A stretch of DNA of 37,350 nucleotides from Chromatiaceae bacterium (lineage in GTDB: Bacteria; Pseudomonadota; Gammaproteobacteria; Chromatiales; Chromatiaceae). Below are positions 1-37,350 of this stretch, in pieces. Location of the stretch: assembly GCA_007693535.1 (NCBI GenBank), contig REDK01000089.1, positions 1-37,350 of the forward strand. Direction: 5' to 3'. The number at the start of each line of letters is the position of its first letter. The first letter of the stretch is position 1. The notes beneath the pieces were generated by a model. It did no database searches, was not told the origin of the DNA, and saw nothing but the letters and a program-made list of their open reading frames with translations. The translations under genes were made by a program, and so were the position numbers.

Positions 1-55
1 GACCGTCCATTCGTTCATTCTGACCAGCGCGAAGTACAACTTCCTCGCCGGCTGA
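1..55 (+). CDS. pucA: LH2 alpha subunit, 3' end only
   Basis: This is the last 17 codons and stop of a light-harvesting 2 alpha polypeptide, cut by the left edge of the window. The frame starts at base 2 and reads TVHSFILTSAKYNFLAG, including the histidine that ligates B850 bacteriochlorophyll. The protein end is the same as in the complete alpha genes at 1426-1599 and 2332-2505, and the 55 bases are identical to 2451-2505. It shows that the puc cluster extends beyond the window and that its units have been duplicated or homogenised. The partner beta gene presumably lies just outside. Confidence 0.93.
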   Translation, partial: TVHSFILTSAKYNFLAG

Positions 56-197
56 GCCTCCCGACGGCAGCGGCTGCCCCCAAGGCTCTGGTAGCCGATC
101 TGCCGATTGCGAGCGATAACCCGGTTGCGAGAATTCCTACTTGATGTACCCCGTCTGAACTGGTGGCAAGAACAGCACCGGCCCGGAGCGATTTTCC

Positions 198-674
198 ATG
201 TATCGTTGCCGCATTCCCCCGGAAGACCTGCGCGAAATCGAATACCAGCGTGATCATCATCCTGACGCCCTTGTGCGCAAGCGGATGACGATCTTATGGC
301 TGAAGCACCAGGGCTTGCCGCACCACCAAATTGCCGAACTCAGTGACGCACACCCGAACACCGTCACGGCAACAGTCCGCAAGTATGTCAAAGGCGGTTT
401 GACCCCGATTCGCGATCGTAATATCTATCGCCCTCCGAGCCAACTCGACTTCTATCGTACCCGACTCAGCGACCATTTCTCTGCGCATCCACCGCGGACC
501 CTGAAAGAAGCGGCGGCAGACATCGAATGGCTCACGGGGCTGTCGTTTACGCTTGCCCATGTCCGCGGCTTCCTGATTTCCACCGGCCTTGGCAAACCAA
601 GACCGGACGCATTCCAAAACAACCAGATGCTGCTAAGGGCACCGGGCAAGGCGGCGCTCGGCAGCTTGTTATGA
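198..674 (+). pseudogene. IS630-family transposase, N-terminal fragment
   Basis: The 158-residue ORF resembles the N-terminal helix-turn-helix half of IS630-type transposases. It has a helical segment with KRMTILWLKHQGL (about residues 28-40), an HTH with HHQIAELSDAHPNTV (about 42-56) and a winged-helix-like part ending near GLGKPRP (about 130-136). The DDE catalytic half is missing. After about residue 137 the reading becomes unlike the family and stops at 674. A short stretch in another frame, around 672-705 (YEAIAVDFHTV then stop), looks like frameshifted remnant. It is probably a dead insertion sequence between two puc units. No clear terminal inverted repeats were found. Family assignment is from remembered motif patterns and was not searched. 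Confidence 0.7.
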
Positions 675-970
675 GGCAATTGCTGTCGACTTTCACACCG
701 TCTGATTGGCCTTGACGCTCGCCTTCGGCGTCGTACTGGCGGTCATAGCGCTTGCTCGGCTCCCGCCAAGCCCGCCTTGAAGGCGAACGCCAATCCTGCG
801 TCATCTGGCACCTCGGTTTCCGACAATCGCCTCAGGCCACTGTGAGGATCAGGAGAGGCCCGGCTGAGGACCGGCACTGACGCACCGCGAAAAATAAGTA
901 TAACTACCAGTTCTGCGGCACGTCAGGGAGCTGCACACGGCCCTCACCAACCAAGCTACCAAGAAATACT
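675..970. other. Intergenic, no convincing gene
   Basis: No ORF with coding character was found between the transposase fragment and the puc promoter. The first part (about 675-800) may be frameshifted IS remnant. The rest becomes more AT-rich approaching the promoter. Confidence 0.5.
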
Positions 971-1014
971 TGTAACACATACTTGACATCCAGAAATGTC
1001 TAGCTAAACTGACA
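971..1014 (+). promoter_or_regulatory. Paired TGT-N12-ACA palindromes, PpsR/CrtJ-type operator
   Basis: Two sites fit the PpsR/CrtJ consensus TGT-N12-ACA. They are TGTAACACATACTTGACA at 971-988 and TGTCTAGCTAAACTGACA at 997-1014; the second also has the preferred TGTC...GACA ends. They are separated by 8 bp, so their centres are 26 bp apart on the same DNA face approximately. The pair spans the proposed -35 and -10 elements of the puc promoter. Paired palindromes 8 bp apart over the promoter are the known layout for CrtJ repression of bchC in Rhodobacter capsulatus. The expected effect is aerobic or redox-dependent repression of LH2. No ppsR gene is in the window. Confidence 0.75.
983..1010 (+). 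promoter_or_regulatory. Sigma70-like promoter of the puc cluster
   Basis: A perfect -35 hexamer TTGACA (983-988) is followed after 16 bp by TAAACT (1005-1010), which matches four of six -10 positions. It lies about 150 bp upstream of the first beta gene and sits inside the paired palindromes at 971-1014. Transcription would start near 1017 and give a leader of about 140 nt. Confidence 0.6.
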
Positions 1015-1157
1015 CTCGACGGGCCTGCACCAGGCGGTCGCGCCGGACTAGGCGCTCGCCGACCGACCCGCCAGCATCTCGCGTCCCAACCCTGCACGAC
1101 GCGATGATCCGCCAACCGCGGGTGGCGTACCCCCGCAACTACTCAGAGGGCAAGTCA

Positions 1158-1301
1158 ATGGCAGAGCAGCATTCCCTTTCCGGCCTGACCCCAGAGCAAG
1201 CGAAAGAATTCCACGAGCAGTGGAAGATCACCTACACCACGTTCGCCGGCCTCGCGGCCGTTGCGCATATCCTGGTGCTGGTCTGGAAGCCCTGGTTCTG
1301 A
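1158..1301 (+). CDS. pucB: LH2 beta subunit (copy 1)
   Basis: This 47-residue antenna beta apoprotein has one membrane helix and assembles with alpha subunits, bacteriochlorophyll a and carotenoid into the peripheral LH2 ring. The cytoplasmic part has the typical LTPEQAKEFHEQW segment with conserved His19. The helix contains His37, the B850 ligand (AVAH), and the protein ends in the family signature WKPWF. The ATG at 1158 follows an AGAGGG ribosome-binding site by 7 nt; the GTG/ATG starts further upstream would add an atypical leader. It differs from the beta at 2064-2207 at four positions (H5A, E13D, I38L, V42A). It is the first gene after the puc promoter. Confidence 0.96.
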   Translation: MAEQHSLSGLTPEQAKEFHEQWKITYTTFAGLAAVAHILVLVWKPWF

Positions 1302-1349
1302 GCTGTCCGGTTTCTGAGATTTCCGGTGCTGTGGCCCCCGTTGCTGCAA

Positions 1350-1369
1350 CTGCAGACCTCGGCCTGCAG
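1350..1369 (+). other. Small intercistronic stem-loop, pucB-pucA gap
   Basis: CTGCAG at 1350-1355 can pair with CTGCAG at 1364-1369 around an 8-nt loop. It lies in the unusually long 124-nt gap between the first beta and alpha genes. It is a weak hairpin and may be chance. Confidence 0.3.
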
Positions 1370-1425
1370 ACCTGAGCCGGGCGCCGCCCCGCTGACCCGA
1401 TCAACCCTATTTGTGAGCAGAGACA

Positions 1426-1599
1426 ATGGCTGAACAACAGATTCCGCGGCCGCGTAATCCGGAAGACGACTGGAAGGTCTGGCTGGTGGTCAATCCGTCG
1501 ACCTGGCTGATCCCGATCCTGGCGCTGGTGCTGCTGATCGCGCTGACCGTCCATTCGTTCATTCTGACCAGCGCGAAGTACAACTTCCTGGCCGGTTGA
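1426..1599 (+). CDS. pucA: LH2 alpha subunit (copy 1)
   Basis: This 57-residue antenna alpha apoprotein is the partner of beta in the LH2 ring. The N-terminal PRPRNPEDDWKVWLVVNP segment and TWLIP entry to the membrane helix are typical, and His43 in LTVH is the B850 ligand. The tail after the helix is short (SAKYNFLAG) and lacks the aromatic Tyr-Trp pair that hydrogen-bonds B850 in Rhodoblastus acidophilus LH2. The product is identical in amino-acid sequence to that of 2332-2505, although the DNA differs at synonymous sites. It begins 124 nt after the beta stop, much further than in most puc operons, where the gap is a few to about 20 nt. No strong ribosome-binding site is seen beyond GAGCAGAGACA. 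Confidence 0.95.
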   Translation: MAEQQIPRPRNPEDDWKVWLVVNPSTWLIPILALVLLIALTVHSFILTSAKYNFLAG

Positions 1600-1619
1600 G
1601 GACGTCTTAGGCCCGTAAG

Positions 1620-1652
1620 CCGCGAACCGTTCGCATCCGCGGCGGTTCTCGG
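1620..1652 (+). other. Intercistronic stem-loop between pucA copies
   Basis: CCGCGAACCG (1620-1629) pairs with CGGTTCTCGG (1643-1652) with one mismatch in ten and a 13-nt loop. Stem-loops after pucBA in other purple bacteria stabilise the abundant short transcript. This one could similarly separate the beta-alpha message from the downstream genes. It has no U-tract, so it is not a clear terminator. Confidence 0.45.
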
Positions 1653-1700
1653 CGGGCTAGAGGCCATATCTCACAGAGGTCGTAGCGAGAGGTGCCGACA

Positions 1701-1973
1701 ATGTTCTCCCAAGTCTTCAACTACAACCCGAAAGAGCAGGATTACCGGGTCTGGCTGGTGGTCAACCCGCGGGTCTGGCTGATCCCGATCCTGGCGCTGG
1801 TGCTGCTGACCGCGCTGACGGTCCACACCTATATCCTTGGCAGCGCGAAGTATAACTTCCTGGCCGAGGCCGAAGCCGTGGTTGCCGAGGAGCCGGCCGC
1901 CGTGGCCGCTGCGCCGGCAGCGGCAGCCGAGGAAGCGGAAGCACCTGCGGCAGAAGCCCCTGCCGCCGAATAG
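1701..1973 (+). CDS. pucA: LH2 alpha subunit with Ala/Glu/Pro-rich C-terminal tail
   Basis: This 90-residue alpha apoprotein has a core (1-56) with NYNPKEQDYRVWLVVNP, the WLIP helix entry, one membrane helix and the His42 ligand, ending in SAKYNFLA as in the other copies. Instead of stopping there it continues for about 35 residues of Ala, Glu, Pro and Val. That tail would lie in the periplasm, because the alpha C terminus is periplasmic. Extended alpha tails are known in some purple bacteria (for example PucA2 of Rhodobacter sphaeroides), but the tail's role is unclear. The ATG at 1701 is preceded by GAGAGG; a GTG at 1692 would add only three residues. No beta gene directly precedes it: it follows another alpha gene, giving a beta-alpha-alpha-beta-alpha order. 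Confidence 0.9.
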   Translation: MFSQVFNYNPKEQDYRVWLVVNPRVWLIPILALVLLTALTVHTYILGSAKYNFLAEAEAVVAEEPAAVAAAPAAAAEEAEAPAAEAPAAE

Positions 1974-2063
1974 CCCGCCGAATAACCCATCGCGTTTCGA
2001 TGTCGCCGCGCCCCTTGGCACGGCATCCTCAACCCAGAGCGGAGCACTCCGCGGAGCAATCAC

Positions 2064-2207
2064 ATGGCCGAGCAAGCCAGTCTGTCGGGCCTGACCCCGG
2101 ATCAAGCGAAAGAGTTCCATGAGCAGTGGAAGATCACCTACACCACGTTCGCCGGCCTGGCCGCGGTCGCGCACCTGCTGGTTCTGGCCTGGAAGCCCTG
2201 GTTCTGA
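2064..2207 (+). CDS. pucB: LH2 beta subunit (copy 2)
   Basis: This 47-residue beta apoprotein has His19 and His37 in the expected positions and the C-terminal WKPWF. It is very close to the beta at 1158-1301, with substitutions Ala5, Asp13, Leu38 and Ala42. The ATG follows GGAG (2053-2056) by 7 nt. Just upstream, CTCC at 2047-2050 could pair either with GGAG at 2041-2044 or with the Shine-Dalgarno GGAG itself. That could modulate translation, but this is only a structural possibility. The gene sits 90 nt after the tailed alpha gene and 124 nt before the last alpha gene. Confidence 0.95.
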   Translation: MAEQASLSGLTPDQAKEFHEQWKITYTTFAGLAAVAHLLVLAWKPWF

Positions 2208-2215
2208 GATCGCAT

Positions 2216-2253
2216 CCCGCTGCTACGATCGCGTCCGACGCGAATGCAGCGGG
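2216..2253 (+). other. Strong two-part hairpin between pucB and pucA (copy 2)
   Basis: The outer stem CCCGCTGC (2216-2223) pairs perfectly with GCAGCGGG (2246-2253). An inner stem TCGCGT (2229-2234) pairs perfectly with ACGCGA (2238-2243) around a 3-nt loop. It starts 8 nt after the beta stop codon, within the 124-nt gap before the alpha gene. No U-tract follows. It is probably an RNA-stability or ratio-setting element rather than a terminator. Confidence 0.55.
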
Positions 2254-2331
2254 TACCCGCGACCAGGCTACCGGGCACGGTGACTAGCCGCGCCCACTGT
2301 ATACCGCAACCAATTTAAGAGGCAGATACCG

Positions 2332-2505
2332 ATGGCTGAGCAGCAGATCCCGAGACCGCGCAATCCGGAAGACGACTGGAAGGTTTGGCTGGTGGTTAAT
2401 CCTTCGACCTGGCTGATCCCGATCCTGGCGTTAGTGCTGCTGATCGCACTGACCGTCCATTCGTTCATTCTGACCAGCGCGAAGTACAACTTCCTCGCCG
2501 GCTGA
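2332..2505 (+). CDS. pucA: LH2 alpha subunit (copy 3)
   Basis: This 57-residue alpha apoprotein has the same amino-acid sequence as that of 1426-1599, with His43 as B850 ligand and the short SAKYNFLAG tail. Its last 55 bases are identical to the fragment at 1-55. The start ATG at 2332 is preceded by AAGAGGCAGATACCG, a good ribosome-binding site. It is the last gene of the cluster and is followed by a terminator-like hairpin at 2580-2614. Confidence 0.95.
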   Translation: MAEQQIPRPRNPEDDWKVWLVVNPSTWLIPILALVLLIALTVHSFILTSAKYNFLAG

Positions 2506-2579
2506 ATCGACTCTGATTGATCGGCTACGCTGGTTGATCGGCCATCCTGGTCGCAACCCGCACGGTCGAAAATCAGCAC

Positions 2580-2614
2580 GGAACCCGACGGAGCGATCGC
2601 CGGGTTCCTTCATT
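2580..2614 (+). terminator. Probable intrinsic terminator of the puc cluster
   Basis: GGAACCCG (2580-2587) pairs perfectly with CGGGTTCC (2601-2608), and the loop contains the self-complementary GCGATCGC. A short T-rich run (TTCATTT) follows. It lies 75 nt after the last alpha stop codon. Confidence 0.7.
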
Positions 2615-2955
2615 TGCGCGTGACTCCGCCAGCCCGTTGCTGGCCGACAGGCTGATGTTGGAGGACCTGCGGGCGCGGCTGCTCAAGTGCCTGCGCCAAG
2701 TCTATTCACAGGACGTACTGGACGATCGTCATCACCCCGAAATCCGCGCTGTCCCGCGTGTCAGCGTGCCCCGCTCACCAGGGCCGCCAGGCCCCGCCGT
2801 TCTATTCCCCAGCGCGAAGGCGACAAGGGCGCGCAGGTCGCTCAGACCATGGCGTTTCCGCTGCGTCGCGCCGCAAGTCGACGGCCTCGTCGAACCTGGC
2901 CGCAACTGCCAGCCGCGCGGCCAGGGTCTCGCGCGATTGCGCCCACACCTGCATG
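2615..2955. other. Intergenic, no supported gene
   Basis: This stretch separates the puc terminator from the 3' end of accD. Open frames exist on both strands (for example 2637-2990 +), but none has a recognisable domain or a good ribosome-binding site, and the + frame runs into accD antisense. In many gammaproteobacteria folC follows accD; it is not here. Confidence 0.5.
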
Positions 2956-3918
2956 CTAGTCGGCGGCGCGAACTGCCACCGCTTCGGTAGTGGTGGCCAG
3001 CACCTCGGCAATCTGCTCCTTCTCTTCGGCATCCTCGGCGGGCGCGGCGATGCAGACCTTGGGGGCGGGCTGGCCGGTCAGCATCGCAAGCAGACCAGCA
3101 ATGCGCTCGCGCAGGTCGCGGCGGTCGCAGATGAGGTCGAGCGCCCCGTGTTCGAGTAGGAATTCGCTGCGCTGGAAGCCATCCGGCAGCTTCTCGCGCA
3201 CGGTCTGCTCGATGACCCGCGGCCCGGCGAAGCCGATCAGGGCACCCGGTTCGGCGATATTGATGTCACCGAGCATGGCCAGACTTGCCGAGACCCCGCC
3301 CATGGTCGGATCGGTCAGGACCGAGATGAATGGCAGCCCGGCGGCGCGCAACTGACCGAGGGCGGCACTGGTCTTGGCCATCTGCAGTAGCGACAGGAGG
3401 GATTCCTGCATCCGCGCCCCGCCGCTGGCAGAAAAACAGACCATGGGCGCCTGCAGGGCAATGGCCGCCTCGACCCCGCGCACGAAGCGCTCGCCAACGA
3501 CCGAGCCCATGGAGCCACCCATAAAGCGGAACTCGAAGGCGGCCGCAACGCAGTCCGTCCCCTTGAGCCGGCCACGCATGACCACGATCGCCTCACGCTC
3601 GCCGGTCTGTTTTTGCGCCTGATTGAGACGGTCACGATAGCGCTTGAGATCCTTGAACTTGAGCGGATCGGTGGAGTCCAGCTCCGCGCCGATCTCCTCG
3701 CGCGGGGTTGGATCGAGAAAGCAATCCAGCCGGCGACGGGCGCCGAGCCGATTGTGATGACCGCACTTAGGGCAAACGTCCAGGTTGCGCTCCAATTCGG
3801 CCCGATAGAGTACAGCATTGCAGCCGGGACACTTGTCCCAGAGGCCCTCGGGGACGGCGCGCTTGCTGATCGCCTCGGTGCGGATACGGCTGGGGATGAG
3901 CTTCTCGAACCAGCTCAT
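2956..3918 (-). CDS. accD: Acetyl-CoA carboxylase carboxyltransferase subunit beta
   Basis: This 320-residue subunit of the carboxyltransferase half of acetyl-CoA carboxylase makes malonyl-CoA for fatty-acid synthesis with AccA. The N-terminal zinc ribbon is intact: Cys30, Cys33, Cys49 and Cys52 (CPGC and CPKCGHH). The crotonase-like carboxyltransferase core includes SGGARMQE and the PTMGGVSAS segment. The start at 3918 gives [12 protein letters not shown], matching the family start; an upstream in-frame ATG at 3948 would add ten unrelated residues. It is the last gene of the minus-strand trpFBA-accD run, 84 nt after trpA. The C-terminal tail (about 290-320) is Ala/Glu-rich and slightly longer than in E. 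coli. Confidence 0.96.
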
Positions 3919-4002
3919 CGCGTCGCCTCGGACGGTGCGTTCGGGCATCGGCGTTCGATCATGGTCTCGCTGAGTGACTGGAGGTATGGTGAGAGATGAC
4001 GC

Positions 4003-4809
4003 TCAACGGCGCTCGATGGCCGCCCGCAGTCCGGCCACGAAGTCGCCGATCACCGTCGGGATGCGCTCCGGGGTCGCGGCTAAGGCCTCGATACGCCCGA
4101 CGATAGCGCTGCCGACGATCACGGCATCGGCGATGGCGGCGACGCGCCCGGCAGTGTCGGCATCGCTGATGCCGAAGCCGACCCCGACCGGGAGCGCGAT
4201 CTGGGTGCGGATCGCCGCCAGATGCTCGGCCACATCGGCCAGATCCAGATTGCCCGCGCCAGTCACGCCCTTGACCGAGACGTAATAGACGAAGCCGGAG
4301 GCAACTGCGGCGATGCGCGCGATGCGCGTCGCGTCGGAGGTGGGTGCCAGCAGATAGACCAGGTCAAGGTCCTCGCCGCGCAGGGCGGCAACCAGATCAT
4401 CACCCTCCTCCGGCGGCACATCCACCACCAAGGCGCCATCGACGCCGGCGGCACGTGCCGCAACGGCAAAGGCGGCATAGCCCATGGTCTCGATCGGGTT
4501 CAGATAACCCATCAGCACCACCGGCGTGGCCTGATCCTCGGCACGGAAGCGGCGGACCATCGCCAGCACGTCGCCCAGGGTCACACCGCGCGCCAAGGCG
4601 CGCTCGGTCGCACGCTGGATCACTGGGCCGTCAGCGATAGGGTCGGAAAAGGGCACGCCGAGTTCGATCAGGTCGGCACCAGCCGCCACCAGCCGGTGCA
4701 TCAGGGTGACCGTGGTGTCCGGATCGGGATCGCCGGCGGTGATGAATGGGATTAGCGCGGCCCGCCCGCTGCCGCGGACCCCAGCGAACATCTCGGGGAT
4801 GCGGCTCAT
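4003..4809 (-). CDS. trpA: Tryptophan synthase alpha chain
   Basis: This 268-residue TIM-barrel protein cleaves indole-3-glycerol phosphate to indole and glyceraldehyde-3-phosphate, then passes indole to TrpB. The catalytic Glu49 ([12 protein letters not shown]) and Asp60 (IADGP) are at the standard positions. The phosphate-binding GVGFGI and VGSAIV segments are present near the C terminus. The start codon overlaps the trpB stop by 4 nt (ATGA), so the two are translationally coupled, as expected for subunits of one complex. Confidence 0.97.
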
Positions 4810-6053
4810 AGGGTGATCCCGTCCAGTTGCGCAACGGTGTGCATGTCCTTGTCGCCGCGACCGGAGAGATTGATCAGGATGCTCTGATCCTTGCGCAGGC
4901 GCGGCGCCAGTTGGGCAGCATAGGCGATGGCATGGCTGGACTCGAGCGCCGGGATGATGCCCTCAACCCGGGTCAGGGTATGGAAGGCGATCAAGGCCTC
5001 GCGATCGGTGACGGCGGCATAGGTGGCACGCCCACTATCCTTGAGCCAGGCGTGCTCGGGGCCGACGCCGGGATAGTCCAGACCGGCCGAGATCGAATGG
5101 GTCTCGATGATCTGGCCATTAGCGTCTTCCATCAGGTAGGTACGGTTGCCGTGCAGTACCCCGGGCGCACCGGCATTCAGGGGGGCAGCATGCCGGCCGG
5201 TCTCCAGTCCCTCCCCGGCCGCCTCCACGCCATGCAGCGCTACGTCTTGGTCATCGATAAAGGGATAAAACAGTCCGATGGCATTGGAGCCGCCACCGAC
5301 ACAGGCGACCAGTGCATCTGGCAGCCGGCCGGTACGCTCTAGCATCTGGGCGCGGGCCTCGCGACCGATCACTGCCTGGAAGTCGCGCACCATAGCCGGA
5401 TAGGGATGCGGACCGGCAACGGTGCCGATGATGTAGAAGGTGTGATCGACATTGGTCACCCAGTCGCGCATCGCCTCGTTCAGGGCGTCCTTGAGGGTGC
5501 GCGAACCGGATTTGACCGCCACGACCCGCGCCCCGAGCAAGCGCATGCGATAGACATTGGCCTCCTGTCGGGCGACATCCACCTCCCCCATATAGACTAC
5601 GCACTCGAGTCCGAGGCGAGCGGCCACGGTGGCAGTCGCGACCCCGTGCTGACCGGCCCCGGTCTCAGCGATGATGCGGGGCTTACCCATGCGCCGGGCA
5701 AGCAGGGCCTGACCAACGGTGTTGTTGACCTTGTGTGCCCCGGTGTGATTGAGATCCTCACGCTTGAGAAAGATCTGCGCCCCAGCATATTCGCGGCTTA
5801 GGCGCTCGGCGTGATAGATCGGCGACGGGCGCCCGACATAGTCGCGCAGGTCGGCATCCAGTTCGGCCAGGAATTCCGGGTCTTGTAGATAGCGGGCATA
5901 GGCCGCTTGCAGCTCGGCCAGCGGATGCATCAGCGTCTCGGGGACGAACATGCCGCCGTAAGGGCCGAAATGCCCGCGCGCATCGGGCCAATCGTAGCTG
6001 GCCAGGCCGGCGCGGACGGTGCCCGGGACAACGTTATCGGTGCTGGTCGCCAT
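4806..6053 (-). CDS. trpB: Tryptophan synthase beta chain
   Basis: This 415-residue PLP enzyme joins indole and serine to make tryptophan. The PLP-binding lysine is Lys108 in HTGAHKVNN, and the phosphate-binding loop GGGSNAIG follows in the second half. The N terminus is a little longer than in E. coli (397 residues). The ATG at 6053 follows AAGGGG by 6 nt. The gene overlaps trpF by 20 nt upstream and trpA by 4 nt downstream, so trpF-trpB-trpA form one tight operon. Confidence 0.97.
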
Positions 6054-6669
6054 CGCGTACCCCTTTCATGAATTGAGCCATCTTGTGCGCGTCCTTGCGC
6101 CCGCGCGCCGCCTCGATCCCGCCGCTGACATCCACCGCGTGCGGCCGCACGCGGGCGATCGCCGCGGCCACATTCGCGGCATCAAGCCCGCCGGCGAGGA
6201 TGATCCGCGGCGCCAGCGCGGGCGGGATCAGCTCCCAGTCGAAGCGCCGCCCGGTGCCGCCGGGCAGGGTTGGGTCGTAGGTGTCCAACAACAACGAAGC
6301 AGCGTCACCATAGCGCGCCAACGCCGCGTCGAGATCGAACCCAGGCCGCACTGCCAGGGCCTTGATCCAGGGCCGCCCCGGGGCCTGGCAGTTGGCTGGC
6401 GGTTCCTGGCCGTGAAACTGCAAGGCACCCAGCGGCACCTGCCGCAACACCTCAGCGACGCGCGCGGCACTGGCATCCACGAATAACCCGACCAGGGTCA
6501 CGAAGGCCGGTACCAAGCTAGCCAACTGCACCGCCTGGGGGAGATCGACCGCGCGCGGGCTGGCCGGATGAAATACCAGCCCGATCGCATCGACCCCCAG
6601 GTCGACCGCCGCCCGGACATCGTCAGGTCGGGTCAGACCACAGAACTTGACCCGCGTTCGTGCCGTCAT
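6034..6669 (-). CDS. trpF: Phosphoribosylanthranilate isomerase
   Basis: This 211-residue TIM-barrel isomerase performs the third step after chorismate in tryptophan synthesis. The start segment [12 protein letters not shown] carries the catalytic cysteine (Cys10). [20 protein letters not shown] (catalytic Asp) and [11 protein letters not shown] follow in family order, ending with DVSGGIE and GRKDAHKM. The frame stays open further upstream to 7029 but only with non-family sequence, so the ATG at 6669 is chosen. The 3' end overlaps trpB by 20 nt. Confidence 0.95.
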
Positions 6670-6884
6670 GCGGCACCGGTCCGCTGCACCCGGCGGCCAG
6701 GCCGGCCAACTGGTTGCGGTCGGCGACGTGGGCGGACTTGCCTCGACATGACGGACTCGATGGGCAGCGGTCGTGAGGGCGGCAGCGGCGGGCAAGCCGG
6801 GCGACAGCGATCGAACCCGGCTGCCGCGAGCGACAACTAGCGACAACTGGGGGTACTTCAGCACCGGCTCGGATCGACCGTCCA

Positions 6885-7760
6885 TTAGAGCATACCGGGT
6901 AGGCCGTCGTCCCGGCGGGGAAGGTGAAAATGCGCGGGATAATCGACCTGGGCCAGATAGAGCCCATGGGCAGGCGCGGTGACCCCACCCTGGTTGCGGT
7001 CGCGGCGGGCCAGCAGTTCCGCGGCCCAAGTGACCGGGGCATCACCGCGGCCGATCGCCAGCAGCACCCCGGCCAGATTGCGTACCATGTGGTGCAGAAA
7101 ACCGTCAGCACCGACCGCGATCTCGATCAGGTCGCCATGCTCGCGCAGCTCCAGATAATGCAGGGTCCGCACCGGGCTGCGGGCCTGACAGGCCAGGGCG
7201 CGGAAACTAGAGAAGTCATGTCGCCCGATCAGCGCCCGGGCAGCAGTCTGCATGGGGGGCAGCGCCAATGGCCGATGGGTCCAGACGGCGCGCCGATGCC
7301 AGAGGGCCGAGCGGGCCGGCCGGCGCAGGATCAAATAGCGGTAATGCCGGGCCAGCGCGCTGAAGCGGGCATGAAAGCCGGCCCCGACCGTCTGCACCCA
7401 TTGCACTGCAATATCCGCGGGCAAATGGACGTTGGTGCCAAGCAGCCAGGCCCGCTCCGAACGCGCTGCCGCGCTATCGAAATGGACCACCTGACCCAGG
7501 GCATGCACCCCACTGTCAGTGCGGCCGGCGCAATGGACGGTCACCGGATGGTTGGCCACCCGCGCCAAGGCCTCCTGCAGCGCCTGCTGCACACTGGGCC
7601 CGTGCGGCTGAAACTGCCAGCCGCAGTAATGGCTGCCGTCGTATTCGACACCCAAGGCGATTCGGCGGTACCCACCGGACTCGCCATCCCCCGGGGGGAG
7701 CACCGCGGCTGCCGGGCTGCCGCCGGGATTGGACTGCGCGCATATGCTCAAGGTCTGCAA
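6885..7760 (-). CDS. truA: tRNA pseudouridine(38-40) synthase
   Basis: This 291-residue enzyme isomerises uridines 38-40 in the anticodon arm of tRNAs. The catalytic aspartate is Asp82 in CAGRTDSGVHA. IALGVEYDG, HARFSA, YRYLI and HHMVRN are all typical. Relative to E. coli TruA (270 residues) there are about 20 extra N-terminal residues. A GTG near 7703 would remove most of them, so the start is uncertain. It lies between fimV and trpF, the usual gammaproteobacterial arrangement. The 215-nt gap to trpF holds no recognisable gene. Confidence 0.94.
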   Translation of the reverse strand: MQTLSICAQSNPGGSPAAAVLPPGDGESGGYRRIALGVEYDGSHYCGWQFQPHGPSVQQALQEALARVANHPVTVHCAGRTDSGVHALGQVVHFDSAAARSERAWLLGTNVHLPADIAVQWVQTVGAGFHARFSALARHYRYLILRRPARSALWHRRAVWTHRPLALPPMQTAARALIGRHDFSSFRALACQARSPVRTLHYLELREHGDLIEIAVGADGFLHHMVRNLAGVLLAIGRGDAPVTWAAELLARRDRNQGGVTAPAHGLYLAQVDYPAHFHLPRRDDGLPGML

Positions 7761-7798
7761 CCGATCGCTCGCGGTAGATTCACCAGGCCCAGGTGCGG

Positions 7799-10276
7799 TC
7801 AGCCGATCTGCTGCATCAGTTCGCCCGCCTCGGCGCGCTGTTTGTCATTGCCTCCCTGTTCCACCTCCTCGAGGATGGTGCGCGCCGCATCCGGGTCCTC
7901 CAGCTCGAGATGGGCACACGCCAGATCGAGCTTGGTCGCAGCCTCATCCCAAAGGTCGAAATCATCGCGCCCCGGGGAGGACAAGATATCACTGGCGAGG
8001 TTTTCGACCATGGACTCACCAGGATCACTCACCTCGGCATCCGAGTCGGCATCTGGGTCGACCATCCGCAGGTTGCGCCAGTCCGGGAAATCGGAGGACG
8101 CCGGAACCGCCTGAAACTGCTCGTAGAGTCCCAGGTCCACGCCCGCTGGCTCGGTCAGATCGCCAATGCGCGCTGCCGGTTCGATGCAGCGCGGCTCGCG
8201 CGGGGGCGCGCTTGCCGAGGTCGCACTGATCGCTGCCAGCGCCTGGGTGATGGCCTGCCATTCGGCGGGCGCGATACCGGCCTCGCCATTCGCCTCCATC
8301 TCCGCTGCCAGGGCCGCCAGGGCATCGCGGTGCCCCATGCGGAGATAGGCATCGGCCAGCTTGAAACGCAGTTCGGCACGCTCCGGGGTCAGTGCCAGTT
8401 CTTCGCGCAACAGTGCCTCGGCATCCCGATAACGACCATACAGAATCAAGATGTCGGCCTCAGTCAGGACGTCGGCCTCCCGCGTCTCAGCCAGGGTACT
8501 GGATACACCGGACAGCATCGGTTCGGCGGTCGGCGCAGTACGCACTTCCTGCGGCGGCGAGACCGACGACGCAGCCCCCATCGACACGGCGTTCGGCACC
8601 GCGACCGGCGCTGCCGGCGCGGGCGCTTCTGCCTCGAAGCCAGCAGAGTCGCGAGCGGGCAGTGCGCTCTGGCGCACGCGGCGCCGATAGGCAAGCCAAC
8701 TCAGACCACCGAGTGCCACCACACCCAGCAGGCCAGCGACCGGCCACACTGGTATACCGGTCGGTGTTGGCGCCGGCGGTGATGCGGGTGGCGGCTGGGT
8801 CGCTGCGGGTGGAGGGCGCGCCGGGGCCGGCGCAGCCTCTGGGCCAAGGACCGCGCCCGCTCCGGCAACGACCTCCGATTCACGCGGGGTCGTCGCATCC
8901 GCTGGCACACCGCGCTCGGTCTGCAGGTGCCCCAGTTGCTCGTTACGCTCCTCCAGCAGCTGCAGGATCGTGCTGAGTTGGGCCTCGAGATCGCTGATGC
9001 GGCCATGCAAGGCAGCAGTCTCCGGTCGCGGTGGCGCAGCAGTCGTCGGGTCGGTCGGCGCCGCCCCGATGGGTGCGCCCGCGGACGCTCCATTGGTCGG
9101 GCCGTTCGTCACGGTGGTCACTGCGGGCGGCGTTGGAACCAGTTCTGGTGCCGGCTCGAGCATCGGTCCGGCCACCGGCCCAGGGGCGGGATCAAGGGCC
9201 AGATCAGCCATCGGTTCCGGCGTTGGATCGGACTGCGCCGGGAATTCGGGCGCGGCCATAGCGACCATTGCCGGCGTGTCCGCCGGGTCGGGGTTGGGCG
9301 CGGCAGTCGGCACCACCGCGGGCGCGAAATCCTCCGTGGGCAGCGGAGTGGGATTGCCAGCCATGGTCAGCCGTGCCCCATCCGCTGCCAGCGGGGCCGC
9401 CGTCACCGAGCGCCCGGCCATGGCATCGCGAAAATCACGCTCCGCGGCCCCCACGTCCAATGCGAACAGCTCCGCGGCACTGGGGATGGTGAGCACCGCC
9501 CCGACCCGCAACCGATTGATATTGCCACCCGGGAAGGCATCCTGATTGCTGCGATACATGGCCATCGCGGTCTGGGCGACAGTGGCGCCGAGCGGTGCCA
9601 TGCTGCGGGCAATCCGCGACAGTCCGGCGCCGGACGGCACCGGACCGTAACGCAGCGGAAACTCGATCTCGGCTGCCGCCAGGGGCGGCGTGGTCGGCAC
9701 CGGGGCGGCACTGGTTAGCGTGGGCGGCGGTGCGGGTATGGCTGGCACAGAACTGTCCGCCACAGCCGCCCACCGGAATTCCGGCCGCGGCGCCGGCGCC
9801 AACGCGGGTGGGAGACGCCGAGCCGCTCCGGCGACCGGCTGCGCTAGGGCCGGCATTCGCCGGGCTGCCACCGATGGCGGGTCGAGCAGGATGGTGTATT
9901 CCTTCAGCAGCCGCCCGGCCGGCCAGATCGCCTCGATCAAGAAGTTCAGAAACGGCTCGCGTACCGGCTCTCGACTGGTGATCTCTACCAGCGGCTCGCC
10001 GGCCGCTCCCACCATCGCGGTGAACTGGAGCCGGGTCAGGAAGTGCGGGCGCTCGATACCAGCACGCGCAAAGTCATCGGCACTGGCGAGGCGCACCTGC
10101 AGCGTGTCGATTGCATCGGCACGCAAATTCTCGAGGTCGATCTCGGCATAGAAGGGTTGATTGAGTGCCGACTGGGTCCGCAAGGCCCCTAGTCCCAGCG
10201 CCCACGCACTGCGAATCGACAACGCCACTCCCAGGGCTGCCGCCAGCGCCATTGCCAGGGTGGATTTGCGCAACAT
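7799..10276 (-). CDS. fimV: FimV/HubP-type polar peptidoglycan-binding protein
   Basis: This 825-residue FimV-family protein is an inner-membrane polar-organising factor, linked in pseudomonads to type IV pili and twitching. It has a signal-like hydrophobic N terminus (about 8-27), then a conserved FimV N-terminal domain with LNQPFYAEIDL. A LysM-like segment follows (about 190-260, GAGLSRIARSM...NINRLRVGAVLTIP), then a long Ala/Pro-rich linker with a coiled-coil stretch, one membrane helix (WPVAGLLGVVALGGLSWLAYR) and an acidic cytoplasmic part with TPR-like helices. It ends in the FimV C-terminal domain (LDLACAHLELEDPDAAR). The ATG at 10276 follows GAGG with good spacing; six residues of upstream frame are excluded. 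It sits between asd and truA as in Pseudomonas. Confidence 0.93.
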   Translation of the reverse strand: MLRKSTLAMALAAALGVALSIRSAWALGLGALRTQSALNQPFYAEIDLENLRADAIDTLQVRLASADDFARAGIERPHFLTRLQFTAMVGAAGEPLVEITSREPVREPFLNFLIEAIWPAGRLLKEYTILLDPPSVAARRMPALAQPVAGAARRLPPALAPAPRPEFRWAAVADSSVPAIPAPPPTLTSAAPVPTTPPLAAAEIEFPLRYGPVPSGAGLSRIARSMAPLGATVAQTAMAMYRSNQDAFPGGNINRLRVGAVLTIPSAAELFALDVGAAERDFRDAMAGRSVTAAPLAADGARLTMAGNPTPLPTEDFAPAVVPTAAPNPDPADTPAMVAMAAPEFPAQSDPTPEPMADLALDPAPGPVAGPMLEPAPELVPTPPAVTTVTNGPTNGASAGAPIGAAPTDPTTAAPPRPETAALHGRISDLEAQLSTILQLLEERNEQLGHLQTERGVPADATTPRESEVVAGAGAVLGPEAAPAPARPPPAATQPPPASPPAPTPTGIPVWPVAGLLGVVALGGLSWLAYRRRVRQSALPARDSAGFEAEAPAPAAPVAVPNAVSMGAASSVSPPQEVRTAPTAEPMLSGVSSTLAETREADVLTEADILILYGRYRDAEALLREELALTPERAELRFKLADAYLRMGHRDALAALAAEMEANGEAGIAPAEWQAITQALAAISATSASAPPREPRCIEPAARIGDLTEPAGVDLGLYEQFQAVPASSDFPDWRNLRMVDPDADSDAEVSDPGESMVENLASDILSSPGRDDFDLWDEAATKLDLACAHLELEDPDAARTILEEVEQGGNDKQRAEAGELMQQIG

Positions 10277-10607
10277 TTGCCGACCTCGCTGCAACGCTCA
10301 GCCGCCGCCGTGCTCGGCAGCGCGTTCCAGTGCGGAAACGCCGCTCATGCAGCACCGGGTCCGACGATGTCACCCGCTCGCCCCGACGCGCTAGTCGCGC
10401 GGCGGGTCGGCGGCCGGACAGGGTCTCCCCGGGGCCGTTCACGTCGGTTCCACACGGGTCTCCACGGCCGGGCGTCGTCCTGACGCCGTTAGTTTGGGTG
10501 CGTCGAACTATAGTGAAATCGGCAAAACATCACCATGGGTGAGGTCGCATCGCCGTGCGTTATCAAATACCGCTCGGATCACCGCGACCATCCCGAACGC
10601 TGGCCCC
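10277..10607. other. Intergenic between asd and fimV
   Basis: No gene is seen. A short AT-richer patch around 10500-10535 contains TATAGT on the minus strand (complement of 10507-10512), which could be a -10 element for fimV. The -35 match is poor and the leader would be over 200 nt. Confidence 0.4.
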
Positions 10608-11723
10608 TCAGCCGGTCAGCAGTAAGCGCAGCATGCGCCGCAGCGGCTCGGCAGCCCCCCACAGGAGTTGGTCACCCACGGTAAAGGCCGACAGATAGGT
10701 TGGGCCTAGATTGAGCTTGCGCAGGCGCCCGACGGGGATCGTCAAGGTGCCAGTGGCCGCGGCCGGGGACAGTTCGGCGATGGTGCGCTCGCGTTGGTTC
10801 GGCACCACCCGCACCCAGTCGTTGCCGGTAGCCAGGAGGTCGACGATCTCATCCAGCGGTAAGTCCTGGCGCAGCTTGATGGTCAGGCCCTGACTGTGGC
10901 AGCGCATGGCACCGACCCGTACGCAGAGGCCGTCGACCGGGATCGGGCGGTCCTCGCGACCGAGAATCTTGTTGGTCTCGACGCCGCCCTTCCATTCCTC
11001 TTTGGATTGGCCGTTATCGAACTCTCTATCGATCCACGGGATCAGGCTGCCGGCCAGGGGCACGGTGAAGAGGTCCTGGGGGAAGTCCTCGCCGCGCATG
11101 GCGGCGGTGACGGCGCGATCGATGTCCAGGATGGAGCTGTTCGGATCGGCCAGCAGCGCGCCGACGCTGTCATGTAGGGCCCCCATCTGCAGCAACAGCT
11201 CGCGCATGTTGCGCGCGCCAGCGCCGGAAGCCGCCTGATAGGTCATCGCGCTGATCCATTCCACCAGGTCGCGCCGCAGCAGTTCACCGATGGCCATCAG
11301 CATCAGGCTCACGGTGCAGTTGCCGCCGATGAAATCCCGCTTGCCGGCGGCCCGGGCGCGTTCGATCACATCGAGATTCACCGGGTCCAGCACGATGGTG
11401 CTGTCCGGCTGCATGCGCAGCGTGGAGGCGGCATCGATCCAGTAGCCGCGCCAGCCACGCGCGCGCAGTGGGCCGAAGACCGCGCTGGTGTAATCACCAC
11501 CCTGGCAGGTGACGATGGCATCCATGGCGGCGAGGGCCTCGAGGTCATGGGCGTCGCGCAGCGGTTGCGACCCCTGCCCGACATCCGGACCAGCCCCACC
11601 CTGTTGCGAAGTGGTGAAGAAGACCGGCTCAGCAATGCTGGCGAAGTCGTCCTCCGCCTGCATCCGGTCCATCAGCACCGAGCCCACCATCCCGCGCCAG
11701 CCGACGAAACCGATTCGATTCAT
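10608..11723 (-). CDS. asd: Aspartate-semialdehyde dehydrogenase
   Basis: This 371-residue enzyme reduces aspartyl phosphate to aspartate semialdehyde, for lysine, diaminopimelate, threonine and methionine synthesis. [12 protein letters not shown] binds NADP, and the nucleophile is Cys136 in GGNCTVSL. The QAASGAGA and RCHSQGLTI segments (substrate Arg and catalytic His) identify the gram-negative Asd type. Two in-frame ATGs lie 6 nt apart. The AGG of ACAGGT is 7 nt from the second (11723) but only 1 nt from the first (11729), so 11723 is chosen. It follows leuB by 71 nt. Confidence 0.96.
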
Positions 11724-11794
11724 GGTCATACCTGTTGCTGGTCAAGGTTAATGTCGAACTGTCGGGTGCGGCGCCAATCCGGATTGACCGTCGC

Positions 11795-12883
11795 TCAAGC
11801 GGCCTCCGTGCGCAGCGCCGCCAGGATTGCATCGCCCATTGCCGCGGTGCCGACCTGCTCGGTGCCGGCCGCGGCGATGTCCGCGGTCCGCAGGCCCTGA
11901 TCGAGCACCGCGCCGACCGCCGCCTCGATGCGCGTGGCCAACTCGGGGGCGCCGAGGGAATAGCGCAACATCATCGCAACCGAGAGGATCGTGGCCAGCG
12001 GATTGGCGACCCCGCGCCCGGCGATGTCCGGAGCCGAGCCATGGATGGGCTCGTACATGCCGCGCGCGCTGGCATCGAGCGAGGCCGAGGGCAGCATACC
12101 GATGGAGCCGGTCAGCATTGCCGCACAATCCGACAGGATATCGCCGAACATGTTGGTGGTGACCATCACATCGAACTGCTTCGGCGCACGCACCAACTGC
12201 ATCGCGGCATTGTCGACGTACAGATGAGTCAGCGTCACCTCGGGATAGTCGCGACCGACCCGCGTCGCCACTTCGCGCCAGAGTTCGGTGCATTCGAGCA
12301 CATTGGCCTTGTCCACCGAGCACAGGCGCCGCCCGCGGCGCATGGCGATGTCGAACGCGACCCGGCAGATGCGCTCGATCTCGCTCTCGGTATAGACCAG
12401 GGTATTGATACCACGGCGCTCGCCGGAGGCCAGGGTCTCGACGCCGCGCGGTTGACCGAAATAGATGCCGCCGGTGAGTTCGCGCACGATCATCAGATCG
12501 AGTCCAGCGACCACCTCGGCGCGCAGGGTCGAGGCCGCCGCCAGTTGCGGGTACAGGATCGCCGGGCGCAGATTGGCGAACAGCCCCAGTGCTGCGCGCA
12601 GCCCCAACAAGCCCTTCTCCGGACGCACCGCGATCGGTAATGGCTCCCACTTCGGCCCGCCGACCGCCCCGAGCAGCACCGCGTCGGCGGCCCGGGCCAG
12701 GTCCAGTGTGGCTGCTGGCAGCGGGTGGCTGCTGGCGTCATAGGCGGCACCGCCAACCAAGGCGGTTTCCAATTCCAGCGCCAGCCCGAAATCATCGCGC
12801 AGGCAGGTCAGGACCTTCACCGCCTCGGCGACGATCTCCGGGCCAATGCCATCACCAGGCAGGATCAGGATCTTTTTGCTCAT
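11795..12883 (-). CDS. leuB: 3-isopropylmalate dehydrogenase
   Basis: This 362-residue NAD-dependent oxidative decarboxylase performs the third step of leucine synthesis. [10 protein letters not shown] starts the protein, and [26 protein letters not shown] and the metal-binding NMFGDILSD are all in place. GSAPDIAG near residue 284 binds the nucleotide. The start ATG at 12883 is well supported by the family start. It is separated from leuD by 210 nt containing two GC-rich hairpins, so it may be partly uncoupled from leuCD. Confidence 0.97.
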
Positions 12884-12964
12884 TATTGTGCTAACGCTTT
12901 TCTGCTAACGCTCTGGATTTTGGGCCTCGATCGTCACCCCAGCCACAGTGGCCGCCGACTGCGT

Positions 12965-13017
12965 CGTCAGGCCACCCGGGCCTGACGGCATCAGGTCATC
13001 AGGGCTGCAAGCCCTGA
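12965..13017. repeat. Two GC-rich hairpins between leuD and leuB
   Basis: CGTCAGGCC (12965-12973) pairs perfectly with GGCCTGACG (12979-12987) around a 5-nt loop. TCAGGGC (12999-13005) pairs perfectly with GCCCTGA (13011-13017), also around 5 nt. The two share the motif TCAGGSC and lie 11 nt apart. They resemble REP-like or RNA-stability hairpins. There is no T-run, so they are not classic terminators. Confidence 0.5.
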
Positions 13018-13093
13018 CGACCCACGGTGCTCGAGCCGCTGGCCGCGAACACGATCAAAGCCGGATTTTGCTGACGCGTTGGCGCGGACAGTC

Positions 13094-13738
13094 TCAGCAG
13101 TCGGCAAACAACCAGGGCACCGCGGCGCGGCGACGGGCCTCGTAGGCGCTGATCACGGCCTCTTGCTGCAGGGTCAGGGCGATGTCGTCGAGCCCCTTCA
13201 GCAGGCAATGGTGATGGAAGGGATCGAGCGGGAACGGGATCGGTTCGGCCCCGTGCGGATGCAGCTGCTGGGCAACCAGATCGACGCTCATCTCCAAGGC
13301 CCGCGGACCGATCGCCAAAGTGAACAGGCGATCCACCACCGCAGCCTCCAGCACCACCGGCAACAGCCCGTTCTTGATCGCATTCTGGAAGAAGATATCG
13401 GCAAAACTCGGAGCGATCAGCACCCGGAAACCCTGATCAGCCAATGCCCAGGGGGCATGCTCGCGCGATGAGCCGCAGCCGAAGTTGTCGCGCGCGAGCA
13501 GGATGTTGGCGCCAGCGTAGCGGGGATCATTGAGCACGAAGTCGGGATTCAATGGCCGCTGCGAGCAATCCATGCCGGGCTCTCCCTGATCGAGATAGCG
13601 CCATTCGTCGAACAAGTAGGGGCCGAATCCGGTGCGCTCGATCGATTTCAGGAACTGCTTGGGAATGATCGCATCGGTATCGACGTTGGCACGGTCGAGC
13701 GGCAGCACGCAGCCGGTGAAATTCTCAAAGGGCTGCAT
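13094..13738 (-). CDS. leuD: 3-isopropylmalate dehydratase small subunit
   Basis: This 214-residue swivel-domain subunit acts with LeuC in isomerising isopropylmalate. [32 protein letters not shown] and [19 protein letters not shown] are diagnostic. It begins 1 nt after leuC stops, so the two subunits are co-translated. The length is a little above the E. coli protein (201). Confidence 0.97.
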
Positions 13739-13739
13739 C

Positions 13740-15221
13740 TCAGACCTCGCGCACGTCGACGAAGCGACCGTGAATGGCGGCAGCGGCGGCCATGGCCGGG
13801 CTCACCAGATGGGTACGGCCGCCCTGCCCCTGGCGGCCCTCGAAATTGCGGTTGCTGGTCGCGGCACAGCGCTCGCCCGGGGCGAGGCGATCGGCATTCA
13901 TGGCCAGACACATCGAGCAACCCGGCTCGCGCCATTCGAAACCGGCGGCGGTGAAGATGCGATCGAGCCCCTCGGCCTCGGCCTGCGCCTTCACCAGGCC
14001 GGACCCCGGCACCACCATCGCGAGTTTCACCGACGCGGCCACCTGGTGCCCACGGGCGACCTCGGCAGCGGCGCGCAGGTCCTCGATGCGGCCATTGGTG
14101 CAGGAGCCGATAAAGACCTTGTCCACCGCGATCCCAGCGATCGGCGTGCCCGGCCGCAGATCCATGTAGGCAAGGGCGTGGCGGTAGCTGGCCGCGCGCA
14201 CCGGATCGGGCTCGGCCGCCGGGTCCGGCACCTGCCCGCCCACCGGAACCACCATCTCCGGGGAGGTGCCCCAGGTCACCTGCGGCTCGATCAGCGCCGC
14301 CTCGATGCGCACCACCCGGTCGTAGCGGGCGCCGGGGTCGCTGTTGAGGCTCAGCCAATGGTCGGCGGCGCGCTCGAATGCCTCCCCCGGCGGGGCCAGC
14401 GGCCGACCACGCACATATTCGATCGTAGTCTCGTCGATACCGATCAGCCCGGCGCGGGCCCCGGCCTCGATCGCCATGTTGCAGACCGTCATCCGCCCTT
14501 CCATCGACAGCCCGCGGATCGCCTCGCCAGCGAACTCGAGCACATGGCCGGTGCCGCCAGCGGTGCCGATCGCGCCGATCACTGCCAGCACGATGTCCTT
14601 GGCGGTCACGCCCCGCCCGAGCTGGCCATCGATGCTGACCAGCATGCTACGGGATTTGCGCTGCAGCAGGCACTGCGTGGCCAGCACATGCTCGACCTCC
14701 GAGGTACCGACCCCGAACGCGAGCGCCCCGAAGGCGCCATGGGTGGAGGTATGGCTATCGCCGCAGACCAGGGTCATCCCGGGCAGGGTGAAGCCCTGTT
14801 CGGGGCCGATGACATGCACGATGCCCTGGCGACGGTCGCCCATCGGGAACAGCGGGATGCCGAACTCGCGGCAATTCGCCTCCAGGGTTTCCACCTGCAG
14901 GCGCGAGACCGGATCGACGATCCCCAGGTGCAGATCGGCGGTGGGCACGTTATGGTCGGGCACGGCCAGGTTGGCCCGCGGCCGGCGTGGCCGCCGTCCG
15001 GCCAGCCGCAACCCCGCGAAGGCCTGCGGCGAAGTCACCTCGTGCACCAGTTGCCGGTCGATGTAGAGCAGGGTGGTGCCATGCTCGTCCACCCGCACGA
15101 CATGGGCATCCCAGAGCTTCTCGTAGAGGGTCCGCGGCGCACCGGGGACGGGGACGGCAGCAGAAGACTGGGCGGCAGCGGACGCGGCGCTGGGCTGACC
15201 GGGGGACTGGGCAGATGCCAT
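13740..15221 (-). CDS. leuC: 3-isopropylmalate dehydratase large subunit
   Basis: This 493-residue aconitase-family [4Fe-4S] enzyme carries out the second step of leucine synthesis. Cluster cysteines are in GSCTNGR and [27 protein letters not shown] is the aconitase signature. Family similarity begins at [13 protein letters not shown]. The first roughly 29 residues are a Ser/Ala/Pro-rich extension not seen in E. coli. The ATG at 15221 follows AGGAA by 9 nt; an upstream in-frame ATG/GTG at 15251 lies inside the proposed -10 region and is not used. It heads the leuCD operon from the promoter at 15254-15282. Confidence 0.96.
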
Positions 15222-15253
15222 CGGGCGGGGTTCCTGGCAGGTCGAAACCACTC

Positions 15254-15282
15254 AGCATACCGGCCGCTGACCGATTGCTCAA
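15254..15282 (-). promoter_or_regulatory. Sigma70-type promoter of leuCD
   Basis: On the minus strand TTGAGC (complement of 15277-15282) and TATGCT (complement of 15254-15259) are spaced by 17 bp. Transcription would start near 15247, about 26 nt before the leuC ATG at 15221. With so short a leader, no leu attenuator fits. Confidence 0.6.
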
Positions 15283-15403
15283 TGCAGCGATAAAGTGCTT
15301 ATGATGACGCTAGCCCTTGCGTCCGCGTCCCGTTTTCCGGTCCGTTGCGTGCACGCCGACGAGCACCGGGGACCACCGCAGCCAATCGAAGTACCGCCGA
15401 CCG

Positions 15404-15913
15404 ATGTCCGCTCCCCTCCCCGCTGGTCCGGCCGGGCCAATCCTGCCAAATCCCGAGGCGCTGGGACTGGAAGCGGTGCTGGTCAATGCCGTGCTCTGGC
15501 TCAAGCTGGCCGTGGAGGCGGCCGGTGCGCTGATTATCGCCGTCGGCGTGATCCTCGCGCTCGCCCGGCTGCTGCGCACCCTGTTCGCAACCGCCGGCCC
15601 CAGCTACCTGCAGGTCCGCCTGACCCTGGCGCGCCATCTGGCGCTGGCGCTGGAGTTCCAGCTCGGGGCCGACATCCTTGCCACCGCGGTGTCGCCGACC
15701 TGGGATCACATCGGCCATCTCGGCGCGATCGCAGTGATCCGCACCGGGCTCAACTGGTTTCTGCTATGGGAAATGCGCGAAGAGCAACGCGAGATCGCCG
15801 CGGCCGCACCTGCCAAACCGGCCACCGAGCGTGCAACCAGTCCGGCACCGGAACCGGGACCGGGACCCAAGACCCACGGCCCCCCACCCCAACCGGCGCG
15901 CCCTGACCCCTGA
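15404..15913 (+). CDS. DUF1622 family membrane protein
   Basis: This 169-residue inner-membrane protein has three hydrophobic segments: about 20-50 (LWLKLAVEAAGALIIAVGVI), 75-95, and 105-125 ending in RTGLNWFLLWEMREEQRE. The order of RLTLARHLALALEF, ADILATAVSPTW and AIAVIRTGLN matches DUF1622, whose function is unknown. The C-terminal 35 residues are Pro/Ala/Gly-rich (APEPGPGP). The ATG at 15404 starts just before the conserved part; the frame is open upstream to 15317 but that section is Arg-rich and unlikely to be translated. It is divergent from leuC. Confidence 0.8.
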   Translation: MSAPLPAGPAGPILPNPEALGLEAVLVNAVLWLKLAVEAAGALIIAVGVILALARLLRTLFATAGPSYLQVRLTLARHLALALEFQLGADILATAVSPTWDHIGHLGAIAVIRTGLNWFLLWEMREEQREIAAAAPAKPATERATSPAPEPGPGPKTHGPPPQPARPDP

Positions 15914-15964
15914 CTTCTGATCCCTGACCGATCCCGATCACCGCCCCACGGCAGCCAGCGCCCC

Positions 15965-16396
15965 ATGACCCGCATCGATTTCTATGTGCTCAAACCAGGC
16001 GCCCGCGGCGACCGGCTCGATCTGACCTGCCGGCTGGTGCAGCGCATCCACGACCAGCAGCAGTTACGCATCCTGTTGCACTGCCCGGAACCGCGCCTGG
16101 CCCGCGATCTCGACCGTCGGCTGTGGACCTTCCGCGACGACAGCTTCCTGCCCCACGGCCTGGTCGGCGAGACCGACCCGACCCTGACCCCGATCCTGAT
16201 CAGCAGCGACGGCGAACCCGCCAACGAGCAGCAGGTGCTGATCAACCTTGGCCTCGAGGTGCCGACCTTCTTCGCCCGTTTCGCGCGTCTGTGCGAGCCG
16301 CTCGATCAGGATCCAACCGTGCTCGCCGCCGGTCGCCGGCGCTATGCCTGCTATCGCGAGCAAGGCCTGCCACTGGCATCTCACCAGGTCGGATGA
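15965..16396 (+). CDS. holC: DNA polymerase III chi subunit
   Basis: This 143-residue clamp-loader accessory subunit, in complex with psi, links the holoenzyme to SSB. RIDFYVLKPG, LTCRLVQRIH, LWTFRDDSFLPHGL and PILISSDG match HolC in order. It follows the DUF1622 gene by 51 nt and converges on the membrane-fusion protein gene. In many relatives holC sits between pepA and valS; neither is here. Confidence 0.92.
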   Translation: MTRIDFYVLKPGARGDRLDLTCRLVQRIHDQQQLRILLHCPEPRLARDLDRRLWTFRDDSFLPHGLVGETDPTLTPILISSDGEPANEQQVLINLGLEVPTFFARFARLCEPLDQDPTVLAAGRRRYACYREQGLPLASHQVG

Positions 16397-16448
16397 GGCG
16401 CGACCGGAGGCATCGAATGCAAGGTGGCCGGGGCAGCGGCGGGCGCGC

Positions 16449-17546
16449 TTAGGGGTTGCCGGGCGCGGCCTCGCGCCCAGCCAGTCCGGTCGCCGTCACC
16501 TCCACCGTGCGGCCCTCGGCCAGCCCGAGGAAGCCGCGAGTGATCACCTGCTCGCCCGGCTCCAAACCAGCGAGAACCTCCACGCTGTCGGCGATGCGCA
16601 GACCGGTCTCAACCGGTCGGCGGGCGGACCGCCCATCGGCATCGACGACCCAGACGAAGGCGCCGGCGCGCTCCTGCTGCACGGCGCGAAACGGCACCAG
16701 CAGCCGCGGCAGCGCGGCAGTGGCCAGCTCCACCCGAGCGAATTGACCAGCGCGGGCGCCGTCGGGGATCGCATCGAAGCGGACCTCGACGCGGGCCTGG
16801 CGGGTGCTCGCCGAGAGGGTCGGATGGATGCGCAAGATGCGACCGTCGAACCAGGTTCCGCCCAAGGCATCGAGGCGGATGCGCACCGCATCACCAACCG
16901 CGAGCTGCGGCAACACCAGCTCCGAGACGGCAACCTCGGCCACCAGCGAGGCCGGATCGGCCAGGGTCAGCAAATGGGTGTTCTTGGTCGCGAAGTCGCC
17001 CGGCTCCACCAGGCGCTCGGTGATGACCCCGGCGAATGGGGCACGGATCAGGGTGAAGTCCAGGCGCGTCTCCAGCAGCCGCAGATCGGCCTCGGCGATG
17101 GCCAGCTCAGTGCGCGCTCGCGCCACCTCGTCGTCGGCGGCAGCGCGGCGCCGGGCCAGGCTCTCCAGACGCTCGAGGTTGAGCCGCTCCTGGGCGGCAG
17201 TCGCACGCGCCTTGTCCAGCTCGGCGCGCAGCAGGTCGTCATCGAGCTGTACCAGGGTCTGCCCGGCGCGCACCTGATCGCCCTCGTAGAGATCCAGGTC
17301 GGTGATACGCCCCTCCTCCTGACTGAAGAGGCGCACCAAGCGGCGTAAGCGCAGGCTGCCCGGCCGCTCCTGCCGGGCCACCACCGGGGCGCGCTCAACA
17401 CTGATCGCGGTCACCAGATGCGGGCCAGACGAGGGGCGGGCGGGCGCCGGGCCAGGCTGATCGTCGGCACAGGCGCTCAGTAACAGGGCACCGAACAGAC
17501 CAGCGAATAGCCGACGGCGGCGGACGGACAACGACGTCCTGGACAT
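16449..17546 (-). CDS. RND-type efflux periplasmic adaptor lipoprotein
   Basis: This 365-residue membrane-fusion protein would bridge an inner-membrane RND pump and an outer-membrane channel. A signal peptide ends in the lipobox LLSAC (Cys26). Then come a split barrel-lipoyl region (EGRITDLDLYEGDQVRAGQTL), a helical hairpin (about 100-150), the second lipoyl half (FTLIRAPFAGVITERLVEPGDF) and a membrane-proximal domain. The ATG at 17546 follows AGGA by 8 nt; an ATG three codons earlier touches the AGG directly. No RND pump gene adjoins it: downstream is convergent holC and upstream a divergent region. It therefore looks orphaned here; substrate unknown. Confidence 0.9.
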   Translation of the reverse strand: MSRTSLSVRRRRLFAGLFGALLLSACADDQPGPAPARPSSGPHLVTAISVERAPVVARQERPGSLRLRRLVRLFSQEEGRITDLDLYEGDQVRAGQTLVQLDDDLLRAELDKARATAAQERLNLERLESLARRRAAADDEVARARTELAIAEADLRLLETRLDFTLIRAPFAGVITERLVEPGDFATKNTHLLTLADPASLVAEVAVSELVLPQLAVGDAVRIRLDALGGTWFDGRILRIHPTLSASTRQARVEVRFDAIPDGARAGQFARVELATAALPRLLVPFRAVQQERAGAFVWVVDADGRSARRPVETGLRIADSVEVLAGLEPGEQVITRGFLGLAEGRTVEVTATGLAGREAAPGNP

Positions 17547-17780
17547 GGATGGCATCCTGGGCTGGCCGGCCGGCAACTCCGCTGCCATCAGCAACGGGGC
17601 CGGCGCCGGCGTGGCGGTCCGGTTAGGGGCGCTTAGCGGGGCCGCAGACGCGGCCAGATTGCCGCCGCGGTAGCAGCCTGAGGCCGGGATGGCTGCCCCA
17701 GCCGCCCCGGCTCGGTTGGCAGGTCAGCGCCGGCAACCCCGCGGTGAGGTTGTGCCCTCGGTGGGACCGCAGCCCGCGGC

Positions 17781-17830
17781 GCCGGTTCAGGCCTTTTCAG
17801 GCCTTTTCAGGCCGGTTCAGACCAGTTCAG
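17781..17830. repeat. Five tandem 10-bp repeats
   Basis: Units at 17781, 17791, 17801, 17811 and 17821 read GCCGGTTCAG, GCCTTTTCAG twice, GCCGGTTCAG and ACCAGTTCAG. All end in TTCAG and have a helical-turn-like period. The array overlaps the last codon of the S24-like gene and extends beyond its 3' end. Confidence 0.8.
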
Positions 17831-18243
17831 GCACGCCCGGTCAGATCGACTGTCCGGTTGCCACCGGCGACACCGGCAGGATTGCCGGCAGTCTCAGGAC
17901 CGTCCTCGGCGCGGTACTCGTAGTGGGTGATGCGACGGCGGATGTTGCGCTGAATGATGACCCCGAGCACCTTCCACTCCAGCCCGTCGAGGGCGATCGC
18001 GGGAAAGCGCCCATTCAGGGCCTGCAGCCATTCCCGGCCCTGTTCGTCGCGCCGATACTGGCGGAACCAGCGCACCCCCTCGACCTCGGCAAAGACATAC
18101 ATTCCGGGCCGGCAGCGGTCACTGGGCTCGACGATGACCACACAACGGTCCGGAAATTCGGGCTCCATATCGGGGCCGAGCACCTGCAGGGCGAAAGGCT
18201 CCTGCAGGGCGCAGCCGGTGCTCTCCAGCATGGACTCTGGCAT
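17827..18243 (-). CDS. S24/LexA-like domain protein lacking the catalytic dyad
   Basis: This 138-residue protein has a fold pattern of the LexA/UmuD peptidase S24 domain but no DNA-binding domain. FALQVLGPDMEP (18-28), DRCVVIVEPSDRCRPGMYVFAEVEG, VRWFRQYRR (57-65) and WKVLGVIIQ (90-98) align with the S24 core. Where S24 proteins have the nucleophilic Ser (G-D-S-M) this protein has Asp25. The general-base Lys region has only Arg, with no Lys between residues 29 and 90. It is therefore probably not an autoprotease. The ATG at 18243 follows GGAG by 7 nt. It is divergent from the Atm1-type ABC gene. Role unknown. Confidence 0.7.
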   Translation of the reverse strand: MPESMLESTGCALQEPFALQVLGPDMEPEFPDRCVVIVEPSDRCRPGMYVFAEVEGVRWFRQYRRDEQGREWLQALNGRFPAIALDGLEWKVLGVIIQRNIRRRITHYEYRAEDGPETAGNPAGVAGGNRTVDLTGRA

Positions 18244-18438
18244 CGGACAACTCCGGGTAGGCGTGACAACGGTGACGGCGCGCGGGATCGCGGCGCGGCG
18301 CACGGCCGGGAGGGCGCCCGGCCACCCACCGGTCACCGGGGACCTCGAGTCCGCCCGGCGATGCCGGCTTGGGCTAGGATGGCGCTGCCGCCCCCGCGGG
18401 CGCCAGCTTGGGATCAACCGCCGTGCAGTCAACCGGGC

Positions 18439-20268
18439 ATGCCACGCATCAACGCCACCGAACAGATCCACGACGACCGCCGCGACCGCCACAATCTGCG
18501 CGCGATGTTACCGTACCTGCGGGAATTTCGCGGGCGCGCCCTGCTGGCGTTGCTGTGCCTGGTGGCGGCCAAGCTGGCCAATGTCGGCGTGCCGCTGATC
18601 CTCAAGGAGATCATCGATCGCTTCGAGAACGAACCCGTCCAGACCCTGTTGCTGCCGCTGACCCTGCTACTCGCCTACGGGGCGCTCAAGCTGGCGTCCT
18701 CCCTGTTCAACGAGCTGCGCGACGTGGTCTTCGCCCGGGTGCGCTTTCGCGCCATGCGCCGCCTCTCCACCCGGGTACTGGCCCATCTGCATGCCCTGTC
18801 GCTGCGCTATCACCTGGAGCGCCAGAGCGGGGCCATCAGCCGCGACCTGGAACGCGGCACCCGTTCGGTGGCGACGATCCTCAACTACCTGGTCTTCAGC
18901 GTCATCCCGGTACTGGTGGAGTTCGGCCTGGTGGCCGCCGTGCTGATCACCCGCTATGCCCCGGTGTTCATGCTGGTCACCTTCGGCACCGTGCTCCTGT
19001 ACGCCATATTCACCTTTGCCATCACCGAATGGCGCATGGACTACCGGCGGCGCATGAACCTGCTCGATTCGCGCGCCAACAATCAGGCCTTTGACAGCCT
19101 GATCAATTACGAAACCGTCAAATACTTCGGCAACGAGGGGCTAGAACTCGCCCGCTACGATGCCACCCTGTCAGAATGGGAAGCGGTCGCCGTCAAGAGC
19201 CAGTCATCGATGTCGCTGTTGAACTTCGGCCAGGGCAGCATCATCGCCATCGGCGTGACCCTGGTCATGCTGCTGGCCGCCGACGGAGTTGTCCAAGGCC
19301 AGATGAGCGTTGGCGATCTGGTACTAGTCAATGCCTTCCTGCTGCAATTGTTCATCCCGCTCGGCTTCCTCGGCATCGTCTATCGCCAGATCAAATACGC
19401 CCTGGCAGATATGGACCTGGTCTTCAAGCTGTTGGAGCGCCCCCCCGAGATCGTCGACCGCCCGAGGGCGCCGGCGCTGCGGCTGCGCAGCGGGGCAGTG
19501 CGCTTCGACCGGGTGGATTTCCATTACCAGCGCGAGCGGCCCATCCTGCACCAGGTGAGCTTCAGTATCGACCCGGGCGAGAAGCTCGCGGTGGTCGGCC
19601 ACAGCGGGGCCGGCAAGTCCACCCTGGCGCGGCTGCTGTTTCGCTTCTACGAGGTCACCGGCGGACAGATCTGCATCGACGGTCAGGACCTGCGCGACGT
19701 GACCCAGGCCAGCCTGCGCGCCGCCATCGGCATCGTCCCCCAGGACAGCGTGCTGTTCAACGACAGCATCTGGTACAACCTGGCCTATGGTCGACCGGGC
19801 GCCACCCGCGCCGAGATCGAACAGGCCGCCGAACTGGCCCATATCCGCACCTTCATCGAGGGCCTGCCGGCAGGCTGGGAGACCCTGGTCGGGGAGCGCG
19901 GGCTGAAGCTCTCAGGCGGCGAGAAGCAGCGCGTCGCTATTGCCCGAGCCATCCTCAAGCGTCCGCGCATCCTGATCTTCGACGAGGCCACCTCGTCGCT
20001 GGATACCCGTACCGAGCAGGCCATCGCGCACACCCTGGCCGAGGTGGCGGCAAACCATACCACGCTGAGCATTGCCCATCGCCTGTCCACGGTGGTGGAT
20101 GCCGACCGCATCCTGGTGCTGGAAGCAGGTCGGGTCATCGAACAGGGCAGTCATCGCGCCCTGCTCGCCAGCGGCGGTGCCTATGCCGCGATGTGGGACC
20201 TGCAACAACGGGAAGCGGCCGCCGACCCGCAACCGGACCAAGCCGCCGGTACACTGCTGGAGCAGTAG
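18439..20268 (+). CDS. Atm1/HMT1-type ABC exporter (fused membrane and ATPase)
   Basis: This 609-residue half-transporter would dimerise in the inner membrane. Six membrane helices occupy about 30-310; the AFDSLINYETVKYFGNE segment is characteristic of the Atm1/HMT1 group, which exports glutathione-linked persulfide or metal-thiolate compounds. The ATPase has Walker A GHSGAGKST, Q-loop VPQDSVLFN, signature LSGGEKQR, Walker B ILIFDEATSSLD and switch SIAHRLST. The frame is open back to 17689, but family similarity starts near NLRAMLPYL, so the ATG at 18439 is used. The substrate is inferred from the family only. Confidence 0.93.
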   Translation: MPRINATEQIHDDRRDRHNLRAMLPYLREFRGRALLALLCLVAAKLANVGVPLILKEIIDRFENEPVQTLLLPLTLLLAYGALKLASSLFNELRDVVFARVRFRAMRRLSTRVLAHLHALSLRYHLERQSGAISRDLERGTRSVATILNYLVFSVIPVLVEFGLVAAVLITRYAPVFMLVTFGTVLLYAIFTFAITEWRMDYRRRMNLLDSRANNQAFDSLINYETVKYFGNEGLELARYDATLSEWEAVAVKSQSSMSLLNFGQGSIIAIGVTLVMLLAADGVVQGQMSVGDLVLVNAFLLQLFIPLGFLGIVYRQIKYALADMDLVFKLLERPPEIVDRPRAPALRLRSGAVRFDRVDFHYQRERPILHQVSFSIDPGEKLAVVGHSGAGKSTLARLLFRFYEVTGGQICIDGQDLRDVTQASLRAAIGIVPQDSVLFNDSIWYNLAYGRPGATRAEIEQAAELAHIRTFIEGLPAGWETLVGERGLKLSGGEKQRVAIARAILKRPRILIFDEATSSLDTRTEQAIAHTLAEVAANHTTLSIAHRLSTVVDADRILVLEAGRVIEQGSHRALLASGGAYAAMWDLQQREAAADPQPDQAAGTLLEQ

Positions 20269-20503
20269 TGGCGATCGGCAGCGACGAGACCCTGATCCAC
20301 CGGGTCAACGCGCCCCTGTACCGGGCAAGAAACAGTTCCGCGACCGGGTTGCCTGCCGTCCTCCGGTCGCGCTGACCTCCTCCGCCTGGCACCGCGGACC
20401 GGCCGACCAGGTACCATAACGGGTAACCGGCTGCCGCCGCGCTGCCCGCTGAGCCCCCAGCGGCAGCGACCAACCACCCCGACGCCAGGAGATCCCCACC
20501 GCC

Positions 20504-21610
<1,107 letters not shown>

Positions 21611-21624
21611 ACGCTGGGCCTCGT

Positions 21625-22389
21625 TCAGCCGCCGTCCAGGTCGTCGATCTCGGCCAGGGCAGCCAGGACGGCCGGCGCCAGCACGGTGATGCGTGCGCCC
21701 TGGATGCGGATCACGTCCTCATCGCTGAGTTGACGGATCACCCGCGAGAAGGTCTCTGGCTTGATCGACAGGCGTGAGGCCAGTACCCCTTTGCGCACGT
21801 CGAGGACGAAACAGGGCACCGTTGGCGATGGCAGCGCACTCGCATCCGCAGCGGATCGGGGCTTGACCTGCTCAGCTGCCGCGGGGCTCCTGGTGGCGCC
21901 GGACGCGGCGCGACATTGGGCCAGCAGGTAACGGGCGACCCGGCGCTTGGCACCGTGCAGGCTGAGGTTGTCGATCTCGCCGATCAGCCCGCGCAGGCGC
22001 ATGCTGAGCGCGCCGAGGACGATGAAGCAGGTCTCCACCGAATCGCGCAGCATCGTGGCAAAGTCGCCGGCATCGATCGCGATCAGCGTGGTCGGCTCCA
22101 GCGCAGCCGCGCAGACCGGGTAACGCGGGGCATTGAGAAACATCAGCGCCTCGGCAAAGGTCTGCCCCGGGGCGACGAACTCGATAATCTTCTCCGCCCC
22201 CTCCGGCGACAGCCGGAACAGGCGCATCTGACCCTGTTCCACCAGATAGAACCGCTCGGCCGGATCACCTTGGCTGAACAGCCACTGGCCCTCGTCCAGC
22301 GCCAGCCGCCGGGCATGGCTCGCCACCCGCTGCAATTGGTCGTCGCGCAGGCGGCTCAGCAACGGCGTACCGCGCAGCACCTCGATCAT
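21625..22389 (-). CDS. Crp/Fnr-family transcription regulator, DNR-like
   Basis: This 254-residue regulator has an N-terminal cyclic-nucleotide-binding-type beta barrel (about 1-115), a dimer helix (about 118-155) and a C-terminal winged HTH (about 193-240). The recognition helix has Glu212-T-F-Ser215-Arg216, the E-x-x-S-R motif used by FNR and DNR to read TTGAT half-sites. The N-terminal cysteine cluster of FNR is absent, so it is not an FNR-type iron-sulfur oxygen sensor. DNR-like haem/NO sensing is a possible inference. About 30 Ala/Ser/Pro-rich residues (162-192) interrupt the usual helix-to-HTH connection. It is divergent from the DsrC-like operon, which has a perfect FNR/DNR box. Confidence 0.88.
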   Translation of the reverse strand: MIEVLRGTPLLSRLRDDQLQRVASHARRLALDEGQWLFSQGDPAERFYLVEQGQMRLFRLSPEGAEKIIEFVAPGQTFAEALMFLNAPRYPVCAAALEPTTLIAIDAGDFATMLRDSVETCFIVLGALSMRLRGLIGEIDNLSLHGAKRRVARYLLAQCRAASGATRSPAAAEQVKPRSAADASALPSPTVPCFVLDVRKGVLASRLSIKPETFSRVIRQLSDEDVIRIQGARITVLAPAVLAALAEIDDLDGG

Positions 22390-22629
22390 CTTTGTCCTCC
22401 GCCCGCAGCCTCCGCCCGTGGATGCACCTGCCCGTCAGTGCCGGGCGCGACCGCTGGCCCGGAAAGCGGCTCGGCAAGCCCTCTTTGTTCGCCGGCTCTC
22501 AATCAACCGCGCTCGAACCACCGCGCGGCCCGACGATAGCGCCAGACCGCGAGGTCGAGCAACAGCGCCAGCCAGAGACCGGCAGCAGCCCGGATCGCCA
22601 ACACCGGCAGCCGGCTGGCCACGGCCGCC
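22390..22629. other. Divergent intergenic region
   Basis: No supported gene is present. On the minus strand a short hydrophobic frame (22503-22643) lacks a good start codon and ribosome-binding site; see findings. Confidence 0.4.
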
Positions 22630-22643
22630 TTGATGCCAATCAA
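22630..22643 (+). promoter_or_regulatory. Perfect FNR/DNR box
   Basis: TTGATGCCAATCAA is an exact match to TTGAT-N4-ATCAA. Its centre is 78 nt before the GTG start of the DsrC-like gene. If the site works at -41.5 (class II activation), transcription would start near 22678 and the -10 would fall around GATGAT (22664-22669), a weak match as is common for activated promoters. The regulator at 21625-22389 is the obvious candidate binder. Confidence 0.8.
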
Positions 22644-22714
22644 GGCGATCAGGCCGGCGTGCTGATGATGATCGGCACGACACCACAGAGTCCGTCTTGC
22701 CGGAGGTAACCCAA

Positions 22715-23356
22715 GTGATTGCCGTTCAGGTCCTGATGAAGCTCAATCAAGCCCCCCTGAAGCGCACGCCGGTCAGCCTGCGACTGGACGCCGATGGCCG
22801 CACCACCGCGCCGGTTGCCACCGACCGTGCAGGCATCGCGCGCTTCGATCTCGCGCCGGCCAGCGGCACTGTGCTAGTCGACGGCATCGAGCGCTACCAT
22901 GGCGTTCTGAACGAACAGGTCCACATCGAACTCTGGTCTATTACCCAGTCCCCCAGCGACCCCCGCGGCGCCCCCGGTGAACTGCCCGGGGGCAACAACG
23001 CCTATCCGGGCATGACCACCAGGGCGCTGCTGGTCGATGGCAGCGAGGTCCTCACCGACGGCGAGGGCTATCTAGTTGACCCGGGCCAATGGTCGGAGGG
23101 GTTCGTGCGCGCCCAGGCCAGCGCCGAGGGGCTGGTGCTGACCGATGCCCACTGGGAGGTGATCCGCTATCTGCGCCAGCGCTACGCGGCCAGCGGGCAG
23201 CAGGCCACGGTGCGCGACATGATCCGCCATTTCCGCCGCGTTTGGGGGGCCGAGGCCGGCAGCAACGGTGCCCTGCACCGGCTGTTCCCGCGCGGCGGCC
23301 CGCAAAAACAGGGCAACCGTCTGGCCGGACTCCTGCGCACCAAGGGGGAGCATTGA
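22715..23356 (+). CDS. Cysteine-less DsrC/TusE-family protein with extra N-terminal domain
   Basis: The C-terminal half (about 103-213) is a clear DsrC/TusE domain: TDGEGYLVDPGQWSEGF, LTDAHWEVIRYLRQRY, VRDMIRHF and LHRLFPRGGPQKQGNRLAGL. DsrC carries two redox cysteines on the C-terminal arm and TusE carries the last one. Here the inner position is Asn201 and the arm ends TKGEH, so both are absent and the whole protein has no cysteine. Such proteins are thought to be regulatory rather than sulfur carriers. Residues 1-80 are an added beta-rich domain (TDRAGIARFDLAPASGTVLVDG) resembling small Ig/prealbumin-like modules. GTG at 22715 is chosen because GGAGG precedes it by 8 nt. An FNR box lies upstream and the next gene overlaps by 4 nt. 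Confidence 0.85.
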   Translation: MIAVQVLMKLNQAPLKRTPVSLRLDADGRTTAPVATDRAGIARFDLAPASGTVLVDGIERYHGVLNEQVHIELWSITQSPSDPRGAPGELPGGNNAYPGMTTRALLVDGSEVLTDGEGYLVDPGQWSEGFVRAQASAEGLVLTDAHWEVIRYLRQRYAASGQQATVRDMIRHFRRVWGAEAGSNGALHRLFPRGGPQKQGNRLAGLLRTKGEH

Positions 23357-23790
23357 CCAGTTCCCCTCGCCACCGCCCGCGCCTGAGCAGCCTGAAGACG
23401 AGCCGGCGTATCCGCCGCGAACCACGTACCATCGCGGCCATGCTGCGCATCTGGTGCCTCGCGCAGCACCAACCGGCATTACCTGTCATTGGCGAGGATG
23501 GTCACGGCGCCGGGATCAGCGGCGACGCTCGCCTCTGCCCCGCCTGCACGGATCTGCTTGCGTATGCCGAGCAGCGGCTCGCCACCTGCCCGTTCCAGGA
23601 ACAGAAACCTGCCTGCAATCATTGCCAGGTCCATTGCTATCGCAGCGACCGGCGCGCGCAGGTCCGGCAGGTGATGCGCTATGCCGGGCCGCGCATGCTG
23701 CTGCGCCACCCTTGGCTCAGCCTCTGGCACCTGCTCGACACCCACCGCCGGGGAGCGACCCGGCAGCGCCGGTGCGGCACGGCGGATTGA
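23353..23790 (+). CDS. ygbA: YgbA-type (nitrous-oxide-stimulated promoter family) protein
   Basis: This 145-residue protein belongs to the YgbA family, whose E. coli member is induced by nitric oxide through NsrR. RREPRTIAAMLRIWC, LCPACTDLLAYAEQRLATCPFQEQKPACNHCQVHCY and MRYAGPRMLLRHP are diagnostic in order. Six conserved cysteines (62, 65, 79, 88, 91, 95) could bind a metal or iron-sulfur cluster. No upstream ATG fits; the TTG at 23353 overlaps the DsrC-like stop (TTGA) after GGGGGAG, indicating translational coupling. Its position behind an FNR/DNR box and the DsrC-like gene links both to anaerobic or NO stress. Confidence 0.82.
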   Translation: MTSSPRHRPRLSSLKTSRRIRREPRTIAAMLRIWCLAQHQPALPVIGEDGHGAGISGDARLCPACTDLLAYAEQRLATCPFQEQKPACNHCQVHCYRSDRRAQVRQVMRYAGPRMLLRHPWLSLWHLLDTHRRGATRQRRCGTAD

Positions 23791-23931
23791 GTGCGACGGC
23801 CTCGCCGGTCGTTGGCACGGGACCAGATCTCCCGAGCGCCGAGTCTGACCGCAGGTTCCAGCACGGAGCAGCCCGCACCCATCGACACCGGCGCGGTCCG
23901 GCTGGTCCTGCCGCAGTGCGGGGCCGGTGCT

Positions 23932-24666
23932 TCACCGCGCGACCAGCCCCAGCCAGCCCAGCAGCGGCGGCAGCAGCAGGGCGGTCAGCACCGCGGCCAG
24001 CGCCATCGCCAGCCCGGCCAGGGCGCCGGCCCGGGCGTCCAGTTGCAACGCGCGGGCGGTGCCCATGCCATGCGCCGCGGTACCCAGCGCGGTCCCGATG
24101 ACCACCGGATCACGGATGCCCAGCAGACGCAGCAGCCCGACCCCGAAGACCGCTCCCACCAGCCCGGTGAGGACCACCAGGGCCGCGGTCAAGGCCGGGA
24201 TGCCACCGAGCTTCTCAGCAATCCCCATCGCCACCGGCGTGGTGACCGATTTGGGCGCCAGCGATAGCAGCACCGGCTCCTCGGCCCCAAACAGCAACGC
24301 CAGCCCCACCGCGAGCAGCGCCGCCGTCGTCACCCCTACGAGCAGCGCCACCCCCAGCGGTAGCGCCAGGGTGCGCAGGTCGGCGCGCAAGCGATAAAGC
24401 GGGATCGCCAGTGCCACGGTCGCCGGCCCGAGCAGGAAGTGGATGAACTGGGCGCCGTCGAAATAGACGGCATAGGGGGTGTCGGTGAGGACTAGCAGGC
24501 CGATCAACAGGCCCACCGTCCACACCACCGGATTGAGCAGTGCCAGGCGGCCCGCGCGTTCGTAGAGGACCGTGGTTGCCTGCCAGAGCAGCAGCGTGGC
24601 AGTGAGCCAGAACAGCGGCTTAGCGGCTAGATAGACCCACAGGGTCTGCAGCGGCTCCTCAGCCAT
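23932..24666 (-). CDS. lrgB: LrgB/CidB-family membrane protein
   Basis: This 244-residue inner-membrane protein has about seven hydrophobic segments. The family core SLAPKSVTTPVAMGIAE, GIRDPVVIGTALGTAAHGMGTARAL is intact. LrgB works with LrgA; the pair is described as holin/antiholin-like, and plant and bacterial relatives transport glycolate/glycerate or pyruvate. Its start overlaps the lrgA 3' end by 8 nt, so they form an operon. It converges on ygbA. Confidence 0.93.
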   Translation of the reverse strand: MAEEPLQTLWVYLAAKPLFWLTATLLLWQATTVLYERAGRLALLNPVVWTVGLLIGLLVLTDTPYAVYFDGAQFIHFLLGPATVALAIPLYRLRADLRTLALPLGVALLVGVTTAALLAVGLALLFGAEEPVLLSLAPKSVTTPVAMGIAEKLGGIPALTAALVVLTGLVGAVFGVGLLRLLGIRDPVVIGTALGTAAHGMGTARALQLDARAGALAGLAMALAAVLTALLLPPLLGWLGLVAR

Positions 24667-25120
24667 GACCGGCCCGCGCGCCAGCCCCTAGCGCGGTCTC
24701 GGCCCCGCCATCGGTACCGCCATCGGTACTGGCCTGGGCCGCAGACTGCGTCCTGCCACCGGGACCACCCCCACCGGCCCGCGGGCCCAGCAGCCATCGC
24801 ATCGCGCGCATGGTCAGCGCGGTGATCAGCAGGACCGCCAGGGTGCCCGGCAGCAGCGCCGCGACCAGCGTCGGCCAGTCCGCCAGCAGCCGCTGCCAGT
24901 GCACCATGACTCCCACCCCCGCCGGCACGAACAACAGCGGCAAATGGCCGAGTAGGGTATCGGCACTCTGCGCGACGCCGGCCGGCAGGCCACGCCAGCT
25001 CAGCCCAGCAAACAGCAGCAGCATGCCCAGCACCGGCCCCGGCAGCGGCAGATGCAGTAGCAGCACAGCAATCTCGCCGAGCAGTTGGCAACAGAGGATC
25101 AGGGTCAGGGCCTTGAGCAT
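24659..25120 (-). CDS. lrgA: LrgA/CidA-family membrane protein
   Basis: This 153-residue protein has four hydrophobic segments in the first 115 residues and the family motifs LLGEIAVLLLHLPLPGPVLGMLLL and LGHLPLLFVPAGVGVMVH. The last 40 residues are Gly/Ala-rich and hydrophilic, longer than the family usually has. It is the upstream partner of lrgB, with which it overlaps by 8 nt. The gene lies 38 nt after the RyR-domain gene. Confidence 0.9.
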   Translation of the reverse strand: MLKALTLILCCQLLGEIAVLLLHLPLPGPVLGMLLLFAGLSWRGLPAGVAQSADTLLGHLPLLFVPAGVGVMVHWQRLLADWPTLVAALLPGTLAVLLITALTMRAMRWLLGPRAGGGGPGGRTQSAAQASTDGGTDGGAETALGAGARAGHG

Positions 25121-25158
25121 CGGACGGATTCTCGCAACGGGCCGGGAGCCGAGCCCGG

Positions 25159-26958
25159 TCAGTATTCAAAGCCCCAGTGCAGCCGACCGGCCGGATCGAT
25201 CTCTACCCGCTTGGGTGCGCCAGCCGCGGATACCGCCGCCGTGCCCCGCGGGGTGGCCGTCGGCGCAAACTCCAGCAGGATCTCGGCACGCCGGTGCAAC
25301 CAGCGCAGCAGCTCCCCAGGCGCCGGCAACGGGATGCGCCGCTCGGCCCGAGCCACTAGCGCCAGCGTCTCCAGGCGGGCAGCGGCATCGAGCCCGGCCA
25401 GTAGGGCCGGCAGCGGCCGGTCACCGAGCAGGAACAGCCCGGCCCCGGCCTCGTCCAGGGCGCGCTGCGCGAACCGGCGCGCCGGCGCCTCGGCCAGGGT
25501 GCTGGCAAGGATCAGGCCGCGCGCCGGATAGCGGGCCAGCAGCCGGCGCAGGATCTGCCCGAACCGCCGGTGCAGACGGGCATCGGTGAGCGCCGCGGCG
25601 GGAAACCCGGGCGGGAGCGGCGCCAGCCCCAGGATCAGCATGCGCACCACCCCTAGGCTGGAGCGGGCGAGCAGGGCCGGGACCTGGCGCACCGCAAAGC
25701 GGTCCAGGTCCTGCATCGGTCCGGACAGATCCCGATAGAGAATCAGTTGGGGGTGCTGCTTGCGGGCGTTGTCGCGCACCGGGGCATAGGACCAGCCATC
25801 CAGATAGCGGTCCGCGGCCCAGCGGGCGTGCTCGATCTGCGCCAGTCGTTCCACCTCCACCGGGGTGAAGGCGAACGACTCCACCTGCTCTTCGGCCACT
25901 GCCCGACAATCAGTGACAGCCAGCTTGGCCCAGAGATGATCGGCCTGCTGGCGGTTGGCATCGCGATAGGACTCGGCCAGGGTCGCCCATGGCTGCCCGG
26001 CCGGCTCGCTGGCAGGATCGCGGCCCTGCGCCTCGATGCTGTCGCGGTAATGGCCGTGGATCACCTGGGCCAGGGCATCGGTGCGGGCCTCCAGCAACAC
26101 CTCCGGCGCCAGTACCGTGTCGCGATACGAGACCGGGATGATCTGCCCATCCCAGTCGGCCAGGGTTCCGGTGGGTTGCGTTGCGCCGACCTCCAGCAGA
26201 ATCGGCGGAGAGACCCCCTGCCCCGCCGCCAGTTGCCGGGCCAGCCCGATGGCGACCGCCAGCCCAGCACTCGGCAGCGCTGGGCAAACCCAGACCAGCG
26301 AGACCGGTGGCCCGTTCAGCAGCTCGGGATCATCGGGCCCCAGAAAACGCAGCCGGGCAATCTGGCCGGCCTGGGGATAGGCAGCCATGAACGCCCGCTG
26401 CCAGGCTGCGGCAGCCCCCGCCAGCAGGGTGATATGGAGAGGCCGCTCGCCATAATGGCCGCCGCGCAGGGCCTGCACCAACAGGGCCTCGGCCGGCGGT
26501 GCCCGCCCGGCGATGATCAGATGGATGGCCTGATCGTCCCCCGGGTCGGCGCCCTGATGCAGCGGCCAGCGCGCAAGTAGCAACCGCGCCGCTCGCGCTG
26601 CGAGATCGATCTGCTCCAGTTGCAGGGTCGCCGGCACAGCCGGCAGTGGCAGCGGAGCAGGAGCGGCATTGCCGGTGTCATGGATCAACAGCACCCGCAG
26701 CGGTGCGCGCCCTGCCGCTCGCCGCTGGCAGGCGCGTGCGAGCGCCGCCAGGCTGGCCGCGGCATCCTGTGGGTCGGCCAGCACCAGCACCAGCGCCCGC
26801 TGCAGCCGGCGCAAGAGGGCGGGTGCCGGCACGACCGCAGCAGGGTCGGCGATCTGCTCGAACCGCCGCCGCGCCCGGCCCAGACCCGCCGCGACCTGCG
26901 CCGCCAACGGGCTGGCACCGGCGAGCAGGATGGGAGGGGCGCCGAGGGACCAGGACAT
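25159..26958 (-). CDS. RyR-domain protein with Rossmann-like and SLOG-like regions
   Basis: This is a 599-residue soluble protein. Residues about 8-95 begin with a TrkA-N/Rossmann-like strand-glycine motif (PILLAGASPLAAQVAAGLG). Residues 145-280 look like a second alpha/beta region. Residues about 368-430 form a RyR domain (EHARWAADRYLDGWSYAP, DNARKQHP, DRFAVRQVPALL), the repeat found in ryanodine receptors and in bacterial nucleotide-signalling proteins. Residues 437-545 (RMLILGLAPLPPG, GLILASTLAEAPARRFAQRAL, LVARAERRIPLP) resemble a divergent SLOG nucleotide-binding domain. The ATG at 26958 is chosen; the frame continues to 27231 but only with Arg-rich non-family sequence. The RyR call is firm, the SLOG call tentative. 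No effector gene adjoins it. Confidence 0.78.
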   Translation of the reverse strand: MSWSLGAPPILLAGASPLAAQVAAGLGRARRRFEQIADPAAVVPAPALLRRLQRALVLVLADPQDAAASLAALARACQRRAAGRAPLRVLLIHDTGNAAPAPLPLPAVPATLQLEQIDLAARAARLLLARWPLHQGADPGDDQAIHLIIAGRAPPAEALLVQALRGGHYGERPLHITLLAGAAAAWQRAFMAAYPQAGQIARLRFLGPDDPELLNGPPVSLVWVCPALPSAGLAVAIGLARQLAAGQGVSPPILLEVGATQPTGTLADWDGQIIPVSYRDTVLAPEVLLEARTDALAQVIHGHYRDSIEAQGRDPASEPAGQPWATLAESYRDANRQQADHLWAKLAVTDCRAVAEEQVESFAFTPVEVERLAQIEHARWAADRYLDGWSYAPVRDNARKQHPQLILYRDLSGPMQDLDRFAVRQVPALLARSSLGVVRMLILGLAPLPPGFPAAALTDARLHRRFGQILRRLLARYPARGLILASTLAEAPARRFAQRALDEAGAGLFLLGDRPLPALLAGLDAAARLETLALVARAERRIPLPAPGELLRWLHRRAEILLEFAPTATPRGTAAVSAAGAPKRVEIDPAGRLHWGFEY

Positions 26959-27109
26959 CGCGGCCCACTCAGTCCGTCCGGAGGCCAAGGTGCATCGCAA
27001 CCGGGACCGACACCGGCAGTGGCCGCGACGCCCTGCCCGCGGTGCCGCTGCCAGCGCACGGACGGGATGCCCGAGCGATCGGCGTCTCCGGTGCGCCGCT
27101 GCCGCCCAC

Positions 27110-27604
27110 TCAGTCCGACCGGTGCAGCAGGGTACCGGCCTCGTCGCAGACCTCCACGGCAATGGGGATGCCGTCGCGGATGCTCGCCGAGACCACGCAG
27201 AAGTCCTCGAACAGATCCTTGCAACGCTCAAAGCGTTTGGAGTCGGTCAGCGCACCGGCGGCGATCAGGCGCACCTCCATGCGGCCGATGCGCAGGCGCT
27301 TTTTGGCATTGCGCACCAGGATGCAGGTCGCCTCCGCGCGCAGGCTGCCATCCGGCGGTTCCTCTTTGAACAGGCAATGCAGCAGGCTGGCCGACAGGCA
27401 ATTGGCGGCTGCGGCGGCAAGCAGCCGGGAGGCATTGGGACCGGCGGTCTCGCCCAGCGGCGGCGGCTCGTCGGTGAGCAGATCGGCGGCGCGCTTCCAG
27501 TCGAAGCGCACATTGATCTGATAACCCTCCTGCTGTTCCAGGTGGATGGTGAAGCGGCCCTGTTCGATCGGTTCGGCAGCGGTCGGAACCTGATTGTCAG
27601 CCAT
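27110..27604 (-). CDS. OsmC-family protein
   Basis: This 164-residue protein of the OsmC/Ohr family comprises thiol peroxidases acting on organic hydroperoxides and related uncharacterised members. Cys69 (AANCLSASLLHCL) and a second cysteine in EDFCVVSASIRDG match the family positions, and IRDGIPIAVEV closes the domain. The start at 27604 overlaps the preceding cyclotransferase gene by 8 nt; the frame continues upstream only inside that gene. Substrate unknown. Confidence 0.88.
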   Translation of the reverse strand: MADNQVPTAAEPIEQGRFTIHLEQQEGYQINVRFDWKRAADLLTDEPPPLGETAGPNASRLLAAAAANCLSASLLHCLFKEEPPDGSLRAEATCILVRNAKKRLRIGRMEVRLIAAGALTDSKRFERCKDLFEDFCVVSASIRDGIPIAVEVCDEAGTLLHRSD

Positions 27605-28079
27605 CTGATTGCTCCGGTGGCGGGGTTGCAGGGGTGGGCGCAGGTGACTGCCGGCGCAGCGCCTGGCGGCGGCTGGGATTCTTTGCATCCGGGCGAGCGC
27701 GCACGGCATCCCCGCGCCGCCCCGCGGCCGCGGAGCAGAAGCCGCGCCAGTCACCACCGGGCAGCGCCTGACGGCCCGCGATCGGCCCGCGATACAGATA
27801 GACCCAGGCGCGCCCCCAGGGGGTCGGCAGCAGTACGCGGCGATACAGGTGGGGATAGCTCTCCAGTCGGTCGAGGGCGCACAACCCGGCCCGATCCACC
27901 CGGTAGACCTCCCCGGTCACCGCGGTGTGGCCATGGGCGACCAGCCCCGGATAGGCGCCGAGCAGATACAGGGTATAGCGCGCGCTAGTGCGATGGGATC
28001 CGAGACAGGACGCCCCCGCCAGCAGATGATGATTGACCTGCCCGGCGAGCAGGGTGCCATAGACAAAGACCAACGTCAT
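27597..28079 (-). CDS. Gamma-glutamylcyclotransferase-like (AIG2/GGCT) protein
   Basis: This 160-residue protein has VFVYGTLLAGQVNHHLL at the start, YPGLVAHGHTAVTGEVYRV in the middle and DRLESYP, whose Glu is the usual catalytic acid. Family members release 5-oxoproline from gamma-glutamyl peptides, including glutathione breakdown products. The last 50 residues are Arg/Pro-rich and outside the fold. The 8-nt overlap with the OsmC gene implies one operon. Confidence 0.87.
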   Translation of the reverse strand: MTLVFVYGTLLAGQVNHHLLAGASCLGSHRTSARYTLYLLGAYPGLVAHGHTAVTGEVYRVDRAGLCALDRLESYPHLYRRVLLPTPWGRAWVYLYRGPIAGRQALPGGDWRGFCSAAAGRRGDAVRARPDAKNPSRRQALRRQSPAPTPATPPPEQSDG

Positions 28080-28241
28080 GGGATCGGGATCGGGGGCCCG
28101 GCGCCCGCCGGCAACCGCGGACGACGCGCCGGACTTCAGGGGAAATGCGGTGACCAGCGCGCGGTGCGTGCGCTGGGCACGGCCACGGATCGCGCGGAAT
28201 CGGGCCGCGGTTGGTCGGAAGGGCCAGGCAGCCGCCGCCGG

Positions 28242-28829
28242 CTAGGCCTCGATCCGGCTGCCGAGCACCTCCAGGAACTGGCGCATCCACTCCGGATGGG
28301 CCGGCCAGGCCGGGGCGGTCACCAGCATGCCATGGGTGTGGGCGTTGGCGAAGGTCTCGGCCACCTCGTGCCAGGTACCGCCAGCCATCTCGATATCAGG
28401 CCGCAGTGCCGGATAGGCCGTGCAGGTCATGCCCTCCAACACGCCGGCCGCGACCAGGATCTGCTGGCCGTGGCAGATCGAGGCGATCGGCTTGGCCTGT
28501 TCGGAGAAGTGGCGCACCATCGCGATCACCTTGGGATCGAGCCGCAGATACTCCGGTGCCCGCCCGCCCGGGATCACCAGCGCGTCGTAGCGATCCACAT
28601 CGACCTCATCGAAGCTGGCGTTGAGCGCGAAGTTGTGGCCAGGCTTCTCGCTGTAGGTCTGATCGCCTTCGAAATCGTGCACCGCCGTGCGCACCGACTC
28701 ACCGGCGCGCTTGTTCGGGCAGACCGCATGCACCTGGTGTCCGACCATGGTGAGGATCTGGAACGGAACCATGACCTCGTAGTCCTCGACATAGTCGCCG
28801 ACCAGCATCAGGATTGTCTTCGCAGCCAT
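28242..28829 (-). CDS. DJ-1/PfpI-family protein
   Basis: This 195-residue flavodoxin-like protein has [11 protein letters not shown] with Glu17, [15 protein letters not shown], and the nucleophile elbow ASICHGQQ with Cys119 and His120. Members include proteases, chaperones and glutathione-independent glyoxalases; the latter fits the sequence best but is not proven. The ATG at 28829 is preceded by GGAGGAGACA. It follows ubiD by a 211-nt gap and precedes the cyclotransferase gene by 162 nt, on the same strand. Confidence 0.9.
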
Positions 28830-29040
28830 TGTCTCCTCCGCGGTGGTAGGACCGGCCGCCAGCGGCCGGGGTCAAAGCCAGACTATAGCGGAAGCGCTGC
28901 CGCCCTGGCACCCCGCGGGGCCAGCGCCCGGCGTGCAGCCCGACCGCCCCCACATGGACCCCACGGCGGAGTCAGGGTCAGCTGGTCGCTCCGCGTGCAC
29001 CCCGCATGACAGCGCCCGCCGGCGCGACTGCAACCGCGGC

Positions 29041-30507
29041 TCAGTCGATCCCCAGTCGCGACCACATCGCATCGACGCGGGCCTTCACCTCGGCATCCAT
29101 CCGGATCGGCCGACCCCATTCGCGGTTGGTCTCCCCGGGCCATTTGCCGGTGGCGTCGAAGCCGATCTTGGAACCCAGCCCGGACACCGGCGAGGCGAAG
29201 TCGAGATAGTCGATCGGAGTGTTCTCGATCAGCACCGTGTCGCGCGCCGGGTCCATCCGCGTCGTCATCGCCCAGATCACGTCCTTCCAGTCACGCGTGC
29301 AGACATCGTCATCGACCACGATGACGAACTTGGTGTACATGAACTGGCGCAGGAAGGACCAGACCCCGAGCATTACCCGCTTGGCATGGCCCGGATACTG
29401 CTTCTTCATACTGACCACGGCCAGCCGATAGGAACAGCCCTCCGGCGGCAGATAGAAATCGCTGATCTCGGGAAACTGCTTCTGCAGGATCGGCACGAAC
29501 ACCTCGTTCAGGGCAACTCCGAGGATCGCCGGCTCGTCCGGCGGGCGCCCGGTGTAGGTGCTGTGATAGATCGGGTCCGGGCGCTGGGTGATACGATCGA
29601 TGCTGAAGACCGGGAAGGTATCGACCTCGTTGTAGTACCCGGTATGGTCGCCGAACGGCCCTTCCGGGGCATTGTCGTCCGGGTGCAGATGCCCCTCGAG
29701 CACGATCTCGGCGCTGGCCGGCACCTGCAGGTCGCTGCCGAGACAGGCCGCGAGTTCCGTTCGACTGCCCCGTAGCAGCCCGGCAAAGGCATATTCCGAC
29801 AGGGTATCCGGTACCGGGGTGACCGCCCCCAGGATGGTAGCCGGGTCGGCACCGAGGGCCACCGCGATCGGAAACGGCTGGCCGGGATGGACGCGCTGCC
29901 AGTCGCGGTAGTCCAGGGCGCCGCCGCGATGGGCGAGCCAACGCATGATGACCCGGTTGCGCCCGAGCACCTGCATCCGGTAAATCCCCAGGTTCTGGCG
30001 CGGCTTGTCGGGCCCCCGAGTGATGACCAGACCCCAGGTGATCAGCGGTGCGGCATCTTCCGGCCAGCAATGCTGGATCGGCAGCCGTCCAAGGTCCACC
30101 TCCGCGCCCGCGAACACCTGTTCCTGACAGGGGGGGTGGCGGCGCACCTTGGGGGCCATGTCTAGCACCTTCTTGAAGATCGGCAGGGTGCGCCAGGCCT
30201 CGGCCATGCCCTTGGGCGGATCGGGCTCCTTCAGGAAGGCGAGCAACCGGCCCACCTCGCGCAGGGCATCGACCGATTCCTCGCCCATCCCCAAGGCCAC
30301 CCGTTGCGGAGTGCCAAACAGGTTACCGAGCAACGGGACGCCCGATCCCTTGGGTCGCTCGAACAGCAGGGCCGGACCGCCGGCACGCAGGGTCCGGTCG
30401 CAGATCTCGGTCACCTCCAGGTAGGGGTCCACCTCGACGCCGATGCGGCGCAGTTCGCCGCGCTGTTCCAGTTGTGCGATGAAATCGCGCAGATCCCGAT
30501 ATTTCAT
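29041..30507 (-). CDS. ubiD: 3-octaprenyl-4-hydroxybenzoate carboxy-lyase
   Basis: This 488-residue prenylated-FMN decarboxylase of ubiquinone synthesis removes the ring carboxyl and needs the UbiX-made cofactor. [57 protein letters not shown] and [13 protein letters not shown] are all present in family order. The length equals the typical gammaproteobacterial UbiD. It supplies quinone for respiratory and photosynthetic electron flow. It appears monocistronic and divergent from the cupin gene. Confidence 0.96.
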
Positions 30508-30716
30508 GCCTGCTCGCTGGTGTTCGTGAAGGGCCGGCCCGGCAGCAGGATAGGACTGGGCCGGGCATGGTCAGTCGCGGCTCCGATAGTGCCACAATGG
30601 GGGGGTTGCGTTGCCGGCACTGGACCGGTGCCGGCACCGTTCCGGCGCCCCCGGCCCACTGCCGCTGCCCATTGCCCGCCGGGCTTGCCCGGCCTGTCCC
30701 CCAAGGTATTCGACCG

Positions 30717-31076
30717 ATGCGAGAGAACAACTGGCTGGTCTTCCAGCTACCGGAACTGATGTCCAAGGTGGCGCGCGGCGAGGTGCGGTTTCAGGAGATC
30801 CTGCGCACCCCTTCGCTGAGCTGCTCGATCTATCACATCCCCGCCGGCTCGCGGGAGATGCAGAGCGCCCACGAGGAGGACGAACTCTACCTGGTGCTGG
30901 AGGGGCGCGCGCGGCTGCGGGTCGAGGACGATGAGCATCTGGTCGAGACCGGCACCCTGATGTATGTGCAGAACGCCTGCGATCATGCCTTCTTCGACAT
31001 CGAGGAAGATCTCACCGTGCTCGCCTTCTTCGGCACTCCGCTGACCCAGTTGCCGGGCCTGCGGCGCCGCGGTTAG
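30717..31076 (+). CDS. Small cupin protein
   Basis: This 119-residue single-domain cupin has IYHIPAGSREMQSAHEEDELYLVLEGRARLRV, a metal-site motif (H-x3-D-E-x-x-x-V). The second half-motif is degenerate: VQNACDHAFFDIEEDL with one His. Family members are diverse dioxygenases, isomerases and binding proteins, so no function is assigned. The ATG at 30717 is placed just before the family-like start; the upstream open frame is non-coding in character. It is 31 nt before the YdcF-like gene and probably co-transcribed. Confidence 0.8.
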   Translation: MRENNWLVFQLPELMSKVARGEVRFQEILRTPSLSCSIYHIPAGSREMQSAHEEDELYLVLEGRARLRVEDDEHLVETGTLMYVQNACDHAFFDIEEDLTVLAFFGTPLTQLPGLRRRG

Positions 31077-31107
31077 CGGCCCTGACCCGGCCCCGGGAGC
31101 GCGCATC

Positions 31108-31914
31108 ATGAGCCTCTACACCATCGTCAAACAGCTCCTGCTGCCCCCGGGTATCCTGCTCGTGCTGCTGGCGCTAGCCTTCCTGCTGGTACGCGGGACC
31201 CTGGGCCGGATGCTGCTGTTCATCACCTGGAGCCTGCTGCTCGCGATGAGCCTGCCGGCCCTGTCCGTGCAGATGATCGCTGCCTTGGAGCAATATCCGG
31301 CGCTGCCGCCGGAGGATCTCGCCGCGCGCACCGCCAACGCCGGGGCCATTGTGGTGCTGGCCGCCGGCACCTACACCGCCGCCCCAGAATACGGTGGCAA
31401 TACGGTCGGCCCCAACAGTCTGCAGCGCATCCGCTACGCCGCCTGGCTGCACCGGCGCACCGGACTGCCCATCTATGTCAGCGGGGGTTACGGGCGCAAT
31501 GCCCCCGGGCCGCCGATGGCGGACGCACTCCGCGAGGAGTTCGGCGTGCCGGTTGCGCTGGTGGAAACCGACAGCCGCACCACCTGGGAGAATGCTGCTT
31601 ACACGGCGCCGCTGCTGCGGGCCAATGGCATCGAGCGGATTCTGCTAGTGACCCAGGCCTGGCACATGCCCCGCAGTGTCGACGCGTTCGAGCGCGCCGG
31701 CATCGAGGTAATTCCGGCGCCGACCTATTTCGCCCAGCGTGGCCCGGAGGTGGAGACGCACCGCGAGGAGATCGACCGGTTGCGTGACTGGCTACCACAG
31801 GCGCCGGCCTTCCAAGCCAGCGCCTTCGTCATCCATGAACTGCTCGGCCAGGCCTACTATCGGCTGAAGGAGCAGTTCGCCGCGCCGCTGGCGATTGCCC
31901 CGATCGGCGGCTGA
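31108..31914 (+). CDS. YdcF/ElyC-like DUF218 membrane protein
   Basis: This 268-residue protein has two N-terminal hydrophobic helices (about 10-27 and 31-50) and then a periplasmic DUF218 domain: GAIVVLAAGTY, RIRYAAWLHRRTGLPIYVSGG, DSRTTWENA and ILLVTQAWHMPRSV. Relatives such as ElyC affect envelope biogenesis and lipid-carrier metabolism in E. coli. The ATG at 31108 follows GGGAG by 8 nt. Confidence 0.88.
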   Translation: MSLYTIVKQLLLPPGILLVLLALAFLLVRGTLGRMLLFITWSLLLAMSLPALSVQMIAALEQYPALPPEDLAARTANAGAIVVLAAGTYTAAPEYGGNTVGPNSLQRIRYAAWLHRRTGLPIYVSGGYGRNAPGPPMADALREEFGVPVALVETDSRTTWENAAYTAPLLRANGIERILLVTQAWHMPRSVDAFERAGIEVIPAPTYFAQRGPEVETHREEIDRLRDWLPQAPAFQASAFVIHELLGQAYYRLKEQFAAPLAIAPIGG

Positions 31915-32098
31915 GCAGCCGGGGTAGCCCGGGAGCGGACCGATACCCGGCGCCGCCGGGCCGCGACGTTCCTCGGGGTTCGCGGCGGTCAGGCCGCCGC
32001 CGTGTTACCGTGCCCAGGTCGGACCGTCGAGGCCCTCCCGCTGATGGTCTCCCTTCCACCACGATCACATGGCCATCACGCTGGCCGAAGGTGCGGCC

Positions 32099-32746
32099 AT
32101 GGCGAAGACGGCACTCGACGACATCCTGGCGCGGCTACACCAGGCCCAGGTCGATCTGGATCGGGAGATCGAACGGCTGCTGGCAGACGGGCGGGCCCGC
32201 TTCCGCTACACGCTGGAGGCCGGCCGCGTGGTCTTCGAGCAGCAAGTGCGGCGGCTGCACCTGGCGCAACGCACCCGGGTCTGGCCCTACCTGCGATCCG
32301 CACCCCTGCAGTTCATCCTGTCGGCACCGTTGATCTACGGCATGATCGTGCCACTGGTGATCCTGGATGTCTCGATCACCCTGTTCCAACAGCTCTGCTT
32401 TCGCATCTACGGCATCCCGCGGGTACGCCGCAGCGACTACTTGGTCATCGACCGCCATCAGCTCGCCTATCTCAATGGGATCGAGCGGCTCAACTGCGTC
32501 TATTGCGGTTACAGTAATCAGTTGCTCGAGTATGCACGCGAGGTGGTCGGCCGCACCGAACAGTTCTGGTGCCCGATCAAGCACGCGCGGCGCACGCGCG
32601 ACCCACACCCGCGCACCACTCGCTTCGTCGACTACGGCGATGCCAAGGCCTACCGCAGCGAACTCCCCAGGCTGCGCCGGGACTGGGGCGATGATTTGTC
32701 AGCACCGGAATTGTCGGCAGCACGGCCCGGCGAGCGCAGGCAATGA
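32099..32746 (+). CDS. Conserved membrane protein with CxxC, function unknown
   Basis: This 215-residue protein begins with a coiled-coil-like segment (LDDILARLHQAQVDLDREIE) and then a basic stretch. It has one or two membrane helices at about 71-100 (FILSAPLIYGMIVPLVILDV). A conserved cytoplasmic-looking part follows, with YGIPRVRRSDYLVIDRHQL, LNGIERLNCVYCGYSN and WCPIKHARR; the C-x-x-C plus a later Cys suggest a metal site. The family is widespread in proteobacteria, as I recall, without assigned role. ATG at 32099 has GAAGG 7 nt upstream; an in-frame ATG at 32069 has no such site. Confidence 0.75.
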   Translation: MAKTALDDILARLHQAQVDLDREIERLLADGRARFRYTLEAGRVVFEQQVRRLHLAQRTRVWPYLRSAPLQFILSAPLIYGMIVPLVILDVSITLFQQLCFRIYGIPRVRRSDYLVIDRHQLAYLNGIERLNCVYCGYSNQLLEYAREVVGRTEQFWCPIKHARRTRDPHPRTTRFVDYGDAKAYRSELPRLRRDWGDDLSAPELSAARPGERRQ

Positions 32747-32873
32747 CCTGCTGCGGTACCGGGCACTGATATCGCCGCCGATTCCAGGCTTCCACGTCCC
32801 GGGCGGCGTCGAGCAAGATCAGGTGGAATGGGTCAGCGAAGATGCTGCAGGTGAGTGATTGAAGAGGCGGTAT

Positions 32874-32950
32874 TGGTGCCCTCGACAGGATTCGAACCTG
32901 TGACCTGCCGCTTAGGAGGCGGCTGCTCTATCCGACTGAGCTACGAGGGC
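32874..32950 (-). tRNA. tRNA-Arg, anticodon CCU
   Basis: Read on the minus strand, the sequence folds as a cloverleaf. The acceptor stem GCCCTCG pairs with CGAGGGC. A D-arm starts TAGCTCA, the anticodon stem GCCGC/GCGGC encloses CTCCTAA (anticodon CCT at complement of 32914-32916), and the T-arm contains GGTTCGAATCC. Discriminator A and an encoded CCA end the gene at 32874. It reads AGG codons. The 5' end lies inside an array of three identical 18-bp units. Confidence 0.97.
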
Positions 32951-32986
32951 CGACTGAGCTACGAGGGCCGACTGAGCTACGAGGGC
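32933..32986 (-). repeat. Tandem triplication of the tRNA-Arg 5' end
   Basis: Three perfect 18-bp units (32933-32950, 32951-32968, 32969-32986) each equal the first 18 nt of the tRNA: the 5' acceptor strand, positions 8-9 and the start of the D-arm. Only the innermost belongs to the tRNA; the other two sit in its 5' leader. Confidence 0.97.
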
Positions 32987-33176
32987 GGGCCCGGATCGAC
33001 AGTCGTCGGCGTCGGGGCCAGGGTTGGCTTAGGCCGCGCGCGGCCTGCCTGGCGGCCGGCGCGCTGACGTTCGCTGCAACGCGCCGGCGGCGGCACGCCA
33101 GCGCCGCAATCATTCTATCCGTTAGGCCCGGACCCGGCCATGCCGGCCACCGCCTCCGTCATCCTCGGGCTGGCGC

Positions 33177-33566
33177 TCAGCCCTGGCATCGCGCCAGACA
33201 GCGCTCGCGCACCAGGTCCATGAGCGCCTCGAGGCTGGTGCAGGCGTTCAGCGCCGCGGCCTCGATACAGACCACCGGCGGGGCCTGCACCTCGGTGCTG
33301 CACAGCACCGCCGGTAACGCCAACTGCAGCCCCGGAAACTGCTGCTGAAACTCGTCGCGATGCAGAAAGCTGCAGCGCGCGCCGAGACCGGCGATGAAGT
33401 CGCGCCAGGCCCTGCGCTCGCTGAACCAGCCGTAGGTCACCTTGCAGAGGTGACATCGATAGCTGTCCGGGGCCAGCACCTTGTGGGCGGCATCTGCCAG
33501 CACGTTAAACAGCCCGCTGTCGGCATTGTAGACGAAGATCAGGGTGTGCTCGGTCGACGCTGCCAT
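33177..33566 (-). CDS. Conserved hypothetical protein with CxxC motif
   Basis: This 129-residue protein opens with TLIFVYNADSGLFNVLADAAHKVL and continues with SYRCHLCKVTYGWFSERRAWRDFI. It resembles a small bacterial family of unknown function (sometimes labelled GTPase without support; no P-loop is visible). The Cys-x-x-Cys in CHLC and later cysteines could bind metal. ATG at 33566 has AAGG about 8 nt upstream; a GTG three codons earlier directly abuts that site. Confidence 0.75.
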   Translation of the reverse strand: MAASTEHTLIFVYNADSGLFNVLADAAHKVLAPDSYRCHLCKVTYGWFSERRAWRDFIAGLGARCSFLHRDEFQQQFPGLQLALPAVLCSTEVQAPPVVCIEAAALNACTSLEALMDLVRERCLARCQG

Positions 33567-33653
33567 GTTGGTCACCTTCTCTGTACGACCCGGGTGGATG
33601 CTCGCGGCGCATCGCCTCCTGGCCGCGGTTGCAGCGCCCGCGACGCGGTGCGA

Positions 33654-34520
33654 TCAGGCACCGCCGGCCGCGGTCGGATCGCCGCGTGCCGCGCTGGCGG
33701 TCGCGATGGCGTCGCCATCACGTAACGGCCGCAGCGGCAGGGACAGGAGTCGGCCAACCCCCTGCCACTGCGGTCCGTCCCGGCGGCCGGTCCCGAACTC
33801 GATGGCCTCCGGATCGGGACGGATCACCAGGCTCCCGAACAGCCGGTCCCAAACCGAAAACACCGTACCGTAGTTGGAATCGGTCTCCACCCGCAGGTGA
33901 GAATGGTGAACGCGATGCAACGAGGGCGGCACCAGCAGCGGACGCAACCCATGGTCGAGCCAGTCCGGCACGCGCAGGTTACTGTGATGGAACAGGATGA
34001 CGACCAGCATCACCGACTGGTAGACAAGCAGATGGACCATGCCCATGCCCAGCAGGGCGATCACCGGCAATCGCAACAGGTTGGAGAGGATGATCTCGCC
34101 GGGATGAAAACGCAGCGCGGTGGTGGCATCCATGGCGGTATCGGTGTGGTGCACCTGATGAAAGCGCCACAGCAGACTCAGCCGGTGGTTCATCCGGTGC
34201 CATAGGTACATCCAAAGATCGAACAGCACGAAAACCAGTGCGCCGGTCAATAGTGCGGCCAGGACTGAGGGCACCAACTGCGTGGTCAGCACCGGTGTCA
34301 GCCAATGGGTCAGGCCGAAGCCGGCGCCGGCGGTCAGGGCCATCACCGCTAGGGTCAGCGGCGCCTGCAGCGCACCGACGGCGCCGGCGGTCAGCGCCAG
34401 GCCCCCGTTGCGCAGCCCATGTGCGAGCCGGTCGCGGCGGTCCCGATAGAACGGCAGCACGGCCTCTAGGGCATACAGGATGGCCAGGGTCACTAGGCCG
34501 ATCAACAGGTCAATCGTCAT
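33654..34520 (-). CDS. Sterol desaturase/fatty-acid hydroxylase superfamily protein
   Basis: This 288-residue integral membrane protein has four to five hydrophobic segments. The di-iron histidine motifs are present: HRMNH (H-x3-H), HQVHH (H-x2-HH) and HRVHH (H-x2-HH). Superfamily members hydroxylate or desaturate lipids, carotenoids or sterols using O2; the substrate here is unknown. MTIDLLIGL at 34520 is chosen because the hydrophobic segment begins at once; the frame upstream is charged and non-family. The gene lies 127 nt downstream of the glycosyltransferase gene, on the same strand. Confidence 0.9.
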   Translation of the reverse strand: MTIDLLIGLVTLAILYALEAVLPFYRDRRDRLAHGLRNGGLALTAGAVGALQAPLTLAVMALTAGAGFGLTHWLTPVLTTQLVPSVLAALLTGALVFVLFDLWMYLWHRMNHRLSLLWRFHQVHHTDTAMDATTALRFHPGEIILSNLLRLPVIALLGMGMVHLLVYQSVMLVVILFHHSNLRVPDWLDHGLRPLLVPPSLHRVHHSHLRVETDSNYGTVFSVWDRLFGSLVIRPDPEAIEFGTGRRDGPQWQGVGRLLSLPLRPLRDGDAIATASAARGDPTAAGGA

Positions 34521-34647
34521 GGTGGTCTTCGCTGTCTGTCTATGCGGACCCGGTGAGCAGTCGCGGCAATCATCGGACCCCCGCATCGAGTCCAAGCATG
34601 GGGCCGGGTGCCGAGCCGAACCACCGGAGCAGCGCCCCGCCGACCGA

Positions 34648-35409
34648 CTAGCCCGGCCGGTCGCGTTCGTAGCTGGCGCGCAGGGCCTCGGGACTGGCCC
34701 CGAGCAAATAGCGCAGCATCAGCCAGGCATTGCGCAGTTGTTGGCGCAGCATGCCGTGTCGGAGAAAGCGCACCGCCGAGGTCGTCACGCTGGCCGGCAG
34801 TTTATGGATACGAGTCAGACGCCGGGCGCGACGGGTCAGTTCCACGTCCTCGAACAGGGGCCAATCCGGGAACCCGCCGAGGTCCTCGAACAGTTGGCGC
34901 CGGATCAGGATGCCCTGGTCGCCGAAGGTGGTGAACAGGGAATCGAAGCGCGAGCACCAGCCATAGAACGCTAGCAGCCAGTGCCGCCGATCGAAGCGCA
35001 GCCGAAAACAGGCGATGGCAACGGCCGGATCGGCGAAGGCCTCGGCGATCAGGGCGGGCGCGGCCGGTGGCAGGCTGCTGTCGTCATGCAGGAACAGCAG
35101 CAGCGCCCCCGTTGCATGCCGGGCGCCACCATTGCACTGGGTCCCGCGCCCACGCGGTGCCCGCACCCGGAGCAGGCTCCGGTCCATCATCAGGTCGAGA
35201 CCCGAGTCCTCGGTCGGCGCTGGCGCTGGCTCCGGCTCTGGCTCCGGCTCTGGTCCGTCCGGCCCGGGAGCGGGTGCGGCCGGCTCCACCAGGATGATCT
35301 GCGCGCCCGGCAGCAGACAGCGAAGGTCCTGCAGACGGGCAGCGACGGCGGCATCAAGATAACGGGTCGGGATGATCACCGACAGGCTCGGCAGCGCGGC
35401 CAGCATCAT
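34648..35409 (-). CDS. Glycosyltransferase family 2, TIGR04283-like
   Basis: This 253-residue cytoplasmic glycosyltransferase-like protein has LSVIIPTRYLDA at the N terminus, GRGTQCNGGARHATGALLLFLHDDSSLP in the nucleotide-sugar region, FGDQGILIRRQLFEDLGGFPDWPLFEDVELTRR as acceptor block and an SVTTSAVRF segment near the end. This matches the group called rSAM/selenodomain-associated transferase 2. Residues about 44-67 are a Pro/Glu-rich insert with repeated Glu-Pro, encoded by hexanucleotide-type repeats (35228-35251), where relatives have a short loop. Two start codons are adjacent (35409 and 35406). Confidence 0.84.
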   Translation of the reverse strand: MMLAALPSLSVIIPTRYLDAAVAARLQDLRCLLPGAQIILVEPAAPAPGPDGPEPEPEPEPAPAPTEDSGLDLMMDRSLLRVRAPRGRGTQCNGGARHATGALLLFLHDDSSLPPAAPALIAEAFADPAVAIACFRLRFDRRHWLLAFYGWCSRFDSLFTTFGDQGILIRRQLFEDLGGFPDWPLFEDVELTRRARRLTRIHKLPASVTTSAVRFLRHGMLRQQLRNAWLMLRYLLGASPEALRASYERDRPG

Positions 35410-35538
35410 CGGCGCCTGTCCCCGTCACCGGTGCCGGCAGGATTGGTCGCGGCCGTCCGTGCTAAGGTCGGCAACGGCGGCAACATCGGCCAGCCCCAGC
35501 CCGCTTGCGGGCCTTCAACCAGTGCGAGGAACCAGTCC

Positions 35539-35976
35539 ATGAGTCTGTTCGGCTTTGCAAAAGATGTCGGTCGTCGGGTGTTCGGCAAGGAGACCGAGGC
35601 GGATCAGAAGCTGCGCGAACTGCTGGAGGCGGACAATCCCGGCATCCGCGACCTGGACGTGCACTACGAGGACGGGGTGGTCTCCCTGTCCGGCACCAGC
35701 GATGACCCCGAGGCGGTCGAGAAGGCGGTGCTGATGGCTGGCAACGTGGCCGGGGTCGCCGAGGTCAGGATCGATGGCCTGCAGGCACCGCCCATCAGCC
35801 CTGAGGTGGACTACTACGAGATCGTGGCCGGCGACAACCTGTCGAAAATTGCCAAGCGCTTCTACGGCGATGCCAATGCCTATGATCGTATCTTCCAGGC
35901 CAACCGCGAGGTCATCAAGGACCCAAACCTGATCTTCGTCGGGCAGCGCATCCGCATCCCGCGCCAGCCCGGCTGA
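35539..35976 (+). CDS. BON-LysM protein, Kbp/YgaU type
   Basis: This 145-residue protein has an N-terminal BON domain (about 20-85, IRDLDVHYEDGVVSLSGTSDDPEAVEKAV) and a C-terminal LysM domain (about 92-142, YEIVAGDNLSKIAKRFYGDANAYDRIF). There is no signal peptide, so it is cytoplasmic. E. coli Kbp (YgaU) has this same order and binds potassium; that activity is inferred here. The ATG at 35539 follows GAGGA by about 10 nt. The gene is divergent from the glycosyltransferase. Confidence 0.93.
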   Translation: MSLFGFAKDVGRRVFGKETEADQKLRELLEADNPGIRDLDVHYEDGVVSLSGTSDDPEAVEKAVLMAGNVAGVAEVRIDGLQAPPISPEVDYYEIVAGDNLSKIAKRFYGDANAYDRIFQANREVIKDPNLIFVGQRIRIPRQPG

Positions 35977-36082
35977 GCCGGCGGCCCGGCCCCGGCATCC
36001 GATCCCCGGTCCTGCGGCCAGCACCGCGCCAACCCCATGCCTGACCAGCCTGGACCCTGACCAGCGACCGTCTGGAGTCCCT

Positions 36083-36520
36083 ATGCAGAGCGCCTACCTG
36101 ATCCTATATCACAAACAGAGTACCAGCGCCCGGACCCGCTTCCTGCGCCATGACCACGGTGGCATCTGCGGCCCGACACCGCTACCTGCAAGCGCCCGCC
36201 TGGAGTCGGCGTCACCGCCGTCCGCGGTCACCGACTCCGCCGGAACCGTGCTCACCCATCCCGCGATGATGCTGCGCGGCGCCGAAGCAGACCTCCAGTT
36301 GCCGCGCGGCAGCCTCGTCGCCGACCCCGGCTTCCGCTGCCGACTCTGCACCGACACCGACATCGGGGAGGTGCAACTGGGGCGCTTCACCAGTACCGAT
36401 CCGCCCTTCGCGGCAGCCAAGGCCGCCGGGGCGAGCTTTATCGATCTGATCCAGGCGCGCGGGCTGCCGGCCCTGGAAATGCAACTGCTGCGCCTGGCCT
36501 ACGAGCACGTGCTGGGTTGA
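36083..36520 (+). CDS. Hypothetical protein
   Basis: I do not recognise this 145-residue protein. Third codon positions are strongly GC-biased as in neighbouring genes, and GGAG lies 5 nt before the ATG, so it is probably a real gene. It has a C-x-L-C motif near residue 92 (FRCRLCTD), a central Pro/Ser-rich section and a helical C terminus (FIDLIQARGLPALEMQLLRLAYEHVL). No membrane segment or signal peptide is visible. Confidence 0.6.
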   Translation: MQSAYLILYHKQSTSARTRFLRHDHGGICGPTPLPASARLESASPPSAVTDSAGTVLTHPAMMLRGAEADLQLPRGSLVADPGFRCRLCTDTDIGEVQLGRFTSTDPPFAAAKAAGASFIDLIQARGLPALEMQLLRLAYEHVLG

Positions 36521-36611
36521 GCGACACCGCGGCCCAGCCGCCCCCTGGCGCCGGACCGCAGCGCACATGATCGCAGGCTGAGCACCGCGAGCAGATCAGT
36601 GCAACCAGCGC

Positions 36612-37350
36612 TCAGCCCGAGACCGCGGTCTGGGCCTCGTCGCTGGGCGCTGACGCCGGGCGCGCGGCCCCCTCGCGCGCCGCGCCGTCGCTGTCGGACC
36701 GGGTGGGTGCCGTTGCCGCCGGAGCCGGAGCCGGAGCCGGAGCCGAGACAGCCTCAGGTGCCGGGGCTGGCACCGTCGCTGCCGGGGCTGGGACCGGAGC
36801 TGGCGGGGACGACGGAGCAACTGCGGCCGGCGCTGGGGTTGGAGCTGCCGGGGGTGCCGAATGGCCGTCGTCCGGCGGAGAAGCCGCCTGCTGCTGGGGT
36901 GGCGGCGCGATCGCTGGCGGCTCGACCGTGGCCACCGGCTGGCGAGCACGCCGCCGCGCACGCGTCGCACCCGCGGCAGGCGCATCAGCAGCCGTCGGCG
37001 CGGTATCGGTTGCTCCGGCCGCTGGCGCCGCAGCGGACCCGGCGCTTGGTGCCGGTGCCAACACACCCGTCGCCCCCGAGTCCGGTTCAGCGGCAGCTGC
37101 GTCCTGCACAGGCGGCATTTCGGGACTGGCCGGCGAAACGGCTGGGAGACTGGCCGGGGGGCTGGCCGGCGCCGCCTCGGTATCGCTAGCCGACGGTGCC
37201 GTGGGCGTAGCCGCCGGCACCTGCCTGGCCCCATCGGTGTCCCCATCGGTGGTCTCCGCGGCCGTTGCATCGGCCGCTCGCGCGCGCCTCGCTGCGCGCC
37301 GTTCGGCCCGGGTGCTGGTAGCCGCCGCGGCCGGCGGCGCCGCGGCCGGC
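36612..37350 (-). CDS. Ala/Pro-rich protein, C-terminal part (partial at right edge)
   Basis: The frame is open from the right edge to the stop at 36612, about 245 residues, with no start inside. It is dominated by Ala, Pro, Ser and Asp/Glu, with two Arg-rich patches (AERRAARRARAAD near the edge and TRARRRARQP about 100 residues later). It contains a (Ala-Pro)n run encoded by four GGAGCC units at 36721-36744. Arg patches in an acidic Ala/Pro tail recall the unstructured C-terminal half of RNase E in relatives, but this is only a guess. A non-coding high-GC open frame cannot be excluded. Confidence 0.4.
   Translation of the reverse strand, partial: PAAAPPAAAATSTRAERRAARRARAADATAAETTDGDTDGARQVPAATPTAPSASDTEAAPASPPASLPAVSPASPEMPPVQDAAAAEPDSGATGVLAPAPSAGSAAAPAAGATDTAPTAADAPAAGATRARRRARQPVATVEPPAIAPPPQQQAASPPDDGHSAPPAAPTPAPAAVAPSSPPAPVPAPAATVPAPAPEAVSAPAPAPAPAATAPTRSDSDGAAREGAARPASAPSDEAQTAVSG

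Follow-up and report, generated by a model that had tools for sequence, protein, structure and literature searches.

A cysteine-free DsrC-domain protein encoded with YgbA behind an FNR-type box in a Chromatiaceae bacterium and its probable place in nitrogen-oxide metabolism

In DsrC, the penultimate cysteine of the C-terminal arm is needed for sulfur transfer and, according to PMC3397948, is strictly conserved across all DsrC proteins, while a second arm cysteine is present in organisms possessing DsrAB. With respect to nitrogen-oxide regulation, the study by Rodionov et al. (2005, PMC1274295) predicts hcp of Thermochromatium tepidum to be under the control of DNR, and the term 'dsrC' does not occur in the main text of that paper. 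The ygbA gene is controlled by NsrR and nitric oxide (NO) in E. coli and Salmonella, as stated in PMC5320621 and PMC2884951, and its function was called unknown in a 2007 paper. In excerpted literature on DsrC/TusE together with nitrate reductase, nitric oxide or narGHJI, no description was found of the DsrC-family clade treated here, which is termed the KGEH clade after the end of its arm.

The window, i.e. the whole stretch of 37,350 nucleotides that was analysed, derives from a purple sulfur bacterium of the Chromatiaceae, and the part under study comprises positions 21625 to 23790. An initial annotation had located a DNR-like CRP/FNR regulator, a perfect box, a Cys-free DsrC-domain gene and ygbA in this part, and all four were recovered in their places:

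21625–22389, minus strand: DNR-like CRP/FNR-family regulator (PF00027 and PF13545), divergent from the fusion–ygbA operon
22630–22643, no strand assigned: perfect FNR/DNR box TTGAT-N4-ATCAA, TTGATGCCAATCAA, recognised by its sequence, its rarity in the genome and boxes in some relatives
22667–22672, plus strand: possible −10 element GATGAT, a weak candidate chosen by eye that agrees with the −10 consensus at 4/6 positions and stands where class II activation would place it relative to the box
22702–22706, plus strand: Shine-Dalgarno sequence GGAGG, 8 nt 5' of the GTG at 22715
22715–23356, plus strand: DsrC-domain fusion of 213 aa without Cys, consisting of an N-terminal beta-sandwich (~1–75), a linker, the DsrC domain (~100–208) and an arm ending RTKGEH
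23294–23353, plus strand: near-invariant arm region GGPQKQGNRLAGLLRTKGEH, which replaces the cysteine arm of DsrC and ends KGEH in 41/41 family loci
23353–23790, plus strand: ygbA (PF11756), preceded by AGGGGGAG, its TTG start and the fusion's TGA sharing the 4 nt TTGA

Regulator, box and the fusion–ygbA unit

The regulator comprises a cNMP-binding and an HTH_Crp_2 domain in profile searches, and its best solved relative is DNR of P. aeruginosa (3dkw, E 9.7e-37). As the initial annotation had noted, it carries an E-x-x-S-R recognition helix (PETFSR) and is devoid of the N-terminal Fe-S cysteine cluster, thus combining the CRP/FNR fold, the helix and the lack of Fe-S cysteines that characterise DNR. 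An insert of ~28 residues between its two domains does not occur in nine aligned relatives. The cluster missing from this regulator is present in another FNR of the same genome (L202, at C69), which scores above the curated cut-off and features CKSCTLSQLC...C as well as an ETVSR helix. Since the genome also encodes this Fe-S FNR, the protein binding the box may be the DNR-like neighbour, the Fe-S FNR or both.

The box lies 71 nt ahead of the fusion's GTG start at 22715, as had been claimed; in most relatives an ATG occupies the aligned position. Concerning the proposed class II spacing, the arrangement is compatible with such activation and GATGAT would suit it, but compatibility is as far as this goes, the −10 match having been made by eye, and a promoter scan returned no sigma-70 site. 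No second site in the whole window comes within one mismatch of the motif (0.11 expected; 10 of 100 shuffles contained at least one), and five perfect TTGAT-N4-ATCAA sites, the present one included, exist in the 4.16 Mb genome. Three of the five are intergenic, ahead of nrdD, HPP and fusion–ygbA, and hcp of the same genome has a box with one mismatch (both hcp matches fall in one open frame).

Downstream, the union of a cysteine-free DsrC-family gene with a YgbA-type gene through the 4-nt TTGA overlap holds as first described. YgbA matches PF11756 with E 1.9e-37 (128.3 bits, cut-off 25) and has a Cys-rich centre; the genome carries a second ygbA (L188) elsewhere.

A DsrC fold with a KGEH arm

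Assignment of the fusion to the DsrC family is well above threshold for PF04358 (E 1e-27, residues 107–208; 97.1 bits, cut-off 24.9) and for TIGR03342 (70.5 bits, cut-off 53.5). A. vinosum DsrC (1yx3) matches it by phmmer (E 1.5e-14) and Foldseek (E 8e-8, TMt 0.86), and the DsrC fold is recovered in the predicted structure, in which the arm end is of low confidence. The N-terminal domain gave only weak Foldseek matches of transthyretin/HIUase/CnaB-like type (E ~0.008 and worse), and a PDB profile search with it returned DsrC matches only.

The window fusion contains no cysteine at all, as do 33 of 41 fusions. Its arm ends RTKGEH where the penultimate cysteine of DsrC would be, and no second arm cysteine exists in the stretch GGPQKQGNRLAG; hence the protein cannot carry sulfur in the manner of DsrC. 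The arm region is the most strongly conserved part of the fusion family: in an alignment of 25 rows (A1), only the R and T ahead of KGEH vary.

Because the genome scan used tail patterns, conservation of the tail was counted on BLAST-based sets instead. The KGEH end is found in 41/41 family loci of such a set (41 used of 50 full-length rows; one further partial DsrC match, L065, was skipped), and a GEH end in 20/21 loci of a class-wide search made without the tail pattern, so that an artefact of the pattern-based scan is rejected. The notion that the clade is held together by its tail alone was likewise discarded: in a tree computed after removal of the arm, 38 KGEH rows, chosen for spread among the more numerous loci available, formed one clade with support of 98/99.9 (left out were L002, which duplicates L253, L004, which duplicates L230, and the very divergent L007). 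What is conserved is a DsrC-family clade of its own, with an arm that has neither of the DsrC cysteines and in nearly all cases terminates in GEH; its sequence tag is GGPQKQGNR..G...KGEH. Viral contigs yielded 13 pattern matches and no relatives.

The same genome harbours a second, decayed copy of the fusion (L003). It also encodes another Cys-less DsrC homologue with an arm ending RKGGY (L002/L253), and this RKGGY pair (L253, L254) falls outside the KGEH clade in the tree. DsrC homologues without cysteines have reportedly been called RspA.

Neighbourhoods and boxes in relatives

The genes ygbA, hcp, nnrS and HPP belong to nitrogen-oxide metabolism, and genes of this kind surround the clade. 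Marker genes occur within 1.5 kb of 17/21 class-level KGEH-clade loci (16/20 without the window) compared with 1/30 other DsrC-family loci, an enrichment that is somewhat optimistic because the panel was picked from KGEH neighbourhoods; it comprised narGHJI, a NasA/Fdh-like molybdenum enzyme with nirBD, nnrS, HPP, an NsrR/RirA-like gene and ygbA, and no tus/dsr genes. In some loci the clade gene sits directly after narGHJI, in others after a molybdenum oxidoreductase with Fer4/DmsC and in places nirBD, the oxidoreductase being termed NasA/FdhA-like with scores below all curated cut-offs. Within 6 kb of 73 fusions, nnrS was met 15 times, HPP 17 times and Rrf2 genes 6 times, the latter being NsrR/RirA-like and below both cut-offs. 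No marker gene lies within 6 kb of 28/73 fusions, some of them owing to contig ends, and of 6/24 stand-alone loci. The window's genome itself encodes NapA, Hcp and NnrS. These neighbourhoods suggest that the KGEH branch has come to act in the metabolism of nitrate and nitric oxide.

Boxes with at most one mismatch precede the orthologous fusion in 12/41 loci (0.1 expected) and are missing from the remaining 29. Upstream of KGEH genes, FNR-type boxes were counted in 14/77 loci, as opposed to 0–2/77 for six control palindromes, and between fusion and nnrS in 7/75 versus 0, 77 and 75 of 80 loci having had sufficient flank. Ahead of ygbA, a box is present in 7/7 other genomes of the genus and in 3/9 ygbA loci fetched from outside it; none was seen in L182–L185, L196 and L200, nor before the second ygbA of the same genome. 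Chance is rejected as the origin of the box by its rarity in the genome, the shuffles, the enrichment in relatives and the control palindromes. FNR-type boxes thus recur before fusion, nnrS and ygbA in a portion of the loci. At least 6 of 67 ygbA-bearing genomes possess a tandem of a DNR-like gene and ygbA, which, along with the recurring boxes, supports the proposed link to NO and anoxia. A LysR gene, mostly divergent, lies within 1.5 kb of 32/73 fusions, many relatives having it where the window has the divergent DNR-like gene, and a DNR-like gene adjoins the fusion in two loci. Given these LysR genes and the 29/41 fusions without a box, control of the fusion varies among relatives.

The fusion–ygbA pair, by contrast with what had been anticipated, is not conserved: ygbA was found within 6 kb in 4/73 named fusion loci, always convergent and never overlapping, and around the other 69 a ygbA match is absent over 6 kb or as far as the contig reaches. 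A conserved operon is accordingly rejected, the overlap having been seen in the window species only.

Readings of the locus and comparison with described systems

The reading we favour, and hold to be reasonably likely, is that fusion–ygbA constitutes a coupled operon of an anaerobic/nitrogen-oxide regulon with a product of the KGEH clade that is likely a docking or assembly factor. A CRP/FNR-family activator at the FNR-type box, be it the DNR-like neighbour, the Fe-S FNR or both, would switch on the operon, from which fusion and ygbA would be translated in a coupled fashion. The KGEH protein retains the DsrC fold and a flexible C-terminal arm in which both cysteines were exchanged for the conserved (K)GEH end, and this non-redox arm may be pushed into a nitrate, nitrite or NO partner, much like the arm of DsrC into sulfite reductase. 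Candidate partners are a reductase containing molybdenum or sirohaem, or the machinery that assembles it, presumably varying with context. More speculative, and rather doubtful in its full extent, is the extension that the whole branch turned into a non-redox docking protein whose almost invariant GEH arm enters a molybdenum or sirohaem nitrogen-oxide reductase or its assembly chaperone, with the terminal His perhaps near a metal site, and tunes, matures or protects the enzyme under NO.

Among the alternatives, a tentative but credible one assigns the box to the oxygen-sensing Fe-S FNR, rendering the operon generally anaerobic and leaving other targets to the DNR-like neighbour. That such an FNR is encoded in the same genome and that a perfect box also precedes nrdD, a classical anaerobic gene, speak for it, whereas the DNR-like gene–ygbA tandems, the placement of a DNR-like gene here in lieu of the LysR gene of many relatives, and the nitrogen-oxide rather than general anaerobic character of ygbA, hcp, nnrS and HPP speak against it. 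It is unlikely that fusion and ygbA are neighbours by accident and have the promoter in common only incidentally: the restriction of the overlap to the window species and the decayed second copy would fit, yet in some relatives both genes carry FNR-type boxes independently, both meet nnrS in several genomes, and the four convergent ygbA genes lie within 2.5 kb of the fusion.

Comparably improbable is a DNA-binding regulator built on the KGEH DsrC domain. The DsrC fold has reportedly been proposed to bind DNA, and the name RspA is said to suggest that the Cys-less proteins are regulators; moreover, the fold is kept with both cysteines gone, and regulators (LysR, Rrf2, DNR-like in two loci) often adjoin the gene. 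Nevertheless, conservation peaking in the arm region is better suited to protein docking, and a position right after narGHJI fits an accessory protein. Least probable by far is a different kind of sulfur relay, in which YgbA or another partner would provide the cysteine and sulfur/NO cross-talk would be real, for which the co-encoded, Cys-rich YgbA could be invoked; most fusions have no Cys at all and no ygbA nearby, and the neighbours found are nitrogen-oxide genes, albeit with a panel without tus/dsr. Cross-talk between sulfur relay and NO stress, as initially proposed, is hence weakened. Considering the separate clade, the arm without cysteines, the nitrogen-oxide neighbours and the recurring boxes, the locus probably represents a DsrC fold that was put to new use in nitrogen-oxide metabolism and is fused to an N-terminal beta-sandwich.

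Family models label KGEH proteins 'TusE/DsrC sulfur relay', which would mislead when sulfur metabolism is read from genomes or metagenomes, because an arm of this kind rules out sulfur relay of the DsrC type. The sequence tag together with narGHJI, nirBD and nnrS neighbours offers a handle on an uncharacterised component of nitrate/NO metabolism in sulfur bacteria, and ygbA gains a co-encoded partner to test.

In comparison with the DsrC/TusE/DsvC sulfur-relay family (PF04358, TIGR03342), fold and sequence are common over fusion residues ~100–208, whereas the fusion differs by the loss of either arm cysteine, the KGEH end, the additional beta-sandwich, its separate clade and its nitrogen-oxide neighbours. 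The name RspA reportedly denotes DsrC-family members without relay cysteines; the window fusion has none either, and the KGEH proteins may fall under this name. The solved structure closest to the window regulator is that of P. aeruginosa DNR, and the box core matches that of the DNR regulon in Rodionov et al. (2005); the regulator differs by its ~28-residue insert, and haem/NO binding by it is putative. Finally, the NsrR-regulated YgbA of E. coli and Salmonella belongs to the same NO-linked family by a PF11756 match above cut-off, while the window's ygbA stands behind an FNR-type box and is putatively coupled to a DsrC-domain gene.

The fusion-ygbA locus

The three genes and the palindrome proposed by the initial annotation were all located where they had been placed:

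21625-22389, minus strand: DNR-like regulator of the CRP/FNR family (PF00027 and PF13545)
22630-22643: perfect FNR/DNR-type box (TTGAT-N4-ATCAA), TTGATGCCAATCAA, whose end lies 71 nt 5' of the GTG start at 22715
22715-23356, plus strand: fusion of an N-terminal beta-sandwich and a DsrC domain (residues 107-208; PF04358, 1e-27)
23353-23790, plus strand: ygbA (PF11756, 1.9e-37), with a TTG start within the TTGA overlap with the fusion

The closest solved structure to the regulator is P. aeruginosa DNR (3dkw, E 9.7e-37), and its description as a protein with an E-x-x-S-R helix and no iron-sulfur cysteines is borne out by the recognition helix PETFSR and by the absence of FNR's N-terminal cysteines. 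Likewise, the stated distance of the box from the start, the lack of cysteine in the fusion (zero Cys in its product) and the 4-nt overlap with ygbA all hold, and GGAGG precedes the GTG start. Allowing one mismatch, the box is the sole site in the window (0.11 expected), and it is one of five perfect boxes in the 4.16 Mb genome. In the flanking DNA, 20504-21610 encodes a weakly phosphoglycerate-mutase-like protein (under cut-offs) with a QN repeat run near its C terminus (DNA ~21473-21518), while an LrgA/LrgB pair (23932-25120, minus strand) is convergent with the ygbA operon and a 690-aa ORF with an RyR domain (PF02026) occupies 25159-27231 (minus strand).

The AlphaFold model of the fusion (mean pLDDT 85) comprises the beta-sandwich, a low-confidence linker (78-88), the DsrC domain and an arm. 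Residues 210-213, at the tip of the arm, are modelled with low confidence, as would be expected of a free flexible arm. Foldseek matched the model to DsrC (1yx3, E 8e-8), including structures of DsrC in sulfite reductase such as 2v4j, and the N-terminal part weakly to transthyretin/HIUase/CnaB-like sandwiches.

The KGEH clade of DsrC-family proteins

Matches to the fusion at E 1e-30 or better occur in 68 of 194 genomes of the family; counted from the matches listed, 50 are full-length fusions, in 47 genomes, and the remainder are cut or cover the DsrC domain only. All 41 full-length loci analyzed (40 fetched plus the window) end in KGEH and 33 encode no Cys, and in an alignment of 25 rows (A1) GGPQKQGNRLAGLL and KGEH are invariant, yet identity to the window protein falls to 47%. 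In other genera, the same terminus is found on shorter proteins that stand alone. A class-wide search, in which the tail pattern was not used, yielded relatives in 21 of 369 genomes (including the window's own), ending in GEH in 20 cases and GEV in one; a GTDB genome scan, whose search patterns favour the tail, gave 362 relatives, and among the best 80 of these 78 end in GEH and the others in GEV and GEF. The source genome also holds a decayed second fusion copy (L003/L199, G000:C99:172-336), of which just the last part is left, with an altered tail (AVLLSTKGEH). Two KGEH fusions (L155, L158) within a MAG labelled Desulfobulbaceae may reflect either gene transfer or a binning error.

In a tree of 70 DsrC-family domains, built after cutting the arm region, 38 KGEH proteins form a single branch (bootstrap 98, SH-aLRT 99.9) apart from 32 others. 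Because the alignment is short in columns and a number of outgroup branches are very long, the inner branching order is compatible with either one or two origins of the fusion. Outside the KGEH branch fall the canonical DsrC of the source genome (a genome with eight TIGR03342 matches) and its RKGGY paralogue. The latter (L002/L253, G000:C17:15023-15343) has a Cys-less arm ending in RKGGY and shares a contig with canonical DsrC.

Neighbouring genes and boxes in relatives

Neighbour families were assigned by profile checks on representatives and, for the remaining loci, by BLAST to these. Stand-alone members lie directly 3' of narH-narJ-narI (and narG where the stretch extends that far), in places with an FKBP isomerase next (L083, L084, L085, L087, L096, L098). 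Others lie 3' of a gene for a molybdenum oxidoreductase accompanied by a Fer4/DmsC protein, joined in L180 and L181 by nirB-nirD upstream; the substrate of this oxidoreductase is not certain because its best-ranking profiles, formate dehydrogenase alpha and then NasC, both score under their cut-offs. For the 73 named fusions, matches at a distance of up to 6 kb were to CBS (18), HPP (17), NnrS (15), Nor-type VWA (7), Rrf2 of the NsrR/RirA type (6), NasA-like (5), NirB (5), YgbA (4), NapA (3), NirD (3), NarG (2) and DNR-like (2) proteins, and 28 fusions had none of the panel markers. Within 1.5 kb, a panel marker accompanies 17 of the 21 class-search KGEH loci (16 of 20 without the window) versus one of 30 other TIGR03342 loci, a contrast inflated by the origin of the panel in KGEH neighbourhoods; the corresponding counts are 34/73 for fusions and 18/24 for stand-alone loci. 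The marker at the single one of these 30 loci, a NarI-type match, is perhaps DsrM, which according to PMC10892978 can be annotated as nitrate reductase gamma.

A LysR gene, for the most part divergent, lies within 1.5 kb of 32 of the 73 fusions; in the source genome, where a close copy is absent (best 33% identity), its slot is occupied by the DNR-like gene. Beside Thiocapsa fusions, a ~218-aa protein without Pfam match at E 1e-5 (L053, 11635-12291) clusters with SCO1 and Nor-type VWA genes, as also in L106, L115, L119 and L121. In Thiocapsa L115, a 432-aa membrane-like protein convergent with the fusion (6787-8085, minus strand; no Pfam/NCBIfam match at E 1e-5) by eye resembles an NnrS-type membrane protein.

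The box is enriched around these genes, though the rows are related and the following counts are not independent events. Counting the window, 12 of 41 fusion loci carry it, with up to one mismatch, in the 300 nt preceding the gene, where shuffled versions of these stretches predict 0.10. In a named set of fusions and a few stand-alone genes, window excluded, it occurs within 250 nt upstream in 14 of 77 cases versus 1, 0, 0, 0, 0 and 2 for six control palindromes, and downstream in 7 of 75 versus 0 for each control. All seven downstream boxes precede nnrS, representing seven of nine loci with a same-strand nnrS within 200 nt downstream.

A box also precedes the fetched ygbA in all seven other genomes drawn from the genus and, outside it, in L186, L187 and L201; none precedes ygbA in L182-L185, L196 and L200. 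The DNR-like gene and ygbA stand in tandem in at least 6 of 67 ygbA genomes, and ygbA adjoins nnrS in at least 12 (coordinates, by eye). From these associations, the fusion, the box, the DNR-like gene, ygbA and nnrS keep recurring together as a loosely composed group, and the window presents one of its arrangements. The 4-nt fusion-ygbA overlap was found at no other locus examined.

Candidate regulon and putative mechanism

Two of the five perfect boxes lie inside open frames, those of a zinc metallopeptidase and a trypsin-like/PDZ protein. The other three sit 60-86 nt upstream of the starts of fusion-ygbA, of the anaerobic ribonucleotide reductase gene nrdD and of a gene whose product partially matches the profile of the HPP membrane-protein family. 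A one-mismatch box lies ~127 nt 5' of the first profile-matched residue, rather than the start codon, of hcp, for which DNR control has been predicted in another member of the Chromatiaceae, T. tepidum (PMC1274295). This hcp (L261/L262, G000:C113:14749-15984) is missing profile positions ~75-160 between two matched stretches. NapA, one NnrS and a second ygbA (L188) are also encoded, the last of these without an FNR-type box in the 10 kb fetched. Since the genome additionally encodes an Fe-S FNR with a recognition helix of the same class, the box alone names no activator. A one-mismatch box close to this fnr (L202, G000:C69, position 2271) possibly reflects autoregulation.

Under anoxia or NO, a CRP/FNR activator would drive a coupled fusion-ygbA message. 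The fusion presumably does not perform the sulfur relay of cysteine-armed DsrC. Cys-less DsrC homologues as such are already known under the name RspA. The literature excerpts retrieved by our search contained no description of a nitrate/NO-linked DsrC-family clade with a KGEH-type arm. A sirohaem partner such as NirB, whose sirohaem-type domain is related to sulfite reductase, is thinkable, though NirB matches lie within 6 kb of just 5 of the 73 fusions. By analogy to DsrC in sulfite reductase, the conserved arm may dock into a nitrogen-oxide enzyme or an assembly factor of such an enzyme.
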